From NCBI RefSeq assembly GCF_011038795.1, contig NZ_JAAKDU010000007.1:1-64000 (forward strand): a stretch of DNA of 64,000 bases. The letters run 5' to 3'. Below are positions 1 to 64,000 of the stretch, piece after piece (positions within the stretch are counted from its first letter, which is position 1; each line of letters opens with the position of its first letter). The position numbers were made by a program, and so were the translations under genes. The stretch is from Streptococcus tangpeifui (GTDB taxonomy: Bacteria; Bacillota; Bacilli; Lactobacillales; Streptococcaceae). A model generated the notes under the pieces. The model was not told the origin of the DNA. It did not search any database and saw only the letters and a list, made by a program, of their open reading frames with translations.

Positions 1-118
1 TACTCACCCGTTCGCAACTCCTCGTACTAGAGCAAGCTCCAGTACTCAGCGTTCTACTTGCATGTATTAGGCACGCCGCCAGCGTTCGTCCTGAGCCAGG
101 ATCAAACTCTCATCTAAT
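1..118 (-). rRNA. rrs: 16S ribosomal RNA, 5' end only
   Basis: The reverse complement carries the conserved 16S 5' region: AGAGTTTGATCCTGGCTCAG at about 91-110, followed by the universal stretch through CATGCAAGT. Only the first ~118 bases are in the window; the gene runs off the low-coordinate edge. The exact mature 5' end (about 118) is inferred from spacing to the AGAGTTTGATC box. It is transcribed in the same direction as most genes here. Confidence 0.97.
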
Positions 119-208
119 AGTTTGAGCGCTTAACTCACTTGTGTCATCGCTGACTTATTGTCCTTTGACAGGTTACTCTCGTAACCCGCACGTCTTGGTT
201 CGTCTCTA

Positions 209-282
209 TTCAGTTCTCAAAGGTCTTGCCCCTCTCTCGAGGACAGCTCCCTTATTCTAGCAAACACCTCCTCCTTTGTCAA
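209..282 (-). promoter_or_regulatory. rRNA operon promoter and leader
   Basis: On the minus strand TTGACA (277-282) and TAGAAT (254-259) are separated by 17 bases, a near-consensus sigma-A promoter. The leader then shows CTTTGAGAACTGAA (209-222), which resembles a boxA antitermination element, and a small hairpin GGTTAC/GTAACC (171-186) before the 16S start. The promoter is seen directly; the boxA call is inference. Confidence 0.85.
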
Positions 283-510
283 TACCTTTAGATTACTTTT
301 TTTATTTTTATTCCCATTCATAATGCTTGCGAGTCTCTCGCGAAAACTCGCAAATAGCTCGAGTAGTGATTTTGGTGTGGAATTTAGCCTAGAATGAGAG
401 CCTGTTGACATGAACTGTTAATTGGACACAGGGCTTAAAGCTACTTGGCACAGGATTTCTTAAATTTTATATGGCTAGCTAATAGTTTCTTAAAACCGAC
501 TTTAAAGTTC

Positions 511-550
511 ATTGGAAAACACAAAAACAGATCCCAAAGGAATCTGTTTT
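511..550 (-). terminator. Terminator after leuS
   Basis: AAAACAGAT (524-532) pairs with ATCTGTTTT (542-550) around a 9-base loop. On the minus strand it is followed by a broken T-rich tract. It lies just beyond the leuS stop codon. Confidence 0.7.
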
Positions 551-554
551 AAAT

Positions 555-3056
555 TTATTTAACTACAATATTGACAAGTTTATTGGGGACTGCGACTACT
601 TTCAAAATATTTTCCCCTTTAATTTCAGCCTTGATTTTATCATCGGCCAAAGCTAGTGCTTGCATATCTTCTTGTGAAAGATCTTTAGGTATCATCATTT
701 TGGCCCTAACCTTACCTTTAATTTGCACGACAATTTCTACTTCAGCTTCAACAAGTTTCGATTCATCCCAAGTTGGCCAAGTCACATAAGAAATAGAATC
801 GCTTGATTTAGTCAACTTTTGCCACAACTCCTCAGCAATATGAGGAGCAAATGGTGCTAATAATTGGACAAACCCTTTAGCATAGTCAATAAAGAGTGTT
901 CCTTCTTTATTAGCTGCATTAACAAAGATCATGAGCTGGGCAATAGCTGTATTAAATTTCATGGCTTCAATCTGCTCAGTCACTGACTTAACAGTTTCAT
1001 TATAAACCTTATCAAGCTTGCCATTATTTTCAGCCGTAATATCCTTAGTAGTTAAGAGACGATAAACGCGTTCCAGAAACTTACGAGACCCTTCAAGACC
1101 TTCTTCTGACCAGGCAATTGAGGCATCAAGAGGGCCCATGAACATTTCATAAACACGCAGAGTATCCGCACCATACTGCTCAACAACATCATCTGGATTG
1201 ACAACATTCTTGAGGGATTTAGACATTTTAGCGGGCGCTTGCTCCAATTCTTCGCCAGTCTCAATATTGAAAAAACTACCATCGCGCTTTTCAACTTTAT
1301 CGGTTGCGACAAGAGCCCCACGACTATCACGATAGCTGGTCCCCAAAATCATTCCTTGATTAAAGAGTTTCTGGAAAGGTTCCTTGGTTGGTACAACACC
1401 TAGGTCATAGAGAACTTTATGCCAAAAGCGAGCGTATAACAAGTGAAGTACAGCATGCTCAGCTCCGCCAATGTAAATATCAACTGGCAACCATGTCTTA
1501 AGCAAGTCTTCATCAGCTATTTTTTCATCATTGTGCGGATCAATATATCGCAAATAATACCAGCTTGAACCAGCCCACTGTGGCATAGTGTTAGTTTCAC
1601 GACGTCCCTTGACACCATCTTCGCGAACCACTTCTAACCAATTAGTCAAATTTGCCAATGGTGACTCACCCGTTCCTGAAGGCTTAATGTCCTTGGTAAC
1701 AGGCAGCTCCAACGGCAACTGATCTTCTGGCACAGCACTTGAAGTACCATCCTCCCAATGGATAATTGGAATTGGCTCACCCCAATAACGTTGGCGGCTA
1801 AAGAGCCAATCTCGCAAGCGATAATTGATCTGCTTCTTACCAACTCCTTTATCTTCTAAAAACTCAATAATTCTATCAATCGCTTCTTCCTTATTTAAGC
1901 CATCAAGGAATTCTGAATTAATGTGTAGGCCATCTTCTGTCCAAGCCTCTTTTTCAACATCCCCACCCTGAAGAACAGGAATAATATCCAGACCGAATTT
2001 CTTCGCGAATTCCCAGTCACGCGTATCATGAGCTGGAACAGCCATGATAGCTCCAGTTCCGTAGCTAGCTAAGACGTAATCTGAAATCCAGATTGGAATG
2101 TGACGACCATTGACAGGGTTAATGGCATAAGCACCAGTCCAGACTCCCGTCTTATCCTTATTGAGATCAGTTCGAGCCAAATCGGACTTGAGGCTGGCTT
2201 CGTGCTTATAATCAGCAACAGCCTGAGCCTGTTCTGGGCTAGTGATGATATTAACCAGCTCATGCTCTGGAGCCATTACTGCATAGGTAGCGCCAAAAAG
2301 AGTATCAGGGCGAGTAGTAAAGACCGTAAAGTCCTTATCCGTTCCAGCCACCTGAAAATCAACATGAGCTCCGACTGATTTACCAATCCAGTTACGTTGC
2401 ATTTCTTTGATGGATTCTGGCCAATCAAGGTCATCCAAATCTTGGAGGAGACGTTCTGCATAAGCAGTAATTTTCAACATCCATTGCTTCATGGGTTTGC
2501 GGACAACAGGATACCCACCACGCTCGGATGTGCCATCAGGAAGAACTTCTTCATTGGCGATAGCTGTACCCAATTCCTCGACCCAGTTAACAGGGACTTC
2601 GGCTTCATAGGCCAAACCTTTTTCATAAAGTTTAGTAAAAATCCATTGGGTCCACTTGTAATAATTAGGATCGGTCGTATTGATTTCGCGATCCCAATCG
2701 TATGAGAATCCAAGAGCATTGATTTGGCGTTTGAAATTAGCAATATTTTCTGCTGTAAAATCAGCTGGGTCATTCCCTGTATCCATAGCATATTGCTCTG
2801 CTGGAAGACCAAAGGCATCCCAACCCATTGGGTGAAGAACATTGTAACCTTGAGCACGCTTATAACGACTGAGAATATCTGTCGCCGTATAACCTTCTGG
2901 ATGGCCAACGTGCAGGCCGGCTCCTGAAGGATAAGGAAACATATCTAAGGCATAAAAATTAGGTTTGGAGCTATCGGTCCCCGTCTTAAAAGTCTCATGC
3001 TCAGCCCAATATTTTTGCCATTTGTGTTCAATTTCTTTGTGATTGTAGAAAGTCAT
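555..3056 (-). CDS. leuS: Leucyl-tRNA synthetase
   Basis: Cytoplasmic class I aminoacyl-tRNA synthetase that charges tRNA-Leu with leucine. The 833-residue product has the HIGH-type motif HVGH at residues 49-52, the KMSKS loop near residue 612, a central editing (CP1) domain and a C-terminal anticodon-binding region, all of the usual bacterial length. An ATG five codons upstream (3071) is open, but it overlaps the Shine-Dalgarno GGAG that sits 9 bases before the ATG at 3056, so 3056 is chosen; it also gives the familiar N-terminus [10 protein letters not shown]. It stands alone between the rRNA operon and ilvC, with its own terminator. Confidence 0.98.
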
Positions 3057-3164
3057 AGAGTAATTCTCCATCTTATATAGTCATATAGTCCTGTTTATTA
3101 TAACATTTTCAGCATATTTTTAAAGGCTGGTTTCACTCCACCCTCTACGCTGGATGAACTTCCT

Positions 3165-3191
3165 CAAGAAAAAAGAAGGCTCTCGCCTTCT
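3165..3191 (-). terminator. Terminator after ilvBNC
   Basis: AGAAGGC (3174-3180) and GCCTTCT (3185-3191) form a 7-bp stem with a 4-base loop. On the minus strand it is followed by TTTTTTCTTG. It ends the ilv transcript. Confidence 0.85.
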
Positions 3192-3212
3192 CTATCTACT
3201 AACAGAATGAGA

Positions 3213-4274
<1,062 letters not shown>

Positions 4275-4304
4275 CTAACAAACTAGTATCAGTAAGAGAG
4301 ATTT

Positions 4305-4787
4305 TTAGGACAAATCTCGTGAAAAACCTGTTGCTCCAGTTCGAGCAATATTTTTAATGCCATAAGGTTCAACAACTCGCAAGAGCGCATCAATTTTATT
4401 AGCATCACCTGTCACCTGAATGGTGATAGATTTCAAAGCTACATCAATAACACTAGCCCTGAAAGGCTGAATAACAGCTAAAATTTCTGCCCGCTTATGA
4501 GCTGGAGCTGCCAACTTAATTAAAATAACTTCCCGCTCCAGATGCGGGATATCTGTAATATCGCGTACCCGAATAACATCAATTAAACGATTGAGCTGCT
4601 TGATGATGAGATCAGTTTCTTCCAAACTAGGGACATCAACAATAACAGTGATACGGGTAATCCCCTCTTCTTCAGTATACCCTGCCGACACTGCCTCAAT
4701 ATTAATTTGCTTTCGCAGAAGAACCCCCGTAAAGCGATTGAGGACACCAGCTGTGTTACGAAGCCTCGCCGTTAACATTCTACGCAT
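4305..4787 (-). CDS. ilvN: Acetolactate synthase small (regulatory) subunit
   Basis: 160 residues. An N-terminal ACT domain (about 1-78, beginning MRRMLTARLR) is followed by the IlvN C-terminal domain. In the family this subunit binds the catalytic IlvB subunit, stimulates it and confers feedback inhibition by valine. Its ATG lies inside the last codons of ilvB (8-base overlap) behind a GGGGGTG ribosome site, so the two subunits are probably translationally coupled. Confidence 0.96.
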   Translation of the reverse strand: MRRMLTARLRNTAGVLNRFTGVLLRKQINIEAVSAGYTEEEGITRITVIVDVPSLEETDLIIKQLNRLIDVIRVRDITDIPHLEREVILIKLAAPAHKRAEILAVIQPFRASVIDVALKSITIQVTGDANKIDALLRVVEPYGIKNIARTGATGFSRDLS

Positions 4788-6483
4788 CGAAGGTCACCCC
4801 CATCATCTCAGCATTTGATTTCCCAGATGGAACCATCGGATAAACATGCTCACGATTGGAAATATTCACCTCAATTAACATGGGCCTGTTCTCGGTAATA
4901 ACCTGCAAATCCTCTTCCAAGGTTTTGGGATTAGAGAACTGATAATGGGAGATACCATAAGCCTCAGCCAAAAGTTGGAAGTTTGGTTCATCATCAAAAG
5001 TCGATTCACTGCGCCGTTCCTCATAAAAGGATTCCTGCCATTGGCGAACCATGCCCAAAGAATGATTATTGATAAGAACCACCTTAATTGGTAGGCCATA
5101 GCCATTGAGGATAGCCAACTCTTGATTGGTCATCTGAAAACCACCATCTCCGACAAAGAGGATAACCTCTTTATCAGGATTAGCCAATTTGGCACCGACT
5201 GCAGCCGGAATGCCAAAGCCCATAGTCCCTAAACCACCTGAAGTGATAAGCTGACGCTCATTTTGGTAGGGATAAAACTGAGCCGCCCACATCTGATGCT
5301 GACCGACATCAGTTACGACAATGGCTTCTCCCTTAGTTAACTTTCCAACGATCTCGATAGCGTGCTGAGGTTTAATGATGGTTTCATCAAATTTGTAAGA
5401 GAAAGGAGCCCTAGCCTTATTAGCCAAAACTTCCTTAGTCCAATCATCATGTCTCGTCTTGACTTCCTCCTCAGCTAATAACAGACTCAAGGTCTCTTTA
5501 GCATCCCCAACGATAGGGATATCAGTCTTAACAACCTTACCGATCTCAGCTGCATCAATATCAACATGAGCAACTAGAGCATCCTTAGCAAAGGTCTTTG
5601 GATTACCAGTCAAACGATCAGCAAAGCGTGAACCAAAATTAATCATAAAATCGCAATGAGTCATAGCCATATTGGAAGCATAGGAACCATGCATCCCACC
5701 CATACCAAGTGCCAGAGGATGGGAAATAGGAATGGTTCCCAAACTCAAGAGGGTCGAGACAACTGGGATGTTATATCTTTCCGCAAAAGCAATCAGTTCC
5801 TTAGAAGCTCCAGCATAGTTAACACCACCTCCAGCAATAATTAGAGGCTTCTTAGCTCGCTTAAGTTGATTCAAAAGTTTCTTAACCTGCAAGCCATTAG
5901 GTTCAACCTTGGGTTGATAGCTAGGCAAATTTAGACTTGGATCATTGTAGCTAGTTACCCTAGTCTCGGCTATATTCTTAGGTAAATCAATGACAACCGG
6001 TCCTGGTCTACCAGTTGTCGCAATGTGAACCGCTTCGGTAACAATCCGAGGAATATCAGCCGCATCACGAATCTGATAATTATACTTGGTAATGGGCATG
6101 GTAATTCCGACGATATCAGCTTCCTGAAAGGCATCCTTACCGATTCCAGCCATGCCAACCTGTCCAGTAAAGATCAACATGGGAACGCTGTCGCTCATAC
6201 CATCCGCAATCCCTGTGATAGCATTAGTTGCTCCAGGACCACTGGTAACAACTGCCACACCAACCTTACCTGTTGACTTGGCAAAGCCTTCAGCCTCGTG
6301 GAGAGCACCCTGCTCATGACGAGCAAGAATATGCTGAATATTATCATGTTGATAAATAGCATCATATAATGGGAGCACAGCTCCACCGGGGTAGCCAAAA
6401 ATAGTTTTAATTCCTAAATTTACCAGAGTATCTAAAAGTAAATCTGAGCCAGTCTTGGCTTGTTTTAAAGTTATTTGGTTCAT
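4780..6483 (-). CDS. ilvB: Acetolactate synthase large (catalytic) subunit
   Basis: 567-residue thiamine-diphosphate enzyme that condenses pyruvate with pyruvate or 2-oxobutyrate. The catalytic glutamate is visible at residue 57 in RHEQGA, the ThDP/Mg2+ motif GDGG with a downstream INN lies near residues 443-475, and the three-domain architecture is complete. It heads the ilvBNC operon with its own promoter. Of the ThDP-dependent family this is the biosynthetic form, judged by the adjacent ilvN and ilvC; a catabolic AlsS would lack them. Confidence 0.97.
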   Translation of the reverse strand: MNQITLKQAKTGSDLLLDTLVNLGIKTIFGYPGGAVLPLYDAIYQHDNIQHILARHEQGALHEAEGFAKSTGKVGVAVVTSGPGATNAITGIADGMSDSVPMLIFTGQVGMAGIGKDAFQEADIVGITMPITKYNYQIRDAADIPRIVTEAVHIATTGRPGPVVIDLPKNIAETRVTSYNDPSLNLPSYQPKVEPNGLQVKKLLNQLKRAKKPLIIAGGGVNYAGASKELIAFAERYNIPVVSTLLSLGTIPISHPLALGMGGMHGSYASNMAMTHCDFMINFGSRFADRLTGNPKTFAKDALVAHVDIDAAEIGKVVKTDIPIVGDAKETLSLLLAEEEVKTRHDDWTKEVLANKARAPFSYKFDETIIKPQHAIEIVGKLTKGEAIVVTDVGQHQMWAAQFYPYQNERQLITSGGLGTMGFGIPAAVGAKLANPDKEVILFVGDGGFQMTNQELAILNGYGLPIKVVLINNHSLGMVRQWQESFYEERRSESTFDDEPNFQLLAEAYGISHYQFSNPKTLEEDLQVITENRPMLIEVNISNREHVYPMVPSGKSNAEMMGVTFDA

Positions 6484-6510
6484 ATTACCCCCTTTATCTG
6501 AATTTTACGG

Positions 6511-6569
6511 ATTTTTCTAAAAATTCAAAAATCTTGTACCTATAATAACATTTTCAAAAAATAATGCAA
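6511..6569 (-). promoter_or_regulatory. ilvB promoter with CodY-like box
   Basis: Minus strand: -35 TTGCAT (6564-6569), 16-base spacer, extended -10 TG-T-TATTAT (6542-6550). Transcription should start near 6535, leaving a leader of about 52 bases, too short for a T-box. ATTTTTCTAAAAATT (6511-6525), just downstream of the start, matches the CodY consensus AATTTTCWGAAAATT at 13 of 15 positions. The rest of the 313-base gap 6484-6796 is AT-rich with only the fakA terminator recognised. CodY control is inference. Confidence 0.6.
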
Positions 6570-6754
6570 GCCCAAAATTAGAAAATTCACCTTGTTTTCT
6601 TCAAAATAAAATATAAAAAATACCAGATAAGGTGATAGTTTTGTGAACATTTTTCACCAATTAGTCGTAAAAATAAAACAACAACTTTAATTTAGCTGCT
6701 GTCTTAAAATTATTTGCAATCTAAAAGCCTTGATAATCTTAATCTTAACAATAG

Positions 6755-6781
6755 TAGAAAAAGAGGCTGAGACAGCCTCTT
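6755..6781 (-). terminator. Terminator after fakA
   Basis: Perfect 9-bp stem AAGAGGCTG/CAGCCTCTT (6761-6781) with a 3-base loop, followed on the minus strand by TTTCTAC. Confidence 0.85.
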
Positions 6782-6796
6782 AGATATTCTAACGAA

Positions 6797-8467
6797 CTAT
6801 TCAACACTCATCAAGTAAGGATAGACCGGCTGGTCTCCTTGGTGAACTTCAACCTCAATATCTTCATAACTAGTTTTTAAGTTCTCTGCCAATTTATTAA
6901 CGAGCTCTTCTTGACCATCCTGACCGATATAGACAGCTACAATTTCACTGTCGTCATCAATCATTTTATCAAGAGTCGCAAGCAGAGCTACTTCCATATC
7001 AGGATTAGAAACAACAATCTTACCATCAACCATACCCAAGATGTCATCCTTGTGAATTATCAGACCATCAATGCTAGTATCACGAACAGCCAAAGTCACA
7101 CTACCACTGATAACATCAGCTAGGCTGGCTGACATGGCAGCTTCATTCTCTTCTAAAGAACTGTCAGGATTAAAGGCCAAAAGACTGGTTAAACCTTGAG
7201 GAATCGTTCGACTTTCAATAACAGCTACAGGAATATCAACCACTTCCGCTGCGGATCGAGCCGCCATAAAAATATTTTTATTATTAGGTAAGATGATAAC
7301 ATTTTTGACATTGAGAGACTCAATAGTCTTCACGATATCTTCAGTCGATGGGTTCATGGTTTGACCCCCTGAGATGATAGCGTCAACACCTTGAGATTTA
7401 AAAATCTCTGCCAAACCATCACCAGCTACAACAGCAATCAAACCAAATTCTTTTGCAGGAGCTGCCGGCACAATCTCTTGTTTGGCCTCTTTTTCCAATT
7501 GAGCTTCATGTTGTCCTCGCATATTGTCAACCTTGACCTTAACCAAAGCACCATATTTCAGACCTTCTTGCATAACCAGACCAGGATCTTCAGTATGGAC
7601 GTGAACCTTGACGATTTCATCATCATTGACAACCAGAAGGGAATCCCCTAGTTCGTTGAGATAAGTACGAAAAGTATCATAGTCAAACTCCTTGACATAA
7701 GTAGGCCCCTTACGGAGAGCCACCATGATTTCAGTACAGTAACCGTACTTGATATCCTCAGTAGCTACATGACCAGCAACCGATTTATGGTGTTCTGCAT
7801 TAATCATTTCACTCATGTTAGCTGGGGTCGCTCGAAACTCCTCCGAAGCAATATAGTCTCCTGTCAAAGCAGATAGGAAGCCTTCATAAATAAAGACCAA
7901 ACCTTGACCCCCAGAGTCTACTACACCAACTTCTTTCAAAACCGGCAACATATCTGGTGTCTTAGCTAAGGCTGCCTTAGCACCATCAAGGGCTGCTCTC
8001 ATGACTTCTACAGCATCATTAGCCGTTTCCGCCTTTTTTAGAGCGGCAGTAGCTGCTCCACGCGAGACAGTTAAAATTGTTCCTTCGACAGGTTTCATCA
8101 CCGCCTTATAGGCAACTTCTACCCCTGATTGAAAGGCTTCTGCCAGAGCTTTACCATCTAGCTCTTCCTTATCTTTGATAGCTTGACTAAATCCACGGAA
8201 CAACTGCGAGGTAATAACACCTGAATTTCCACGCGCTCCCATCAAGAGGCCCTTAGATAAAACCTGACCGACTTGACCAACAGTTGAAGCCGGTTGGTCA
8301 GCAACTGCCTTCGCTCCATTTTCAATGGTCATCCCCATATTTGTTCCCGTATCACCATCAGGAACCGGAAAAACATTCAAAGAATTAACATATTCTGCTT
8401 GATTTCCAAGACGAGTCGCAGCCGCCTGCACCATTTCTTGAAATAAGCTCGTTGTAATATTTGGCAC
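6797..8467 (-). CDS. fakA: Fatty acid kinase catalytic subunit (DhaL/DegV-partner family)
   Basis: 556 residues. The N-terminal DhaL-type nucleotide-binding domain shows DGDTGTNM (37-44), with the aspartates that hold Mg-ATP. A middle domain and a C-terminal DAK1-2-like domain follow, the layout of FakA/YloV. In the family FakA phosphorylates fatty acids delivered by a FakB (DegV) protein, feeding exogenous fatty acids into phospholipid synthesis; no fakB is in this window. The start codon is GTG (8465-8467) and overlaps the asp23-like stop codon by one base (TAGTG), which implies translational coupling. The function is from family knowledge. Confidence 0.9.
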   Translation of the reverse strand: MPNITTSLFQEMVQAAATRLGNQAEYVNSLNVFPVPDGDTGTNMGMTIENGAKAVADQPASTVGQVGQVLSKGLLMGARGNSGVITSQLFRGFSQAIKDKEELDGKALAEAFQSGVEVAYKAVMKPVEGTILTVSRGAATAALKKAETANDAVEVMRAALDGAKAALAKTPDMLPVLKEVGVVDSGGQGLVFIYEGFLSALTGDYIASEEFRATPANMSEMINAEHHKSVAGHVATEDIKYGYCTEIMVALRKGPTYVKEFDYDTFRTYLNELGDSLLVVNDDEIVKVHVHTEDPGLVMQEGLKYGALVKVKVDNMRGQHEAQLEKEAKQEIVPAAPAKEFGLIAVVAGDGLAEIFKSQGVDAIISGGQTMNPSTEDIVKTIESLNVKNVIILPNNKNIFMAARSAAEVVDIPVAVIESRTIPQGLTSLLAFNPDSSLEENEAAMSASLADVISGSVTLAVRDTSIDGLIIHKDDILGMVDGKIVVSNPDMEVALLATLDKMIDDDSEIVAVYIGQDGQEELVNKLAENLKTSYEDIEVEVHQGDQPVYPYLMSVE

Positions 8468-8832
8468 TAATCTTCTCCTACAACTTTAATATTTTGAATA
8501 TAGACATTAACAACATTGGCATGAATGCCAAGTTGATTTTCTAGATTAAACTTCACGCGTTCTTGAATATTCTTAGAAACTTCACTGATTTTGACACCGT
8601 AACTCATCACAGTGTAAACATCCACAGTAATACCATCTTCCATAGATTTAACAACAACACCCTTAGAATAGTTTTCTTTACGTAGCAATGCTTGGAAATT
8701 ATCCTTGATGGCACTCTTACTGGCCATCCCAACTACCCCAAAAATTTCTGTCGCTGAACCTCCGACAACCGTCGCAATAACATCATCAGATAATTCAATC
8801 TGACCATCTTTCGTATTAATTTTTACAGTCAT
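8467..8832 (-). CDS. Asp23/Gls24 family protein (YloU type)
   Basis: 121 residues, a single Asp23/Gls24 envelope-stress domain. The closest well-known relative by context is YloU, which sits directly upstream of the fatty-acid kinase gene in Firmicutes. Its biochemical role is unknown; Asp23-type proteins associate with the membrane through partners. The gene has its own upstream promoter region and is one-base overlapped with fakA, so the two form an operon. No transmembrane segment or signal peptide is seen. Confidence 0.88.
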   Translation of the reverse strand: MTVKINTKDGQIELSDDVIATVVGGSATEIFGVVGMASKSAIKDNFQALLRKENYSKGVVVKSMEDGITVDVYTVMSYGVKISEVSKNIQERVKFNLENQLGIHANVVNVYIQNIKVVGED

Positions 8833-8861
8833 CCTCTTACCTCACAAGTTTTTATCATCTT

Positions 8862-8891
8862 ATTCTATCATAAACACCGACTAAAGTACAA
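8862..8891 (-). promoter_or_regulatory. Probable promoter of asp23-like/fakA operon
   Basis: Minus strand TTGTAC (8886-8891), 18 bases, TAGAAT (8862-8867). The rest of the 360-base gap 8833-9192 holds two small hairpins (CTCC/GGAG and ACCAA/TTGGT types) and the rpmB terminator at its far end; I see no gene in it. Confidence 0.5.
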
Positions 8892-9167
8892 AGATACAAG
8901 GGAAGGATCTTAAGCACCAAAGCACTTGGTAATTAACTCCGTTACTGGAGATGAATTGACTACTTCTTTTGCTAACTTTAATTAATGAGTATTATTGCTC
9001 CCTTAGCTTCCATATCACAAGAACTCCAATTTTAAAAAAGAAAAATTTACCTAAGTATTAAAGCATTTAATCATCATGCCAATTAATAAGGAAAAATCAT
9101 CTCTTCTCAGGTGTCATCCTCCCAAAAATTAACTAAAATACCTCTATACTGAAAATAAAAAGAACAA

Positions 9168-9188
9168 CAAAAAAGAGCCCTTGGGCTC
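9168..9188 (-). terminator. Terminator after rpmB
   Basis: GAGCCC (9175-9180) and GGGCTC (9183-9188) pair across a 2-base loop, extended by flanking bases. A run of T follows on the minus strand (9169-9174). Confidence 0.85.
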
Positions 9189-9192
9189 CTCA

Positions 9193-9381
9193 TTAAACAC
9201 GTTCCACTTTCCCTGATTTAAGGGCACGAGCTGAAGCCCAAACTTTTTTAGGCTTACCATCGACAAGGATAGTAACTTTTTGCAAGTTTGGCTTGACAAC
9301 ACGTTTAGTTTTGTTCATTGCATGCGAACGGTTATTGGCTGATTTTGTTTTACGGCCTGTGAAATAACATACTTTTGCCAT
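9193..9381 (-). CDS. rpmB: 50S ribosomal protein L28
   Basis: 62 residues, rich in lysine and arginine, beginning [11 protein letters not shown] and ending KSGKVERV, the usual length and composition of L28. It belongs to the large ribosomal subunit. The single cysteine near the N-terminus does not make a zinc ribbon, so this is the zinc-independent form. It is monocistronic with a strong promoter, an AGGAGG-type ribosome site and its own terminator. Confidence 0.97.
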
Positions 9382-9434
9382 TGATCTGTTTTCCTCCTAC
9401 TTAGTCTAAGGGTGAATCCACCACATACCGTAGT

Positions 9435-9463
9435 ATTGTAGCAAAATTCAAGCCATTTGACAA
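9435..9463 (-). promoter_or_regulatory. rpmB promoter
   Basis: Minus strand TTGTCA (9458-9463), 17 bases, TACAAT (9435-9440) with TG one base upstream (extended -10). Confidence 0.8.
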
Positions 9464-9488
9464 TAGAAACTTCAATTATTTTTATCGC

Positions 9489-9516
9489 TTGTACTTCATC
9501 ATCAGAGTACTATAAT
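9489..9516 (+). promoter_or_regulatory. Promoter of the membrane-protein gene
   Basis: TTGTAC (9489-9494), 16 bases, TATAAT (9511-9516). The -10 box overlaps an in-frame ATG at 9515, so transcription starts near 9523 and that ATG cannot be used. Short leader with AGGAAGTGGG. Confidence 0.75.
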
Positions 9517-9544
9517 GATTATCAATAGGAAGTGGGTGAATTTG

Positions 9545-10873
9545 ATGAATGCAATAACCAAAAATGCCGGAGCTGCTCTAGGAGAAGCCTTAGCAGAAGG
9601 GGCTGTCATTGTCCCAAATGTTATTTTTGCAGGTTTATTATACCAGCATTATGGTCAATACCGTTTCCTGCTTCCTTTCGTATTATTATACTCATTTGAA
9701 AAAGCTGGAACCTTTGCTTTGCAAGGTTTTGGGGAATTAAAAAATCCATATAAAGTTTTAAGATACAGCCTTTTGCTAACACTCTTAGGATGTTGCTCGT
9801 GTCTATTGGGCGAGATTCATTTTATATTTTGGGAAGCAGGAGCCATTTTAATAGGATTGGGACTGTCTAACTATAACGCTCTCTTTAAAACAATCAAAAG
9901 TCTTTTAAAAAAAGAAAATAAGTGGGAAGGGAAAGGATCCTTGGTTAAGGGCTATCTTATCTTAGGAATCACGATTGTTTTACTCTTATATCTCCGTCAT
10001 ACTGCTATAACGCTGGTATTTGCTCTTTGGTTACTCCCTTTAGGTGTGTTATATATATTTATCTACCAGCTTGAACAAGGACAAGAAACACAGATAGGAT
10101 CTTCTTTTTCCGGAAAAAGAAGATCTTTGCTATATTTCTTACCGGCCATTTGTATGCTGCTGCTTTCCTTTTTTACAAGATTATTAAAACAAACAGCAGA
10201 TGCCCATTATATTTTGGACATAGGTTTTGCTTTGTGCTTATTTCTGATTGTCGGACTGTCTATTAGCCCTTTACGTTTCTCTTTACCGACTGTATCTACC
10301 ATGTGGTTTGGTGCCGCAAGAAATTTCATAGTCATTTACAGCCTTATCTACTTTATAGCTATTAACAAACTCTATATGGTTGGACTTTCTTATATCATGC
10401 TTGTTTTAGGTTTGCTTTTATCAATGATGATAAGAAGGAAGCTTAAGGAGGTCGTAGATGATCAACATTTATTGGCTTTCTCACTCATCAGCAGTATTAT
10501 AAGCTTCCTACTTCTCCTACCGTCCGCGACTTACCTCATTGGAGTCCTGCTAAGCTGTACTTTTATTGCTACTGGCAATCACTTAATCCTGCAAAAATAT
10601 ACCAAAGATGAAACTTTACCATTTTTAGAAAGAAGAATTAAACGTTCTCAATATTATGGACTCGGTGCTATTATCCAACAAGTCTTTTCATTGTCAACCC
10701 TCACAGTAGTATCTTGGATTAAAGATCACAATTCAGCCTTGAGTGTCTACGCACTTTCTAGTGATATCAGCAATATAGCAGAGAGCTTTTTTTATACAAA
10801 ATTAATTTGCTTAGCCTCCATTGGACTAGTGGGTATCATTGTGGCAAAATGGGCTTTAAAACCTACAAATTGA
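9545..10873 (+). CDS. Unrecognised multi-pass membrane protein (MFS-like)
   Basis: 442 residues from the ATG at 9545, which follows AGGAAGTGGGTG. The upstream ATG at 9515 lies inside the -10 box and is rejected. About 11-12 hydrophobic segments are evident, separated by short basic loops near residues 115-130 (KSLLKKENKWEGK), 185-197 (SGKRRS), 303-316 (MMIRRKLKEVVDD) and 359-371 (LERRIKRSQ). That pattern suits a 12-helix transporter of the major facilitator type, but I recognise no signature motif and do not assign a substrate. It is a lone plus-strand gene between minus-strand housekeeping genes. Confidence 0.75.
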   Translation: MNAITKNAGAALGEALAEGAVIVPNVIFAGLLYQHYGQYRFLLPFVLLYSFEKAGTFALQGFGELKNPYKVLRYSLLLTLLGCCSCLLGEIHFIFWEAGAILIGLGLSNYNALFKTIKSLLKKENKWEGKGSLVKGYLILGITIVLLLYLRHTAITLVFALWLLPLGVLYIFIYQLEQGQETQIGSSFSGKRRSLLYFLPAICMLLLSFFTRLLKQTADAHYILDIGFALCLFLIVGLSISPLRFSLPTVSTMWFGAARNFIVIYSLIYFIAINKLYMVGLSYIMLVLGLLLSMMIRRKLKEVVDDQHLLAFSLISSIISFLLLLPSATYLIGVLLSCTFIATGNHLILQKYTKDETLPFLERRIKRSQYYGLGAIIQQVFSLSTLTVVSWIKDHNSALSVYALSSDISNIAESFFYTKLICLASIGLVGIIVAKWALKPTN

Positions 10874-10900
10874 TACTAACTCAAAAATAGAAACTAAAAT

Positions 10901-10944
10901 TTTAAAATACTTTAAGTATTTATACAAACCTAAAGTATTTTAAA
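10901..10944. repeat. AT-rich inverted repeat
   Basis: TTTAAAATACTTTA (10901-10914) and its exact complement TAAAGTATTTTAAA (10931-10944) are separated by 16 bases, just after the membrane-protein stop codon. No T tract follows on the plus strand, so it is at best a weak terminator. Confidence 0.6.
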
Positions 10945-11060
10945 GACACTCATCTTTAACCACAGCCTTCAGACCTGTAACCTACACGCTACAAACGCCT
11001 CTATCAACTCAACTAACAGCGATCTCACTCTGCTAATTTGTCAATCTTATTTTTTTGAAA

Positions 11061-11095
11061 ATAAAGAAAGCCCGCTATACACGGACTTTCTTTAT
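11061..11095 (-). terminator. Terminator after fba
   Basis: A 14-bp stem ATAAAGAAAGCCCG/CGGACTTTCTTTAT (11061-11095), with one G-U pair in the minus-strand RNA and a 7-base loop. The AT-rich arms and the T-run at 11050-11056 on the plus side allow it to work for the convergent gene as well. Confidence 0.8.
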
Positions 11096-11117
11096 TATAA
11101 ACTTAGCACAATTACAA

Positions 11118-11999
11118 TTAAGCTTTACCTTCTGAACCAAATACGTCGATACGTTCTTCAACAGCTTCTGTGATAGCTTCGAAACCAGGTTTCAAGAATT
11201 TACGTGGGTCGAAGAGTTTCTTCTTCATGTATTCAGCTTCGTTAGCATCAAATTCATGAACAAATTCACGAGTTGCTTTACAGAAGGCCAATTGACATTC
11301 AGTGTTTACATTTACCTTAGCCACACCAAGCTTGATAGCAGCTTGAATTTGATCGTCAGGAATACCTGAACCACCGTGCAATACGATTGGGAAATTAGGG
11401 ACAGCCGCAACCAATTTTTCAAGGTGATCAAGGTGAAGACCCTTCCAGTTTTCAGGATAAGGACCGTGGATATTACCAATACCTGCAGCCAGGAAGTCTA
11501 CACCAGTAGCAACCATTGCTTTAGCATCTTCGATTGGTGCCAATTCACCATCACCGATAATTCCGTCTTCTTCACCACCGATAGTACCAACTTCGGCTTC
11601 GACAGAAACACCCTTAGCATGTGCTTTTTCAACAACAACTTTAGCTTTTTCAAGGTTTTCTTCAATTGGAAGGTGTGAACCATCAAACATAACTGAAGTG
11701 TAACCTACTTCGATACATTCCAATGCATCTTCATAGTGACCATGGTCAAGATGAATAGCAACTGGCACAGTAATTCCCATTGATTCTACAAGATTTTCAA
11801 TAAGATTCTTACATACCTTGTAACCACCCATGTATTTAGCAGCACCCATAGAAGTTTGAATAAGAACAGGGGCTTGTTTAGCTTCTGCGGCACGCAAAAT
11901 TGCTTGAGTCCATTCAAGGTTGTTTGTGTTAAATCCACCAACTGCATAACCATTGTCACGAGCTGCTTGGACAAATTTTTCTGCTGAAACGATTGCCAT
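11118..11999 (-). CDS. fba: Class II fructose-bisphosphate aldolase
   Basis: 293 residues. Cytoplasmic zinc-dependent glycolytic aldolase that splits fructose 1,6-bisphosphate. The zinc ligands and active site are visible: HLDHGH (about 83-88), GNIHGPYP (175-182) and LHGGSG (206-211). The start has the strong ribosome site AGGAGG, 8 bases from the ATG. The gene is monocistronic with its own promoter and terminator and has tRNA-Leu upstream on the same strand. Confidence 0.98.
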   Translation of the reverse strand: MAIVSAEKFVQAARDNGYAVGGFNTNNLEWTQAILRAAEAKQAPVLIQTSMGAAKYMGGYKVCKNLIENLVESMGITVPVAIHLDHGHYEDALECIEVGYTSVMFDGSHLPIEENLEKAKVVVEKAHAKGVSVEAEVGTIGGEEDGIIGDGELAPIEDAKAMVATGVDFLAAGIGNIHGPYPENWKGLHLDHLEKLVAAVPNFPIVLHGGSGIPDDQIQAAIKLGVAKVNVNTECQLAFCKATREFVHEFDANEAEYMKKKLFDPRKFLKPGFEAITEAVEERIDVFGSEGKA

Positions 12000-12023
12000 T
12001 ATAAAGGCCTCCTATTTATTTTT

Positions 12024-12053
12024 CGGGTTAACCCGTTTACACCGTTAATTCTA
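12024..12053 (-). promoter_or_regulatory. fba promoter and palindromic operator candidate
   Basis: Minus strand: extended -10 TG-C-TAGAAT (12048-12056) with no good -35. The perfect 12-base palindrome CGGGTTAACCCG (12024-12035) starts a few bases after the predicted transcription start, overlapping a partial cre-like TGTAAACG. Operator function is inference. Confidence 0.5.
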
Positions 12054-12116
12054 GCACAAATTAGTCTAAAAAACTAGCCTTAATCAGACTTGGAAGCGTT
12101 TTCTAGAGCTCGTGCA

Positions 12117-12147
12117 AAATAAAAAAGAACCAACCTCAGTCGATTCT
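12117..12147 (-). terminator. Terminator after tRNA-Leu
   Basis: A 9-bp stem AGAACCAAC/GTCGATTCT (12126-12134 and 12139-12147), including G-U pairs in the minus-strand RNA, followed by a T-rich tract. Confidence 0.8.
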
Positions 12148-12152
12148 TGCAA

Positions 12153-12238
12153 TGCGGAAAGAGGGACTTGAACCCTCACAGCCTAAAGCGGCCACAGGAT
12201 CCTTAGTCCTGCGCGTCTGCCAATTCCGCCATTTCCGC
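12153..12238 (-). tRNA. tRNA-Leu (anticodon AAG)
   Basis: 86-base class II tRNA read on the minus strand. The acceptor stem is GCGGAAA/TTTCCGC, the D arm contains GGCAGACG, the anticodon loop CTAAGGA sits on the CAGGA/TCCTG stem, there is a long variable arm, and the T loop is GTTCAAGTC. A long variable arm plus anticodon AAG gives leucine (CUU/CUC). CCA is not encoded: the gene ends at discriminator A followed by TTGC. Confidence 0.95.
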
Positions 12239-12339
12239 TACTCTTACAACAGAACTTATTATATCAAGGGAGATTTTTCTTGTCAATAATATTTTTCAAT
12301 TTTTTCAGAAAGCCTTCAAAATAGAACATTAAAAGCGAT

Positions 12340-12366
12340 AAGAAAACTCCAGCCAAAGGCTAGAGT
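12340..12366 (-). terminator. Terminator after pyrG
   Basis: The stem ACTCCAGCC/GGCTAGAGT (12346-12354 and 12358-12366) forms a 9-bp hairpin in minus-strand RNA, with one G-U pair and a 3-base loop, followed by TTTTCTTATC. Confidence 0.85.
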
Positions 12367-12388
12367 CTCCTTCAAATAACTTTACTTT

Positions 12389-14083
<1,695 letters not shown>

Positions 14084-14181
14084 TTATTTGGAACAAGCCA
14101 AGCTCCCGAAAAAGTTCAAAATACCCAACCATTCAAAAATCAATTAGGCGGGGCAATAGACCCTGCCACATTTAAAGAGCT

Positions 14182-14281
14182 TTTAAAAAATAAAAATAGC
14201 CCCCTATTCAAGTAGGGAGCTCTCCGACCTCTAAAAGAGGTGCCCGATAATTAGTATAGATTATCTGAACTTGTTTGTCAA
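14182..14281 (-). promoter_or_regulatory. pyrG promoter and CTP-sensing attenuator leader
   Basis: Minus strand TTGACA (14276-14281), 17 bases, TATACT (14253-14258), then a predicted start at 14245 reading GGGCACC. About 25 bases later a 9-bp terminator stem (14198-14206 with 14213-14221) is followed by AUUUUUAUUUUUU. A 5-bp hairpin ACCUC/GAGGU lies between. The GGGC start plus a pyrimidine-rich 5' arm matches the known Gram-positive pyrG mechanism. Low CTP causes reiterative G addition at the start, and the poly-G tail pairs with the CU-rich strand and blocks the terminator. Sequence elements are seen; the mechanism is by analogy. Confidence 0.85.
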
Positions 14282-14289
14282 TTGGAAAA

Positions 14290-14871
14290 TCAGTCGTTTT
14301 CGACCTCATCTTCGTCATCATCGTCATCCGACTCGTTCAAATCAACGGCATCTTCATCACTAACTTCATCGTCTGGAATAATTTCATTGATTTCAGAATC
14401 GTAAGACTCGACTTCTGATTTTTCATCATCAGGATTTTCATCATCGTATTCAGCATCCGTTGGCGTGAAGTTATCCTCATCTTCCGGATCATCATCATTG
14501 TAATCAATGGCATCTTCATCACCATCCATGAAGGCATTAACCCGTTTGCGCTTACGTTTTGGAGCATTTTCCCCATTTTCTTCCAGGGTAATAACTTCTT
14601 CATCAATTTCATCAATGGCATACCAAGACCGTAAGCCCCAACGATTTTCACCAAGCGGAATAAAACTACCGTCAGTGTTCAAATCTGAATAGAAAAATGG
14701 AAGGGCTTGACGAATGTCCGCATCTGATTTTTCTAAATAATTTTGAATTTCATTAACCAAATCGCTAAAGTACATTTCATGGTCACGTCCGCGTGATTCC
14801 AAAATTGCACGAGCAACTTCAATCATTGACAATTCACTTTTTTCTTGTCCAGCAAATACTTCTAATTCCAA
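14290..14871 (-). CDS. rpoE: RNA polymerase delta subunit
   Basis: 193 residues. The folded N-terminal HARE-HTH domain (about 1-90) binds core RNA polymerase. The C-terminal half is a low-complexity acidic tail, mostly Asp and Glu from residue 113 to the end, typical of delta. Delta increases promoter and RNA recycling selectivity in Firmicutes. The start codon is TTG (14869-14871), 7 bases after AAGGAG; there is no better ATG, and the product matches the family start ([18 protein letters not shown]). The leader shares a motif with rpoB, dnaK and dnaJ (see findings). Confidence 0.96.
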
Positions 14872-14888
14872 GATCTACTCCTTATATG

Positions 14889-14996
14889 TAAGATACAAAG
14901 TCGCTAAGCACTTCGAAGAAAATGAAAGCCCCGATGGTGACTAAACACCTAATAAGGCACGCCTATTCTCAGAGAAGTGTAGGTGTGTGTTCAATT
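14889..14996 (-). promoter_or_regulatory. rpoE leader with shared AATTGAAC-stem-TTTGTATCTTA module
   Basis: Minus strand: AATTGAAC (14989-14996), a stem closed by CACTTC (14974-14979) with GAAGTG (14909-14914), then CTTTGTATCTTAC (14888-14900) 17 bases before the TTG start. Inside lies a nested repeat, GGTGACTAAACACC. The wider 524-base gap 14872-15395 has a possible weak promoter TTGTCA-N17-TTTAGT near 15023-15051 and the tig terminator, and no gene that I can support. Confidence 0.5.
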
Positions 14997-15345
14997 GAAC
15001 AGTCTCAAATGCACTAAAATGATTGCCTAGCCCCCTGACAACTCTCGATAAAACAGTATCACTGTCCGTTTTATCTCTATATCGAAATGAAACAAAGCTA
15101 GTCAAAATTATTAAAATGACTCGCTACAAGGATTGCTAGGCAATCTTTTCATCCGTTCTATCCTCTCAGAAAGCATACAAATTCACTTCTATCATTATCT
15201 GAATAACGTCAGCACTTATTATTTTACGCTAAAATTTAACTTTTGTCTATTACTAATTTTTAAAATCACTATCCTTCTTTTAAGGATAAGTCACGAGTAT
15301 ACCAAGCATAGCTTAGAGAAACTACCAAACAACGTTTAAGGTGAG

Positions 15346-15376
15346 ATAAAAAATTGACCGCCAAATGGCAGTCAAT
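15346..15376 (-). terminator. Terminator after tig
   Basis: A 10-bp stem ATTGACCGCC/GGCAGTCAAT (15353-15362 and 15367-15376), with one G-U pair in the minus RNA and a 4-base loop, followed by six T (15347-15352). Confidence 0.88.
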
Positions 15377-15395
15377 CTTACCTATTAATCTAGGC

Positions 15396-16679
15396 TTATT
15401 TAATGCTTGCTGAGCTTGTGACAGCTTCGATAGCTTTCTTCATCGTAATATCATGCTTGAGCATGTCAGTTGAAAGAAGGGAACGCACTTGGTCAGCTGG
15501 CATATTGTATTCAGCAGCCAAATCCGTAACTTCTTTTTCAATTTCTTCATCAGTCGCATCGAATCCTTCTGCAGCTGCGATTGCTTCAATAACAAGATTA
15601 GTACGGACGCGTTTGTCAGCATCAGCTTCGTATTGTTTGTGAAGGTCTTCTTCACTTGTACCTGTCAGCTGATAGTACATTTCAGGAGAGATCCCTTGAC
15701 GCTGCATATTACTCAAGAACTCATTCATGGCACGGTGAACCTCATCGTGAACCATTTCTTCTGGCAATTCAACGATTTCAGCATTTTCTACTGCTTTTTC
15801 GATTGCAGCGCCTTCAACAGCATCATCATAGGCAATTTCTTTAGCAGCTTCCAATTCTTTGCGGTATTTAGCCTTCAATTCATCAAGTGTTTCAACTTCT
15901 TCATCGATATCTTTAGCTAATTCATCATCAAGTTCTGGAACTTCTTTAGACTTAACTTCATGAACTTTTGTTGCAAAAACTGCATCTTTACCAGCCAAAT
16001 CTTCAGCTTGGTAATCAGCTGGGAAAGTCACCTTAACTTCAACATCATCACCAGCCTTAGCACCAACTAATTGTTCTTCAAAGCCCGGAATGAATTGGCC
16101 TGAACCAAGCTCAAGCGAGAAGTTATCGCCCTTTCCGCCATCAAATTCTACGCCATCAACAGTTCCGACAAAATCGATTACAACAGTATCGCCATTTTCA
16201 GCCGCACCATCCTTGATAGTCAACTCTGCCAAATTATTGCGTTCACGCTCAATCTTGTCATCAACTTCTTGGTCAGAAACTTCCTTGCTTTCATCCACAG
16301 AAACTTCAAGGTTCTTGTAGTCCCCTAATTTAACTTCTGGCTTAGTAACAACTTCTGCCTTGATAGCCCAGTCTTGGCCTTTTTCCATTGAATCAACATC
16401 AATTTTTGGTTGGGCAACCACATCGAGGCCGCTCTCTGCAACAGCAGCTTCATAAGCGGCTGGTAAAATAGTATTTAACGCATCTTCATAAAGAGCTTCT
16501 TCGCCAAATTTTTGATTGAAGACTGCACGTGGCAAATGTCCCTTGCGGAAACCAGGAACGTTCAAATCTTTTTTTACTTTATTGAAGGCTGTGTCAAGGG
16601 CTGGTTGGATTTGTTCTTGACTGATTGTAAATGTAAGCACGCCACGATTTACAGCCGTGTTTTCAAATGATACAGACAT
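15396..16679 (-). CDS. tig: Trigger factor (ribosome-associated chaperone and prolyl isomerase)
   Basis: 427 residues from the ATG at 16679. The frame stays open upstream to 16757, but the AAGGAG ribosome site lies 7 bases before 16679 and [13 protein letters not shown] is the family start. The ribosome-binding signature GFRKGHLPR lies at about residues 43-51. The FKBP-type PPIase domain occupies roughly 150-240 ([14 protein letters not shown]), and a long acidic helical C-terminal chaperone domain follows. It binds nascent chains at the ribosome exit tunnel. Single-gene transcript, divergent from mscS. Confidence 0.97.
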
Positions 16680-16820
16680 CTTATTCTCCTTAAAAATCGT
16701 AATACACTTTAGTCTATCATAAATCAAGGCTTTTTGAAAGTTTTTTATAGACAGCAATATGAATAAAGCCTGCTAACTCTCTAATTTTTTGCTACACTAG
16801 AAAAACGAAAGGATGTTTAT

Positions 16821-17672
16821 ATGTCAATTTTAATCAAATATTGGGAGTCCCTCCACTTAGAAGATATGGCTGTCAACCTATTATCCAAAGCTGTATCATT
16901 ATTACTTCTAATCATCGCCTTCCTTATTGGTAAACAAGTGGCTAACTGGGCTTTTAACAAATTTTTTTCTCATTCTCCGCGGCTTTTGGGGCAATCGGAA
17001 GGGCGGCGCAAAACCTTAATTAAGCTTTTCCATAATATCATGGACTATCTGCTCTATTTTCTCTTAATCTATTGGATTTTAGCCATCATAGGCCTACCAG
17101 TTTCCAGTCTATTGGCCGGGGCGGGAATTGCAGGTTTAGCTATTGGTCTTGGAGCTCAAGGATTTTTATCAGATTTAGTCAACGGTTTTTTCATCCTGAT
17201 AGAGCGGCAATTTGATGTTGGGGATTCCGTTGTTGTAGGTACCGTTTCAGGAACTGTTTCCAGCATCGGCATTCATACGACTGAAATTCGTGGCTTTGAT
17301 GGTACCCTTCATTTTATTCCCAATCGCCAAATTCTTTTAGTTAGTAACAAATCCAGAGGTGACATCCGAGCACGGATTGAAATTCCAATCTATGCGACAA
17401 CAAATCTGGATCGAGTGACCCAAATTATCAAAAAGGTCAATGCTGAAGAAATTCCAAATACGCCTGAAATGGTGGGGGTGCCATCCATCTTAGGCCCTCG
17501 AAATTCCGTTAACGGCCAATTTGTATTTCGCGTGGATATTTTTGTTCAAAATGGACAAGAGGAAAATGTCTATTCCAAATTTTTCCGACTCTACCAAGAG
17601 GCTCTACTCAAAGAAAATATCAGCCTGCCAACACCAAACACTCATATCCTTCCAACACAAACAAAGAGTTGA
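16821..17672 (+). CDS. mscS: Small-conductance mechanosensitive channel (MscS family)
   Basis: 283 residues. Three N-terminal hydrophobic segments (about 20-40, 70-92, 95-125) end in a glycine/alanine-rich pore helix (LLAGAGIAGLAIGLGAQG), followed by the beta-rich MscS middle domain (VGDSVVVG, IPNRQI) and a soluble C-terminus. In the membrane it releases solutes on hypo-osmotic shock. A plausible promoter lies just upstream (extended -10 TG-C-TACACT near 16790), and the ribosome site is AAAGGA. The terminator begins inside its stop codon. Transcribed divergently from tig. Confidence 0.93.
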   Translation: MSILIKYWESLHLEDMAVNLLSKAVSLLLLIIAFLIGKQVANWAFNKFFSHSPRLLGQSEGRRKTLIKLFHNIMDYLLYFLLIYWILAIIGLPVSSLLAGAGIAGLAIGLGAQGFLSDLVNGFFILIERQFDVGDSVVVGTVSGTVSSIGIHTTEIRGFDGTLHFIPNRQILLVSNKSRGDIRARIEIPIYATTNLDRVTQIIKKVNAEEIPNTPEMVGVPSILGPRNSVNGQFVFRVDIFVQNGQEENVYSKFFRLYQEALLKENISLPTPNTHILPTQTKS

Positions 17673-17693
17673 CCGAAGTCCAACTCTTTTTAT
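17664..17693 (+). terminator. Terminator after mscS
   Basis: AAGAGTTG (17664-17671) pairs with CAACTCTT (17681-17688), followed by TTTTTAT. The mscS stop codon TGA is part of the left arm. Confidence 0.9.
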
Positions 17694-17712
17694 ATTAGCC
17701 TTAATAATAAAT

Positions 17713-18276
17713 TTAGCTCTTGCGAATAGGGTCTGATTTGTACTTAGCCCTAGCCCCTCCAATTAATTTAGGGCGACTAGCCAGAGCCGTTACATGAGCG
17801 CTTCCGAGCTCACGTTGCAAGGGTATCAAAGGAACCTGCACCCGCTTAACATGCATCCCGATAAAGGTATCACCAATATCCAAACCAGCATGAGCGGTAA
17901 CTTTTTCAACCTCAACCGGACTCTCCATATAGTCAAAAGCAGCCAATTGACCGCTCCCTCCTGCATGAAGACTAGGAAGGACATTGACAATTTCTAAGTC
18001 CTTGCTTTCTGCAACTGCTTCTTCTATGACCAAAGCTCGATTGAGATGCTCGCAGCCCTGAACAGCTAGGTGGACACCTTTGGCCTTGGTTTCTTCCAGA
18101 ATGGTTTTAACAATAACTTGGCCAACCTCTAAGCTAGATTTTTTCCCAATCAGCCCCCCGACTACCTCGCTGGAAGATAAGCCTAAGACAAAAATTTGTC
18201 CTTTTTTAATAGCCGAACGTTCCAAAATATCTCTGATAATGTTTCGCGTTTCCTTTTCCAAAACCTGCAAATCCAT
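17713..18276 (-). CDS. TIGR01440/DUF436 (UPF0340) family protein
   Basis: 187 residues from the ATG at 18276. The open frame extends upstream, but GAGG lies about 7 bases before this ATG and [13 protein letters not shown] is the family start. Conserved blocks are [22 protein letters not shown] and [14 protein letters not shown]. The function of the family is unknown. It is the last gene of the truA-pdxK-ECF S component cluster, 7 bases behind the ECF gene, an order common in streptococci. Confidence 0.88.
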
Positions 18277-18283
18277 AACATCC

Positions 18284-18754
18284 TCACTTTCTCGGAAACA
18301 CCTTGTCAAAGGCTCTATAAAAACTAGCTCCAAGAGCCAAGCCCAAGGTATTCTGACAAAAATTTCCCCAGATACTAGCCAGGGCTGCTCCCCAGCCAAA
18401 ACCTAAAATTAGGGTCGCCAGAATATAGATAGTAATCATAATAAGACCGGCTAGTATGACCCCGAGAGCGCGGCGAGACCCCTTCCAGCCTGCAAAATAG
18501 CCTTGCATCCCATGAGCAATGAGGCTGAAAATCATATACTGGGGATACCCTAAAAGAAAATCTAAAAGGAAAGCCGACAAACCGCCAACGATAGCTCCCG
18601 AACGGCTGCCCAAGTAGAATGCCGTGAAAAAAATCCCCGTATCAATCAAGGTCAAAAATCCTGTCGGAGTAGGAATAGTGATAAAACCAAGCGCCAAACT
18701 GAGGGCTGTTAAAATAGCTAATAAGGTTAATTGACTAGTCTTTTTGCTTCCCAT
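18284..18754 (-). CDS. ECF transporter S component, vitamin B6/pyrimidine type
   Basis: 156 residues from the ATG at 18754, preceded by GGGGTGG at 9 bases. The longer frame upstream lies inside the pdxK gene and is rejected. Five to six hydrophobic helices with [22 protein letters not shown] near the N-terminus fit an energy-coupling-factor substrate-binding membrane subunit (PdxU/HmpT-like). It needs the shared EcfA/A'/T module, not present here. Its ATG lies inside the 3' end of the pyridoxine/HMP kinase gene (20-base overlap), which points to a B6 or hydroxymethylpyrimidine precursor as substrate; that is inference. Confidence 0.8.
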
Positions 18755-19505
18755 AAGCTTGTACCACCCCATAATCATCTGAATGTAAAATCGCTTGATA
18801 AACAAAGGACTTAGCTGTTTTAACCGCCTCGAGGGGTTCTTTCTCCAAAACCAACTGGCTGGCAATACCAGAAGCAAAAGTGCAACCAGCCCCAACATTG
18901 TTCTTCTCAGACAAAGGCCCGCTCAATACTTCCAGTCTTTCTCCATCATAGAAAATATCCAAAGCACAGTCCGCTCCTAAGCGGTTGCCGCCTTTGATAA
19001 CAACAGCCTTAGCACCCAAGGCATACAATTTTTTAGCTGCCACTTTCATATCTTCAAGTTCTTTGATGGAGAGGCCTGTGAGAATTTCTGCTTCTGCTAA
19101 ATTTGGTGTTACAATAGATACATCAGGCAAAAATTTCAAAAGCTCATCTCTCAGAGCACTGACGGCCACATCGTGCTTTTCCTTACAAACTAAAACAGGA
19201 TCCAGAACAATGGGAAGACCGACCTGCGACCTGACAAAAGATAGGGCAGCCTCAGCAATTTCAGCATTAGGCAAAAGACCTAGTTTAATCCCAGCAAAAT
19301 CAACCTTTTGCAGACTATTCAGCTGGGCTTGAAAGACCTTTGGATCTGTCGCAAAGACCTGAAAACCATTGTTTGTCATAGCTGTTAGACAGGTCACCGC
19401 CAAGAATCCCCGAAGACCATTGAGGGTATAGGTCGTCAAGTCAGCATAAAGCCCACCACCACTATAAATATCATTTCCCGAAATAGCTAAAATGTTAGTC
19501 ATCAT
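18735..19505 (-). CDS. pdxK: Pyridoxine / hydroxymethylpyrimidine (phospho)kinase
   Basis: 256-residue ribokinase-like fold. The N-terminus [19 protein letters not shown] is the substrate loop, and [12 protein letters not shown] near 205-216 is the anion-hole/catalytic region, with Cys in the position used by the ThiD-like pyridoxal kinases of Gram-positives. It phosphorylates vitamin B6 vitamers or HMP-P; which one cannot be decided from sequence. Two ATGs lie in tandem, and the first, 7 bases after AAGGAG, is used. It overlaps the end of truA by 11 bases and the next ECF gene by 20, so the cluster is tightly coupled. Confidence 0.85.
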
Positions 19506-20244
19506 AGATAATCTCCTTCAAATAAAGGCCATTGCCTGCTGCTGTCGGACCTGCTAGATTTCTATCCTTGGTCGCCAAGATTGTCTTAATCTGGCTGACC
19601 GACATGCGTCCATTGCCAATTTTCAAAAGGGTCCCTACCATATTGCGCACCTGTTTATAAAGGAAACCATTGCCTGAAAAGGTAAAAATCAAAAAGCCGG
19701 TTTTGCTGTCCCGCTCGACCTTAGCCTCAGTAATAGTACGAACCTTATTTTGTACCGAACTCCCAGAAGCTGTAAAGCCGGTAAAGTCATGGGTACCAAT
19801 CAAATCAGCCATCGCTTCCTGCATAGCCCCTAGATCCACTGCATAGGGAAAAGGAGTGGCATAGGCCCGCATCATGGGATTCTTAGGCCGACCAGTATCC
19901 ACTAGAAATTCATAGGTCTTGCTGTGAGGAGTGTAGCGGGCGTGAAAATCATCCGAAACCTGCTGAACACTAACGACATCAATATCCTCAGGCGATTGAG
20001 TATCCAGACCAAAGCGTAATTTCTCCTCATCACGGACTTGAGATAAATCAAAATGAATAACTTGACCATAGGCATGAACACCGCTGTCAGTCCGACCAGC
20101 TCCATGTACTTTGACTGGTCTTCCACTATTTAACCGCTCTAAGGTTTTTTCTAATTCTTCTTGGACCGAACGCTCCTTAGTCTGGCGTTGAAAGCCAGCA
20201 AAAAGAGTCCCATCGTAGGAAATAACTGCCTTATATCTTACCAT
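19495..20244 (-). CDS. truA: tRNA pseudouridine(38-40) synthase
   Basis: 249 residues. The catalytic aspartate is visible in [15 protein letters not shown] (about 49-63), with the companion motifs [14 protein letters not shown] and [16 protein letters not shown]. It converts uridines 38-40 in the tRNA anticodon arm to pseudouridine. It heads the truA-pdxK-ECF-DUF436 operon. The ribosome site before the ATG is weak (AGGG, 3 bases away). Confidence 0.97.
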
Positions 20245-20499
20245 GGCCCTATTTTAACACGATAAGTTAGGCTTGCCTAGGGAAAAGGAGAGAAACTGTC
20301 CCCAGACAGATTTAAGCTGAGACAGTCAACTAGCACAGCTATTTATAGTAATTGTATTAAACCCACGGCAGATTTAAACTGTTTGATGTAAATCAGAGCA
20401 ACTCCTTTAACAGAATCCTAAAACGCGAAATTGGGGCGTTTTATCTGGATTACCTTGCTTTGTTCTATTTTTTCAATCCACTATAAAAGTTCTCTTTCC

Positions 20500-20532
20500 A
20501 TAAAAAAGAGCAGACCTATAAAATCTACTCTT
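20500..20532 (-). terminator. Terminator of the chaperone operon (after dnaJ)
   Basis: AAGAGCAGA (20506-20514) pairs with TCTACTCTT (20524-20532), a 9-bp stem with one G-U pair in the minus RNA, followed by TTTTTTATGG. Confidence 0.88.
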
Positions 20533-20543
20533 TCATCATAAGT

Positions 20544-21674
20544 TTATTCACCATCAAAGGCATCTTTGACCTTATCAAAGAATCCCTTTTTCTTAGGCTG
20601 AATACTGCCTTCACCACTGGCTGCTGCCAAGGCAAGCAAGGCCTCTTTTTGCCCATCATTAAGCTTAGTCGGGGTGACAACATTAATCGTCACATGCTGA
20701 TCTCCCTGACCACCGCCACGCAAGCGAGGAGCTCCCTTGCCTCTGAGACGGAAAGTTTTACCTGTTTGAGTTCCTTCGGGAATCGTCATCTCAACATCGC
20801 CGTGGACAGTTGGCACTTCTACAGTATCACCCAGAGCGGCCTGAGCAAAGCTAATATTGAGCGTGTAGTAGATGGTTGAACCATCCCGCTCAAATTGCTT
20901 ACTTGGTAAAACATTGATAATAACGAAGAGATCACCATAAGGACCGCCATTAAAACCAGCTTCACCCTGACCTTGCAAACGGATTTGTTGGCCCGTTTCG
21001 ACACCAGCAGGAACTTTAACAGAAACCTTATGAGATTTCTTTTCATGACCAGTACCTTGACAAGTGCTACATGGCTCCTTGATTTCCTTACCGGTACCGT
21101 GACAGACATCACAGGTAACCTGACGGCGCATCATACCAAGAGGTGTCTGAGTGTCAACATTAATAACCCCTTGACCATGACAGCGACTGCAGGTCACTGG
21201 GCTGGTTCCAGGCTTAGCTCCTGAACCATGACAGGTGTGACATTCCGCTTCGCGGTTATAGGTAACATCCTTCTCAGCCCCAAAAATTGCTTCTTCAAAT
21301 TTCAGGTTCAAACGATATTGCAGATCATCACCTTGACGCGGTGCATTGGGATTACGACTGCTTCCGCCACCGCCAAAGAAGCTAGAAAAAATATCTTCGA
21401 AGCCACCAAAGCCTGCACTGTCAAAGCCGCTGAAACCACCGCCAAAACCTGCATTGGCACCATCAGGTCCATACTGATCATAAGCAGCCCGTTTTTGCTC
21501 ATCGCCTAAAGTTTCATAAGCCTCTTGAATATCCTTATATTTTTGCTCAGCACCTGGATCCTTGTTGATGTCAGGATGGTATTTCTTGGACATTTTCCGA
21601 TAGGCTTTTTTGATTTCGTCCTGACTGGCGTTCTTTGACACCCCCAGACGATCGTAATATTCTTGATTGTTCAT
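20544..21674 (-). CDS. dnaJ: Chaperone protein DnaJ (Hsp40)
   Basis: 376 residues. J domain (1-70) with HPD at 33-35, Gly/Phe-rich linker (about 75-110), and a zinc-finger domain with the four CxxCxGxG repeats [24 protein letters not shown] and CSTCQGTG (about 147-212), followed by two C-terminal client-binding domains. It stimulates DnaK ATPase and delivers substrates. It is the last gene of hrcA-grpE-dnaK-dnaJ but separated from dnaK by 692 bases and a terminator hairpin. No clear Shine-Dalgarno sequence precedes the ATG; the motif TTGGTATCTTA sits 3 bases upstream of it. Confidence 0.97.
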
Positions 21675-21677
21675 ATT

Positions 21678-21785
21678 TAAGATACCAACCCCGTAAAAAG
21701 TAAAGTGAAAATAGTAAATCGGCTGAAAATGCTTATTTTCTAGACGATCTATCCCTTTTACACAACTTTTAGGGCGGGTTCAATT
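21678..21785 (-). promoter_or_regulatory. dnaJ leader with shared module
   Basis: Minus strand: GAAAGGAATTGAACCCG (21775-21791). Its CGGGTTC complement pairs through one bulge with CGGGGTT (21687-21693), directly followed by TTGGTATCTTA (21678-21688) and the ATG three bases later. The 14-mer GAAAGGAATTGAAC also begins the dnaK leader. Regulatory meaning is unknown. Confidence 0.5.
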
Positions 21786-21981
21786 CCTTTCTATAAAGGT
21801 TTTTCTGTGGACAAACTCCTAAGAGATCCCCAAAAATAGAAAGCCGTCCGACAATACTTGTATCCTAGGAAAATCTATATTTTTGGCACAATCCCTAGCC
21901 CGTGCTCAGTTACGAACACTCTTACTTTCTATATGTTTAAAAGGTTATTTTTGATCATTTTCTGATGTAGTGCGACTGGAT

Positions 21982-22098
21982 CGCTTATTTTTGAACCCAA
22001 AGGTTTCAAAAATCCCCTCATAACAAGCTAAAGCTACTGTTACTCTCACCACGGCAAAAATTATCAGCTGTGCAGTCTTCGACCGCTTTTGTTGCTGA
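21982..22098. repeat. Intercistronic repeat, copy 1 (dnaK-dnaJ gap)
   Basis: About 115 bases related to 24389-24513 in the grpE-dnaK gap. Shared blocks include TATTTTTGAACCCAAAG versus TAATTTTTGAGCCTAAAG, CAAAAATCCCCT, CACCACGGC and TTTGTTGC. Both copies form a TTTTTGA.../...TCAAAAA hairpin although the inner bases differ. The remaining part of the gap 21675-21981 holds only the dnaJ leader and AT-rich sequence. Confidence 0.6.
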
Positions 22099-22173
22099 CG
22101 CTATTACCCAAAAACAGAGGCTGGTTTGCAACCTCTGCAGTTGGTTTTATAGTACAATTGCTATCTCGCTTTC

Positions 22174-24354
<2,181 letters not shown>

Positions 24355-24388
24355 GTGGTGGGGACGCTAGCAAACCTTCGGTTTCATG

Positions 24389-24513
24389 GCTAATTTTTGA
24401 GCCTAAAGTCTCAAAAATCCCCTGTCAGATAACCCGACTTGTTATCTGACTATCACCACGGCGAAAAATATCGCTTTGGGCAAGCCTTTGGCTTGCTTCT
24501 TTCTTTGTTGCGA
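24389..24513. repeat. Intercistronic repeat, copy 2 (grpE-dnaK gap)
   Basis: Related to 21982-22098. TTTTTGAG (24394-24401) and CTCAAAAA (24410-24417) form a perfect 8-bp hairpin, followed by TCCCCTG, a TCAGATAAC/GTTATCTGA hairpin, then TATCACCACGGCG and AAGCC/GGCTT. No gene is seen in the rest of the gap 24312-24688. Confidence 0.6.
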
Positions 24514-24688
24514 GTAGTTTACTGTCATTTCGGACAAGTTTATTTTTATTAGCTATCATCATTGCATAGTTACAACGTGAGATAGCAAAATCGATACCAT
24601 TTTGCTATCGAGCTAGTAAGGAGTCTAGGCAATCCGCCATAGTGGTTGCCGTATAATGGTGAGGCGTTTTAATGCCCATCATTATTGA

Positions 24689-25228
24689 CTAGTTATATAC
24701 CACCACCATGGCTGGCCGAAGCAGGCGATCATGCAGTTTGTAGCCCTTTTGGAAAACTTCTGCAATGCTGTCTGCTGGGTGCTCATCATCAGCCGGTAAG
24801 GTTTGAACAGCCATGTGAAGGTTGTGATCAAAGCTTTCGACTGTTACTTCTTCCACGCCTTCTTCTTTGAGAGCTTGGATCAGGCTTTCTTGTACCATTT
24901 CCAAGCCTTTCTTCACATCATCACTCAAGCCTTCAACCGCCAAAGCACGCTCTAAGTTATCCAGGCTAGGTAAAATTGCCTTAGCGAGATCCTGTGAACG
25001 ATACTTTTGCAGCTGCTGACGCTCTTCATTGGCACGTCGCTGAATATTTTGCATCTCCGCGTGAGCCCGTAAGAATTTATTTTCAAAATCCTCAGCTTTC
25101 TCTAAAGCTGCTTCCAATTCTGTTTTTTCAGTAGTTTCCTCAGGGGCCGCTTCTGTTTGCAACTTGTCTTCCGTTTCAGAAGCCTGAGTCTCTTCGGTCA
25201 CTTCCTCTTTTTTAATATCTTCTGACAT
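24689..25228 (-). CDS. grpE: Nucleotide exchange factor GrpE
   Basis: 179 residues. Acidic, disordered N-terminus (1-35, rich in Glu and Thr), a long coiled coil (about 36-100) and the C-terminal beta domain ending with the GrpE signature region ([17 protein letters not shown]). It releases ADP from DnaK. The ribosome site AAGGAGG is strong. It follows hrcA by 23 bases, and a 489-base gap separates it from dnaK. Confidence 0.97.
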
Positions 25229-25251
25229 AATGCCTCCTTCATTAAATGTTA

Positions 25252-26286
25252 TTAATTGACTTCATAATGATTGCTACTAAGGTAACGATAGAAATCAGCT
25301 GATTTCATAGTCAAAACTCGACTGACAATTCCTAATAGACTGAATGCTCGTTGGTAATCAATCGTCACGGGTCCAAATAGACTTAAACTGCCGAAACCTC
25401 GGTAAGGAATGAGAAATTTATAGGACAGCTGTGTTAAAGAAATCAAACCGGCTTGGTTCTCATCTGCCAGACGAATGGCATAAGGTTTATCTTCTTGAAG
25501 CAACTGACGAATTTCCAAAGCTAATTCTTGGGTCTTGTCAAAGAAACGGTAGATCTGATCATCAGAAAACTTGAGGAGATTCTCCTTGCCAGCTAAAAAC
25601 GGCTTTTCAACAAACATTTCCTTAAAAATATGCTCAAATAATTCTAAGACATTGTCTGTTGTCTTAAAATAGCGCTGAACAATCTGCGGAATCTCGGTTC
25701 GAATCCGATAATGGATCTCCATGACTGTTTGTCCCAAAAACCGCTCACGCACTAAACCGCTTAAAGTAACTAAGTCTTCATCAAGAAAATTCTTAGGAAT
25801 AGCAAACTGACTGGTGACCGTATTGGAATCATCAAAGGTCATGACAGCTAGAGCATCGTGATGACTGAGCTTGACAATATCAAAAGCACTCAAGCGTTGA
25901 TTGCTTGGTTCAACATCTAAAGCAACTGCTGTGCACCCTGTCAACTCTGCTAAAAGATCGCTGGCCTTTTGCAACAAATCTTCCAGTTTAAAAAATTCAA
26001 AATCAAAACCTTTGATAACTTGATAAGCATCAGCTTCATCAATCCTCTCAAAATTTAAGAGATGACTAACATAATACTGAAAACCTTGACGACTTGGCAA
26101 GCGACCACTAGATGTGTGCGCCTTTTCCAAGAGGCCAATTTTTTCTAAGGCAGCCATATCATTACGGATGGTGGCACTACTAGAAGCAATATAATTTTGT
26201 AAAACCTTGGATCCGACAGGTTCGTGTGTCTGCGTGAACAGCTCAACCACAATGGATAAAATGTCATTTTGCCGCTGGGTAATCAT
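25252..26286 (-). CDS. hrcA: Heat-inducible transcription repressor HrcA
   Basis: 344 residues from the ATG at 26286, which follows GGAGGT by 5 bases. The upstream ATG at 26304 contains that ribosome site and is rejected. N-terminal winged helix ([26 protein letters not shown] with SSATIRNDM) followed by a GAF-like dimerisation core. It represses its own operon at the two CIRCE elements just upstream, with GroE as the usual co-factor. First gene of hrcA-grpE-dnaK-dnaJ. Confidence 0.97.
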
Positions 26287-26311
26287 CACGGACCTCCAAT
26301 CCAAAAGTTTA

Positions 26312-26338
26312 TTAGCACTCTTAAACTAAGTCTGCTAA
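26312..26338 (-). promoter_or_regulatory. CIRCE operator, imperfect copy
   Basis: TTAGCACTC, 9 bases, GTCTGCTAA: the right half differs at two positions from GAGTGCTAA. It lies downstream of the -10 box, where bound HrcA would block initiation. Confidence 0.85.
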
Positions 26339-26349
26339 TTTATGTTTCT

Positions 26350-26377
26350 ATTATACCGCTCTAAAACCAACTGTCAA
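26350..26377 (-). promoter_or_regulatory. hrcA operon sigma-A promoter
   Basis: Minus strand TTGACA (26372-26377), 16 bases, TATAAT (26350-26355), both hexamers at consensus. It is flanked by CIRCE elements on both sides. Confidence 0.92.
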
Positions 26378-26388
26378 GAGAAAAGCAC

Positions 26389-26421
26389 AAAAAATTAGCA
26401 CTCTTTTTTAAAGAGTGCTAA
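26389..26421 (-). promoter_or_regulatory. CIRCE operator, perfect copy, also terminator-shaped
   Basis: TTAGCACTC (26395-26403), 9 bases, GAGTGCTAA (26413-26421) match the consensus exactly. In minus-strand RNA the same bases form a 12-bp stem with a 3-base loop followed by TTTTTT (26389-26394). It can therefore terminate the transcript of the cell-wall operon that ends at 26449. Confidence 0.95.
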
Positions 26422-26448
26422 TTCGGCTGTCCTTATAAAAAATAAATG

Positions 26449-27033
26449 CTAACTATCATACTGAGTAAGATTTTTTTCCCGAATAATCGTAATAAGCTTA
26501 TTAGCATAGTCAGGATCTGCATTGACTCCTGCTTTTTGCAGAGCCTGAGCTGCCGTAACATACTCTTCAGTTGTGGCTAGGATAGTGTAAAGCTGCTTTC
26601 CCCACATACCCGAAGAGATAGCTTCAAGATAAGCCGTCAAACTATCCTGCCAGTTGGTATAAATAGCATAAGGTTGTTTAACCGTCTGCCACTGACCGTT
26701 TTCATAAGACTGAGTGGTTAAAACAATCTTAGCCTGCCCAGGCTGAGCTAAGGTACCTGTGAAATTATGATAGCGCACAGCCAGTAAGTTAGAGCCATAA
26801 TTGGATGACTGAGCCGCCTGAGCAATAATTATAGAAGCTTTAACGCCATAGGCTTTTGATAACTTCTGGGCTACCGGAGCAACCTCTTTAATGAAGGAAG
26901 CTTCTGTATAAGAAGTGCTAACCTTAGTATTGGCAGCCTTTGTTTTCATGTTAAACAGGAGAGGCAGAAGAATAAGGGCTAAAACAAGCCCAAAAACGAT
27001 CATGAAAGGCCGAAACTTGAGCCTTGATTGCAT
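26449..27033 (-). CDS. GH73-like membrane-anchored protein, catalytic Glu apparently missing
   Basis: 194 residues. One N-terminal membrane anchor (about 10-28) is followed by a glucosaminidase-type (GH73) domain on the outside of the cell. The family's active-site stretch, usually AQAALES.., reads AQAAQSSNYG at 71-80, so the position of the catalytic glutamate (76) is serine. Other hallmarks (YHNFTG, YENGQW, YTNWQDSLTAYLEAI) are kept. It may be an inactive wall-binding relative. It is the last gene of a three-gene operon with a muropeptide carboxypeptidase and a phosphatase; strong ribosome site GGAGG. Confidence 0.8.
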   Translation of the reverse strand: MQSRLKFRPFMIVFGLVLALILLPLLFNMKTKAANTKVSTSYTEASFIKEVAPVAQKLSKAYGVKASIIIAQAAQSSNYGSNLLAVRYHNFTGTLAQPGQAKIVLTTQSYENGQWQTVKQPYAIYTNWQDSLTAYLEAISSGMWGKQLYTILATTEEYVTAAQALQKAGVNADPDYANKLITIIREKNLTQYDS

Positions 27034-27052
27034 ATTATTCCATCCTCCTATC

Positions 27053-27790
27053 CTAATTCTTCAATAAGGCCACATACTCTTCCAAGCTCAGATTATGCTC
27101 GGTCATATATTTGGCTGACTCCTTACCAACATAGCGGAAATGCCAGTCCTCATAATCAACCCCAGTCGAATTGCTCTTCCCCTTTTCAAAACGAAGAACA
27201 AAGCCATAATCCGGCGCAATCTTTTTCAGTTGCTCTACAACGCTAGGGTCGCTTTCGTTGAGGCTGTCAACCGTACTCATATCAATTGCTAATCCTGTTT
27301 GGTGCTCACTAGCTCCGGCTGGCTGGGAATAGGTTTTAACCTTTTCCTCAGCTTGGTCTTGACTCAAACTAGGGTCGCTAGCCATCTCCTGCTTAACATA
27401 GGAGTCAAAGAGTTCCTGTTGATATTCGACACTGCGGTAACCTGAAATCAGATGCTCACTGCTATCAATCTTTTGTGCAGCTGCCAAAAATTCTTTGACC
27501 TTGTCCGCAATCCGCGAATCCACTTTGATATTATCAATAACCGTCAAATCAGGATTAAGTTCCTTAGTAATCTTGTCACGATTAACCACAATTAACTGCC
27601 AATCATCTGCTGAAACATCAGGCAGATCCGAGCTCAATTCAACTTTCTTAGTTTTTTTGACCTTAGCCAACTGACTGGCTCCTGTTTGATTTGACCGAGA
27701 GGCCAATTTATCATGCAGGAAGGCAAAACTAAAAATGACGACTAATCCTAAAATAACAACGATAAAAAAGTTGCGACTAGACTTTTTCAT
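27053..27790 (-). CDS. M15B-family D,D/L,D-carboxypeptidase (VanY/LdcB type)
   Basis: 245 residues. N-terminal signal anchor (about 8-27) without a lipobox cysteine, followed by an extracytoplasmic VanY domain. Zinc ligands are visible in SEHQTGLAIDMS (His and Asp near 162-169) and EDWHFRYVG (His near 217), together with GYRSVEYQQELF. In the family it trims the terminal D-Ala from peptidoglycan stem peptides. The start overlaps the preceding phosphatase gene by 14 bases. Whether it prefers penta- or tetrapeptides cannot be told from sequence. Confidence 0.88.
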   Translation of the reverse strand: MKKSSRNFFIVVILGLVVIFSFAFLHDKLASRSNQTGASQLAKVKKTKKVELSSDLPDVSADDWQLIVVNRDKITKELNPDLTVIDNIKVDSRIADKVKEFLAAAQKIDSSEHLISGYRSVEYQQELFDSYVKQEMASDPSLSQDQAEEKVKTYSQPAGASEHQTGLAIDMSTVDSLNESDPSVVEQLKKIAPDYGFVLRFEKGKSNSTGVDYEDWHFRYVGKESAKYMTEHNLSLEEYVALLKN

Positions 27791-28478
27791 GGTTCTCCTT
27801 TGCTAAAATTTCTCGACCTTTTTGTCGATAAGTCATGTCTCCGATCGCTTCAATATGGAATGTACCAGACTCATAAGTTACCTGACAGACGCTACCGTTA
27901 TCGAGAGCTAAACTCCTTGGAAGACTGGAATCAATCAAGCCCATTAAAGTACCAATAGTCATCCCGTGACTGACCACGATCGCATCACCACCACCTCGGC
28001 TCTCAACTTCTTTAGCAATGTCAGTAAAACCAGATAGAATTCGATCTCGCAGAATTTCCCAAGGTTCAGCCCAACCAGCTGTATCAACTGCTAGAATAGC
28101 ATCAGCCATATCTTGGTAGGTCATTTCTTCAACTGGCTTATCGAAAACCCTTGGCACGACCCCGTTAAAGAGTTCCGCATCATAACCACCGTCAAGGCTG
28201 CCGAAGCACCATTCACGAATTCGCTTATCTCGCTTATAAGGAATGTCACTCTGCCCCATTTCTCGTAAAATAATTTCCATAGTCTGCAAGGTCCGACCGC
28301 TATCACTAGAATAGGCAGCAACAAAATTTAGACCTGCTGCCTTTAAGCCTAGGCCAAGTTCCTGAATCCCCCGCTCACCTTCTTTAGTCAGTGGCGTATC
28401 AGACCAACCTTGAGCCCGCCCAATAGTGTTAAACATAGTTTTACCATGGCGGGCAATAAATAAGCGTGTTTTTGTCAT
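27777..28478 (-). CDS. Histidine phosphatase (phosphoglycerate mutase-like)
   Basis: 233 residues. Phosphohistidine motif LFIARHGKTMFN (RHG at 10-12), second catalytic histidine in VVSHGMTIGTL near 170, and an acid residue in REWCFGSLDGG. The branch of the superfamily is the broad-specificity phosphatase type rather than glycolytic GpmA, because GpmA's conserved blocks are missing. Substrate unknown. It heads the operon with the M15 carboxypeptidase and GH73-like genes; an extended -10 (TG-T-TATAAT, near 28506-28514) lies upstream. Confidence 0.85.
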   Translation of the reverse strand: MTKTRLFIARHGKTMFNTIGRAQGWSDTPLTKEGERGIQELGLGLKAAGLNFVAAYSSDSGRTLQTMEIILREMGQSDIPYKRDKRIREWCFGSLDGGYDAELFNGVVPRVFDKPVEEMTYQDMADAILAVDTAGWAEPWEILRDRILSGFTDIAKEVESRGGGDAIVVSHGMTIGTLMGLIDSSLPRSLALDNGSVCQVTYESGTFHIEAIGDMTYRQKGREILAKENHEKV

Positions 28479-28514
28479 AAGGCCCTTCTCCTTGATTTTC
28501 TTTCTATTATAACA

Positions 28515-29010
28515 AATTTAAGGAAATAAAAATAGCTGATAAATAAGACGCTAATGACAATAATGAAAAACGTAGGACGCTTATTATTCATAAATATTAG
28601 TGAACAGTTTCTGGCGTTAGCCCTATTGCTAAACAGGCGACGATGGCAGAGATATCATGGTTCCAGTAATAATTAACTCCATGATAATACGGAAAGACAA
28701 TCCGTTTTTTATTAGTTTGCCAGACTGATGCTCTTATTGAAGATAGAGATAACCTAAGCGAGACAGAGATTTGTCCACTCAATCTGACCGACTCAGGCAG
28801 GATTTTTCGATATAACGTCTGCATAAACTCTGCCTTCAGTAATAAAGAAGCGCGCTTTCCTCTTTATCAAAATAAGGTTGGCAATAAAAAATTTGATAAC
28901 TCAAATCATCAACAGTAAACAGTACAAATCGTACTTGGTCAAGTTTGGTTTTTCAAAGAATATAAGTACCATTAGTTTTACCACCAATCAGTATCTTAAA
29001 ATGAGAGTAG
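28515..29010. other. Intergenic region, no supported gene
   Basis: About 500 bases between the phosphatase gene promoter and the UPF0210 terminator. A 75-codon minus-strand frame (28597-28824) has no ribosome site I can see and no recognisable product, so I do not call it. AATAAG/CTTATT arms near 28541-28584 form a weak inverted repeat. Confidence 0.5.
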
Positions 29011-29040
29011 AAAAAAAATCCCCACCAAGATTGGTGAGGA
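29011..29040 (-). terminator. Terminator after UPF0210 gene
   Basis: TCCCCACCAA (29019-29028) pairs with TTGGTGAGGA (29031-29040), with one G-U pair in the minus RNA, followed by eight T (29011-29018). Confidence 0.9.
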
Positions 29041-29048
29041 AGCAAATG

Positions 29049-30386
29049 CTAATTTTTAAAACTGTGAATTGGAGCGGGGATTTGTCCGCCGCGGGCAATG
29101 AAATCTGCCGATGACTTTTTATTGACTGACATGACTGGAGCAGAGCCAAGGAGACCGCCAAACTCGATGGTGTCTCCCTCTTTGCCTTTAGGAATCAGGC
29201 GAACAGCAGTTGTTTTCATATTGATAACACCGATAGCAGCTTCGTCAGCAATCATAGCAGCAATGGTTTCGGCTGAAGTATCTTCTGGAATAGCAATCAT
29301 ATCCAGACCAACCGAACAGATGGCTGTCATAGCTTCTAACTTTTCCAGATTAAGCGAACCAGCCTCCACTGCAGCAATCATACCTTCATCCTCAGATACT
29401 GGAATAAAGGCGCCAGACAGACCCCCAACCTGATTGCAGGCCATCACTCCGCCCTTTTTGACCTGATCATTGAGAAGGGCTAGGGCTGCTGTTGTCCCAT
29501 GGGTACCGACAGTCTCAAGTCCCATTTCCTCCAGAACCCGAGCCACCGAATCTCCTACCGCTGGCGTTGGAGCCAAGGAGAGATCAACAATACCGAATTT
29601 AACTCCCAGTCTCTCACTAGCCAAGCTGCCGACCAGCTGACCAATGCGGGTAATCTTAAAGGCCGTCTTCTTAACAGTTTCAGCCACAACATCAAAAGAC
29701 TGACCCCGGACCTTTTCTAAGGCTCGCTTAACGACCCCCGGACCAGAAACACCGACATTGATGACGACATCAGCCTCACCAACCCCATGGAAAGCTCCAG
29801 ACATAAAGGGATTATCCTCAACCGCATTGGCAAAAACTACCAGCTTAGCCGGCCCCATCTCGGACAGCTGAGCGGTTTCCTTGATAATCCGCCCCATATC
29901 CCCAACAGCCGTCATATTGATACCCGATTTGGTCGAGCCAATATTGACAGAGGAGCAGACAAAGTCAGTCTCAGCCAAAGCTCTGGGAATGGATTTGATG
30001 AGAATGTCATCGCCTTTTTGATAACCTTTTTGTACCAAGGCTGAGAAACCGCCGATAAAATTGATACCAATTTCCTTAGCGGCTTTGTCCATAGCTTTAG
30101 CTAGAGGGACATAGTCGGTCGCATCCGTTGCTGCCCCAATGATAGCAATCGGTGTAACTGAGACCCGCTTATTGACAATAGGAATCCCCAATTCTGCCGA
30201 GATCTCATCACCAACCGCAACTAATCTAGCGGCCTTGTCGACAATTTTACGATAAACTTTATCAGCTGCCCGATTGATGTCGGAATCAATACAGTCAAGA
30301 AGCGATATGCCCATAGTGATGGTGCGAACATCAAAGTTCTGCTCCTCAATCATGGCAATGGTTTCTGTAACCTGTTGAATATCCAT
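29049..30386 (-). CDS. UPF0210 (PFL family, DUF711) protein
   Basis: 445 residues, the full family length. The family resembles formate-lyase-type glycyl-radical folds in structure but lacks a demonstrated activity. Recognisable blocks are [54 protein letters not shown] and [20 protein letters not shown]. It is always coupled to a small ACT-domain protein, here 11 bases upstream, which suggests amino-acid-related regulation. Function unknown; I claim only the family. Confidence 0.93.
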
Positions 30387-30397
30387 GGAAATCTCCT

Positions 30398-30664
30398 TTA
30401 CAACTTGTGCATAGCATCAAAAATAGCCGAGCTTTGAATATTAATCTTAACACCCAGACTATCCCCCAATTTTTCCAGTTCCGAGCGAAGGAAGGTGAAA
30501 TCCTTTTTCTCAGGAGAGGACACTACCGTCATCATAGTGAAATACTCATCCAAAATGGTTTGGGTAATATCATCAATATTGAGTCCCAATTCAGCGATTT
30601 TGGCAGAAACTCCTGCCACAATCCCTTGGCTATCTTTACCAACAACTGTAATAATTGCTTTCAT
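30398..30664 (-). CDS. ACT domain protein (UPF0237)
   Basis: 88 residues forming one ACT domain ([21 protein letters not shown] at the N-terminus, kept here only as a landmark). ACT domains bind small ligands such as amino acids. It precedes the UPF0210 gene in the same operon, its conserved partner across Firmicutes; together they may form a ligand-regulated enzyme, which is inference. Confidence 0.92.
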
Positions 30665-30765
30665 GTTTCTTCCTCTTTTTCTTGGTATTGTTAGTATTTT
30701 AGCACATATCTGGAAATTCTTTCAAAAATTATTAGAAGTATCACTGTAAATCCGAACTTTCCTAA

Positions 30766-30794
30766 AACATAAAGAGCCAGCAAAGTCCGACTCT
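30766..30794 (-). terminator. Terminator after the LysR gene
   Basis: AGAGCCAG (30773-30780) and CCGACTCT (30787-30794) form an 8-bp stem with two G-U pairs in the minus RNA, starting at the stop codon, followed by TTTATGTTTT. Confidence 0.75.
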
Positions 30795-31697
30795 CTAATT
30801 TCTTTCACTTTCTGCTAAACTAGCCTTTACTCGCTCAATAAAGGCTTCTATAATGGGAGTTTTTTTGCGTTTATTATTGGTCACGAGACCTAAGGTATGG
30901 ACTGGACTATCTGCCAGCGGAATAAGGACTATTTGCTCTTTGATAAATCCATTGACAATTCCTAAACCCGAAGCGTAAGCGTCTGAGGCCGTCAGCAAGT
31001 TCATAACTGTCCCTCGGTCATTACTGTACATAATAGTTTGATTATCCAAAACCTCTAAAGTATCCTCATCAAAATTCAAGCCGGACTTTTCCTGACGGAA
31101 ACGCACCTGAGGATACCCCTCCAAATCAGCTTTGGTCAGAACTTTTCTATCTGCCAAGGGATGGCCCTTCCGCAGAAAAATTCGCGTTGGAAATTCCCCC
31201 AAGGAGGTAAAACTTAAATCCTGATTAACCAAAGATTTTTCCAGAATAGGACGATTATCAGCATCCAGATAAATAATCCCTAGGTCGCTTTCAAATTTAT
31301 CAACACTTCTGAGAATCTTCTTGGTAGTCGTCTCAATCAGCTGAAATTCCTGATAGTCAGCCTCAAATGTTTGAACAATCTCAGTTAAGGGCAGGAAGAG
31401 AAAATCATAATGGTGGGAAGCTACCGTGAAACCCTTGCGAAATTTCTGCTGATAACGCTTCTCCAATAAGTCCAGCTCCCCAATAATCCGTTTGGCATAC
31501 TTGATGAAATCATTCCCATCATCAGTCAATCTGGCACCCGTATTGGAGCGGACAAAGAGCTGCACACCCAGTTCCGCTTCTAAATCCTTGATAGAAGCGG
31601 ATAGGTTGGGCTGGGTAACATACAGCTTTTTCGCAGCTTGGCTAAAAGAACCTGTTTCTGCAATTGCCTCAACATAACGACACTGTTGAAAATTCAA
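30795..31697 (-). CDS. LysR-family transcriptional regulator
   Basis: 300 residues. N-terminal winged helix-turn-helix (MNFQQCRYVEAIAETGSFSQ, then KKLYVTQPNLSASIKDLE, roughly 1-60) and a periplasmic-binding-like effector domain (90-295). The start codon is TTG (31695-31697), preceded by GGGAG at 9 bases; no in-frame ATG fits better. It stands alone between ackA and the ACT gene on the same strand, with its own terminator. The regulated genes and effector are not evident. Confidence 0.9.
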   Translation of the reverse strand: MNFQQCRYVEAIAETGSFSQAAKKLYVTQPNLSASIKDLEAELGVQLFVRSNTGARLTDDGNDFIKYAKRIIGELDLLEKRYQQKFRKGFTVASHHYDFLFLPLTEIVQTFEADYQEFQLIETTTKKILRSVDKFESDLGIIYLDADNRPILEKSLVNQDLSFTSLGEFPTRIFLRKGHPLADRKVLTKADLEGYPQVRFRQEKSGLNFDEDTLEVLDNQTIMYSNDRGTVMNLLTASDAYASGLGIVNGFIKEQIVLIPLADSPVHTLGLVTNNKRKKTPIIEAFIERVKASLAESERN

Positions 31698-31819
31698 TAC
31701 AGGTCACTCCCTTCTTTTGAAAAACTTGCTCCTATTATAGCAGAGCTAGATTCAATTAGAAGGGAAATAGCCATAGGAAAATTTAATCAACTCTTTAGTT
31801 TTTTTTATACAAATTTCGC

Positions 31820-31854
31820 CAGAGAAAAAGCACCCGAACGGATTCGAATGCTTT
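31820..31854 (-). terminator. Terminator after ackA
   Basis: AAAGCA...TTCG arms (31827-31838 with 31843-31854) give a 12-bp stem in minus RNA with two G-U pairs and a 4-base loop, followed by TTTTTCTCTGG. Confidence 0.85.
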
Positions 31855-31881
31855 CTTTTCATGAACTCTTTAACCAAAACC

Positions 31882-33078
31882 TTATCGCATCTTCTTAAAA
31901 TGTTCAACATCACGCGCAATCATCAATTCCTCATCGGTTGGAATGACCAGAACCCTAACCTTAGAATTTGGAGTTGAAATGTCACCGACATAGCCAAAGA
32001 CATTCTTTTCTGGGTCGATCTCCATACCAAACCAAGAGAGCCCAGCAATGATATCTTGACGCATACCGATAGCATTTTCACCCATACCTGCGGTGAAGAC
32101 CAGAGCATCAGCTCCATTGAGGACGGCGAAGTATTGACCGATAAACTTCTTGAGACGGTCAATAAAGATATTATAAGCTAGAACTGTGTTTTTATCATGA
32201 GCTTCAATACCAGCTTCAATATCTCGCATATCGCTAGATTTTTCAGATACCCCCATGAGACCTGATTTCTTATTAAGCATTTCAACCACATCGGCAGCTG
32301 TTTCCAAGTCTGGATCCTGCTGAATTAAAAAAGGAATAATAGCTGGATCAATATCGCCTGAACGGGTTCCCATCATAGGGCCGGCCAGCGGCGTCAGTCC
32401 CATAGAGGTATCCACTGATTCCCCGTGGTAGTTAGCCGTGATAGAAACACCATTTCCAATGTGAGCCGTGATCAATTTTAATTCATTGAGAGGGCGGCCT
32501 AACATCTTAGCCGCTTCCTGAGCGACATACCGATGGCTGGTACCATGAGCTCCGTATTTACGCACCTTGTAATCACGATAATATTTTTGCGGAATAGGAT
32601 AGAGATAGGCATGTTTAGGCATGGTTGTATGAAAAGATGTATCGAAAACAACTACGCTGGTAATGTCTGGCAAGATGTCTCGGAAAGCTCGAATCCCAGC
32701 AGCAGCCCCTGGATTGTGAAGCGGGGCTAAAAGTGACAGTTCCTCAACCTGTTCAATCACTTTTTCATCAACCAAGGCAGATTCCTTAAAGTATTCGCCA
32801 CCAGCGACAACCCGATGACCAACTCCTGTAATCTCCTGATAATCCTTAATCAAACCATGCTTAAGCAGATCTTCTAAAAGAATCCGAACTGCCATGGTAT
32901 GGTCAGGAATATCTAGCGTTTGCGAATCAGACTTGCCATCGTATTTAACTGTTGAGATTGAATCATTTAAGCCAATGCGCTCAATGAGCCCCTTGGCCAA
33001 GACTTCTTCTTCCGGCATTTGATAGAGCTGCCATTTGAGACTGGAGCTCCCAGCATTGATTGCGATTGTTTTTGACAT
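31882..33078 (-). CDS. ackA: Acetate kinase
   Basis: 398 residues. ASKHA fold with the phosphate-binding start NAGSSSLK (8-15), [10 protein letters not shown], the acetate/ATP site DTSFHTTMP (about 149-157) and HIGNGVS (208-214). It converts acetyl phosphate plus ADP to acetate plus ATP, the ATP-yielding last step of mixed-acid fermentation. The ribosome site is AGAGG. A perfect cre site lies 16 bases upstream of the ATG, between it and the promoter. It is downstream of the comG-methyltransferase block, the usual streptococcal order. Confidence 0.98.
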
Positions 33079-33093
33079 AGGCTACCTCTTCTA

Positions 33094-33130
33094 ATGTAAA
33101 CGTTTTCTAAATCCGTATTCCATTATAGCA
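33094..33130 (-). promoter_or_regulatory. ackA promoter with downstream cre site
   Basis: Minus strand extended -10 TG-C-TATAAT (TATAAT at 33122-33127) with a poor -35. ATGTAAACGTTTTCT (33094-33108, plus strand) fits the catabolite-responsive element WTGNAANCGNWNNCW at every position and lies about 7-21 bases after the predicted transcription start, so CcpA bound there would be placed as a roadblock. Confidence 0.75.
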
Positions 33131-33140
33131 AATTTTCTCA

Positions 33141-34094
33141 TCAAAGAATATAATCAGCTGACCATTTCTTGAAATTTTCCATAAAATCTAGGAGATTGTC
33201 ACGGTCCTGCAAATCACTCAGAGGATAAACAAAAGTCTCGGGTGCCTGACTGCTCTGCTTTTGCAAGACAAAGATAGACTTAGCATTAACAGGATTGCCA
33301 AAGAGTTCCTCTGGTAGAGCAATGACCGCCACAATGTCTGCGTAACCCTTGAGCCAGCCTTTAAGCAAATCGCTCTGAGGACTAGTCAACAGATTAACCG
33401 GAGCTAGAAAGATAGCAAAGCCCTGAGCCTTCAAGTATTTAAGTGACTGCTCCATCAGCAAATGATGGGCATAGGTATGTTCATTTTGAGCAGCCACCTG
33501 ATAGCGACTAGCTATAGTATCATTAGGATAGTAGCCAACAGGAAGATCACTAACAATAATATCGCTTTCTTTAATCAGCTGGGGCCGCACAGCGTCTTCC
33601 TGTACAAAACTCCCTTCTGAGCCCACCACATCAGCGATACTAGCTGATAAATCAATCAGTAAGTCGTCAACTTCCAACCCCATGTAATCCAGCTGTCTAC
33701 TGCTGTTGTTAATGAGCGTCTGAGCTAAATTGCCAGTCCCAGAACCAATTTCCAGAACATCCAGCCTTTCGTTTTTAGTTAGATTTTCCAGCAAGAAAAG
33801 CAGAACAAAGCCAATGCTGTCTGGCGTAAACTGGTGGTTAGCTTGCAGAGGCTCAGACTGAGCCATCTTGATAAATAGAAACTGGTAGGCTCGTCTCCAT
33901 TCTTCCTTGGTCAATTCAAGCTGTCGCAAGGCTTGATTATTAGCAAGAATTTCTTCATTCTCAGTCTTACCATCCAAATAGAGAGCATTCTGCTCAATCA
34001 GAGCATCATAACTATTAGTTTTTAGGTTATTTTGTAGGAGCTGGACGTTTTCCAAAAGCAGCTCATAAGCTTTTTCAATCTTCTCAAAATTCAT
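33141..34094 (-). CDS. Class I SAM-dependent methyltransferase (comG-linked)
   Basis: 317 residues from the ATG at 34094; the longer open frame upstream to 34199 is hydrophobic and foreign to the family, and AGGA lies just before 34094. The SAM-binding motif I is VLEIGSGTGNLAQTL (about 120-134), and motif IV is SDLPVGYYP, the NPPY-like signature of N6-adenine-type methyltransferases. It sits between comGG and ackA as in other streptococci. Substrate unknown; a DNA or ribosome target would both fit the fold. Confidence 0.88.
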   Translation of the reverse strand: MNFEKIEKAYELLLENVQLLQNNLKTNSYDALIEQNALYLDGKTENEEILANNQALRQLELTKEEWRRAYQFLFIKMAQSEPLQANHQFTPDSIGFVLLFLLENLTKNERLDVLEIGSGTGNLAQTLINNSSRQLDYMGLEVDDLLIDLSASIADVVGSEGSFVQEDAVRPQLIKESDIIVSDLPVGYYPNDTIASRYQVAAQNEHTYAHHLLMEQSLKYLKAQGFAIFLAPVNLLTSPQSDLLKGWLKGYADIVAVIALPEELFGNPVNAKSIFVLQKQSSQAPETFVYPLSDLQDRDNLLDFMENFKKWSADYIL

Positions 34095-34270
34095 AATCCT
34101 ATCATAACAAAAATGCCAAAAAATGGGAACGAAAGGCCCCCATAAGACAGTAAAATCCCAACTCAGATATGTAATAAAGCCCAAAGACAGAAAATCCAAT
34201 GAATGGTATATTTTTTACTGAGTAAGTTATTCTGGAAATTAATGTCTGTAACGTTTTTTCCAAGACAGCA

Positions 34271-34729
34271 TCAGACACCATCGCTGGGATCTTTCTCATC
34301 TTCATCATTGCGCGAAGACGAACTTTTTTCACTTGATTGTGATGTTGAAGAGCTACTGGCTGAAGAAGAGGCAGGCTTCCCTTTCTTTTTGTCCTTACTG
34401 GAACTAGATGAACTAGTTTCTTGATTTTCAATAAAATCATAGCAGTAACTATTGCCATCAGAAAGGATTACTTTCACGCTCAGCGCAGTCCCATCTTTTT
34501 GATAAATCGCTTGACCCTGCTCAAAGGACATTTCTCCTGAAGACTGATTAGCCTGCTCTTTGACCAGCTGGGCTATCAGATAGGCTTGTGAGTTATTAGC
34601 TAAAGCCTGGTTCTGTCGCTGGCTAGCCACTACTCTATCTAAATAAAACTGCAAGAGCAGAACAAAGATTGCTGCCATGAGCAAGGCGTAGATTAGGACT
34701 CCTGCCCTAAGACGTTTTTGCAAAATCAT
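34271..34729 (-). CDS. comGG: Competence pseudopilin ComGG with long serine-rich tail
   Basis: 152 residues from the ATG at 34729 (AAAGGA 9 bases upstream); an in-frame TTG two codons earlier is too close to that site. An N-terminal transmembrane helix (about 9-30, GVLIYALLMAAIFVLLL) is followed by a short pseudopilin body. From about residue 107 the tail is mostly Ser with Lys, Asp and Glu to the end, a low-complexity region not needed for the fold. It is the minor pilin that ends the comG operon. Its start overlaps comGF by 23 bases. Confidence 0.85.
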   Translation of the reverse strand: MILQKRLRAGVLIYALLMAAIFVLLLQFYLDRVVASQRQNQALANNSQAYLIAQLVKEQANQSSGEMSFEQGQAIYQKDGTALSVKVILSDGNSYCYDFIENQETSSSSSSKDKKKGKPASSSASSSSTSQSSEKSSSSRNDEDEKDPSDGV

Positions 34730-35144
34730 AGACAAAAGTCCTTTCTAAGCCTGATTCAAAGGTGACAAAAACTGTGATGGTCTGACCATCCTGACTGATA
34801 GTGCTAGCTTTGACATGAAAGAGCATGGGCTGATAGCCGCGCCCATCCGCATTGGTCTTGCGAAAATCATCCGAGCGGGACTGCCCAAAGGCTAAAGGTT
34901 GACCTCCTTTTTTTACGTAAAGTTTATTATCCGCCACCTGTTCCAACTCTGTTCCAGCTAACTCCGAGCGCAATTGCTGGCAAAAAAGAAGCCAGTCCTC
35001 CTCGTCATTCTTACTGATATAAGCGACATTGGTTACCAAAACTTGAGTCAGACCTTGATAAACCATGACACTGCCCGCAATAACCAAGAGAGCCACCAAA
35101 CACTCCAAGAGGGTGAAAGCCCGAATTCTAGTTTTTGGACACAT
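34707..35144 (-). CDS. comGF: Competence pseudopilin ComGF
   Basis: 145 residues from the ATG at 35144, which follows AAGGAGG; an ATG eight codons upstream (35168) contains this ribosome site and is rejected. A class 3 prepilin-like N-terminus RAFTLLECLVALLVIAG supplies the hydrophobic helix. In the transformation pilus it is a minor component needed for DNA uptake. Overlaps comGE by 17 bases and comGG by 23. Confidence 0.88.
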   Translation of the reverse strand: MCPKTRIRAFTLLECLVALLVIAGSVMVYQGLTQVLVTNVAYISKNDEEDWLLFCQQLRSELAGTELEQVADNKLYVKKGGQPLAFGQSRSDDFRKTNADGRGYQPMLFHVKASTISQDGQTITVFVTFESGLERTFVYDFAKTS

Positions 35145-35421
35145 GAAGGACCTCCTTTCCGTCTTCATAAACGGTAATACTGGTTGAGGTTCGCTGAACT
35201 TGGACAGTCACCCCATTAAGACTCAACTGGTCCTGCTTGGTTTGAACCGCCATTTGGGCGACATTGAGCGCTTCTTGTCGATGAAGACTGACTGCTAACT
35301 CTTGGCGGTTCCGATTAATCTCACCTAGAATCAGGCTAACGATAGTAACCAAAACCGCCAGAGCAATCAAACTTTCTAAAAGAATATAAGCTTTAATTTT
35401 CCGTTTTTTTATAGCGACCAC
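35128..35421 (-). CDS. comGE: Competence pseudopilin ComGE
   Basis: 97 residues. Prepilin signal KIKAYILLESLIALAVLVT gives the hydrophobic helix with the +5 Glu (LLES). The only start I find is GTG (35419-35421), with AGGA only two bases away, so its translation is probably coupled to comGD, whose end overlaps it by 29 bases. Minor pilin of the transformation pilus. Confidence 0.85.
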   Translation of the reverse strand: MVAIKKRKIKAYILLESLIALAVLVTIVSLILGEINRNRQELAVSLHRQEALNVAQMAVQTKQDQLSLNGVTVQVQRTSTSITVYEDGKEVLHVSKN

Positions 35422-35827
35422 TTCCTATATAAAGTTGATAAGAGACAGAACCTTTCTCAGTTGCAAAGGTCAGTTTTTCCAGTGAGGAATTGCCACCCTC
35501 TGGTGAAAACTCTATGGTATAAGATTGACTGGGTCTGACAGTGTCAGGGATGGTCAGACTTTCCTGTCCATTAGTCACTTGACCATCTGAAATATTTAAG
35601 GTCAAGGTCTTTTGCTGGGCATTGCTGAGCTTCTGGCTATCCCGATAGAGGTGCTCAAAGGAGAGGAAAAAAAGCTTCTCTTGTACCCCTGCAAAAACTT
35701 CTTGAACGCCACCTGTAAAGGCTAACAATAAAAAGCTGGTAATAGCCAAAACCAACAGACTTTCAACTAGGGTAAAGGCTCTAGTTCGGAACCTGCCGAT
35801 TTTCCTTATGTTTCTTGTAATAATCAT
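35393..35827 (-). CDS. comGD: Competence pseudopilin ComGD
   Basis: 144 residues from the ATG at 35827; an upstream ATG at 35863 would add residues that the family lacks. Prepilin motif RAFTLVESLLVLAITSFLLL near residues 17-36 with Glu at +5. Minor pilin of the DNA-uptake pilus. It overlaps comGC by 47 bases and comGE by 29, so the order of translation is tightly coupled. Confidence 0.88.
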   Translation of the reverse strand: MIITRNIRKIGRFRTRAFTLVESLLVLAITSFLLLAFTGGVQEVFAGVQEKLFFLSFEHLYRDSQKLSNAQQKTLTLNISDGQVTNGQESLTIPDTVRPSQSYTIEFSPEGGNSSLEKLTFATEKGSVSYQLYIGSGRYKKTEN

Positions 35828-36107
35828 TGTAAGAATCCGCTTGTTTTTGTGTGATATCTCCACTGGACACTAGTTTAGACACCGTGGCATCGTCTGTATG
35901 GTTTAATTCATAAAGTTCGGCCTGGCTTTCTACCACCTTGACAACGGCCGCACCACCAGTATCCTTAACTTTATCCTTCTGCTTGGCTAAGTTAGGCACA
36001 AAAAGCAAGAGCAGAACACTGATAATTAACAGAACTATTAACATTTCAAGAAGAGTGAAAGCTTTGACTTTCTTTCCTTTTAAACGTTTGAGTAATTTTT
36101 TCATCAT
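35781..36107 (-). CDS. comGC: Major competence pilin ComGC
   Basis: 108 residues. Classic prepilin peptidase site and helix KAFTLLEMLIVLLIISVLLL (about 15-34), with phenylalanine methylation site and Glu+5. It forms the shaft of the transformation pilus after cleavage by ComC/PilD-type peptidase (not in this window). The ATG shares bases with the comGB stop codon (ATGA) and has GGAGGT 6 bases upstream. Confidence 0.94.
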   Translation of the reverse strand: MMKKLLKRLKGKKVKAFTLLEMLIVLLIISVLLLLFVPNLAKQKDKVKDTGGAAVVKVVESQAELYELNHTDDATVSKLVSSGDITQKQADSYNDYYKKHKENRQVPN

Positions 36108-37138
36108 AAGGGTACCTCCATATTGTGATACATGGGCAGTAGCATGGCTGCATAAATCATGACGATAACAAGGGCCACCAAGATAAAGACCAGAGGCTGA
36201 ATCAATTGGGTTGCTCGGTTAACCCGGCTAAAGAAGGCGTCCCAAGTCTCCTGAGCATAGACTTCTAGCTCACTACCCAGTTTAGCTTTGACCTGACCGT
36301 ATTCAATAATCAGACTCAATTCTCGTAGGAAGAAGGGATAATCTAAGACCTTATTGTGAAACTCTTGACCGGCCAGCAAGGCATCCTCCATCTCACGGCC
36401 AAGTTCTTGAAAGAGCTGAGACTTCTGCTTCTGCATAAGCTGGACAATCTGACTCATTTCCACCCCTTGACCGATCAAATTCCCCCATTCCCGCGCATAA
36501 TAAGCCGTCAAGTAAAGTTTGGCAAATCTGCCAAGCAAGGGAAGCTTAGCCAAATGACTGTACCAAGAAATTTTTCGTGATCGCCTCTGCAACCAAGTTA
36601 ATAAAAGGATAACCAATGCTAGGACCAAAACTCCTGTTAGAAAAACCATGGGAAAATGATTGATAATACGGGTTGCTAGGTTTGTTCCCTCCAACTGTGG
36701 CAAGAGGTAATTGCGAAGTCCCAACATGATAAGAATTAAAAAAGTTAAAAGGATGATGGGATAACTAGCTACTTCCAAGAGCTTTCTTTTTACAGTCATC
36801 AAATTAGCTAGATAACTCTCAATTTTTAAAAGACTGCCTTGGGTATTCCCGTGGATATCGGCTAAAGCCAACTGAGTCACCACATCATCAGAAAAGCCCA
36901 GTCTCCCCATCATAGAAGCTAGATTTTCACCTGCTAAGAGACTAGAACGCATTTCCTGTGTATAATACTGAGCCAGAAGATGACTGCGTTCCAGAAAATC
37001 CACAATCTCAGTCAGAGTGAAACCAGATTCCAAAAGATTATTAAAGAGCTGAATAACCTTGCGCTGGCGGCTAGTTCTTAATCTTTTCGGCTTCTGCCTG
37101 CTCGTAAGTGAGATGTCCTGTTGTAAAAAGCTGGTCAA
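36104..37138 (-). CDS. comGB: Competence type II/IV secretion inner-membrane protein ComGB
   Basis: 344 residues, GspF family: two repeats of the T2SSF domain with three transmembrane helices (near 150-170, 195-220 and 320-340). It anchors the pilus assembly ATPase at the membrane. Two starts compete. TTG at 37138 gives the family N-terminus (..DISLTSRQKPKRL). TTG at 37195 has a stronger ribosome site (GGAGGAGG), but that is part of glycine codons of comGA and adds 19 foreign residues. I choose 37138. Either start lies inside comGA. Confidence 0.85.
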   Translation of the reverse strand: MTSFLQQDISLTSRQKPKRLRTSRQRKVIQLFNNLLESGFTLTEIVDFLERSHLLAQYYTQEMRSSLLAGENLASMMGRLGFSDDVVTQLALADIHGNTQGSLLKIESYLANLMTVKRKLLEVASYPIILLTFLILIMLGLRNYLLPQLEGTNLATRIINHFPMVFLTGVLVLALVILLLTWLQRRSRKISWYSHLAKLPLLGRFAKLYLTAYYAREWGNLIGQGVEMSQIVQLMQKQKSQLFQELGREMEDALLAGQEFHNKVLDYPFFLRELSLIIEYGQVKAKLGSELEVYAQETWDAFFSRVNRATQLIQPLVFILVALVIVMIYAAMLLPMYHNMEVPL

Positions 37139-38018
37139 TTTTCTTATTCCAGCTGTCAGCCTTGTGACTTTGAAAATGGTCTTGAGCAAAATCAATCAAT
37201 CCTCCTCCCCCGATTAAACGCTGGTAAGCAATGCCAGCCAGACAATTATCCAACTCTTCCTGAGAAACTCCCAATTCTAAAATCCGAGCATAAACACCTG
37301 GAATACTCTTAGCATGGACGGTTGAGAAAACTCGTATTCCTGTCAAGCTAGCTCTGATAACCGCTTGGGCTGTCTCTTTATCGCGAATTTCTCCTATAAT
37401 TAGAACATCTGGCCGGTGTCGCAGTGAAAGTTTAATCAAATTATCATAGGTCATCTCGATAGAGGGATTAAGCTGGAGCTGTAGCATCTGATCCTGTTTA
37501 ATCTCAACAGGATCTTCAATAGTAATAATCTGGCGGTCAGCATACTTGCGACTGACCAACTCATACATCAAAGTCGTCTTACCCGAACCAACAGGGCCAG
37601 AGAAAAGATAGAGGCCTCGGTCAATAATCTTGGGTAACAGTGCATTGAGGCCATCAAACCAAAACATCAGCTCTCGTCGCCTGTCAAAGAGCAAGCGAAC
37701 AACCAGACTTTCCCGTCCTTGATAGTCTCCGACCGTTGATAAACGCAGAGCGGCCGTCTCACCATCTGCAAAATCATAGTGACAGGCTCCCAACTGGGCT
37801 CGCCGCTTCTCCCCAACATTCATTCCAGCAACAAATTTAAAATGACTGATTAGTCCCATAGCCTGTTCCTGAGGGCAAGTTTGGAATAGACGTCTCTCAT
37901 CACCTATGCGCAGATAAATTTCATAATCATCAATCTTTGGCAGCAAATAAATATCCTGAGCCTGCCTGCTGACAGCTTCCCCAATCAGACTCTTCCCTAG
38001 CTCCTGCACCTGTACCAT
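37071..38018 (-). CDS. comGA: Competence pilus assembly ATPase ComGA
   Basis: 315 residues, GspE/PilB-type secretion ATPase. Walker A GPVGSGKTTLM (about 138-148), an Asp box IITIEDPVE, Walker B-like VLIIGEIRDKETA, and a His box STVHAKS. It powers polymerisation of the ComGC pilus and is cytoplasmic, docked on ComGB. First gene of the comGA-GG operon, with AGGAGG ribosome site, and preceded by a SigX-type promoter box. It is shorter than classical GspE because the N-terminal domain is reduced, as usual in streptococci. Confidence 0.95.
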   Translation of the reverse strand: MVQVQELGKSLIGEAVSRQAQDIYLLPKIDDYEIYLRIGDERRLFQTCPQEQAMGLISHFKFVAGMNVGEKRRAQLGACHYDFADGETAALRLSTVGDYQGRESLVVRLLFDRRRELMFWFDGLNALLPKIIDRGLYLFSGPVGSGKTTLMYELVSRKYADRQIITIEDPVEIKQDQMLQLQLNPSIEMTYDNLIKLSLRHRPDVLIIGEIRDKETAQAVIRASLTGIRVFSTVHAKSIPGVYARILELGVSQEELDNCLAGIAYQRLIGGGGLIDFAQDHFQSHKADSWNKKIDQLFTTGHLTYEQAEAEKIKN

Positions 38019-38047
38019 AGTAGCCTCCTTCTTCCTGCTTACCTATT

Positions 38048-38060
38048 AATTCGTAAAAAA
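38048..38060 (-). promoter_or_regulatory. SigX (ComX) late-competence box for comG
   Basis: Minus strand TTTTTACGAATT (38048-38059) 30 bases before the comGA ATG. TACGAATT matches the streptococcal combox core TACGAATA at 7 of 8 positions with the T-rich stretch in front. It predicts that the whole pilus operon is transcribed only in competent cells. Confidence 0.8.
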
Positions 38061-38097
38061 TTTCTAAAAACGGAAATTTTTTCAAACTATATTGAGC

Positions 38098-38126
38098 ATA
38101 AGAAAAGACCGAGCATAGGCTCGATC
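38098..38126 (-). terminator. Terminator after DUF1033 gene
   Basis: GACCGAGC (38107-38114) and GCTCGATC (38119-38126) form an 8-bp stem with one G-U pair in the minus RNA and a 4-base loop, followed by TTTTCTTATG. Confidence 0.85.
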
Positions 38127-38151
38127 TCTATCAATCTATTCTACAAGCGGT

Positions 38152-38526
38152 TCATTGGCTTCCAAATGATTTTATTTGACATTGGAAAGGAAGGGGATTA
38201 TTATTGCTCCGCTCATAACCTGGACGATGGCAATCCTTGGGAATAGCCTCCCATTCCTTGAGCAGGGCCAGTGAATAGTACTGCTGCAAATCTTCACCGC
38301 ACTCTTCACACCAACGTTGGTCTTTACTATCCCAAAAAGCCGTCATGACACTGCTCTTACTATTAAAGCTGGGGTAATGGTTCACCAAATCAAACCATTC
38401 TTTTTTATAATAACTGAGCGCTTCGTAATAGTCCTCAAACTCTTGAACTTCAACAATATCATCTTGCCAATCATCGAGAAACCACCAAGGCTCTAAGTCT
38501 CCGTACATTTTTACTACTTGATACAT
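38152..38526 (-). CDS. DUF1033 family protein
   Basis: 124 residues, rich in Trp and Tyr (MYQVVKMYGDLEPWWFLDDW..), with one CxxC pair (CEECGED near 73-79). DUF1033 proteins occur upstream of comGA in streptococci and their function is unknown. No signal peptide or membrane segment. It has its own terminator, so it is not part of the pilus operon. Confidence 0.88.
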   Translation of the reverse strand: MYQVVKMYGDLEPWWFLDDWQDDIVEVQEFEDYYEALSYYKKEWFDLVNHYPSFNSKSSVMTAFWDSKDQRWCEECGEDLQQYYSLALLKEWEAIPKDCHRPGYERSNNNPLPFQCQIKSFGSQ

Positions 38527-38696
38527 AATTTAATCCTAACTGACTCTGATTATATAGGAAAAGTTGATGAAGTTAAAAAATTTTGCTTGGAAATATCAAA
38601 AAATTAGAAATTTTAACTAATTCTTATTTTAAAAAGACATGGATTGACTCGACTAAAAGTTTTTAAAGCTCCAACGGTTCCTAGCTTTCTTTTGGG

Positions 38697-38727
38697 GAGC
38701 GTGATAAAATAAAAAGTAATCACGCTC
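38697..38727 (+). promoter_or_regulatory. Inverted repeat around the P-type ATPase -10 box
   Basis: GAGCGTGAT (38697-38705) and ATCACGCTC (38719-38727) are exact complements 13 bases apart, with TAAAAT (38705-38710) at the inner edge of the left arm. No good -35 is visible. The arrangement looks like a repressor operator or a leader hairpin. Confidence 0.5.
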
Positions 38728-38744
38728 TAGGAAAAGAGGATTTT

Positions 38745-41120
38745 ATGAAAGATACTAAGGGATTAACGAGCCAAGAAGTAGCTAGCCGCGTAGCTAAGGG
38801 ATTCGTCAATAAGGCCAGCACTTCTGATGTGAAGACAACTAAGCAAATTCTTAAGGAAAACACTCTGACTTATTTCAACTTAATTTTTGCAGTCTTAACT
38901 ATTTTATTACTGATTAGTGGTAATCTTGGCATCAGCAACTTCACCTTCCTGCCTGTAGTCTTTATCAATACTATTCTGGGGATTATCTAGGAACTGCGGT
39001 CTCGCAAGATTGTCTCCAAACTAGCTATCGTCACCACGCCCAATGTGACCGTCCTGCGAGATAACAAACTTTCAACCATCCCGGTTGAACAGCTGGTCCT
39101 AGACGATGTCATCCAGCTATCAGCCGGTAACCAAATTTCAGTTGATGCTCACGTTTTATCCAGTAATATTCAGGTGGACGAGTCCATTTTAACTGGGGAA
39201 GCTGATGAAATCACCAAAAATGAGGGCGATGAGCTTATGTCTGGCAGTTTCGTTGTCGCAGGAACTTGTCTGGCTCAAGTTATTCATGTCGGAGAGGATA
39301 CCTATGCCGCTAAACTGGTCAAGGAAGCCAAGACCCTTGATAGCGATGAACAATCCGAAATGATTCGCTCCATCAACGCTATCGTTAAATGGGTGGGAAT
39401 TTTGATTATCCCTCTAGCTCTAATTATGCTCTATCAAAGCCTAATAGTCAACCAAACTGGTTTTGGCGGAGCTGTTAAGGCCATGGTAGCAGCTGTCATC
39501 GGCCTTATACCAGAAGGGCTCTACCTCCTGACCACCATCTCTTTAGTGGCTAGCACCATGCGACTGGCCCGTAAAAAGGTTGTCCTCCACGATATGAAAA
39601 GTGTTGAAAAGTTAGCCCGAGTTGACGTTCTCTGCATTGATAAAACAGGGACCATCACAGAAAATAGCATGTCGGTTCAAGACTATATAGCCACCGACGC
39701 CTTTGGTAAAAGTCCCGATGCAGGTCTCCGCCTAGACAGTCTGATTGCAAGTGTCGCTAATGAGTTAGCTGGAGACAATGATACTATGGAGGCCTTGCAA
39801 ACCTACTTTACTAAGGAGCAGGCAGCCAGCCTAGCTCTCCAAAAAAAGCATCTTCTGCCCTTCAAGTCCTCTAATAAATACAGCGGGGTAATCTATGATG
39901 GCTTTTCCTATCTAATCGGAGCTCCTCAAATCTTGTTGGGGACAGATTGGCCAAACTACGAGGAAGAAGTCAATCACTACGCTGCCCAAGGTTATCGGGT
40001 TCTGGCCTTTGGCAAATTGACTTCCGAACAGGTCGAACCTCTGGATCGCCCACTTGTTCCTTATGCTTTTATCCTGATTTCCAACCCTATTCGTCAGGAA
40101 GCTCCTGAAACCTTTGCTTATTTTAGTCGGCAAGAGGTAGCTATCAAGGTCATCTCTGGAGATGATCCCGTGACCGTGTCCCATGTAGCCGGCAAAGCTA
40201 AAATTAAGGGAGCAGAAAATTATGTAGATGCCAGAACCTTAGTGACAGACGACCTAGTCAAAGAAGCTGCCCGCACCTACACTGTCTTTGGTCGAGTAAC
40301 ACCTGAACTCAAACGCCGGTTAGTACTAGCCCTACAGGATGATAACCACACTGTTGCCATGACAGGAGACGGGGTCAATGATGTTTTGGCTCTCAAAGCC
40401 GCCGACTGTAGCATCGCTATGGCTTCCGGTAGCGATGCCGCTCTCAATGCTTCGCAAATCGTCCTCGTCGATTCTAACTTTGCCAGTATGCCATCAGTGG
40501 TCGCCGAAGGCCGCCGCACTGTCAATAATATCGAGCGCTCAGCCAGTCTCTTCTTGATTAAGAATATCTTTTCCTTCCTGCTGGCTATTCTGTCCATTAT
40601 TTTCGCTATCGTCTATCCGCTCAAGGCTTCGCAGATTTCTCTAATTTCAGCCTTTATGATCGGACTGCCAAGTTATCTATTGACCCTCGAAGCTAACAAC
40701 AAGCGGATTTCCGGCCATTTCATGCTCAAGGTGCTTAAAAACGCCCTACCAGCAGCTGTGGCGGCCGTGGCAGCGATCGGCCTCTTGGTCGGAGCGGCTG
40801 CCTTCTTTCAAATTGACTATGATCAAACCTCAACCGTTTCAACCTTCCTGCTCTCTATCATCGGTTTTATGGCCTTAGTTCGTCTGTCCAGACCTTTAAC
40901 CAAGAGCAAGATTGCGATTATTGCAGTATCCATCCTAGCTTTTATCATCTCAGCCCTCTTACTCAAGAATATCTTTGAGCTCAGCCATGTTACTCTAGAG
41001 GTCTTCCTGCTGGGGCTTGTCTTCTTTCTAGTCGGTGAATCCATCTACCGCAACCTCTCTACCTTCTTTGACTTCATCGCTAACAAGGGATGGCGGCGCC
41101 TTAAATGGTTTAAAAGATAG
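38745..41120 (+). pseudogene. Cation-transporting P-type ATPase interrupted by one TAG codon
   Basis: Read as one frame, 791 codons encode a full-length P-type ATPase. The only defect is TAG at 38988-38990 within an otherwise continuous membrane segment (..NTILGII-stop-ELRSRKIVSK..). Relatives have Gln there, so CAG to TAG explains it. Downstream are the actuator motif LTGEADE, phosphorylation site DKTGTIT (Asp codon at 39639), TGDGVND and the hinge AADCSIAMASGSDAA, then six helices. The family is the Ca2+/Mg2+-type or related E1-E2 pumps; the ion is unknown. Without readthrough or suppression the pump would be lost. A sequencing error is the main alternative. Confidence 0.9.
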
Positions 41121-41166
41121 AACAAAGCAAGTGTAAAATTTGATCAGCATTCAATTTAAAGTAAAA

Positions 41167-41211
41167 AATCGCATGAAATCAATGTTCTAAGATCAGAGAA
41201 CTTATGCGATT
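41167..41211. repeat. Nested inverted repeat after the ATPase gene
   Basis: AATCGCAT (41167-41174) and ATGCGATT (41204-41211) enclose GTTCT/AGAAC, and an alternative arm AAATCAAT/ATTGATTT (41176-41183, 41214-41221) competes with it. It sits in the 342-base gap 41121-41462, which I find otherwise empty apart from the terminator below. Confidence 0.55.
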
Positions 41212-41282
41212 GTATTGATTTTTATACTTCTTATGGCAGACGTTTTTATATCTTCATAACTTTCTGAACGCTATCACATAAC

Positions 41283-41316
41283 AAAAATCTCTATCGTCTA
41301 ACTGATAGAGATTTTT
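41283..41316. terminator. Bidirectional terminator between ATPase and TetR genes
   Basis: AAAAATCTCTATC (41283-41295) pairs perfectly with GATAGAGATTTTT (41304-41316) over an 8-base loop. The A/T arm ends supply U tracts in both directions, fitting two convergent genes. Confidence 0.88.
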
Positions 41317-41462
41317 ATATTACAGTAATAAAGCCCTTTGTCATCCCTATAATAAGAGGCTCCAGAATCATCAGTTTCCTGCTTCTTTTACTAAAAATCT
41401 TATATCTCTCTAAGTTTCCTTGAATTATTTTCCTTTAGAAAACTCTAGTTATAAAATCAGAC

Positions 41463-42083
41463 CTATTTAGTCACATTTTGTAAAATTTCTTCCTCAATAT
41501 CAGCCAAATCCTGAATCTCATCTTTACTAGCCAGTCCTAAAATCTGAGTTTGATAAAAATAGGTTAAAAGCGGCCCTACCATACGCCGAATCAAACTGGA
41601 TAAGGGCAAGTCCTTACGAAAATTTGGATTGGCTGCCTTGATTTCCTGCACGACAGTCAGGTCTTCCAGTCCTTGAAAATTCTTCAGCAGTTCCGTCTTA
41701 AATCCTTCATTGGTCAAAAACTGTTGGATCAAAATTTTGAGCAAGGGACTGTTGGACTTGATAAAAGTCCAACGATCCTGAACTAAAAAATGAACGGCAT
41801 CTTCTAATCTTTTATGGGCTAGGAGATTGCTAAAGAATTCATCTTTGACCCTAGGAATAACTGGATTCAAAATCGCTAGCAAAAGCTCGTCTTTGGTCTT
41901 AAAATACTTGAAAATCGTGGCTTGACTGATTCCAGCCTGAGTGGCAATTTGGGCCGTCGAAGTCCCGTCAAATCCTTGCTTAGCAAAGAGCTCAATGGCT
42001 GTAGCCATAGCTTTTTTCTTGCCCGGCGGCATCTTCTCCTCTGCCAAAATCTGAACATAATCTTTAACAATATTTTGTGACAT
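41463..42083 (-). CDS. TetR-family transcriptional repressor
   Basis: 206 residues. N-terminal helix-turn-helix (about 28-70: AMATAIELFAKQGFDGTSTAQIA, then ISQATIFKYFKTKDELL) and a C-terminal ligand domain. It is transcribed in the same direction as, and downstream of, the ABC-2 efflux pair (42416-44256); the efflux promoter holds two palindromes of the expected type (44332-44349, 44369-44384), so it is the likely regulator. Its own upstream region shows no such palindrome. No ligand can be inferred. Confidence 0.88.
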   Translation of the reverse strand: MSQNIVKDYVQILAEEKMPPGKKKAMATAIELFAKQGFDGTSTAQIATQAGISQATIFKYFKTKDELLLAILNPVIPRVKDEFFSNLLAHKRLEDAVHFLVQDRWTFIKSNSPLLKILIQQFLTNEGFKTELLKNFQGLEDLTVVQEIKAANPNFRKDLPLSSLIRRMVGPLLTYFYQTQILGLASKDEIQDLADIEEEILQNVTK

Positions 42084-42244
42084 ATTTTCCTCAATTTAAA
42101 TTATTACTAGTTAATGATATATAGACTCTGAATCATTACTGATTATCTTTAGTTTACCAATGACACTTCTGAGATCAACTAGAATACTATTCAGTGTCTT
42201 AGCAAGAGAGATAATCCAATCAGATTAATCTTTCTAAAAGCAGA

Positions 42245-42281
42245 AGTTTGTTATCTAAGTTTTCACACTTGATAACAAACT
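42245..42281. repeat. Long inverted repeat between ABC permease and TetR genes
   Basis: AGTTTGTTATC (42245-42255) is the exact complement of GATAACAAACT (42271-42281), with 15 bases between. No T tract follows on either strand. The surrounding 332-base gap 42084-42415 holds nothing else that I can support. Confidence 0.6.
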
Positions 42282-42415
42282 CCATGCCGACAAGCTCTCA
42301 AAGAATTTTAAAACATTGAACGACAAAGCACACAAACTTCTAGACCATTTTATCTCAATTCACAGAGTCACGGACGGTTCAATTCAAGACTATCTGCTTT
42401 AGACGTTTATTAGCG

Positions 42416-43528
42416 TTACACCTTCCGATATCGTTTCAACCCTTGTATATTAAAGATTGTCAAAACGATAACAAAGATAAGCAAAACCCAAATATCCCTG
42501 TTGATGGCGGACAAGCCCTGCCCTCTCATCACAACCTTGGTTAGAGCATCTCCCGAATAGGACAGAGGCAAAACTGTTCCAATAATCCGCACCCAGCTGG
42601 CCATAGAATCCAAAGGAATTAGACCTGAGAAGAAAAGCTGCGGAATGACAACCAGAGGAATAAACTGCACCATCTGGAACTCTGATTTTGCCAATGTTGA
42701 CAGGAGAATACCAAAGGAAAGTGCAACCAAGGCCATCAAGACATTAATGATTATAACATAGCCGATAGAACCTACCACTTTAACATCCAATAGCCAGATG
42801 GTCGCAAAAATAATCACTAAGGTTTGAACAATAGCTAAGAGCCCATAAGATAAGAGATAGCCAAAGACAATATCGCTGCGTTTGACCGGTGTCGCCAGCA
42901 AGCGATCCAGAGTGCCGCTGGTTCGTTCCTTGAGCAGAGACATGCCTGAAATTAAGAAGACAAAGAAGAAGACAATAAAACCCATTAAAATCGGAATCAT
43001 CTTATTAAAGAAATTTGAATCCTTATCTCCGTAGTTGTAAGACTCCTTAAGAGTAACCTTACTAACCTGCCGACTAGCTGCTTGCTTTTGAGCCATCGGT
43101 GGTAGATTTTTTTGAACCTGCTTTACATTATCCGTTAACTGCTGGGTAGAATCCTTGATAATAGCTGCCTTGATAGATTGACGAACGACACTGGTCTTAG
43201 TCGCATCCGTATTAGCATGGAAAACCTTTAACGCTTTATCCCCATCTTGAGTCAAAATAGCATCGACCTCTCCCGTCTTCATATCTGCCTTGGCCTGCTT
43301 AACACTGGCATACTTTTCCAAGGTTACGTGTTTGACATCATCCAGATTTTTCACAACAGAACTGTTCGCATGAACTGTAGCAATGGTGACATCGGTATCC
43401 GTATTAGCTGAGAACATAACGTTCATCAGCCACATAATAGCAATTGGTGCAATAAATATCAAGGCCAAAGTACGTTTATCCCGCAGAAGTTCTTTGATAA
43501 TTCTTTTGGTAATTCCTAAACTTTTCAT
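42416..43528 (-). CDS. ABC-2 type efflux permease
   Basis: 370 residues from the ATG at 43528, preceded by GTGAGG; the earlier GTG (43543) overlaps that site. One N-terminal helix (about 22-42), a large extracytoplasmic domain (45-180) and five C-terminal helices ending with the ABC2 motif region, typical of YhgE/Pip-like or daunorubicin-type (DrrB) transporters. It works with the ATPase that overlaps its 5' side (ATPase stop codon 43540, 12 bases upstream). Substrate unknown; drug efflux is the usual family role. Confidence 0.9.
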   Translation of the reverse strand: MKSLGITKRIIKELLRDKRTLALIFIAPIAIMWLMNVMFSANTDTDVTIATVHANSSVVKNLDDVKHVTLEKYASVKQAKADMKTGEVDAILTQDGDKALKVFHANTDATKTSVVRQSIKAAIIKDSTQQLTDNVKQVQKNLPPMAQKQAASRQVSKVTLKESYNYGDKDSNFFNKMIPILMGFIVFFFVFLISGMSLLKERTSGTLDRLLATPVKRSDIVFGYLLSYGLLAIVQTLVIIFATIWLLDVKVVGSIGYVIIINVLMALVALSFGILLSTLAKSEFQMVQFIPLVVIPQLFFSGLIPLDSMASWVRIIGTVLPLSYSGDALTKVVMRGQGLSAINRDIWVLLIFVIVLTIFNIQGLKRYRKV

Positions 43529-43539
43529 CTCTATATTCC

Positions 43540-44256
43540 TCACTTGCTTTCTACTGTTAGGAAAACCTCTTCAATAGAGTCCACTCTATAAGTTTCCTTG
43601 AGTTTATCTGGCTCATCGCAGGCAATAATCTTACCTGCCAGAAGAAGAGCTACCCGATTGGTCAGTTCGGCCTCATCCATGACATGAGTGGTAATCAAAA
43701 TTGACCGCCCTTGGTCTCGAATAGCACGCAGTTCCTTCCAAATCTCCCGCCGAAGAGCAGGATCAATACCAACCGTTGGCTCATCTAAAATTAAGAGTTC
43801 TGGATTCCCAAGTAGAGCTATAGCGAGTGAGAGCCTTCGTTTCATCCCGCCAGAATAGGCAGAAACATAGGTTTCTAGACTATTTTGCAAATCAACTACC
43901 TTAGCCGCATGGGAGACAGCACGCGTTAATTCCTCTCGCACAAGCCCCTTCATTTGACCAAAAAATTCCAAGTTCTCCAGCCCTGTCAAACTCTCATAAA
44001 GGGCATCAGACTGGGCCATATAACCAATCCGCCCTAAGATATGCCGATCAGGCATTTGGGTATCTAATACCAGAGCCTGACCGCTGTCTGACTTTTCCAT
44101 ACCTAGCATCGTCTTAATCAATGTGGACTTCCCAGCTCCAGATGGCCCAATCAACCCTAAAATCTCACCTTTAGCTAGAGTCAGATTAACCCCATCCAAT
44201 ACCGTTTGAGGCCCAAAAATCTTGTGTAAATTCTGTAAAACAATTCGATTTTCCAT
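43540..44256 (-). CDS. ABC transporter ATP-binding protein (efflux)
   Basis: 238 residues from the ATG at 44256 (AAGGAAG 8 bases before). Walker A GPSGAGKST (about 35-43), Q loop YMAQSDALYE, signature SGGMKRRLS and Walker B LLILDEPTVGID are all intact, with H-loop TTHVMDEAE. DrrA-type partner of the ABC-2 permease. The upstream TetR-type operator lies in the promoter spacer, so the pair is likely inducible. Confidence 0.95.
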   Translation of the reverse strand: MENRIVLQNLHKIFGPQTVLDGVNLTLAKGEILGLIGPSGAGKSTLIKTMLGMEKSDSGQALVLDTQMPDRHILGRIGYMAQSDALYESLTGLENLEFFGQMKGLVREELTRAVSHAAKVVDLQNSLETYVSAYSGGMKRRLSLAIALLGNPELLILDEPTVGIDPALRREIWKELRAIRDQGRSILITTHVMDEAELTNRVALLLAGKIIACDEPDKLKETYRVDSIEEVFLTVESK

Positions 44257-44331
44257 CAATGTCACTTCCTTTTGACAAAAGGAGATGAAGAAAATTAGAG
44301 CCTTCTAATCTCTTCCTCCTGAATAATCTCA

Positions 44332-44391
44332 GGTGAGTGTTTGCTCACCCAGCAACACCTCTATTATAGTGAGTGATCACTCACCTGTCAA
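44332..44391 (-). promoter_or_regulatory. Efflux promoter with two TetR-type operators
   Basis: Minus strand TTGACA (44386-44391), 17 bases, TATAAT (44363-44368). The palindrome GTGAGTGATCACTCAC (44369-44384) fills the spacer. A second, GGTGAG-N6-CTCACC (44332-44349), lies after the transcription start. Binding by the TetR protein at 41463-42083 is inference. Confidence 0.85.
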
Positions 44392-45019
44392 GAGAAAAAT
44401 CTTATTTTGAACGTTTTTCTAGCTTACCATTCAATCATGTCCATAAGGAAAAGAGAGTGGGATCAACCCTAAGATTTAAAAATTTGGTTTTCACCACGCC
44501 CTAGTTTCAAGGTGATGACCTAAAACGGTCTCTCCCCAGAGCATTTTTAACACTTGCTTTGCAAGCTTCATTTCTCGATTAAAAAGGTCTGAGAAACCTT
44601 TTGAGGTTGAAAATAAGATGAACGATGGTCATCACATTCGTTTAGATTTTCCGCTTTGGCCTTGGGACAAAAGGAAAAGCCCGCCTCAAGCGAGCCTTTT
44701 ACTTTTTATATTTATGTCATCCGTCTAGTATGCCACCAGTAGCTCAGACTGTACTAAAGAAAAACGGCCACTAACATAAGAAACAATCCTATCCTCAATT
44801 GGCACCCTAGTCTCCTGTCTCATAGTAACCCCAGCTCAGTTTAACCAGTCGATAATTCGGAAAAGCTCATAGTTGTCTGGACTAAGTGAGACTGATAGGC
44901 CATCTGAATCTCAAGTGAATCTTGACGAACCGAGCTGTCCTACACCATTACTAGCCAAGTCCAACCAAGGGGGGAATCATCTTCAAGACAGATGAATGGT
45001 TGGTGCCATAGAATCCTCT
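44392..45019. other. Intergenic region with repeat-like remnants, no gene seen
   Basis: 628 bases. It holds a GAGAGTGGGATC and a TTGGGACAAAAGG block (44454 and 44664 regions) of a type seen around streptococcal intergenic elements, a CACCACG block resembling the chaperone-gap repeats, and an imperfect AAAAG.../...CTTTT hairpin near 44675-44700 that may terminate the padR transcript. I see no open frame with support. Confidence 0.45.
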
Positions 45020-45541
45020 TTATTGCTCAAGATCTTTCAGGGCATCTTCTAAAACCTTCTTAGTAGCTTCATAATAGGCCAAACCATACTTAATAGTCAT
45101 TTCCTGAGTACTAGTCAAGCCTCCATCCTCTTTCCAAGTCTGGAGATTATCATGCAGCTGCTGAATTTTCTCTTCCTTACGAGCAATCCCTTCTGCTAGA
45201 AGTGGCTGCAACTTTTCCTTGGATAGGTCTGTAGCAAAGAAGAGCCGCATAAGTAAATCTGATTTAACTGTCTCATCATCTACTGCCGACTCAAAATAAG
45301 CTACAAACTCTTCTCGCCCAGCTTCAGTAATCGCATAAACATTCTTATTGGGCCGGCCCTCTTGAATGACGACCTCCTTTTTTATCTTCCCTTCTGCTTC
45401 TAACTTCCGCAGGGTCGGATAGATCATTCCATAGGTTCCATCATAAAAATAGGAGAGCTGATTTTCTAAAATATTTTTAATGTCATAGCCTGTCCGCTCT
45501 TTGCGGCTCAGAATTCCCAAAATGACATCTCTACCTTTCAT
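45020..45541 (-). CDS. PadR-family transcriptional regulator
   Basis: 173 residues. Winged-helix PadR domain (about 1-85: MKGRDVILGILSRKERTGYDI, GTIYPTLRKLE-like core YGMIYPTLRKLEAEGKI) followed by a C-terminal dimerisation helix region, the AadR/LmrR-like two-domain type. It is divergent from the MFS gene and shares its 126-base promoter region, so it likely represses both. PadR proteins of this kind sense aromatic or drug ligands. Confidence 0.9.
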   Translation of the reverse strand: MKGRDVILGILSRKERTGYDIKNILENQLSYFYDGTYGMIYPTLRKLEAEGKIKKEVVIQEGRPNKNVYAITEAGREEFVAYFESAVDDETVKSDLLMRLFFATDLSKEKLQPLLAEGIARKEEKIQQLHDNLQTWKEDGGLTSTQEMTIKYGLAYYEATKKVLEDALKDLEQ

Positions 45542-45564
45542 AGCTTATCCTCGCTTTCAATTTT

Positions 45565-45633
45565 ATTATAAAAGTATTTCAAATAAGTGTCAACAAAAAT
45601 ATAGTTGACATTATTATTTATTTAGTTTATATT
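45565..45633. promoter_or_regulatory. Divergent padR/MFS promoters sharing a palindrome
   Basis: Two consensus -35 boxes stand back to back: TTGACA (45605-45610) serves the plus strand with TATATT (45628-45633) 17 bases later, and TTGACA on the minus strand (45588-45593) serves padR with TATAAT (45565-45570) 17 bases away. Together they form the inverted repeat TGTCAAC-N9-GTTGACA (45588-45610), the likely PadR operator. Confidence 0.85.
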
Positions 45634-45667
45634 ATCATTGTTAATATAAAAGAAAGAGAGACTTCTT

Positions 45668-47353
45668 ATGAAACGGACCTTTACTATTTTTGCTATGTGT
45701 ATCGGCATCTTCCTCTGTATGTTAGATACGACCGTCATGAATATTGCTCTACCAGCTATTCAAGATAGCCTGAGAGTCACACTCAACGACCTACAATGGG
45801 CCCTTAATGTTTATACCATTGTCTTTGCTTCCTTAACTATTCCCTTGAGTAAATTAGCTGAAAAATTTGGCAAACAAAAATTTTATCTTTTGGGACTAAT
45901 GACTTTTATGCTGGGTTCCCTTCTATCCGCCTTAAGTAAGGACTTAAATTTCTTAATTATCGGTAGGAGTATCCAAAGTATCGGGGCAGCCCTTGTCTTT
46001 CCTCTCTCGATGACTCTAGGAATCAATACTGTTAGTATTTCCGCCCGAAAGAGAGTCATTGCCGCTTTGGGCGTCACGCAAGGGCTTGCTGCAGCCTTGG
46101 GGCCAACTATCGGCGGAATGCTCACCCAGTACCTAGGCTGGCGTTGGATTTTTCTCGTTAATCTCCCCTTGATGATTATTTCCCTTGTCATTTGCCTGAT
46201 TTGCTTTATCCGGCATGAAGCAAAAGAAACAGCCAGAATTGACTTTCTGGGTGCTATCTTTAGCATGGCAACTCTCTTTTCCCTCACTTTAGGCTTGGTT
46301 CAAGGACGGACTTGGCATTGGACTAGCCCGACTATTATCGGACTCTTAATCAGCTCAGCCCTTCTTTTAACCCTCTTTATTTGGTGGGAAGGAAAAGCTC
46401 AAGCTCCTATGATGCCACTGGCCCTCTTTAAGAACAAAGAATTTACTGGATCAGCTTTAGCTATTGTTCTAAGCAATGTCTTTCTGGTCGCTGTCACAGT
46501 TGTTCTGCCAACCTACTTTACTCGGGTGCAAGGCAAAACTGAACTTGAGGCTGCACTATTAGTAACACCTATAACGGTCATGATTTTTATCTTCTCCCCT
46601 CTGGCTGCATTGATTATTGACAAACTTGGATCACGTCTCGTTATTGCGAGCGGATTCATACTCATGACTATCGCCTATGTCCTCTTCACAAAAATTGATA
46701 TGACTAATAGTTTTCAGACAACCCTGACCTGTCTGATCTTGGGGATGGGCTACGGTATTATCGCTGGTCCCATAACGGTTCTAGCCGCTTCCGATTTTAC
46801 TGGCAATCTCCTGACAGCTTCTCAAAGTGTGGCAGGAGTCCTGCGGCAGGTTGGGATTAGTTTAGCAGTCGCTATCTATGTGACTGGGCTCTATAGCAAC
46901 CTCACTACAGCAAAAAATGAATCTATTACTTATATTAAAAAGGAAGTTAAGACCATCCAAGTTCCTAAGGATAAACAAAAGATGATTGCTGATACTTCCA
47001 TCGAGGCTCTAGGCAAAGCTAAACAAGCTAAAACGACCAAAAATCATTTCAGCCAAACAGAAAAACAAGCCATGATCAATGAAAACTATCAGAAGGTCTT
47101 GAGCAACTATCCAAACCACCTTCCTGATCAGGCCAAACAGGCCATTCACGGCAAAGTTGAGACCCAAGTTCAGGCCAAACTACAAACCATCAACCAACAG
47201 ATCAATAAGGCAATTTCAGCCATTAAAACCTATGCTAAAGGTCGCTATACCAAAGCCTTCACTGAGCTCTATCGGTATTCCATCTGCTTTGTTGGACTGG
47301 CTGTTTTCACCTTCCTACTCTTCCCTAAGAAGAAAAGTAGGAAGCTAGGTTAG
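45668..47353 (+). CDS. MFS efflux transporter, DHA2 (14-helix) family
   Basis: 561 residues. Fourteen hydrophobic helices with DHA2 signatures: CMLDTTVMNIALPAI (N-terminal motif D1), the LTIPLSKLAEKFGKQK motif A loop, and the GRSIQSIGAALVFPL and GVTQGLAAALGPTIGG (motif C) blocks. A large charged extracytoplasmic loop (about 420-520) separates helices 13 and 14, where the chain is rich in Lys and Gln. Drug:H+ antiport is the family activity; the substrate is unknown. Divergent from padR, with the shared operator above. Confidence 0.92.
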   Translation: MKRTFTIFAMCIGIFLCMLDTTVMNIALPAIQDSLRVTLNDLQWALNVYTIVFASLTIPLSKLAEKFGKQKFYLLGLMTFMLGSLLSALSKDLNFLIIGRSIQSIGAALVFPLSMTLGINTVSISARKRVIAALGVTQGLAAALGPTIGGMLTQYLGWRWIFLVNLPLMIISLVICLICFIRHEAKETARIDFLGAIFSMATLFSLTLGLVQGRTWHWTSPTIIGLLISSALLLTLFIWWEGKAQAPMMPLALFKNKEFTGSALAIVLSNVFLVAVTVVLPTYFTRVQGKTELEAALLVTPITVMIFIFSPLAALIIDKLGSRLVIASGFILMTIAYVLFTKIDMTNSFQTTLTCLILGMGYGIIAGPITVLAASDFTGNLLTASQSVAGVLRQVGISLAVAIYVTGLYSNLTTAKNESITYIKKEVKTIQVPKDKQKMIADTSIEALGKAKQAKTTKNHFSQTEKQAMINENYQKVLSNYPNHLPDQAKQAIHGKVETQVQAKLQTINQQINKAISAIKTYAKGRYTKAFTELYRYSICFVGLAVFTFLLFPKKKSRKLG

Positions 47354-47464
47354 CCCCCCACATTTGGAGACACGAGCCTATCTTGGTCGCTACTCGAGTT
47401 CAGGGGTTCAAGTTTTCAACTTCTTTTGCCACATTATTCCCCATAATTTTCAAGCGAAAAAACA

Positions 47465-47497
47465 ATAAGAAAAACCTCAGCTGGTTAGAGCTGAGGT
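47465..47497 (-). terminator. Terminator after oppF
   Basis: ACCTCAGCT (47474-47482) pairs with AGCTGAGGT (47489-47497), a perfect 9-bp stem with a 6-base loop, followed by TTTTTCTTATTG. Confidence 0.92.
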
Positions 47498-47501
47498 CCT
47501 T

Positions 47502-48425
47502 TTATTTCTTATAGTTTTCAGCCTCTTGGTCAGTTGCATAGACAAAGTGACCAGGAGTGATTTCGTGCATTTGGCGGGCTTGGCCGTCTTCTTCCAGACT
47601 TGGGTCATAAACCTGAGGCACCCGAGTCCGTTCTCGCTCTGGATCCGGTTCTGGAATGGCTGATAGAAGCGACTTGGTGTAGGGATGGATGGGGTTATTG
47701 TAAACCTCATCAGCTGGACCGACCTCCAAGAGCTTGCCCCAGTGCATCACGCCGATACGATCAGAAATATACTTAACCATGGACAGATCATGGGCGATAA
47801 AGAGGTAGGTCAGACCTTGATCATGCTGAAGTTTTTGCATAAGGTTGACCACCTGAGCCTGTATGGAAACATCCAAGGCAGAGATAGGTTCATCGGCTAC
47901 GATAAACTTAGGTTTAACCGCCAGAGCTCTGGCAATCCCAATCCGCTGGCGTTGACCACCAGAGAATTCATGCGGGTAGCGAGAGAGGTGGTCCTTATTG
48001 AGACCGACTAATTCAATCAACTCTTCTACTCTCTTTTGACGCTCTTCCTTGCTTGCAGTCAAATGATGGATATCCAAGCCTTCGGCAATAATATCTCGGA
48101 TAGTCATCCGACCATTGAGACTGGCTTGTGGATCTTGGAAAATCATTTGGGCATCCTTACGGAAGTCATGCAGGTCTTTACCCTTAAGGGCTTCAACGGA
48201 TTTCTCATTAAAACTGATGCCACCACCGTCAATATCATAGAGCTTAAGAATCGAGCGACCAATAGTCGTCTTACCTGAACCTGATTCTCCAACCAGACCG
48301 AACACTTCACCTTCATAGATATCAAAACTAACATCATCAATAGCCTTGACTTGGTTGGATTTTCCCTTGTTGAAGGTCAGGGAAACGTTTTTGACTTGGA
48401 CTAATTTTTTAGGGTCTTGGGTCAT
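47502..48425 (-). CDS. oppF: Oligopeptide ABC transporter ATP-binding protein OppF
   Basis: 307 residues from the ATG at 48425, which overlaps the oppD stop codon (ATGA) and follows GGGAG. Walker A GESGSGKTTIG, ABC signature FSGGQRQRIG, Walker B IVADEPISALD, plus the C-terminal OppF extension with NPIHPYTKSLLSAIP. It powers peptide import together with OppD. Confidence 0.95.
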   Translation of the reverse strand: MTQDPKKLVQVKNVSLTFNKGKSNQVKAIDDVSFDIYEGEVFGLVGESGSGKTTIGRSILKLYDIDGGGISFNEKSVEALKGKDLHDFRKDAQMIFQDPQASLNGRMTIRDIIAEGLDIHHLTASKEERQKRVEELIELVGLNKDHLSRYPHEFSGGQRQRIGIARALAVKPKFIVADEPISALDVSIQAQVVNLMQKLQHDQGLTYLFIAHDLSMVKYISDRIGVMHWGKLLEVGPADEVYNNPIHPYTKSLLSAIPEPDPERERTRVPQVYDPSLEEDGQARQMHEITPGHFVYATDQEAENYKK

Positions 48426-49471
48426 TTTTGTCTCCCTTCTAATTCCTGCCACTGTTTCCACCGTTTTTGGATAAAGTCTGGCGGTGTCACCCGAGGTGCC
48501 CGCTCATCTAAAAGCCAAGTAGCTGCATAGTGGCTATCAGATACCTTAAACATGGGCGGCTCTTCCTCATGATCGATATCCAGAGCAAAGGCATTTCTAG
48601 CAGCAAAGGCATCCCCTTTAGGCGGATTGAGCAAATCCGGTGGTGTCCCAGGAATAGCTTGTAGACTGCCAGACTCGGTTCCTATGGTTGGCATGGAACC
48701 AAGAAGTCCCCAAGTATAAGGGTGTTGCGGATTGTAGAAAACTTCATCAACACTGCCGTATTCAACAATCTTACCAGCATACATCACGGCAACCCGATCA
48801 GCCATACCAGCAACGACACCCAAATCATGGGTGATAAAGATAATGGAACTCTCGGTTTGCTGCTGAATATCCTTCATCAGGTGCAGAATTTGAGCCTGAA
48901 TCGTTACATCCAGAGCAGTCGTCGGTTCATCGGCAATAAGGATTTCTGGATTAGCAGCCAGGGCAATGGCAATGACAGCCCGCTGCCGCATCCCTCCAGA
49001 CCACTGATGAGGATAATCATTAGCATGTTCACGCGCATTAGGGATTCCAACTTTTTCCATCAAATCAACAGCGATTTCAAAAGCCTGGTCGAACTCCATT
49101 TCGTCATCGTGAATCAAAATGGGCTCAGCAATCTGCTTCCAAATTTTCATGGTTGGATCCAGACTGGTCATAGGATCCTGGAAAATCATGGCAATTTCAT
49201 TACCACGAACGCTGACCCAATCTTTTTCATCCAGTTCATTGAGATTGCGACCCTTAAACTGAATATCGCCACTGACCTCAGCATTTTTAGCCGACAAGCC
49301 CATGAGCGTCCGCGTTGTGACAGACTTCCCAGAACCAGACTCGCCAACGATAGCTAGCGTTTCACCCTTGTAGAGTTCAAAATTGACATTTCGAATAGCC
49401 TTGACATCGCCAGCATAGGTATGGAAATTCACATGAAGGTCTTTGACGCTTAAAATTTCTTCTTTTGACAT
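48422..49471 (-). CDS. oppD: Oligopeptide ABC transporter ATP-binding protein OppD
   Basis: 349 residues from the ATG at 49471 (GGAGGT 5 bases before; the ATGs further upstream belong to another frame's context). Walker A GESGSGKSVTT, signature WSGGMRQRAVIA, Walker B LIADEPTTALD and the C-terminal OppD region FYNPQHPYTWGLL are intact. It pairs with OppF; 10 bases separate it from oppC. Confidence 0.95.
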   Translation of the reverse strand: MSKEEILSVKDLHVNFHTYAGDVKAIRNVNFELYKGETLAIVGESGSGKSVTTRTLMGLSAKNAEVSGDIQFKGRNLNELDEKDWVSVRGNEIAMIFQDPMTSLDPTMKIWKQIAEPILIHDDEMEFDQAFEIAVDLMEKVGIPNAREHANDYPHQWSGGMRQRAVIAIALAANPEILIADEPTTALDVTIQAQILHLMKDIQQQTESSIIFITHDLGVVAGMADRVAVMYAGKIVEYGSVDEVFYNPQHPYTWGLLGSMPTIGTESGSLQAIPGTPPDLLNPPKGDAFAARNAFALDIDHEEEPPMFKVSDSHYAATWLLDERAPRVTPPDFIQKRWKQWQELEGRQK

Positions 49472-49481
49472 AAGGACCTCC

Positions 49482-50513
49482 TCACTCATCAGCATTTGAC
49501 TTAGGGTCAAAGGCATCCCGCAGACCATCACCCAAGAGAATGAAGGCTAGGGAAATAAAGACCAAGGCAAGAGCTGGAATAATCAGCTGATAGGGATAAT
49601 ATTGTAAGTATTCTTGGGCATCGGTAATCAGAGAACCTAGGGAAGCCGTCGGTGGCTTCACCCCCAGATTGATAGCTGATAAGACAGCTTCATACATAAT
49701 GGCACTAGGTACAGTCATCATGATTTGTACAATGATAATCCCTGAAATATTTGGCAGAATGTGTTTAAAGGCAATCTTGATCCTGCTTTCGCCCAGAGTC
49801 CTTGAAGCTAGGACAAAATCCCGCTCCTTATAGGACAGGGTCATATTGCGGACCTGACGAGCCATCGCTGTCCAACCGACAATAGCGATGGAGATGATGA
49901 TAGCCGTCACCCCATTTCCCAGAAGGAGCCCCAGCATGGTTACGATAACCAAGTTAGGGATTGAAGAGATAACTTCGATAATCCGCTGCATAATGGTATC
50001 GATCCGACCGCCGATAAAACCTGAAATCAGACCATAGCTAACGCCAATCAGGAGGTCAATCAAGGTCGCAACCACAGCAATCAAAAGGGAAATCCGAATC
50101 CCGACCATAACCCGCTTGGCCACGCTTCGGCCTAAGTTGTCGGTTCCTAAAATAAATTTTTGACCCTTGGGAACCTCTTGTTCCTTATAGACATCTGTCT
50201 TCTTATCAGCACCAGAATATTTGATTGTCCCATTCCAGAAAGGTAAATGATCGCTGATTTTAGGAGGCAAATTGCGGTAAGTGGTCACCTTATCACTGTT
50301 AAAAGTATTGGCATCTTCCTTACTGACAAAGGCCGTTGAAATAGCGGCAAAAATCAGCATGAAACCTAAGAACCAGAGAGCCACTAAGGCTAATTTATTC
50401 TTTTTCAACCGTCGCCAAGCATCCTGCATAAAGGTCAGGGTAGGCTTTTGAATTTTTTCTTGTGAAAGCGTGCTGCCCGCACCCACAAGTTTAAATGTTT
50501 GTCTTTCGTCCAT
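49482..50513 (-). CDS. oppC: Oligopeptide ABC transporter permease OppC
   Basis: 343 residues. N-terminal tail and first helix (about 38-60), an extracytoplasmic domain, then five helices with the EAA-type coupling loop (..RTLGESRIKIAFKHILPN..). A BPD-transport permease of the OppC type with the usual N-terminal extension. Twelve bases after oppB. Confidence 0.95.
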   Translation of the reverse strand: MDERQTFKLVGAGSTLSQEKIQKPTLTFMQDAWRRLKKNKLALVALWFLGFMLIFAAISTAFVSKEDANTFNSDKVTTYRNLPPKISDHLPFWNGTIKYSGADKKTDVYKEQEVPKGQKFILGTDNLGRSVAKRVMVGIRISLLIAVVATLIDLLIGVSYGLISGFIGGRIDTIMQRIIEVISSIPNLVIVTMLGLLLGNGVTAIIISIAIVGWTAMARQVRNMTLSYKERDFVLASRTLGESRIKIAFKHILPNISGIIIVQIMMTVPSAIMYEAVLSAINLGVKPPTASLGSLITDAQEYLQYYPYQLIIPALALVFISLAFILLGDGLRDAFDPKSNADE

Positions 50514-50524
50514 AGTATCCTTCC

Positions 50525-51439
50525 TTACTGCAAGCGAACCCGAGGATCGACAATACTAATCACAATATCTGTCACCAGAATAGCCACCATCAGCATGAGA
50601 GCATAGACAATCGTTGTTCCCATAATAACTGGATAATCCTTGGTGGGAATGGAGCTGACAAATTGCTGCCCGATACCGGGAATTGAGAAGATTTGCTCAA
50701 TCAAGGCAGAACCCGTCAAAATATTAGCAGCCAGCGGACCAACTAAGGTCAAGACTGGAATCATGGAATTGCGGTAGGCATGCTGCTCTGTTACCTCTGA
50801 TGAAGTCAGCCCCTTAGCTCGAGCCAACTGAATGTAATCTGTATTGAGGGTTTCAATCATTTCACTGCGGAAGAAGCGTGTAACCTGAGCAAAGACCGGA
50901 ATAGCCAAAGCTAGAGTTGGTAGGACGGACTGACTAAAGCTACCCCAACCAACTAAAGGCAGAAGATTCCACTTGAAACCGAGGTAATCCAAGAGAAAAA
51001 GTCCAATAATGAAGGACGGTACGGAGATACCTAGAGTTGAGATAACACTCAAGACACTATCAATCCAGTTATTCTTATTGCGGGCTGAAACAGCACCGAC
51101 AAAAAGACCAGCGATAACACCGACAACCAGAGCCTGAATACCCAGTTGAGCAGAAACAGCCAAACGTTGACCAATCAGGGTTGACACTTTTTGATTAATA
51201 GAAGCGTAAGAAGTTCCCAAATCACCGTGCAGGATATTCCAGAGATAGGTCAGATACTGCTGCCAGAGCGGCTTATCCAAGCCATATTGCTTGTTCATCA
51301 TGGCAATCATTTCATCCGTTAACTTGGGGTTGTTGTAAGGCGTTCCTGGTAAAACCTGCATAAGAAAGAAAGACAGGGTTACAACCACCCAAAGAGTAAC
51401 TAACAAGATTGCTATACGTTTTAATAAATATTTCACCAT
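50525..51439 (-). CDS. oppB: Oligopeptide ABC transporter permease OppB
   Basis: 304 residues from the ATG at 51439 (AAAGGA upstream); the open frame extends 17 codons further, but MVKYLLKRIAILLVTLW is the family start. Six helices with the EAA coupling loop (ARAKGLTSSEVTEQHAYRNSM). Forms the channel with OppC. Confidence 0.95.
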   Translation of the reverse strand: MVKYLLKRIAILLVTLWVVVTLSFFLMQVLPGTPYNNPKLTDEMIAMMNKQYGLDKPLWQQYLTYLWNILHGDLGTSYASINQKVSTLIGQRLAVSAQLGIQALVVGVIAGLFVGAVSARNKNNWIDSVLSVISTLGISVPSFIIGLFLLDYLGFKWNLLPLVGWGSFSQSVLPTLALAIPVFAQVTRFFRSEMIETLNTDYIQLARAKGLTSSEVTEQHAYRNSMIPVLTLVGPLAANILTGSALIEQIFSIPGIGQQFVSSIPTKDYPVIMGTTIVYALMLMVAILVTDIVISIVDPRVRLQ

Positions 51440-51525
51440 ATTATTGATTCCTTTAAAATCAGCAAACAAGAGAGTGAGATAGACAGCCATGATGGCTTAG
51501 CCCTCACCCTCTTGCCTGACGTTGA

Positions 51526-53187
51526 TTACTTCTTGTAGGCATAGGTAAAGTCCGTGTAAAGTCCAGTTGCATTCCGTATCAGGCCTTTCAAATGTGGATT
51601 TTGTAAAGCTCGAGTTGAACGGAAGTAGATTGGATTGTAAAGAGCCTCGTCGTAAAGGGCTTTTTCTGCTGCCTTATAATCTTCTGCACCTGCCGCTTGA
51701 TTCAAAGCATCAGTAGTCAGAGCCTTTTGGTAAGCAGCATCGTAATCCGTATTTGAAAACTTACCATAATTATAAGCAGAGTCAGAGGTGAAGAGACCGT
51801 AGAAAGTTGAACCTTCCGGGTAATCACCACCCCAAAGAACAAGAGCCACATCAAAATTTTGATTTTTTGTATCATCCAAGCGCTGCTTGAAGGTAACAAA
51901 TTTTTCCTCAACAGTTAAACCAGGCAGGGCTTTCTCCCATGTCTCCTTGATATAGTCGACCGCTGCCTTGGCAACAGGCTGATCAGAATCAGCTGTAACG
52001 ACGAGTTTCAAAGAACTTAGCCCTTCTTCTGCTAACCCAGCCTTAAAGAGCTGACTAGCTTTTTTAACATCATAAGTGTAGCCCGGAGCCACATAATCCG
52101 TTAGATCCCTTCCACCCGGCAATTTCTCTAATCCTTCAGGAGCCAAAGCAGTAGCCGGCTTAGAGCCTGTATCAATAGCAGCCTTAACCACTCCCTTACG
52201 ATTAGTTGCAAAGTTGAGAGCCTGACGAATCTTTTTATTGGTCAAACCAGGAACCTCCCCCGTTTGATTGTAAACGATATAGGTGGTTGTTGCTTCTGGA
52301 ACCTTAACAACCTCTTTGCTGTATTTGTTAGCATTATACATAGCTGAGGTCGCAGAAATATTAGCATAATCAAGATCCCCTTGTTTATACATCTGAACAG
52401 CCGTATCAGGCTTTTTGACCGTCTGAACATTGACAACCTTGGTTTTAACATGCTTTGCATCCCAGTAGTATTTATTCTTAACCAATTTATAGCTACCACT
52501 AGTACCGTTCCAATGTTCAACCTTATAAGGGCCTGAATAGACAGAATACTTAGAAGCCGTTCCGTACTTATCTCCAGCTTTATCCACAAAGGATTTTTTC
52601 TGTGGCACAAAATTAGAAAAAGATAAGAGAGATTTGAACTGAGGAGCCGGCTTGCTAAGAGTAAAAATAACCTTGTTGCCTTCTGCCTTAACACCTAAGT
52701 CCTTGACTGGCTTCTTGCCAGCGATAATCTCATCGGCATTGAGAACATGGGCATCCTGAGTCAAGTAAGCATATTCAGAAGCCGTTTTCGGGTCGACCAT
52801 GCGCTGCCAAGAATAGACAATGTCCTGTGCTGTCAAGGCACTGCCATCCGACCATTTGAGATGATCGCGCAGGGTCGCCGTATAGGTTAAACCATCAGCC
52901 GACACATCCACCTTTTTAGCTAAATCTAGCTTCAAATCACCATGTTTATCTACCCGCATTAAGTTACTGCCAGAATTACCGATAGCCATTGCCGAATATT
53001 GATCAGTATTCTTAGAAACATCCAAAGTAATGATTTCAGTCGGTGTATACCAATTAATCTCATGCTTAGAATCATTTGTTTGGGTAAAGTTATGAGCTGT
53101 AACACCAACCAGTATCACCCCAGCAGCCACAATCCACTTAGCATTCTTACGAAGCTTTTTTCTGAATTTTCTTTTTATTAATACCAT
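51526..53187 (-). CDS. oppA: Oligopeptide-binding protein OppA, without a lipobox
   Basis: 553 residues. SBP_bac_5 family: the N-terminal block INWYTPTEIITLDVSKNTDQ and later FSNFVPQKKSF..., GDLDYANIS, LWGGDYPEGSTF are typical of peptide binders. Unlike usual OppA, the signal region (KWIVAAGVILVGVTAHNF, about 17-34) has no cysteine, so lipid anchoring is not predicted; the hydrophobic stretch could anchor it directly. First gene of oppABCDF, with promoter 53314-53342 and AGAAGGA ribosome site. Confidence 0.9.
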   Translation of the reverse strand: MVLIKRKFRKKLRKNAKWIVAAGVILVGVTAHNFTQTNDSKHEINWYTPTEIITLDVSKNTDQYSAMAIGNSGSNLMRVDKHGDLKLDLAKKVDVSADGLTYTATLRDHLKWSDGSALTAQDIVYSWQRMVDPKTASEYAYLTQDAHVLNADEIIAGKKPVKDLGVKAEGNKVIFTLSKPAPQFKSLLSFSNFVPQKKSFVDKAGDKYGTASKYSVYSGPYKVEHWNGTSGSYKLVKNKYYWDAKHVKTKVVNVQTVKKPDTAVQMYKQGDLDYANISATSAMYNANKYSKEVVKVPEATTTYIVYNQTGEVPGLTNKKIRQALNFATNRKGVVKAAIDTGSKPATALAPEGLEKLPGGRDLTDYVAPGYTYDVKKASQLFKAGLAEEGLSSLKLVVTADSDQPVAKAAVDYIKETWEKALPGLTVEEKFVTFKQRLDDTKNQNFDVALVLWGGDYPEGSTFYGLFTSDSAYNYGKFSNTDYDAAYQKALTTDALNQAAGAEDYKAAEKALYDEALYNPIYFRSTRALQNPHLKGLIRNATGLYTDFTYAYKK

Positions 53188-53299
53188 AAAATTCCTTCTA
53201 TCCTAAGCGTCAGGGAAAACTAAACGCTTCTTCTCCCTAGCCAAATAAAAATAGACTTGAACCGGTCTCAGGACAAGACCCGCCCAATCCATTGAATGA

Positions 53300-53342
53300 C
53301 TATAACGTTTTCAATTATAGCAGTTTATTAAGAAAATGTAAA
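53300..53342 (-). promoter_or_regulatory. opp operon promoter with cre-like site
   Basis: Minus strand TTTACA (53337-53342), 17 bases, TATAAT (53314-53319) with TG one base upstream. TTGAAAACGTTATAG right after the -10 (53300-53314 on the plus strand) fits the cre consensus at 13 of 15 positions. The remaining 311-base gap 53188-53498 has small hairpins (GGTCT/AGACC near 53262-53280) and the rpoC terminator. Confidence 0.7.
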
Positions 53343-53417
53343 TATTCTGTTTCGTTTTCTTATCAGTTTTGCCTTTTCAAATAGTTTATCAAGTCAAACT
53401 TTCCTTGATTTTAAGAA

Positions 53418-53448
53418 GGAAAAAGCCCCTCCTAAAACTAGGAGAGGC
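53418..53448 (-). terminator. Terminator after rpoC
   Basis: GCCCCTCCTA (53425-53434) pairs with TAGGAGAGGC (53439-53448), 10 bp with one G-U in the minus RNA and a 4-base loop, followed by TTTTTCCTTC. Confidence 0.92.
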
Positions 53449-53498
53449 CGGAAAGCTCTTCTTATATCTATACAGATTTCAGAAAGAAGTTTGAGTTA

Positions 53499-56400
53499 TT
53501 ATTCAGCAACTGGCGCTTGAGCTTCTTGAGCTTCCTCTTCACTTGGTCCTACCTCTTCTTCAATGATTTCAACTTCATTAACAGCCTGAGGTTCGATATT
53601 ACGGTAGCGAGCCATACCAGTACCAGCTGGAATGATCTTACCAATAATAACATTTTCCTTAAGACCGAGCAGATGGTCTTTCTTACCACGGATTGCTGCA
53701 TCGGTCAAGACACGAGTAGTTTCTTGGAAAGAGGCTGCTGATAGGAATGAATTGGTTTCCAGAGAAGCTTTAGTGATCCCCATAAGGACTGGACGGCTGG
53801 TTGCAGGAATACCGCCAGCGATGACGATATCCTTATTAGCATCTGTAAAGTCAGCAATATCCATGAGCGTACCTGGCAGAAGATCCGTATCACCGGGATC
53901 CATGACACGCACCTTACGCAGCATTTGGCGAACCATAACTTCGACGTGCTTGTCACCGATTTCTACCCCTTGGCTGCGGTAAACTTTTTGAACTTCTGCC
54001 AAGAGATAGGTTTCAACTGACAGGGTATCACGCACTTCCAGCAAATGTTTTGGCTGGATAGATCCTTCAGTTAAAGCAGCACCGCGGGAAATTTTATCCC
54101 CGACTTGAACCTTCATTCGAGCCGTAAATGGCACCACGTATTCACCTTTACCAGTTCTACCTTCAACGTAAACCTTCTTGGTACGAGTTGCCGCATCTTC
54201 CTCAATGTCAGTCACACGCCCTTTAACTTCTGTGATGACCGCTTCCCCTTTAGGATTGCGGGCTTCAAATATTTCTTGGATACGAGGCAAACCTTGAGTG
54301 ATGTCAGTATTTGAAGCAACACCACCGGTGTGGAAGGTCCGCATAGTCAACTGAGTACCAGGTTCACCAATGGATTGAGCAGCAACAGTACCAACAGCTT
54401 CCCCAACTTCAACCGCATCACCTGTTGCCAAGTTGATACCGTAGCAGTGGCGGCAGACCCCATGACGAGTCTTACAGGTGAAGACAGAGCGAATGGTGAC
54501 TTCTTCAACGCCAGCCTTGACAATTTCAGCTGCCATATTTTCGGTCAGCAAGGTATCAGGCTCAACCAAAACTTCCCCAGTTTCAGGGTGTTTAACACTC
54601 TTCTTGGTATAACGACCAACCAAGCGTTCCTGCAAGGTTTCAGTTACTTCCTTACCATCGGTAATAGCTGTGATGGTCAAACCACGATCGGTACCACAGT
54701 CGTCTTCGCGAATGATGACATCTTGAGCCACATCGACCAGACGACGAGTCAGATAACCTGAATCGGCGGTCTTGAGAGCTGTATCGGTCATACCCTTACG
54801 AGCACCGTGAGTAGAGAAGAACATTTCCAGTACGGACAGACCTTCACGGAAGTTAGACAAGATAGGCAATTCCATGATTTGTCCATTAGGAGCCGCCATC
54901 AAACCACGCATACCAGCCAATTGAGAGAAGTTAGAGATGTTCCCCCGAGCTCCTGAGTCCATCATCATAACGATAGGGTTCTTAGGATCTTGGTTAGCAA
55001 TCAGCGCTTCTTCCAATTCTTCCTTAGCTTCACGCCAAGTATTTGTAACAGCTGTGTAGCGATCATCGTCCGTCATCAAACCGCGACGGAAGGCCTTATT
55101 AATTTGTTCAACCTTACTGTGGGCAGCTTCGATAATTTCTTGTTTATTGTCAATAACTGGGATATCGGCGATACCAACTGTCAAACCAGACAGGGTTGAA
55201 TGATAGTAACCCAAGTCTTTCAAACGGTCAAGGAAGGCAGACGTTTCTGTCGTCCGCAAGCGTTTGAAGGTTTCAGCAATGATATTACCCAAGTGTTTCT
55301 TCTTGAATGGTTCATTGATTTCAAGTGCTTCAATAGCTGGCTTGATATCGCTACCTGGTTCCAAGAAATACTTATCAGGAGTCTTTTCAGTCAGATTGCT
55401 GTTAGTTGGTTCTTGCAGATATGGCAGTTCTGCTGGCATGATATCATTAAAGAGAATCTTACCAACAGTCGTAATCATAACCTTGCCCTTTTGACTTTCA
55501 GTCCAAGGTTTTTCTGGCATGCTGTCCGTTGCGATACCAACACGGGTATGCAAGTGAGCAAAACCATTGCGGTAAGCCATGATAGCTTCATCCCTGTCCT
55601 TGAAGACCATACCTTCGCCTTCACGGCCAGCATCTTCCATGGTCAGGTAGTAATTCCCCAAAACCATATCTTGAGATGGGGTAACGACTGGTTTACCATC
55701 TTTAGGGTTAAGGATGTGTTCGGCCGCCAACATCAAGAGACGAGCTTCTGCTTGAGCTTCTTCAGACAGAGGCACGTGGATAGCCATTTGGTCTCCATCA
55801 AAGTCGGCATTGTAGGCTTCACAAGCCAGCGGATGGAGGCGCAGAGCCTTACCATCAATCAGAACAGGCTCAAAGGCTTGGATACCAAGTCGGTGCAGGG
55901 TAGGTGCCCGGTTGAGGAGAACGGGGTGTTCCTTGATCACATCTTCCAAGATATCCCAAATCCGTTCATCACCGCGTTCAACCATACGCTTGGCAGCCTT
56001 AACATTACCAGCATATTCACGAGCAACAATTTCCTTCATGACAAAAGGTTTGAAAAGCTCGATAGCCATTTCACGCGGCACACCGCATTGATACATCTTG
56101 AGTGTTGGACCAACAGCGATAACGGAACGACCTGAAAAGTCAACCCGTTTACCCAGCAAGTTTTGACGGAAACGCCCTTGTTTACCTTTCAGCATGTGGC
56201 TGAGAGATTTAAGCGGACGACTGCCAGGTCCTGTAATTGGACGACCTCGCCGACCATTATCAATCAGAGCATCAACTGCTTCTTGCAGCATCCGTTTTTC
56301 ATTTTGCACGATAATACCTGGAGCGTTGAGTTCCAAGAGGCGAGCCAAACGGTTATTCCGGTTAATAACACGGCGGTAAAGGTCATTCAAGTCAGATGCC

Positions 56401-57152
56401 GCAAAACGACCACCATCCAATTGAACCATTGGGCGCAAATCAGGTGGAATAACTGGCAGGATGTTAAGCACCATCCATTCTGGCTTGTTGCCTGACTTTT
56501 GAAAGGCGTCAAGAACATCCAAGCGACGGATAGCCTTGATCCGTTTTTGACCTGAAGCAGTCTTCAATTCTTCCTTGAGTTCTGCAATTTCCGCTTCCAA
56601 GTCTACTTGTTTCAGAAGATCTTGAACGGCTTCCGCCCCCATCTTAGCAACGAACGAACCATAACCATATTCCTGCAGTTTTTCTCGATATTCACGCTCA
56701 GTCAAGATAGACTTGCGTTCCAGCGGTGTATCCTTAGGATCGATAACCACATAGGCTGCGAAATAAATAACTTCTTCCAAAGCTCGCGGACTCATATCCA
56801 AAGTCAAGCCCATGCGTGATGGGATCCCCTTGAAATACCAGATGTGAGAAACCGGAGCCTTCAATTCGATGTGACCCATGCGTTCGCGACGAACCTTGGC
56901 ACGAGTAACTTCAACCCCGCAGCGATCACAGACAATCCCTTTATAGCGGATCCGTTTATATTTACCACAGGCACACTCCCAATCCTTAGTAGGACCAAAG
57001 ATAACTTCATCGAAGAGCCCTTCGCGTTCAGGCTTGAGCGTGCGGTAGTTGATTGTTTCAGGTTTCTTAACTTCCCCGTAGGACCAAGAACGGACCTTAT
57101 TAGGAGAAGCTAAAGTGACTTGCATACTTTTAAAACGATTTACGTCAACCAC
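53499..57152 (-). CDS. rpoC: RNA polymerase beta' subunit
   Basis: 1217 residues. First zinc-binding cluster CACGKYKR...CDRCG (about 60-79), the catalytic NADFDGDQM motif (about 448-456) that holds the active-site Mg2+, and the second zinc region [13 protein letters not shown] near 890. C-terminal tail acidic. The start codon is GTG (57150-57152) after AAAGGT; family start ..[15 protein letters not shown]. It follows rpoB by 115 bases in the same operon and ends with a strong terminator. Confidence 0.98.
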
Positions 57153-57267
57153 TAGTATTACCTTTCTATTTATCTGGCCAAACTAGAGTCAATTCCTAGT
57201 CCAGCTTATGATGAGACTTAGCTAGGCGGTTGAAAAGGAGTCCTTTTCAATCAACCTATTAGCTATC

Positions 57268-60846
<3,579 letters not shown>

Positions 60847-60865
60847 GTTTCTATCTCCTTCATCG

Positions 60866-60915
60866 TAAGATACAAAGACTTTCTCAGCTCAATGCTGAGT
60901 TAGTCGAGGTCAATT
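60866..60915 (-). promoter_or_regulatory. rpoB leader with shared module
   Basis: Minus strand: AATTGACC (60908-60915), then a 10-bp two-part stem GACT-AA-CTCAGC/GCTGAG-AA-AGTC (60877-60905), then CTTTGTATCTTAC (60865-60877) whose GTATCTTA core ends 19 bases before the TTG start. Same order of elements as in the rpoE, dnaK and dnaJ leaders. Confidence 0.55.
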
Positions 60916-61009
60916 AACAGCTTATTCATCATCTGCGAGTTATTTTATGGATAATTTTTAGAATCTTTATATTTGCGTTACATTTATAAAAATCCCCAAA
61001 ATTAGGCAC

Positions 61010-61054
61010 AAAAAGAGCAGCTAAATCTGACTAGAAAAGTTTGATTTAACTGCT
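61010..61054 (-). terminator. Terminator-like hairpin inside the rpoB leader
   Basis: AGCAGCTAAATC (61016-61027) pairs with GATTTAACTGCT (61043-61054), 12 bp with one G-U in the minus RNA and a 15-base loop, followed by CTTTTT. It lies about 50-90 bases after the predicted rpoB transcription start and 164 bases before the gene. Confidence 0.75.
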
Positions 61055-61109
61055 GTATCGCTTGATTGGACAATATTTCAATCAAGTTAGACGACAAATA
61101 GTTGGTATT

Positions 61110-61138
61110 ATTATAACCAATTTAGCTAAAAATTGCAA
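61110..61138 (-). promoter_or_regulatory. rpoBC promoter
   Basis: Minus strand TTGCAA (61133-61138), 17 bases, TATAAT (61110-61115). Predicted start near 61103. Just downstream lies the hairpin CTTGATTG/CAATCAAG (61061-61086). Nothing else is identified in the remainder of the 660-base gap except the elements listed separately. Confidence 0.8.
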
Positions 61139-61374
61139 ATTTATTTTTACAGGTAAAGAGACTTAAAGCTAGAGATTTTAGTCTACTTTTTCACTCTATA
61201 GCCTAGTAACCCTGATGATACTAACTTCCTACTAAAAAACGGAACTTAGTCTGAGACGAAAATCACTAATTGTAGGTGTTTTTCTTATACTAAACACCTG
61301 TCCTAGAGCATTTAGAATTAGTTTGAAAGTTGCGATCTTGAATCGAGAGTAAAACATCAGTAAAGCATCAACAT

Positions 61375-61413
61375 ACAAAGCCCTCACTGGGAGTATACAC
61401 CTAATGAGGGCTT
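61375..61413 (-). terminator. Hairpin after the orphan gene, repeat-family member
   Basis: AAGCCCTCA (61378-61386) pairs perfectly with TGAGGGCTT (61405-61413). The loop holds TACACCTAAT. Minus strand continues TTTGTATG, a weak U tract. The element resembles 14925-14958. Confidence 0.6.
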
Positions 61414-61506
61414 CTGCTTGTTTTCATTGATTGTTTTGTGGGAAGACTAAGCCACCATGACTGGATATCCCCGTCTCTATTATGAAGCTTCGATCATCTC
61501 CATTCT

Positions 61507-61869
61507 TTACCACTTGAAAGCCCGCAAGTCCTGACGTATAGCCTCTATCTTATCAGCGTCTAGGCCATTTCGCCTTCGAGCGGCGTCATCCAGCTTCTGC
61601 AAATAAGCAATAAAGCTGTCCACCAGATGGTCATATTGATAGTTACTCAAATGCTTGAGCTGCTGACCGATGAACTGAGCAGCTTGGTCATATTCTTCAG
61701 CTTCAACCAAGTGGTCCAAGTAATCGTTACCGCTGACTTCTTGGCCTTCTTCGTTCTTCACTTTACCCAAGTCTAACTTGATATTTTCCAGCTTGAAAAC
61801 CTTATCCACCCCAGTCGAAGTTCGCCTGATCTGCCTGAGCAGGTCATCATTATTAAAAACTGTCGGCAT
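61507..61869 (-). CDS. Hypothetical acidic protein between pbp1b and rpoB
   Basis: 120 residues, not recognised. It is soluble, with no signal peptide and no membrane segment, mostly helical by composition (..YLDHLVEAEEYDQAAQFIGQQL.., then LVDSFIAYLQKLDDAARRRNG), ending RQDLRAFKW. It is well supported as a gene: GGAGGTGG ribosome site, clear promoter (61936-61964) and downstream hairpin. Sitting in its own transcription unit next to pbp1b, it may be a streptococcus-specific protein. Confidence 0.75.
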   Translation of the reverse strand: MPTVFNNDDLLRQIRRTSTGVDKVFKLENIKLDLGKVKNEEGQEVSGNDYLDHLVEAEEYDQAAQFIGQQLKHLSNYQYDHLVDSFIAYLQKLDDAARRRNGLDADKIEAIRQDLRAFKW

Positions 61870-61935
61870 AGAAAGCCACCTCCTATCTCCAAGGATTAAC
61901 TATCATTCCTGAATCGACAAAAATATTCTGTCTTT

Positions 61936-61964
61936 ATTATAAATGTTCCACCAAGTCCCGACAA
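61936..61964 (-). promoter_or_regulatory. Promoter of the orphan gene
   Basis: Minus strand TTGTCG (61959-61964), 17 bases, TATAAT (61936-61941), 67 bases before the ATG at 61869. Confidence 0.75.
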
Positions 61965-62103
61965 ATCTTTTTATTTTAGGATAATGAAGGAACCTATTCT
62001 TAAGGGAAGGGCTTATAAGGGCCAAGACCTTGACTTAAGTCTTTTAAAACCAGCATTTGCACTTACTAGATGCGCACATCCGCCAATTTAATCTGCCCTG
62101 CCC

Positions 62104-64000
62104 CTACTGACCACTAGCTGACTTCCAAGCAGCTGTCTTATCACTATCGCTGCCTCCGATCATAAAGTCATAAGTGGAATCGCCAGGTCCATCTTTAGCC
62201 CAGTTGCTGGTGGTAGTATCGCCATTCAAATCGGCCGTTTTACCATCATGAGAAACCGAAGCAGGCTTGAGTCCAGTTGACTTAAGAACCGTCGCTTTAA
62301 TAACACTGTCATCCAAAGCAAACTTTTGACCTGGACCAAAAACAGAAGCATCAGCTGAATTAATAGCATTGACCAAATTAGCCATGTACTGAGCGTTATT
62401 TTCATAGCCAGTATTTGAACTTAAGGGTGAGTTGTCATCATGGCCAGCCCAGCTCCCCAGAGTCACTGTTGGCGTTGCTAGCATGAGCCAGACATCGCTA
62501 TAATTATCAGTTGTTCCGGTCTTGCCAATCCAATCCGCATCCGACATGAGGCCAGAGTTAAGACCATTAAGATCATCTTTAAACTTGGTCGTCTTACCAG
62601 AGGAAATCGGACCACGAAGCAAGTCCGTCATAATGCTGGCAGTCGCCTTGCTGTAAACAGTCACCGGATTTTCTTGATGCTCATAGATAACTTTGCCCTT
62701 GCTATCCCTTATCGACTGAATTAGGTAGCCTTGTTGGTAGACACCACCGTTAGCCAATGTCTGATAAGCATTGGTCTGCTGCAGTACCGTTGTCTCAATA
62801 CCACCGCCTAAAGGCAAGCTTTCAATATCGTAGTTATCGATCTGATAGCCCATCTTGGTCATATACCCCTCAACATCGACTCCTTTTTGCCGCAGCATTT
62901 GATAAGTCCAATAAGCTGGAATATTCCAAGATACGTCCAGAGCTTCTTGAAGCGTAACCGCTCCTGTTCCTTCATCTGTCCCGTGCATAATTTTAGTTCC
63001 ACCTGAAAAGCTAGCTGGGTAGTTGGATAAGATTGAAGCCGATCCCATCAAGCCCTGATCAATAGCAATGCCATAGGCTAGAATTGGCTTAATACTGGAA
63101 CCAGGTGAGCGTTTAGTATCTAAGGCATGGTTATTTTGATTAGCCCCATAATTCCGACCTCCAACAAAGCCCAGAATAGCTCCAGTTTTATTATCCATCA
63201 GAACATTACCGACATCTACAGTCCCGCTATTTCCAGCATCTAAGCTGCTACCTGCACTTTGGACAGTCCCTTGCATAGCTTCATAAACCTTTTTATTGAC
63301 AGTCGTTTTAATGTGATAACCACCAGTTTGCAAGGCTTCAGCAGCTAATTGCTTATAGTTAGCCGCCGTTTTATCATTCTTCAAATCTAAGGCAGAAACA
63401 TTATCCCGTTGGATAAGATAATGATACATATCTTTCTGGGCTTCCTCCCAGACAGCATAGTAGAGATAATCGTGATTAACTGTGCTGGAATTCTCGCTTG
63501 CTTTAAAGTCTTTACTAATATCATAGGACTTATAGGCTCGATACTCTTTCTTAGTCAGATAGCCTGTTCGGTACATGTTATATAGAACGGTTTTCTGGCG
63601 AGAGAGACCATAAGCCAAATCTGCCTGAGTTTTCAGACTGCCATCTGCCGCATAAGGTGAATAAACAATAGGGCTCTGGGGCAAGCCAGCAATGTAGGCT
63701 GCCTGAGGAACTGTTAAATCTTTGGCTGACACGCCAAAGATACCTTGTGACGCCTCTTCGATTCCTGCAATATTCTCTCCTTTATTGTTGCGACCAAACG
63801 GCGAAACATTAAGATAAGAGGTCAGGATATCATCCTTGGTCATATAACGCTCTAAAGCTAGAGCATAAATGATTTCTCTAGCCTTCCGCTTAAAGGTAGG
63901 GTCATCACCAACCACCTGCTGCTTAATAACCTGCTGAGTCAAGGTTGACCCTCCACTAGTAGAACCAACACCTAAAACAGAAGAAACTAAAGCCCGAAAA
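62104..64000 (-). CDS. pbp1b: Penicillin-binding protein 1B (class A), 5' part missing
   Basis: Partial: the last 632 codons are in the window, and the N-terminus lies beyond the high edge. The glycosyltransferase (GT51) domain begins at the edge with VGSTSGGSTLTQQVIKQQ and contains YALALERYMTKDDIL. The transpeptidase domain has SxxK as SPGSSIKP near residue 290 of the visible part, SxN as SWN, and KTG as GKTGTT near 490. It polymerises and cross-links peptidoglycan at the membrane surface. The first in-frame ATG at 63942 is not the start. The C-terminus is Ser/Asp rich. Confidence 0.93.
   Translation of the reverse strand, partial: FRALVSSVLGVGSTSGGSTLTQQVIKQQVVGDDPTFKRKAREIIYALALERYMTKDDILTSYLNVSPFGRNNKGENIAGIEEASQGIFGVSAKDLTVPQAAYIAGLPQSPIVYSPYAADGSLKTQADLAYGLSRQKTVLYNMYRTGYLTKKEYRAYKSYDISKDFKASENSSTVNHDYLYYAVWEEAQKDMYHYLIQRDNVSALDLKNDKTAANYKQLAAEALQTGGYHIKTTVNKKVYEAMQGTVQSAGSSLDAGNSGTVDVGNVLMDNKTGAILGFVGGRNYGANQNNHALDTKRSPGSSIKPILAYGIAIDQGLMGSASILSNYPASFSGGTKIMHGTDEGTGAVTLQEALDVSWNIPAYWTYQMLRQKGVDVEGYMTKMGYQIDNYDIESLPLGGGIETTVLQQTNAYQTLANGGVYQQGYLIQSIRDSKGKVIYEHQENPVTVYSKATASIMTDLLRGPISSGKTTKFKDDLNGLNSGLMSDADWIGKTGTTDNYSDVWLMLATPTVTLGSWAGHDDNSPLSSNTGYENNAQYMANLVNAINSADASVFGPGQKFALDDSVIKATVLKSTGLKPASVSHDGKTADLNGDTTTSNWAKDGPGDSTYDFMIGGSDSDKTAAWKSASGQ

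Follow-up and report, generated by a model that had tools for sequence, protein, structure and literature searches.

Why should a terminator stand between the promoter of rpoB and rpoB itself? How much core RNA polymerase a cell holds is among its basic settings, and in Streptococcus tangpeifui the genes behind this enzyme appear to be preceded by a signal to stop. The window analyzed here is the whole stretch of 64,000 nucleotides at the start of contig NZ_JAAKDU010000007.1, and the features of the locus lie on its minus strand. A first-pass annotation of this DNA had left two readings side by side: either rpoBC is attenuated, or the short RNA made ahead of the gene is an independent small RNA and rpoB is served by a second promoter downstream.

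The gene rpoB (57268..60846, minus) is assigned by its relatives in protein searches and encodes 1192 aa from a TTG start. Downstream of it follows the ORF 53499..57152 (minus), which we take to be rpoC and which is presumed to share the rpoB transcript. Upstream of the rpoB promoter lie ORFs of 120 aa and 612 aa, the latter presumably penicillin-binding-protein-like. A hairpin just upstream of the promoter, AAGCCCTCA...TGAGGGCTTT (61413-61377, minus), has the look of a terminator that would close the preceding operon and so insulate the promoter of rpoB. At the left edge of the window, positions 1-117 (minus) hold a 16S rRNA gene truncated by the edge, of which the first 112 model positions are present.

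The promoter is of the sigma-A type (61138-61110, minus; TTGCAA-17-TATAAT), with the -35 element at 61138-61133, the -10 element at 61115-61110, a spacer of 17 nt and 10/12 matches to the consensus. Read directly on the minus strand, it bears out the consensus-like promoter proposed earlier for 61110-61138. Six promoter-like matches occur in 60500-62500 as against 4.6 +/- 2.0 in shuffled sequence, a count that by itself is not above chance, so the case for the promoter comes from its conserved place and not from the number of matches. By a simple rule of our own making, applied to 180 distinct leaders, a sigma-A match lies upstream of the loop of hairpin P1 (see below) in 90/106 Streptococcus and 73/74 other leaders, while shuffles give about 0.1; in 85 of the 90 Streptococcus leaders with a match, the -10 element ends 28-30 nt before this loop. 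The transcript would thus start at about 61103, some 7 nt after the -10 box. Near this expected start, the flank ATTTGTCGT (61099-61091, minus) is near-invariant in the alignment of Streptococcus leaders, which comprises 64 of 71 representatives.

What the transcript carries first is a known RNA. The first-pass annotation had treated the element as unnamed, a point that needs correcting: an Rfam search of the whole window returns RF01709, Lacto-rpoB, at 61099-61042 (minus) over the full model (1-58), with 68.3 bits against a gathering score of 40 and an E value of 5.7e-10. This is the sole Rfam match at E up to 1 within 60840-61510, and no riboswitch, T-box or ribosomal-protein leader family matches in that interval. 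The element lies in the 5' leader of rpoB on the same strand (P1 ends at 61061, rpoB starts at 60846), if the transcript starts where the promoter predicts. The copy in the window is a real, ordinary member of the family. No second copy was found in its own genome, where the next matches reach only E 0.25 and 0.45; these were rejected as copies and read as plain hairpins with a T-run. The RF01709 match extends to 61042, which falls within the 5' arm of the terminator described below or just beyond it, and thus the conserved 3' tail of the model in Streptococcus corresponds to the start of the terminator.

Lacto-rpoB is an orphan element described in 2010 by Weinberg et al., whose table rates it as certainly an RNA, probably cis-regulatory and probably not a riboswitch (PMC2864571). 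The accessible part of the main text of that paper draws no link to a terminator and reports no wider spread; its Additional Files do annotate predicted terminators. According to the accessible text of later surveys, the Enterococcus faecium copy is among the expressed 5'-UTR elements in Enterococcus RNA maps (PMC7724050), and promoter and terminator signals are given for Lacto-rpoB in at least one strain of group B Streptococcus (PMC6064168). A terminator at this element has hence been noticed once before, in S. agalactiae. A Term-seq paper on S. pneumoniae, as far as accessible, holds 162 early terminators in a table (PMC6296669), and the main text of a pneumococcal RNA-regulator paper (PMC10942264) contains no word beginning with 'rpo'. 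In the literature consulted, neither an account of attenuation at Lacto-rpoB nor a mechanism for it was found, and supplementary files may hold earlier terminator annotation. The additions made here are the link to a terminator across the order, the wider distribution and a WalR-like box.

The core of the element is the P1 hairpin, CTTGATTG/CAATCAAG (61086-61061, minus), with arms at 61086-61079 and 61068-61061, a covarying stem and the loop G-AAAUAUUGUC-C. Across 45 order-wide sequences, some of which had been kept by a stem rule that favors pairing in this very test, 139 double-change cells are found as against 48.5 +/- 5.6 after shuffling and at most 53 when the partner strand is slid. The covariation score amounts to 0.872 (shuffled, 0.225), and 89.8% of the cells pair (shuffled, 55.2%). 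The number of pairs with a change on both sides is non-discriminating, with 8 observed and 7.9 in shuffles, 437/500 of which are as high. On this changing stem the loop is near-invariant in sequences from eight families, its variants including GAUCUAUUGUCC, GAUAUAUUGUCC, GAAAUCUUGUCC and GCACUAUUAUCC, and the pair adjoining it is U-A, C-G or G-C. When the stem covaries and the loop stays near-invariant, a recognition site of the type bound by proteins is the best explanation. Mimicry of rRNA by the loop was rejected, as neither strand of a 5904-base rRNA locus holding a 23S gene contains a match to the 12-nt loop with two or fewer mismatches; this test is weak, and the partner may still be a ribosomal protein. 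We know of no partner protein for P1.

P1 is followed by the intrinsic terminator that gives rise to the question (61054-61010, minus), which is predicted to form a 12-bp stem with a 15-nt loop, followed by C and T5, at -16.9 kcal/mol. Its arms, AGCAGTTAAATC at 61054-61043 and GATTTAGCTGCT at 61027-61016, form 12 pairs including one U.G, and the T5 tract occupies 61014-61010. Here the first-pass annotation was accurate, both in having a hairpin followed by a 12-bp terminator with T5, at exact coordinates, and in leaving 164 bases up to the TTG start of rpoB at 60846. As judged from the letters and their folds, a predicted intrinsic terminator is therefore present after the promoter and before rpoB. 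A routine terminator scan reports nothing on the minus strand, since loops longer than 8 fall outside its limit. Folding of the 100-nt leader gives -27.5 kcal/mol as against -14.2 +/- 2.9 in 200 shuffles (z -4.7), and both P1 and the terminator are present in a 265-nt fold of the window leader (z -6.2); in that fold, which is of the window leader alone, the 5' flank finds its pairing partner a long way downstream, close to where the leader meets rpoB.

The terminator is conserved together with P1. When a hairpin of -8 kcal/mol or better that abuts a T-tract is counted (again a simple rule of our own), a terminator follows P1 in 117/117 distinct Streptococcus leaders, compared with 18.5% of 2340 shuffles and 7.7% of 117 downstream windows, and in 40/40 distinct other leaders, compared with 11% of 800 shuffles and 0/40 downstream windows; this first test covered 157 of 158 distinct leaders, one with an N being left out. 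A further 35/35 loci (13% of 700 shuffles) bring the figure to 192/192 hairpin loci tested, as against 11-19% of shuffles. A search for named rpoB genes kept 80 records of 233 relatives, all of them Streptococcus, and the pattern of loop, stem and T-tract is found in 80/80 of these, S. pneumoniae and S. agalactiae included. The stem sequences vary by family, reading GCAGTTAAATC in Streptococcus, GCAACGAAA in another genus of its family and CAAAAGTAGAA or ACAAAAGA elsewhere. In 14 stems, own arms pair at a mean of -8.4 kcal/mol and swapped arms at -4.2, and 4.9% of the swaps reach the own median, a difference that is in part built in, predicted hairpins having been the source of the arms. Within Streptococcus, the stem has 12 pairs in 64/64 leaders, of which ten never vary and two show wobble variants confined to the 3' side; as it hardly varies, its pairing is not proved by covariation there. 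With a U-tract of just T5, preceded by a C, termination in Streptococcus may be weak. In 69/75 non-Streptococcus loci the longest T-run is followed by G; under the same rule G comes next in 81/135 Streptococcus loci, partly because the rule picks a second T-run. A G in this position may favor pausing there.

The 5' arm AGCAGTTAAATC (61054-61043, minus) is invariant in the 64 aligned Streptococcus leaders. Terminators need no fixed sequence. A second use of this arm, by pairing or binding, would explain the frozen stem. One candidate is a two-state switch specific to Streptococcus, in which the 5' flank AUUUGUC would pair with GUUAAAU of the terminator 5' arm, enclose P1 and compete with the terminator. 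Of its seven pairs, six are formed in 63-64 of the 64 leaders; the seventh, a U-U, is replaced by A-U in two species, the 5' arm is invariant while the 3' arm has wobble variants, and the structure is formed in one truncated fold (L106). However, the pairs are nearly unvarying and so give no covariation test, the U-U mismatch is kept in 62/64 leaders, and the other truncated folds have no shared partner of the 5' arm; we consider such a switch quite unlikely. By eye, no antiterminator fold shared between families is seen in 23 representative truncated folds.

How widely this arrangement occurs depends on the model with which it is sought. RF01709 matches 147/147 genomes of the genus, 112/147 of the family and 103/295 of the order (26/74 genera); these and the following genome counts are model matches, adjacency to rpoB being checked singly at fetched loci only. 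The rpoB leader was inspected in 22 genomes devoid of a match, 18 from the order (drawn from 20 listed of 192 negatives) and four from the family (from 20 listed of 35). In 19 of the 22, rpoB is preceded by a hairpin with the Lacto-rpoB loop; 17 of these pass the stem rule, and two (L204 and L206) were added for an exact loop on a shorter, bulged stem. A retrained model (R1), built from 45 diverse hairpins out of 208 loci, matches 181/246 genomes of the order at E up to 0.001 and 51/64 genera, figures to be read with the differing order samples of the two models in mind and with many training sequences coming from the genomes searched. Both results imply that the Rfam model undercounts Lacto-rpoB. 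Two genomes carry two matches each to the retrained model, and one genome matched by RF01709 (G207) is missed by it. In a class-wide sample the retrained model matches 23/250 genomes, 22 inside the order; the one weak hit outside (G608, E 7.7e-4) lies at the end of a long transporter-like ORF and was taken as chance.

The three negatives among the inspected genomes all belong to one family, f7, which also accounts for 12/20 genomes among the non-matches listed for the retrained model. P1 is absent in 3/3 f7 leaders looked at. By eye, a hairpin of another kind, GTGGTTTTC...GAAATCCGC, seems to take its place in the rpoB leaders of this family, with TTTCTTTTT after it, and is perhaps a different attenuator.

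At the loci tested, the gene downstream is the same. A first test placed rpoB downstream on the same strand in 179/189 loci, nine more followed once longer stretches were used (gaps of 470-957 nt), and the tenth remaining locus (L179) followed after its motif had been relocated. At least these nine Streptococcus genomes have a loop-rpoB distance of 470-957 nt, and no ORF of 60 codons that begins with ATG lies in their gaps. With a terminator present at all the hairpin loci tested, and with many copies missed by Rfam, Lacto-rpoB becomes the subject of a concrete attenuator hypothesis.

The stretch between terminator and rpoB bears on the second of the two earlier readings, an independent, trans-acting small RNA of about 94 nt with rpoB served by its own promoter downstream of the terminator. 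A promoter followed by a terminator would yield such an RNA. Second sigma-A promoters in this interval are found in 21/106 Streptococcus leaders (0.20, shuffles 0.18) and in 12/74 others (0.16, shuffles 0.16) and are thus not enriched. The interval has a conserved feature of another kind. After the terminator, Streptococcus leaders share the block TGTAAC-N5-TATAAA-GATTC-TAAAAATT (60982-60953, minus), and at its place other families show a direct repeat of the WalR/VicR type, for which the consensus is given as TGTWAH-N5-TGTWAH in the accessible text of PMC4168254. The exact repeat occurs in 23/74 distinct non-Streptococcus leaders as against 0.1% of shuffles; with a spacer length other than 5 the repeat is found 0-4 times, and none of the 106 Streptococcus leaders has the exact form. 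Relaxed forms, counted with no shuffle control, occur in 47/74 non-Streptococcus leaders and, as TGTNAY-N5-NTTAA, in all 106 Streptococcus leaders. The repeat may be bound as DNA by a response regulator, or it may belong to an RNA structure, and it could link the WalRK system to polymerase expression. An activator-dependent promoter is therefore possible, which would suit the small RNA, but no consistent -10 element follows the repeat by eye. Since rpoB lies downstream at the loci tested and the own genome has no second copy better than E 0.25, we hold the small RNA to be very improbable. Of the two earlier readings, attenuation of rpoBC has gained from the conserved hairpin and terminator before rpoB, and the small RNA with a second promoter has lost for want of promoter enrichment.

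Two further candidates within the leader were set aside. A third RNA hairpin after the terminator, seen by eye, is absent from the consensus fold of the 64 leaders and is not claimed. A leader-peptide attenuator was rejected: an ORF of 6-60 codons with a Shine-Dalgarno sequence and a start is present in just 32/180 leaders, so that no leader peptide is conserved, and the terminator-loop lengths are spread over all three frames.

Promoter, P1 and terminator signal follow one another in a conserved order, and the recurrence of hairpin and terminator ahead of rpoB, in most of the families of lactic acid bacteria that were examined, suggests that a brake on RNA polymerase synthesis has been conserved. 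From its sequence, the element is probably a cis-acting transcription attenuator of rpoBC of one kind or another. Transcription would start about 7 nt after the -10 box and produce P1 and then the terminator hairpin with its short U-tract. By default, a fraction of the polymerases would stop at about 61010, releasing a leader of about 94 nt, and the remainder would read through into rpoBC. A factor, probably a protein, would bind GAAAUAUUGUCC, the near-invariant loop of 12 nt, on its emergence from the polymerase and change termination. Because P1 does not overlap with the terminator, a loop-binding factor is the likeliest form of control.

The missing overlap, the lack of a shared antiterminator and the conservation of the terminator, for which any fixed attenuator would account, are also consistent with a constitutive throttle, in which the terminator removes a constant share of rpoBC output and P1 serves structure or stability at the 5' end, responding to no signal. 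A 12-nt loop kept near-invariant over eight families on a covarying stem looks like a recognition site instead, and a mere throttle thus seems rather unlikely to us. We infer that termination occurs, is regulated and involves a protein on the loop; that the regulation of this attenuator runs through the loop is somewhat better than an even bet. In many pathogens and food bacteria, the loop partner could then turn out to be a novel RNA-binding regulator that acts on an essential gene. What the partner would report is a guess. As the controlled gene is rpoB, the polymerase or a polymerase-bound factor is an attractive reader, and an attenuator that senses the polymerase level may be entertained as a rather unlikely possibility. 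Lacto-rpoB would in that speculative case be the sensing half of an autogenous polymerase attenuator in most families of the Lactobacillales, with the polymerase or a bound factor reading GAAAUAUUGUCC on the emerging RNA and deciding at the neighboring terminator on the making of rpoBC, and a switch for polymerase homeostasis would lie inside the polymerase's own leader RNA.

Among known systems, the closest is Lacto-rpoB (RF01709) itself, with which the element in the window shares the hairpin and loop, the place before rpoB and the bacterial order. In the RAT of LicT/BglG, the ANTAR system, the dfn element of LoaP and the put sites of HK022, a short hairpin near a terminator is read by a protein or by the polymerase. 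P1 resembles them in being a short hairpin beside a terminator; unlike the RAT, it does not overlap with the terminator, and unlike the two hairpins of ANTAR, it is a single one. A terminator before rpoB also recalls the rplJL-rpoBC attenuator of Escherichia coli, for which Barry 1980 is cited and which limits the synthesis of beta and beta'. The E. coli attenuator lies inside a ribosomal-protein operon, whereas in the window a promoter belonging to rpoB itself immediately precedes the proposed attenuator, and the rplL-rpoB operon position is not found in the window, where the two ORFs named above lie upstream. Read-through at the E. coli attenuator is induced by rifampicin, as reported in the accessible text of PMC6181997. 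In contrast to that attenuator, the one proposed for rpoB in the window is accompanied by a conserved hairpin.
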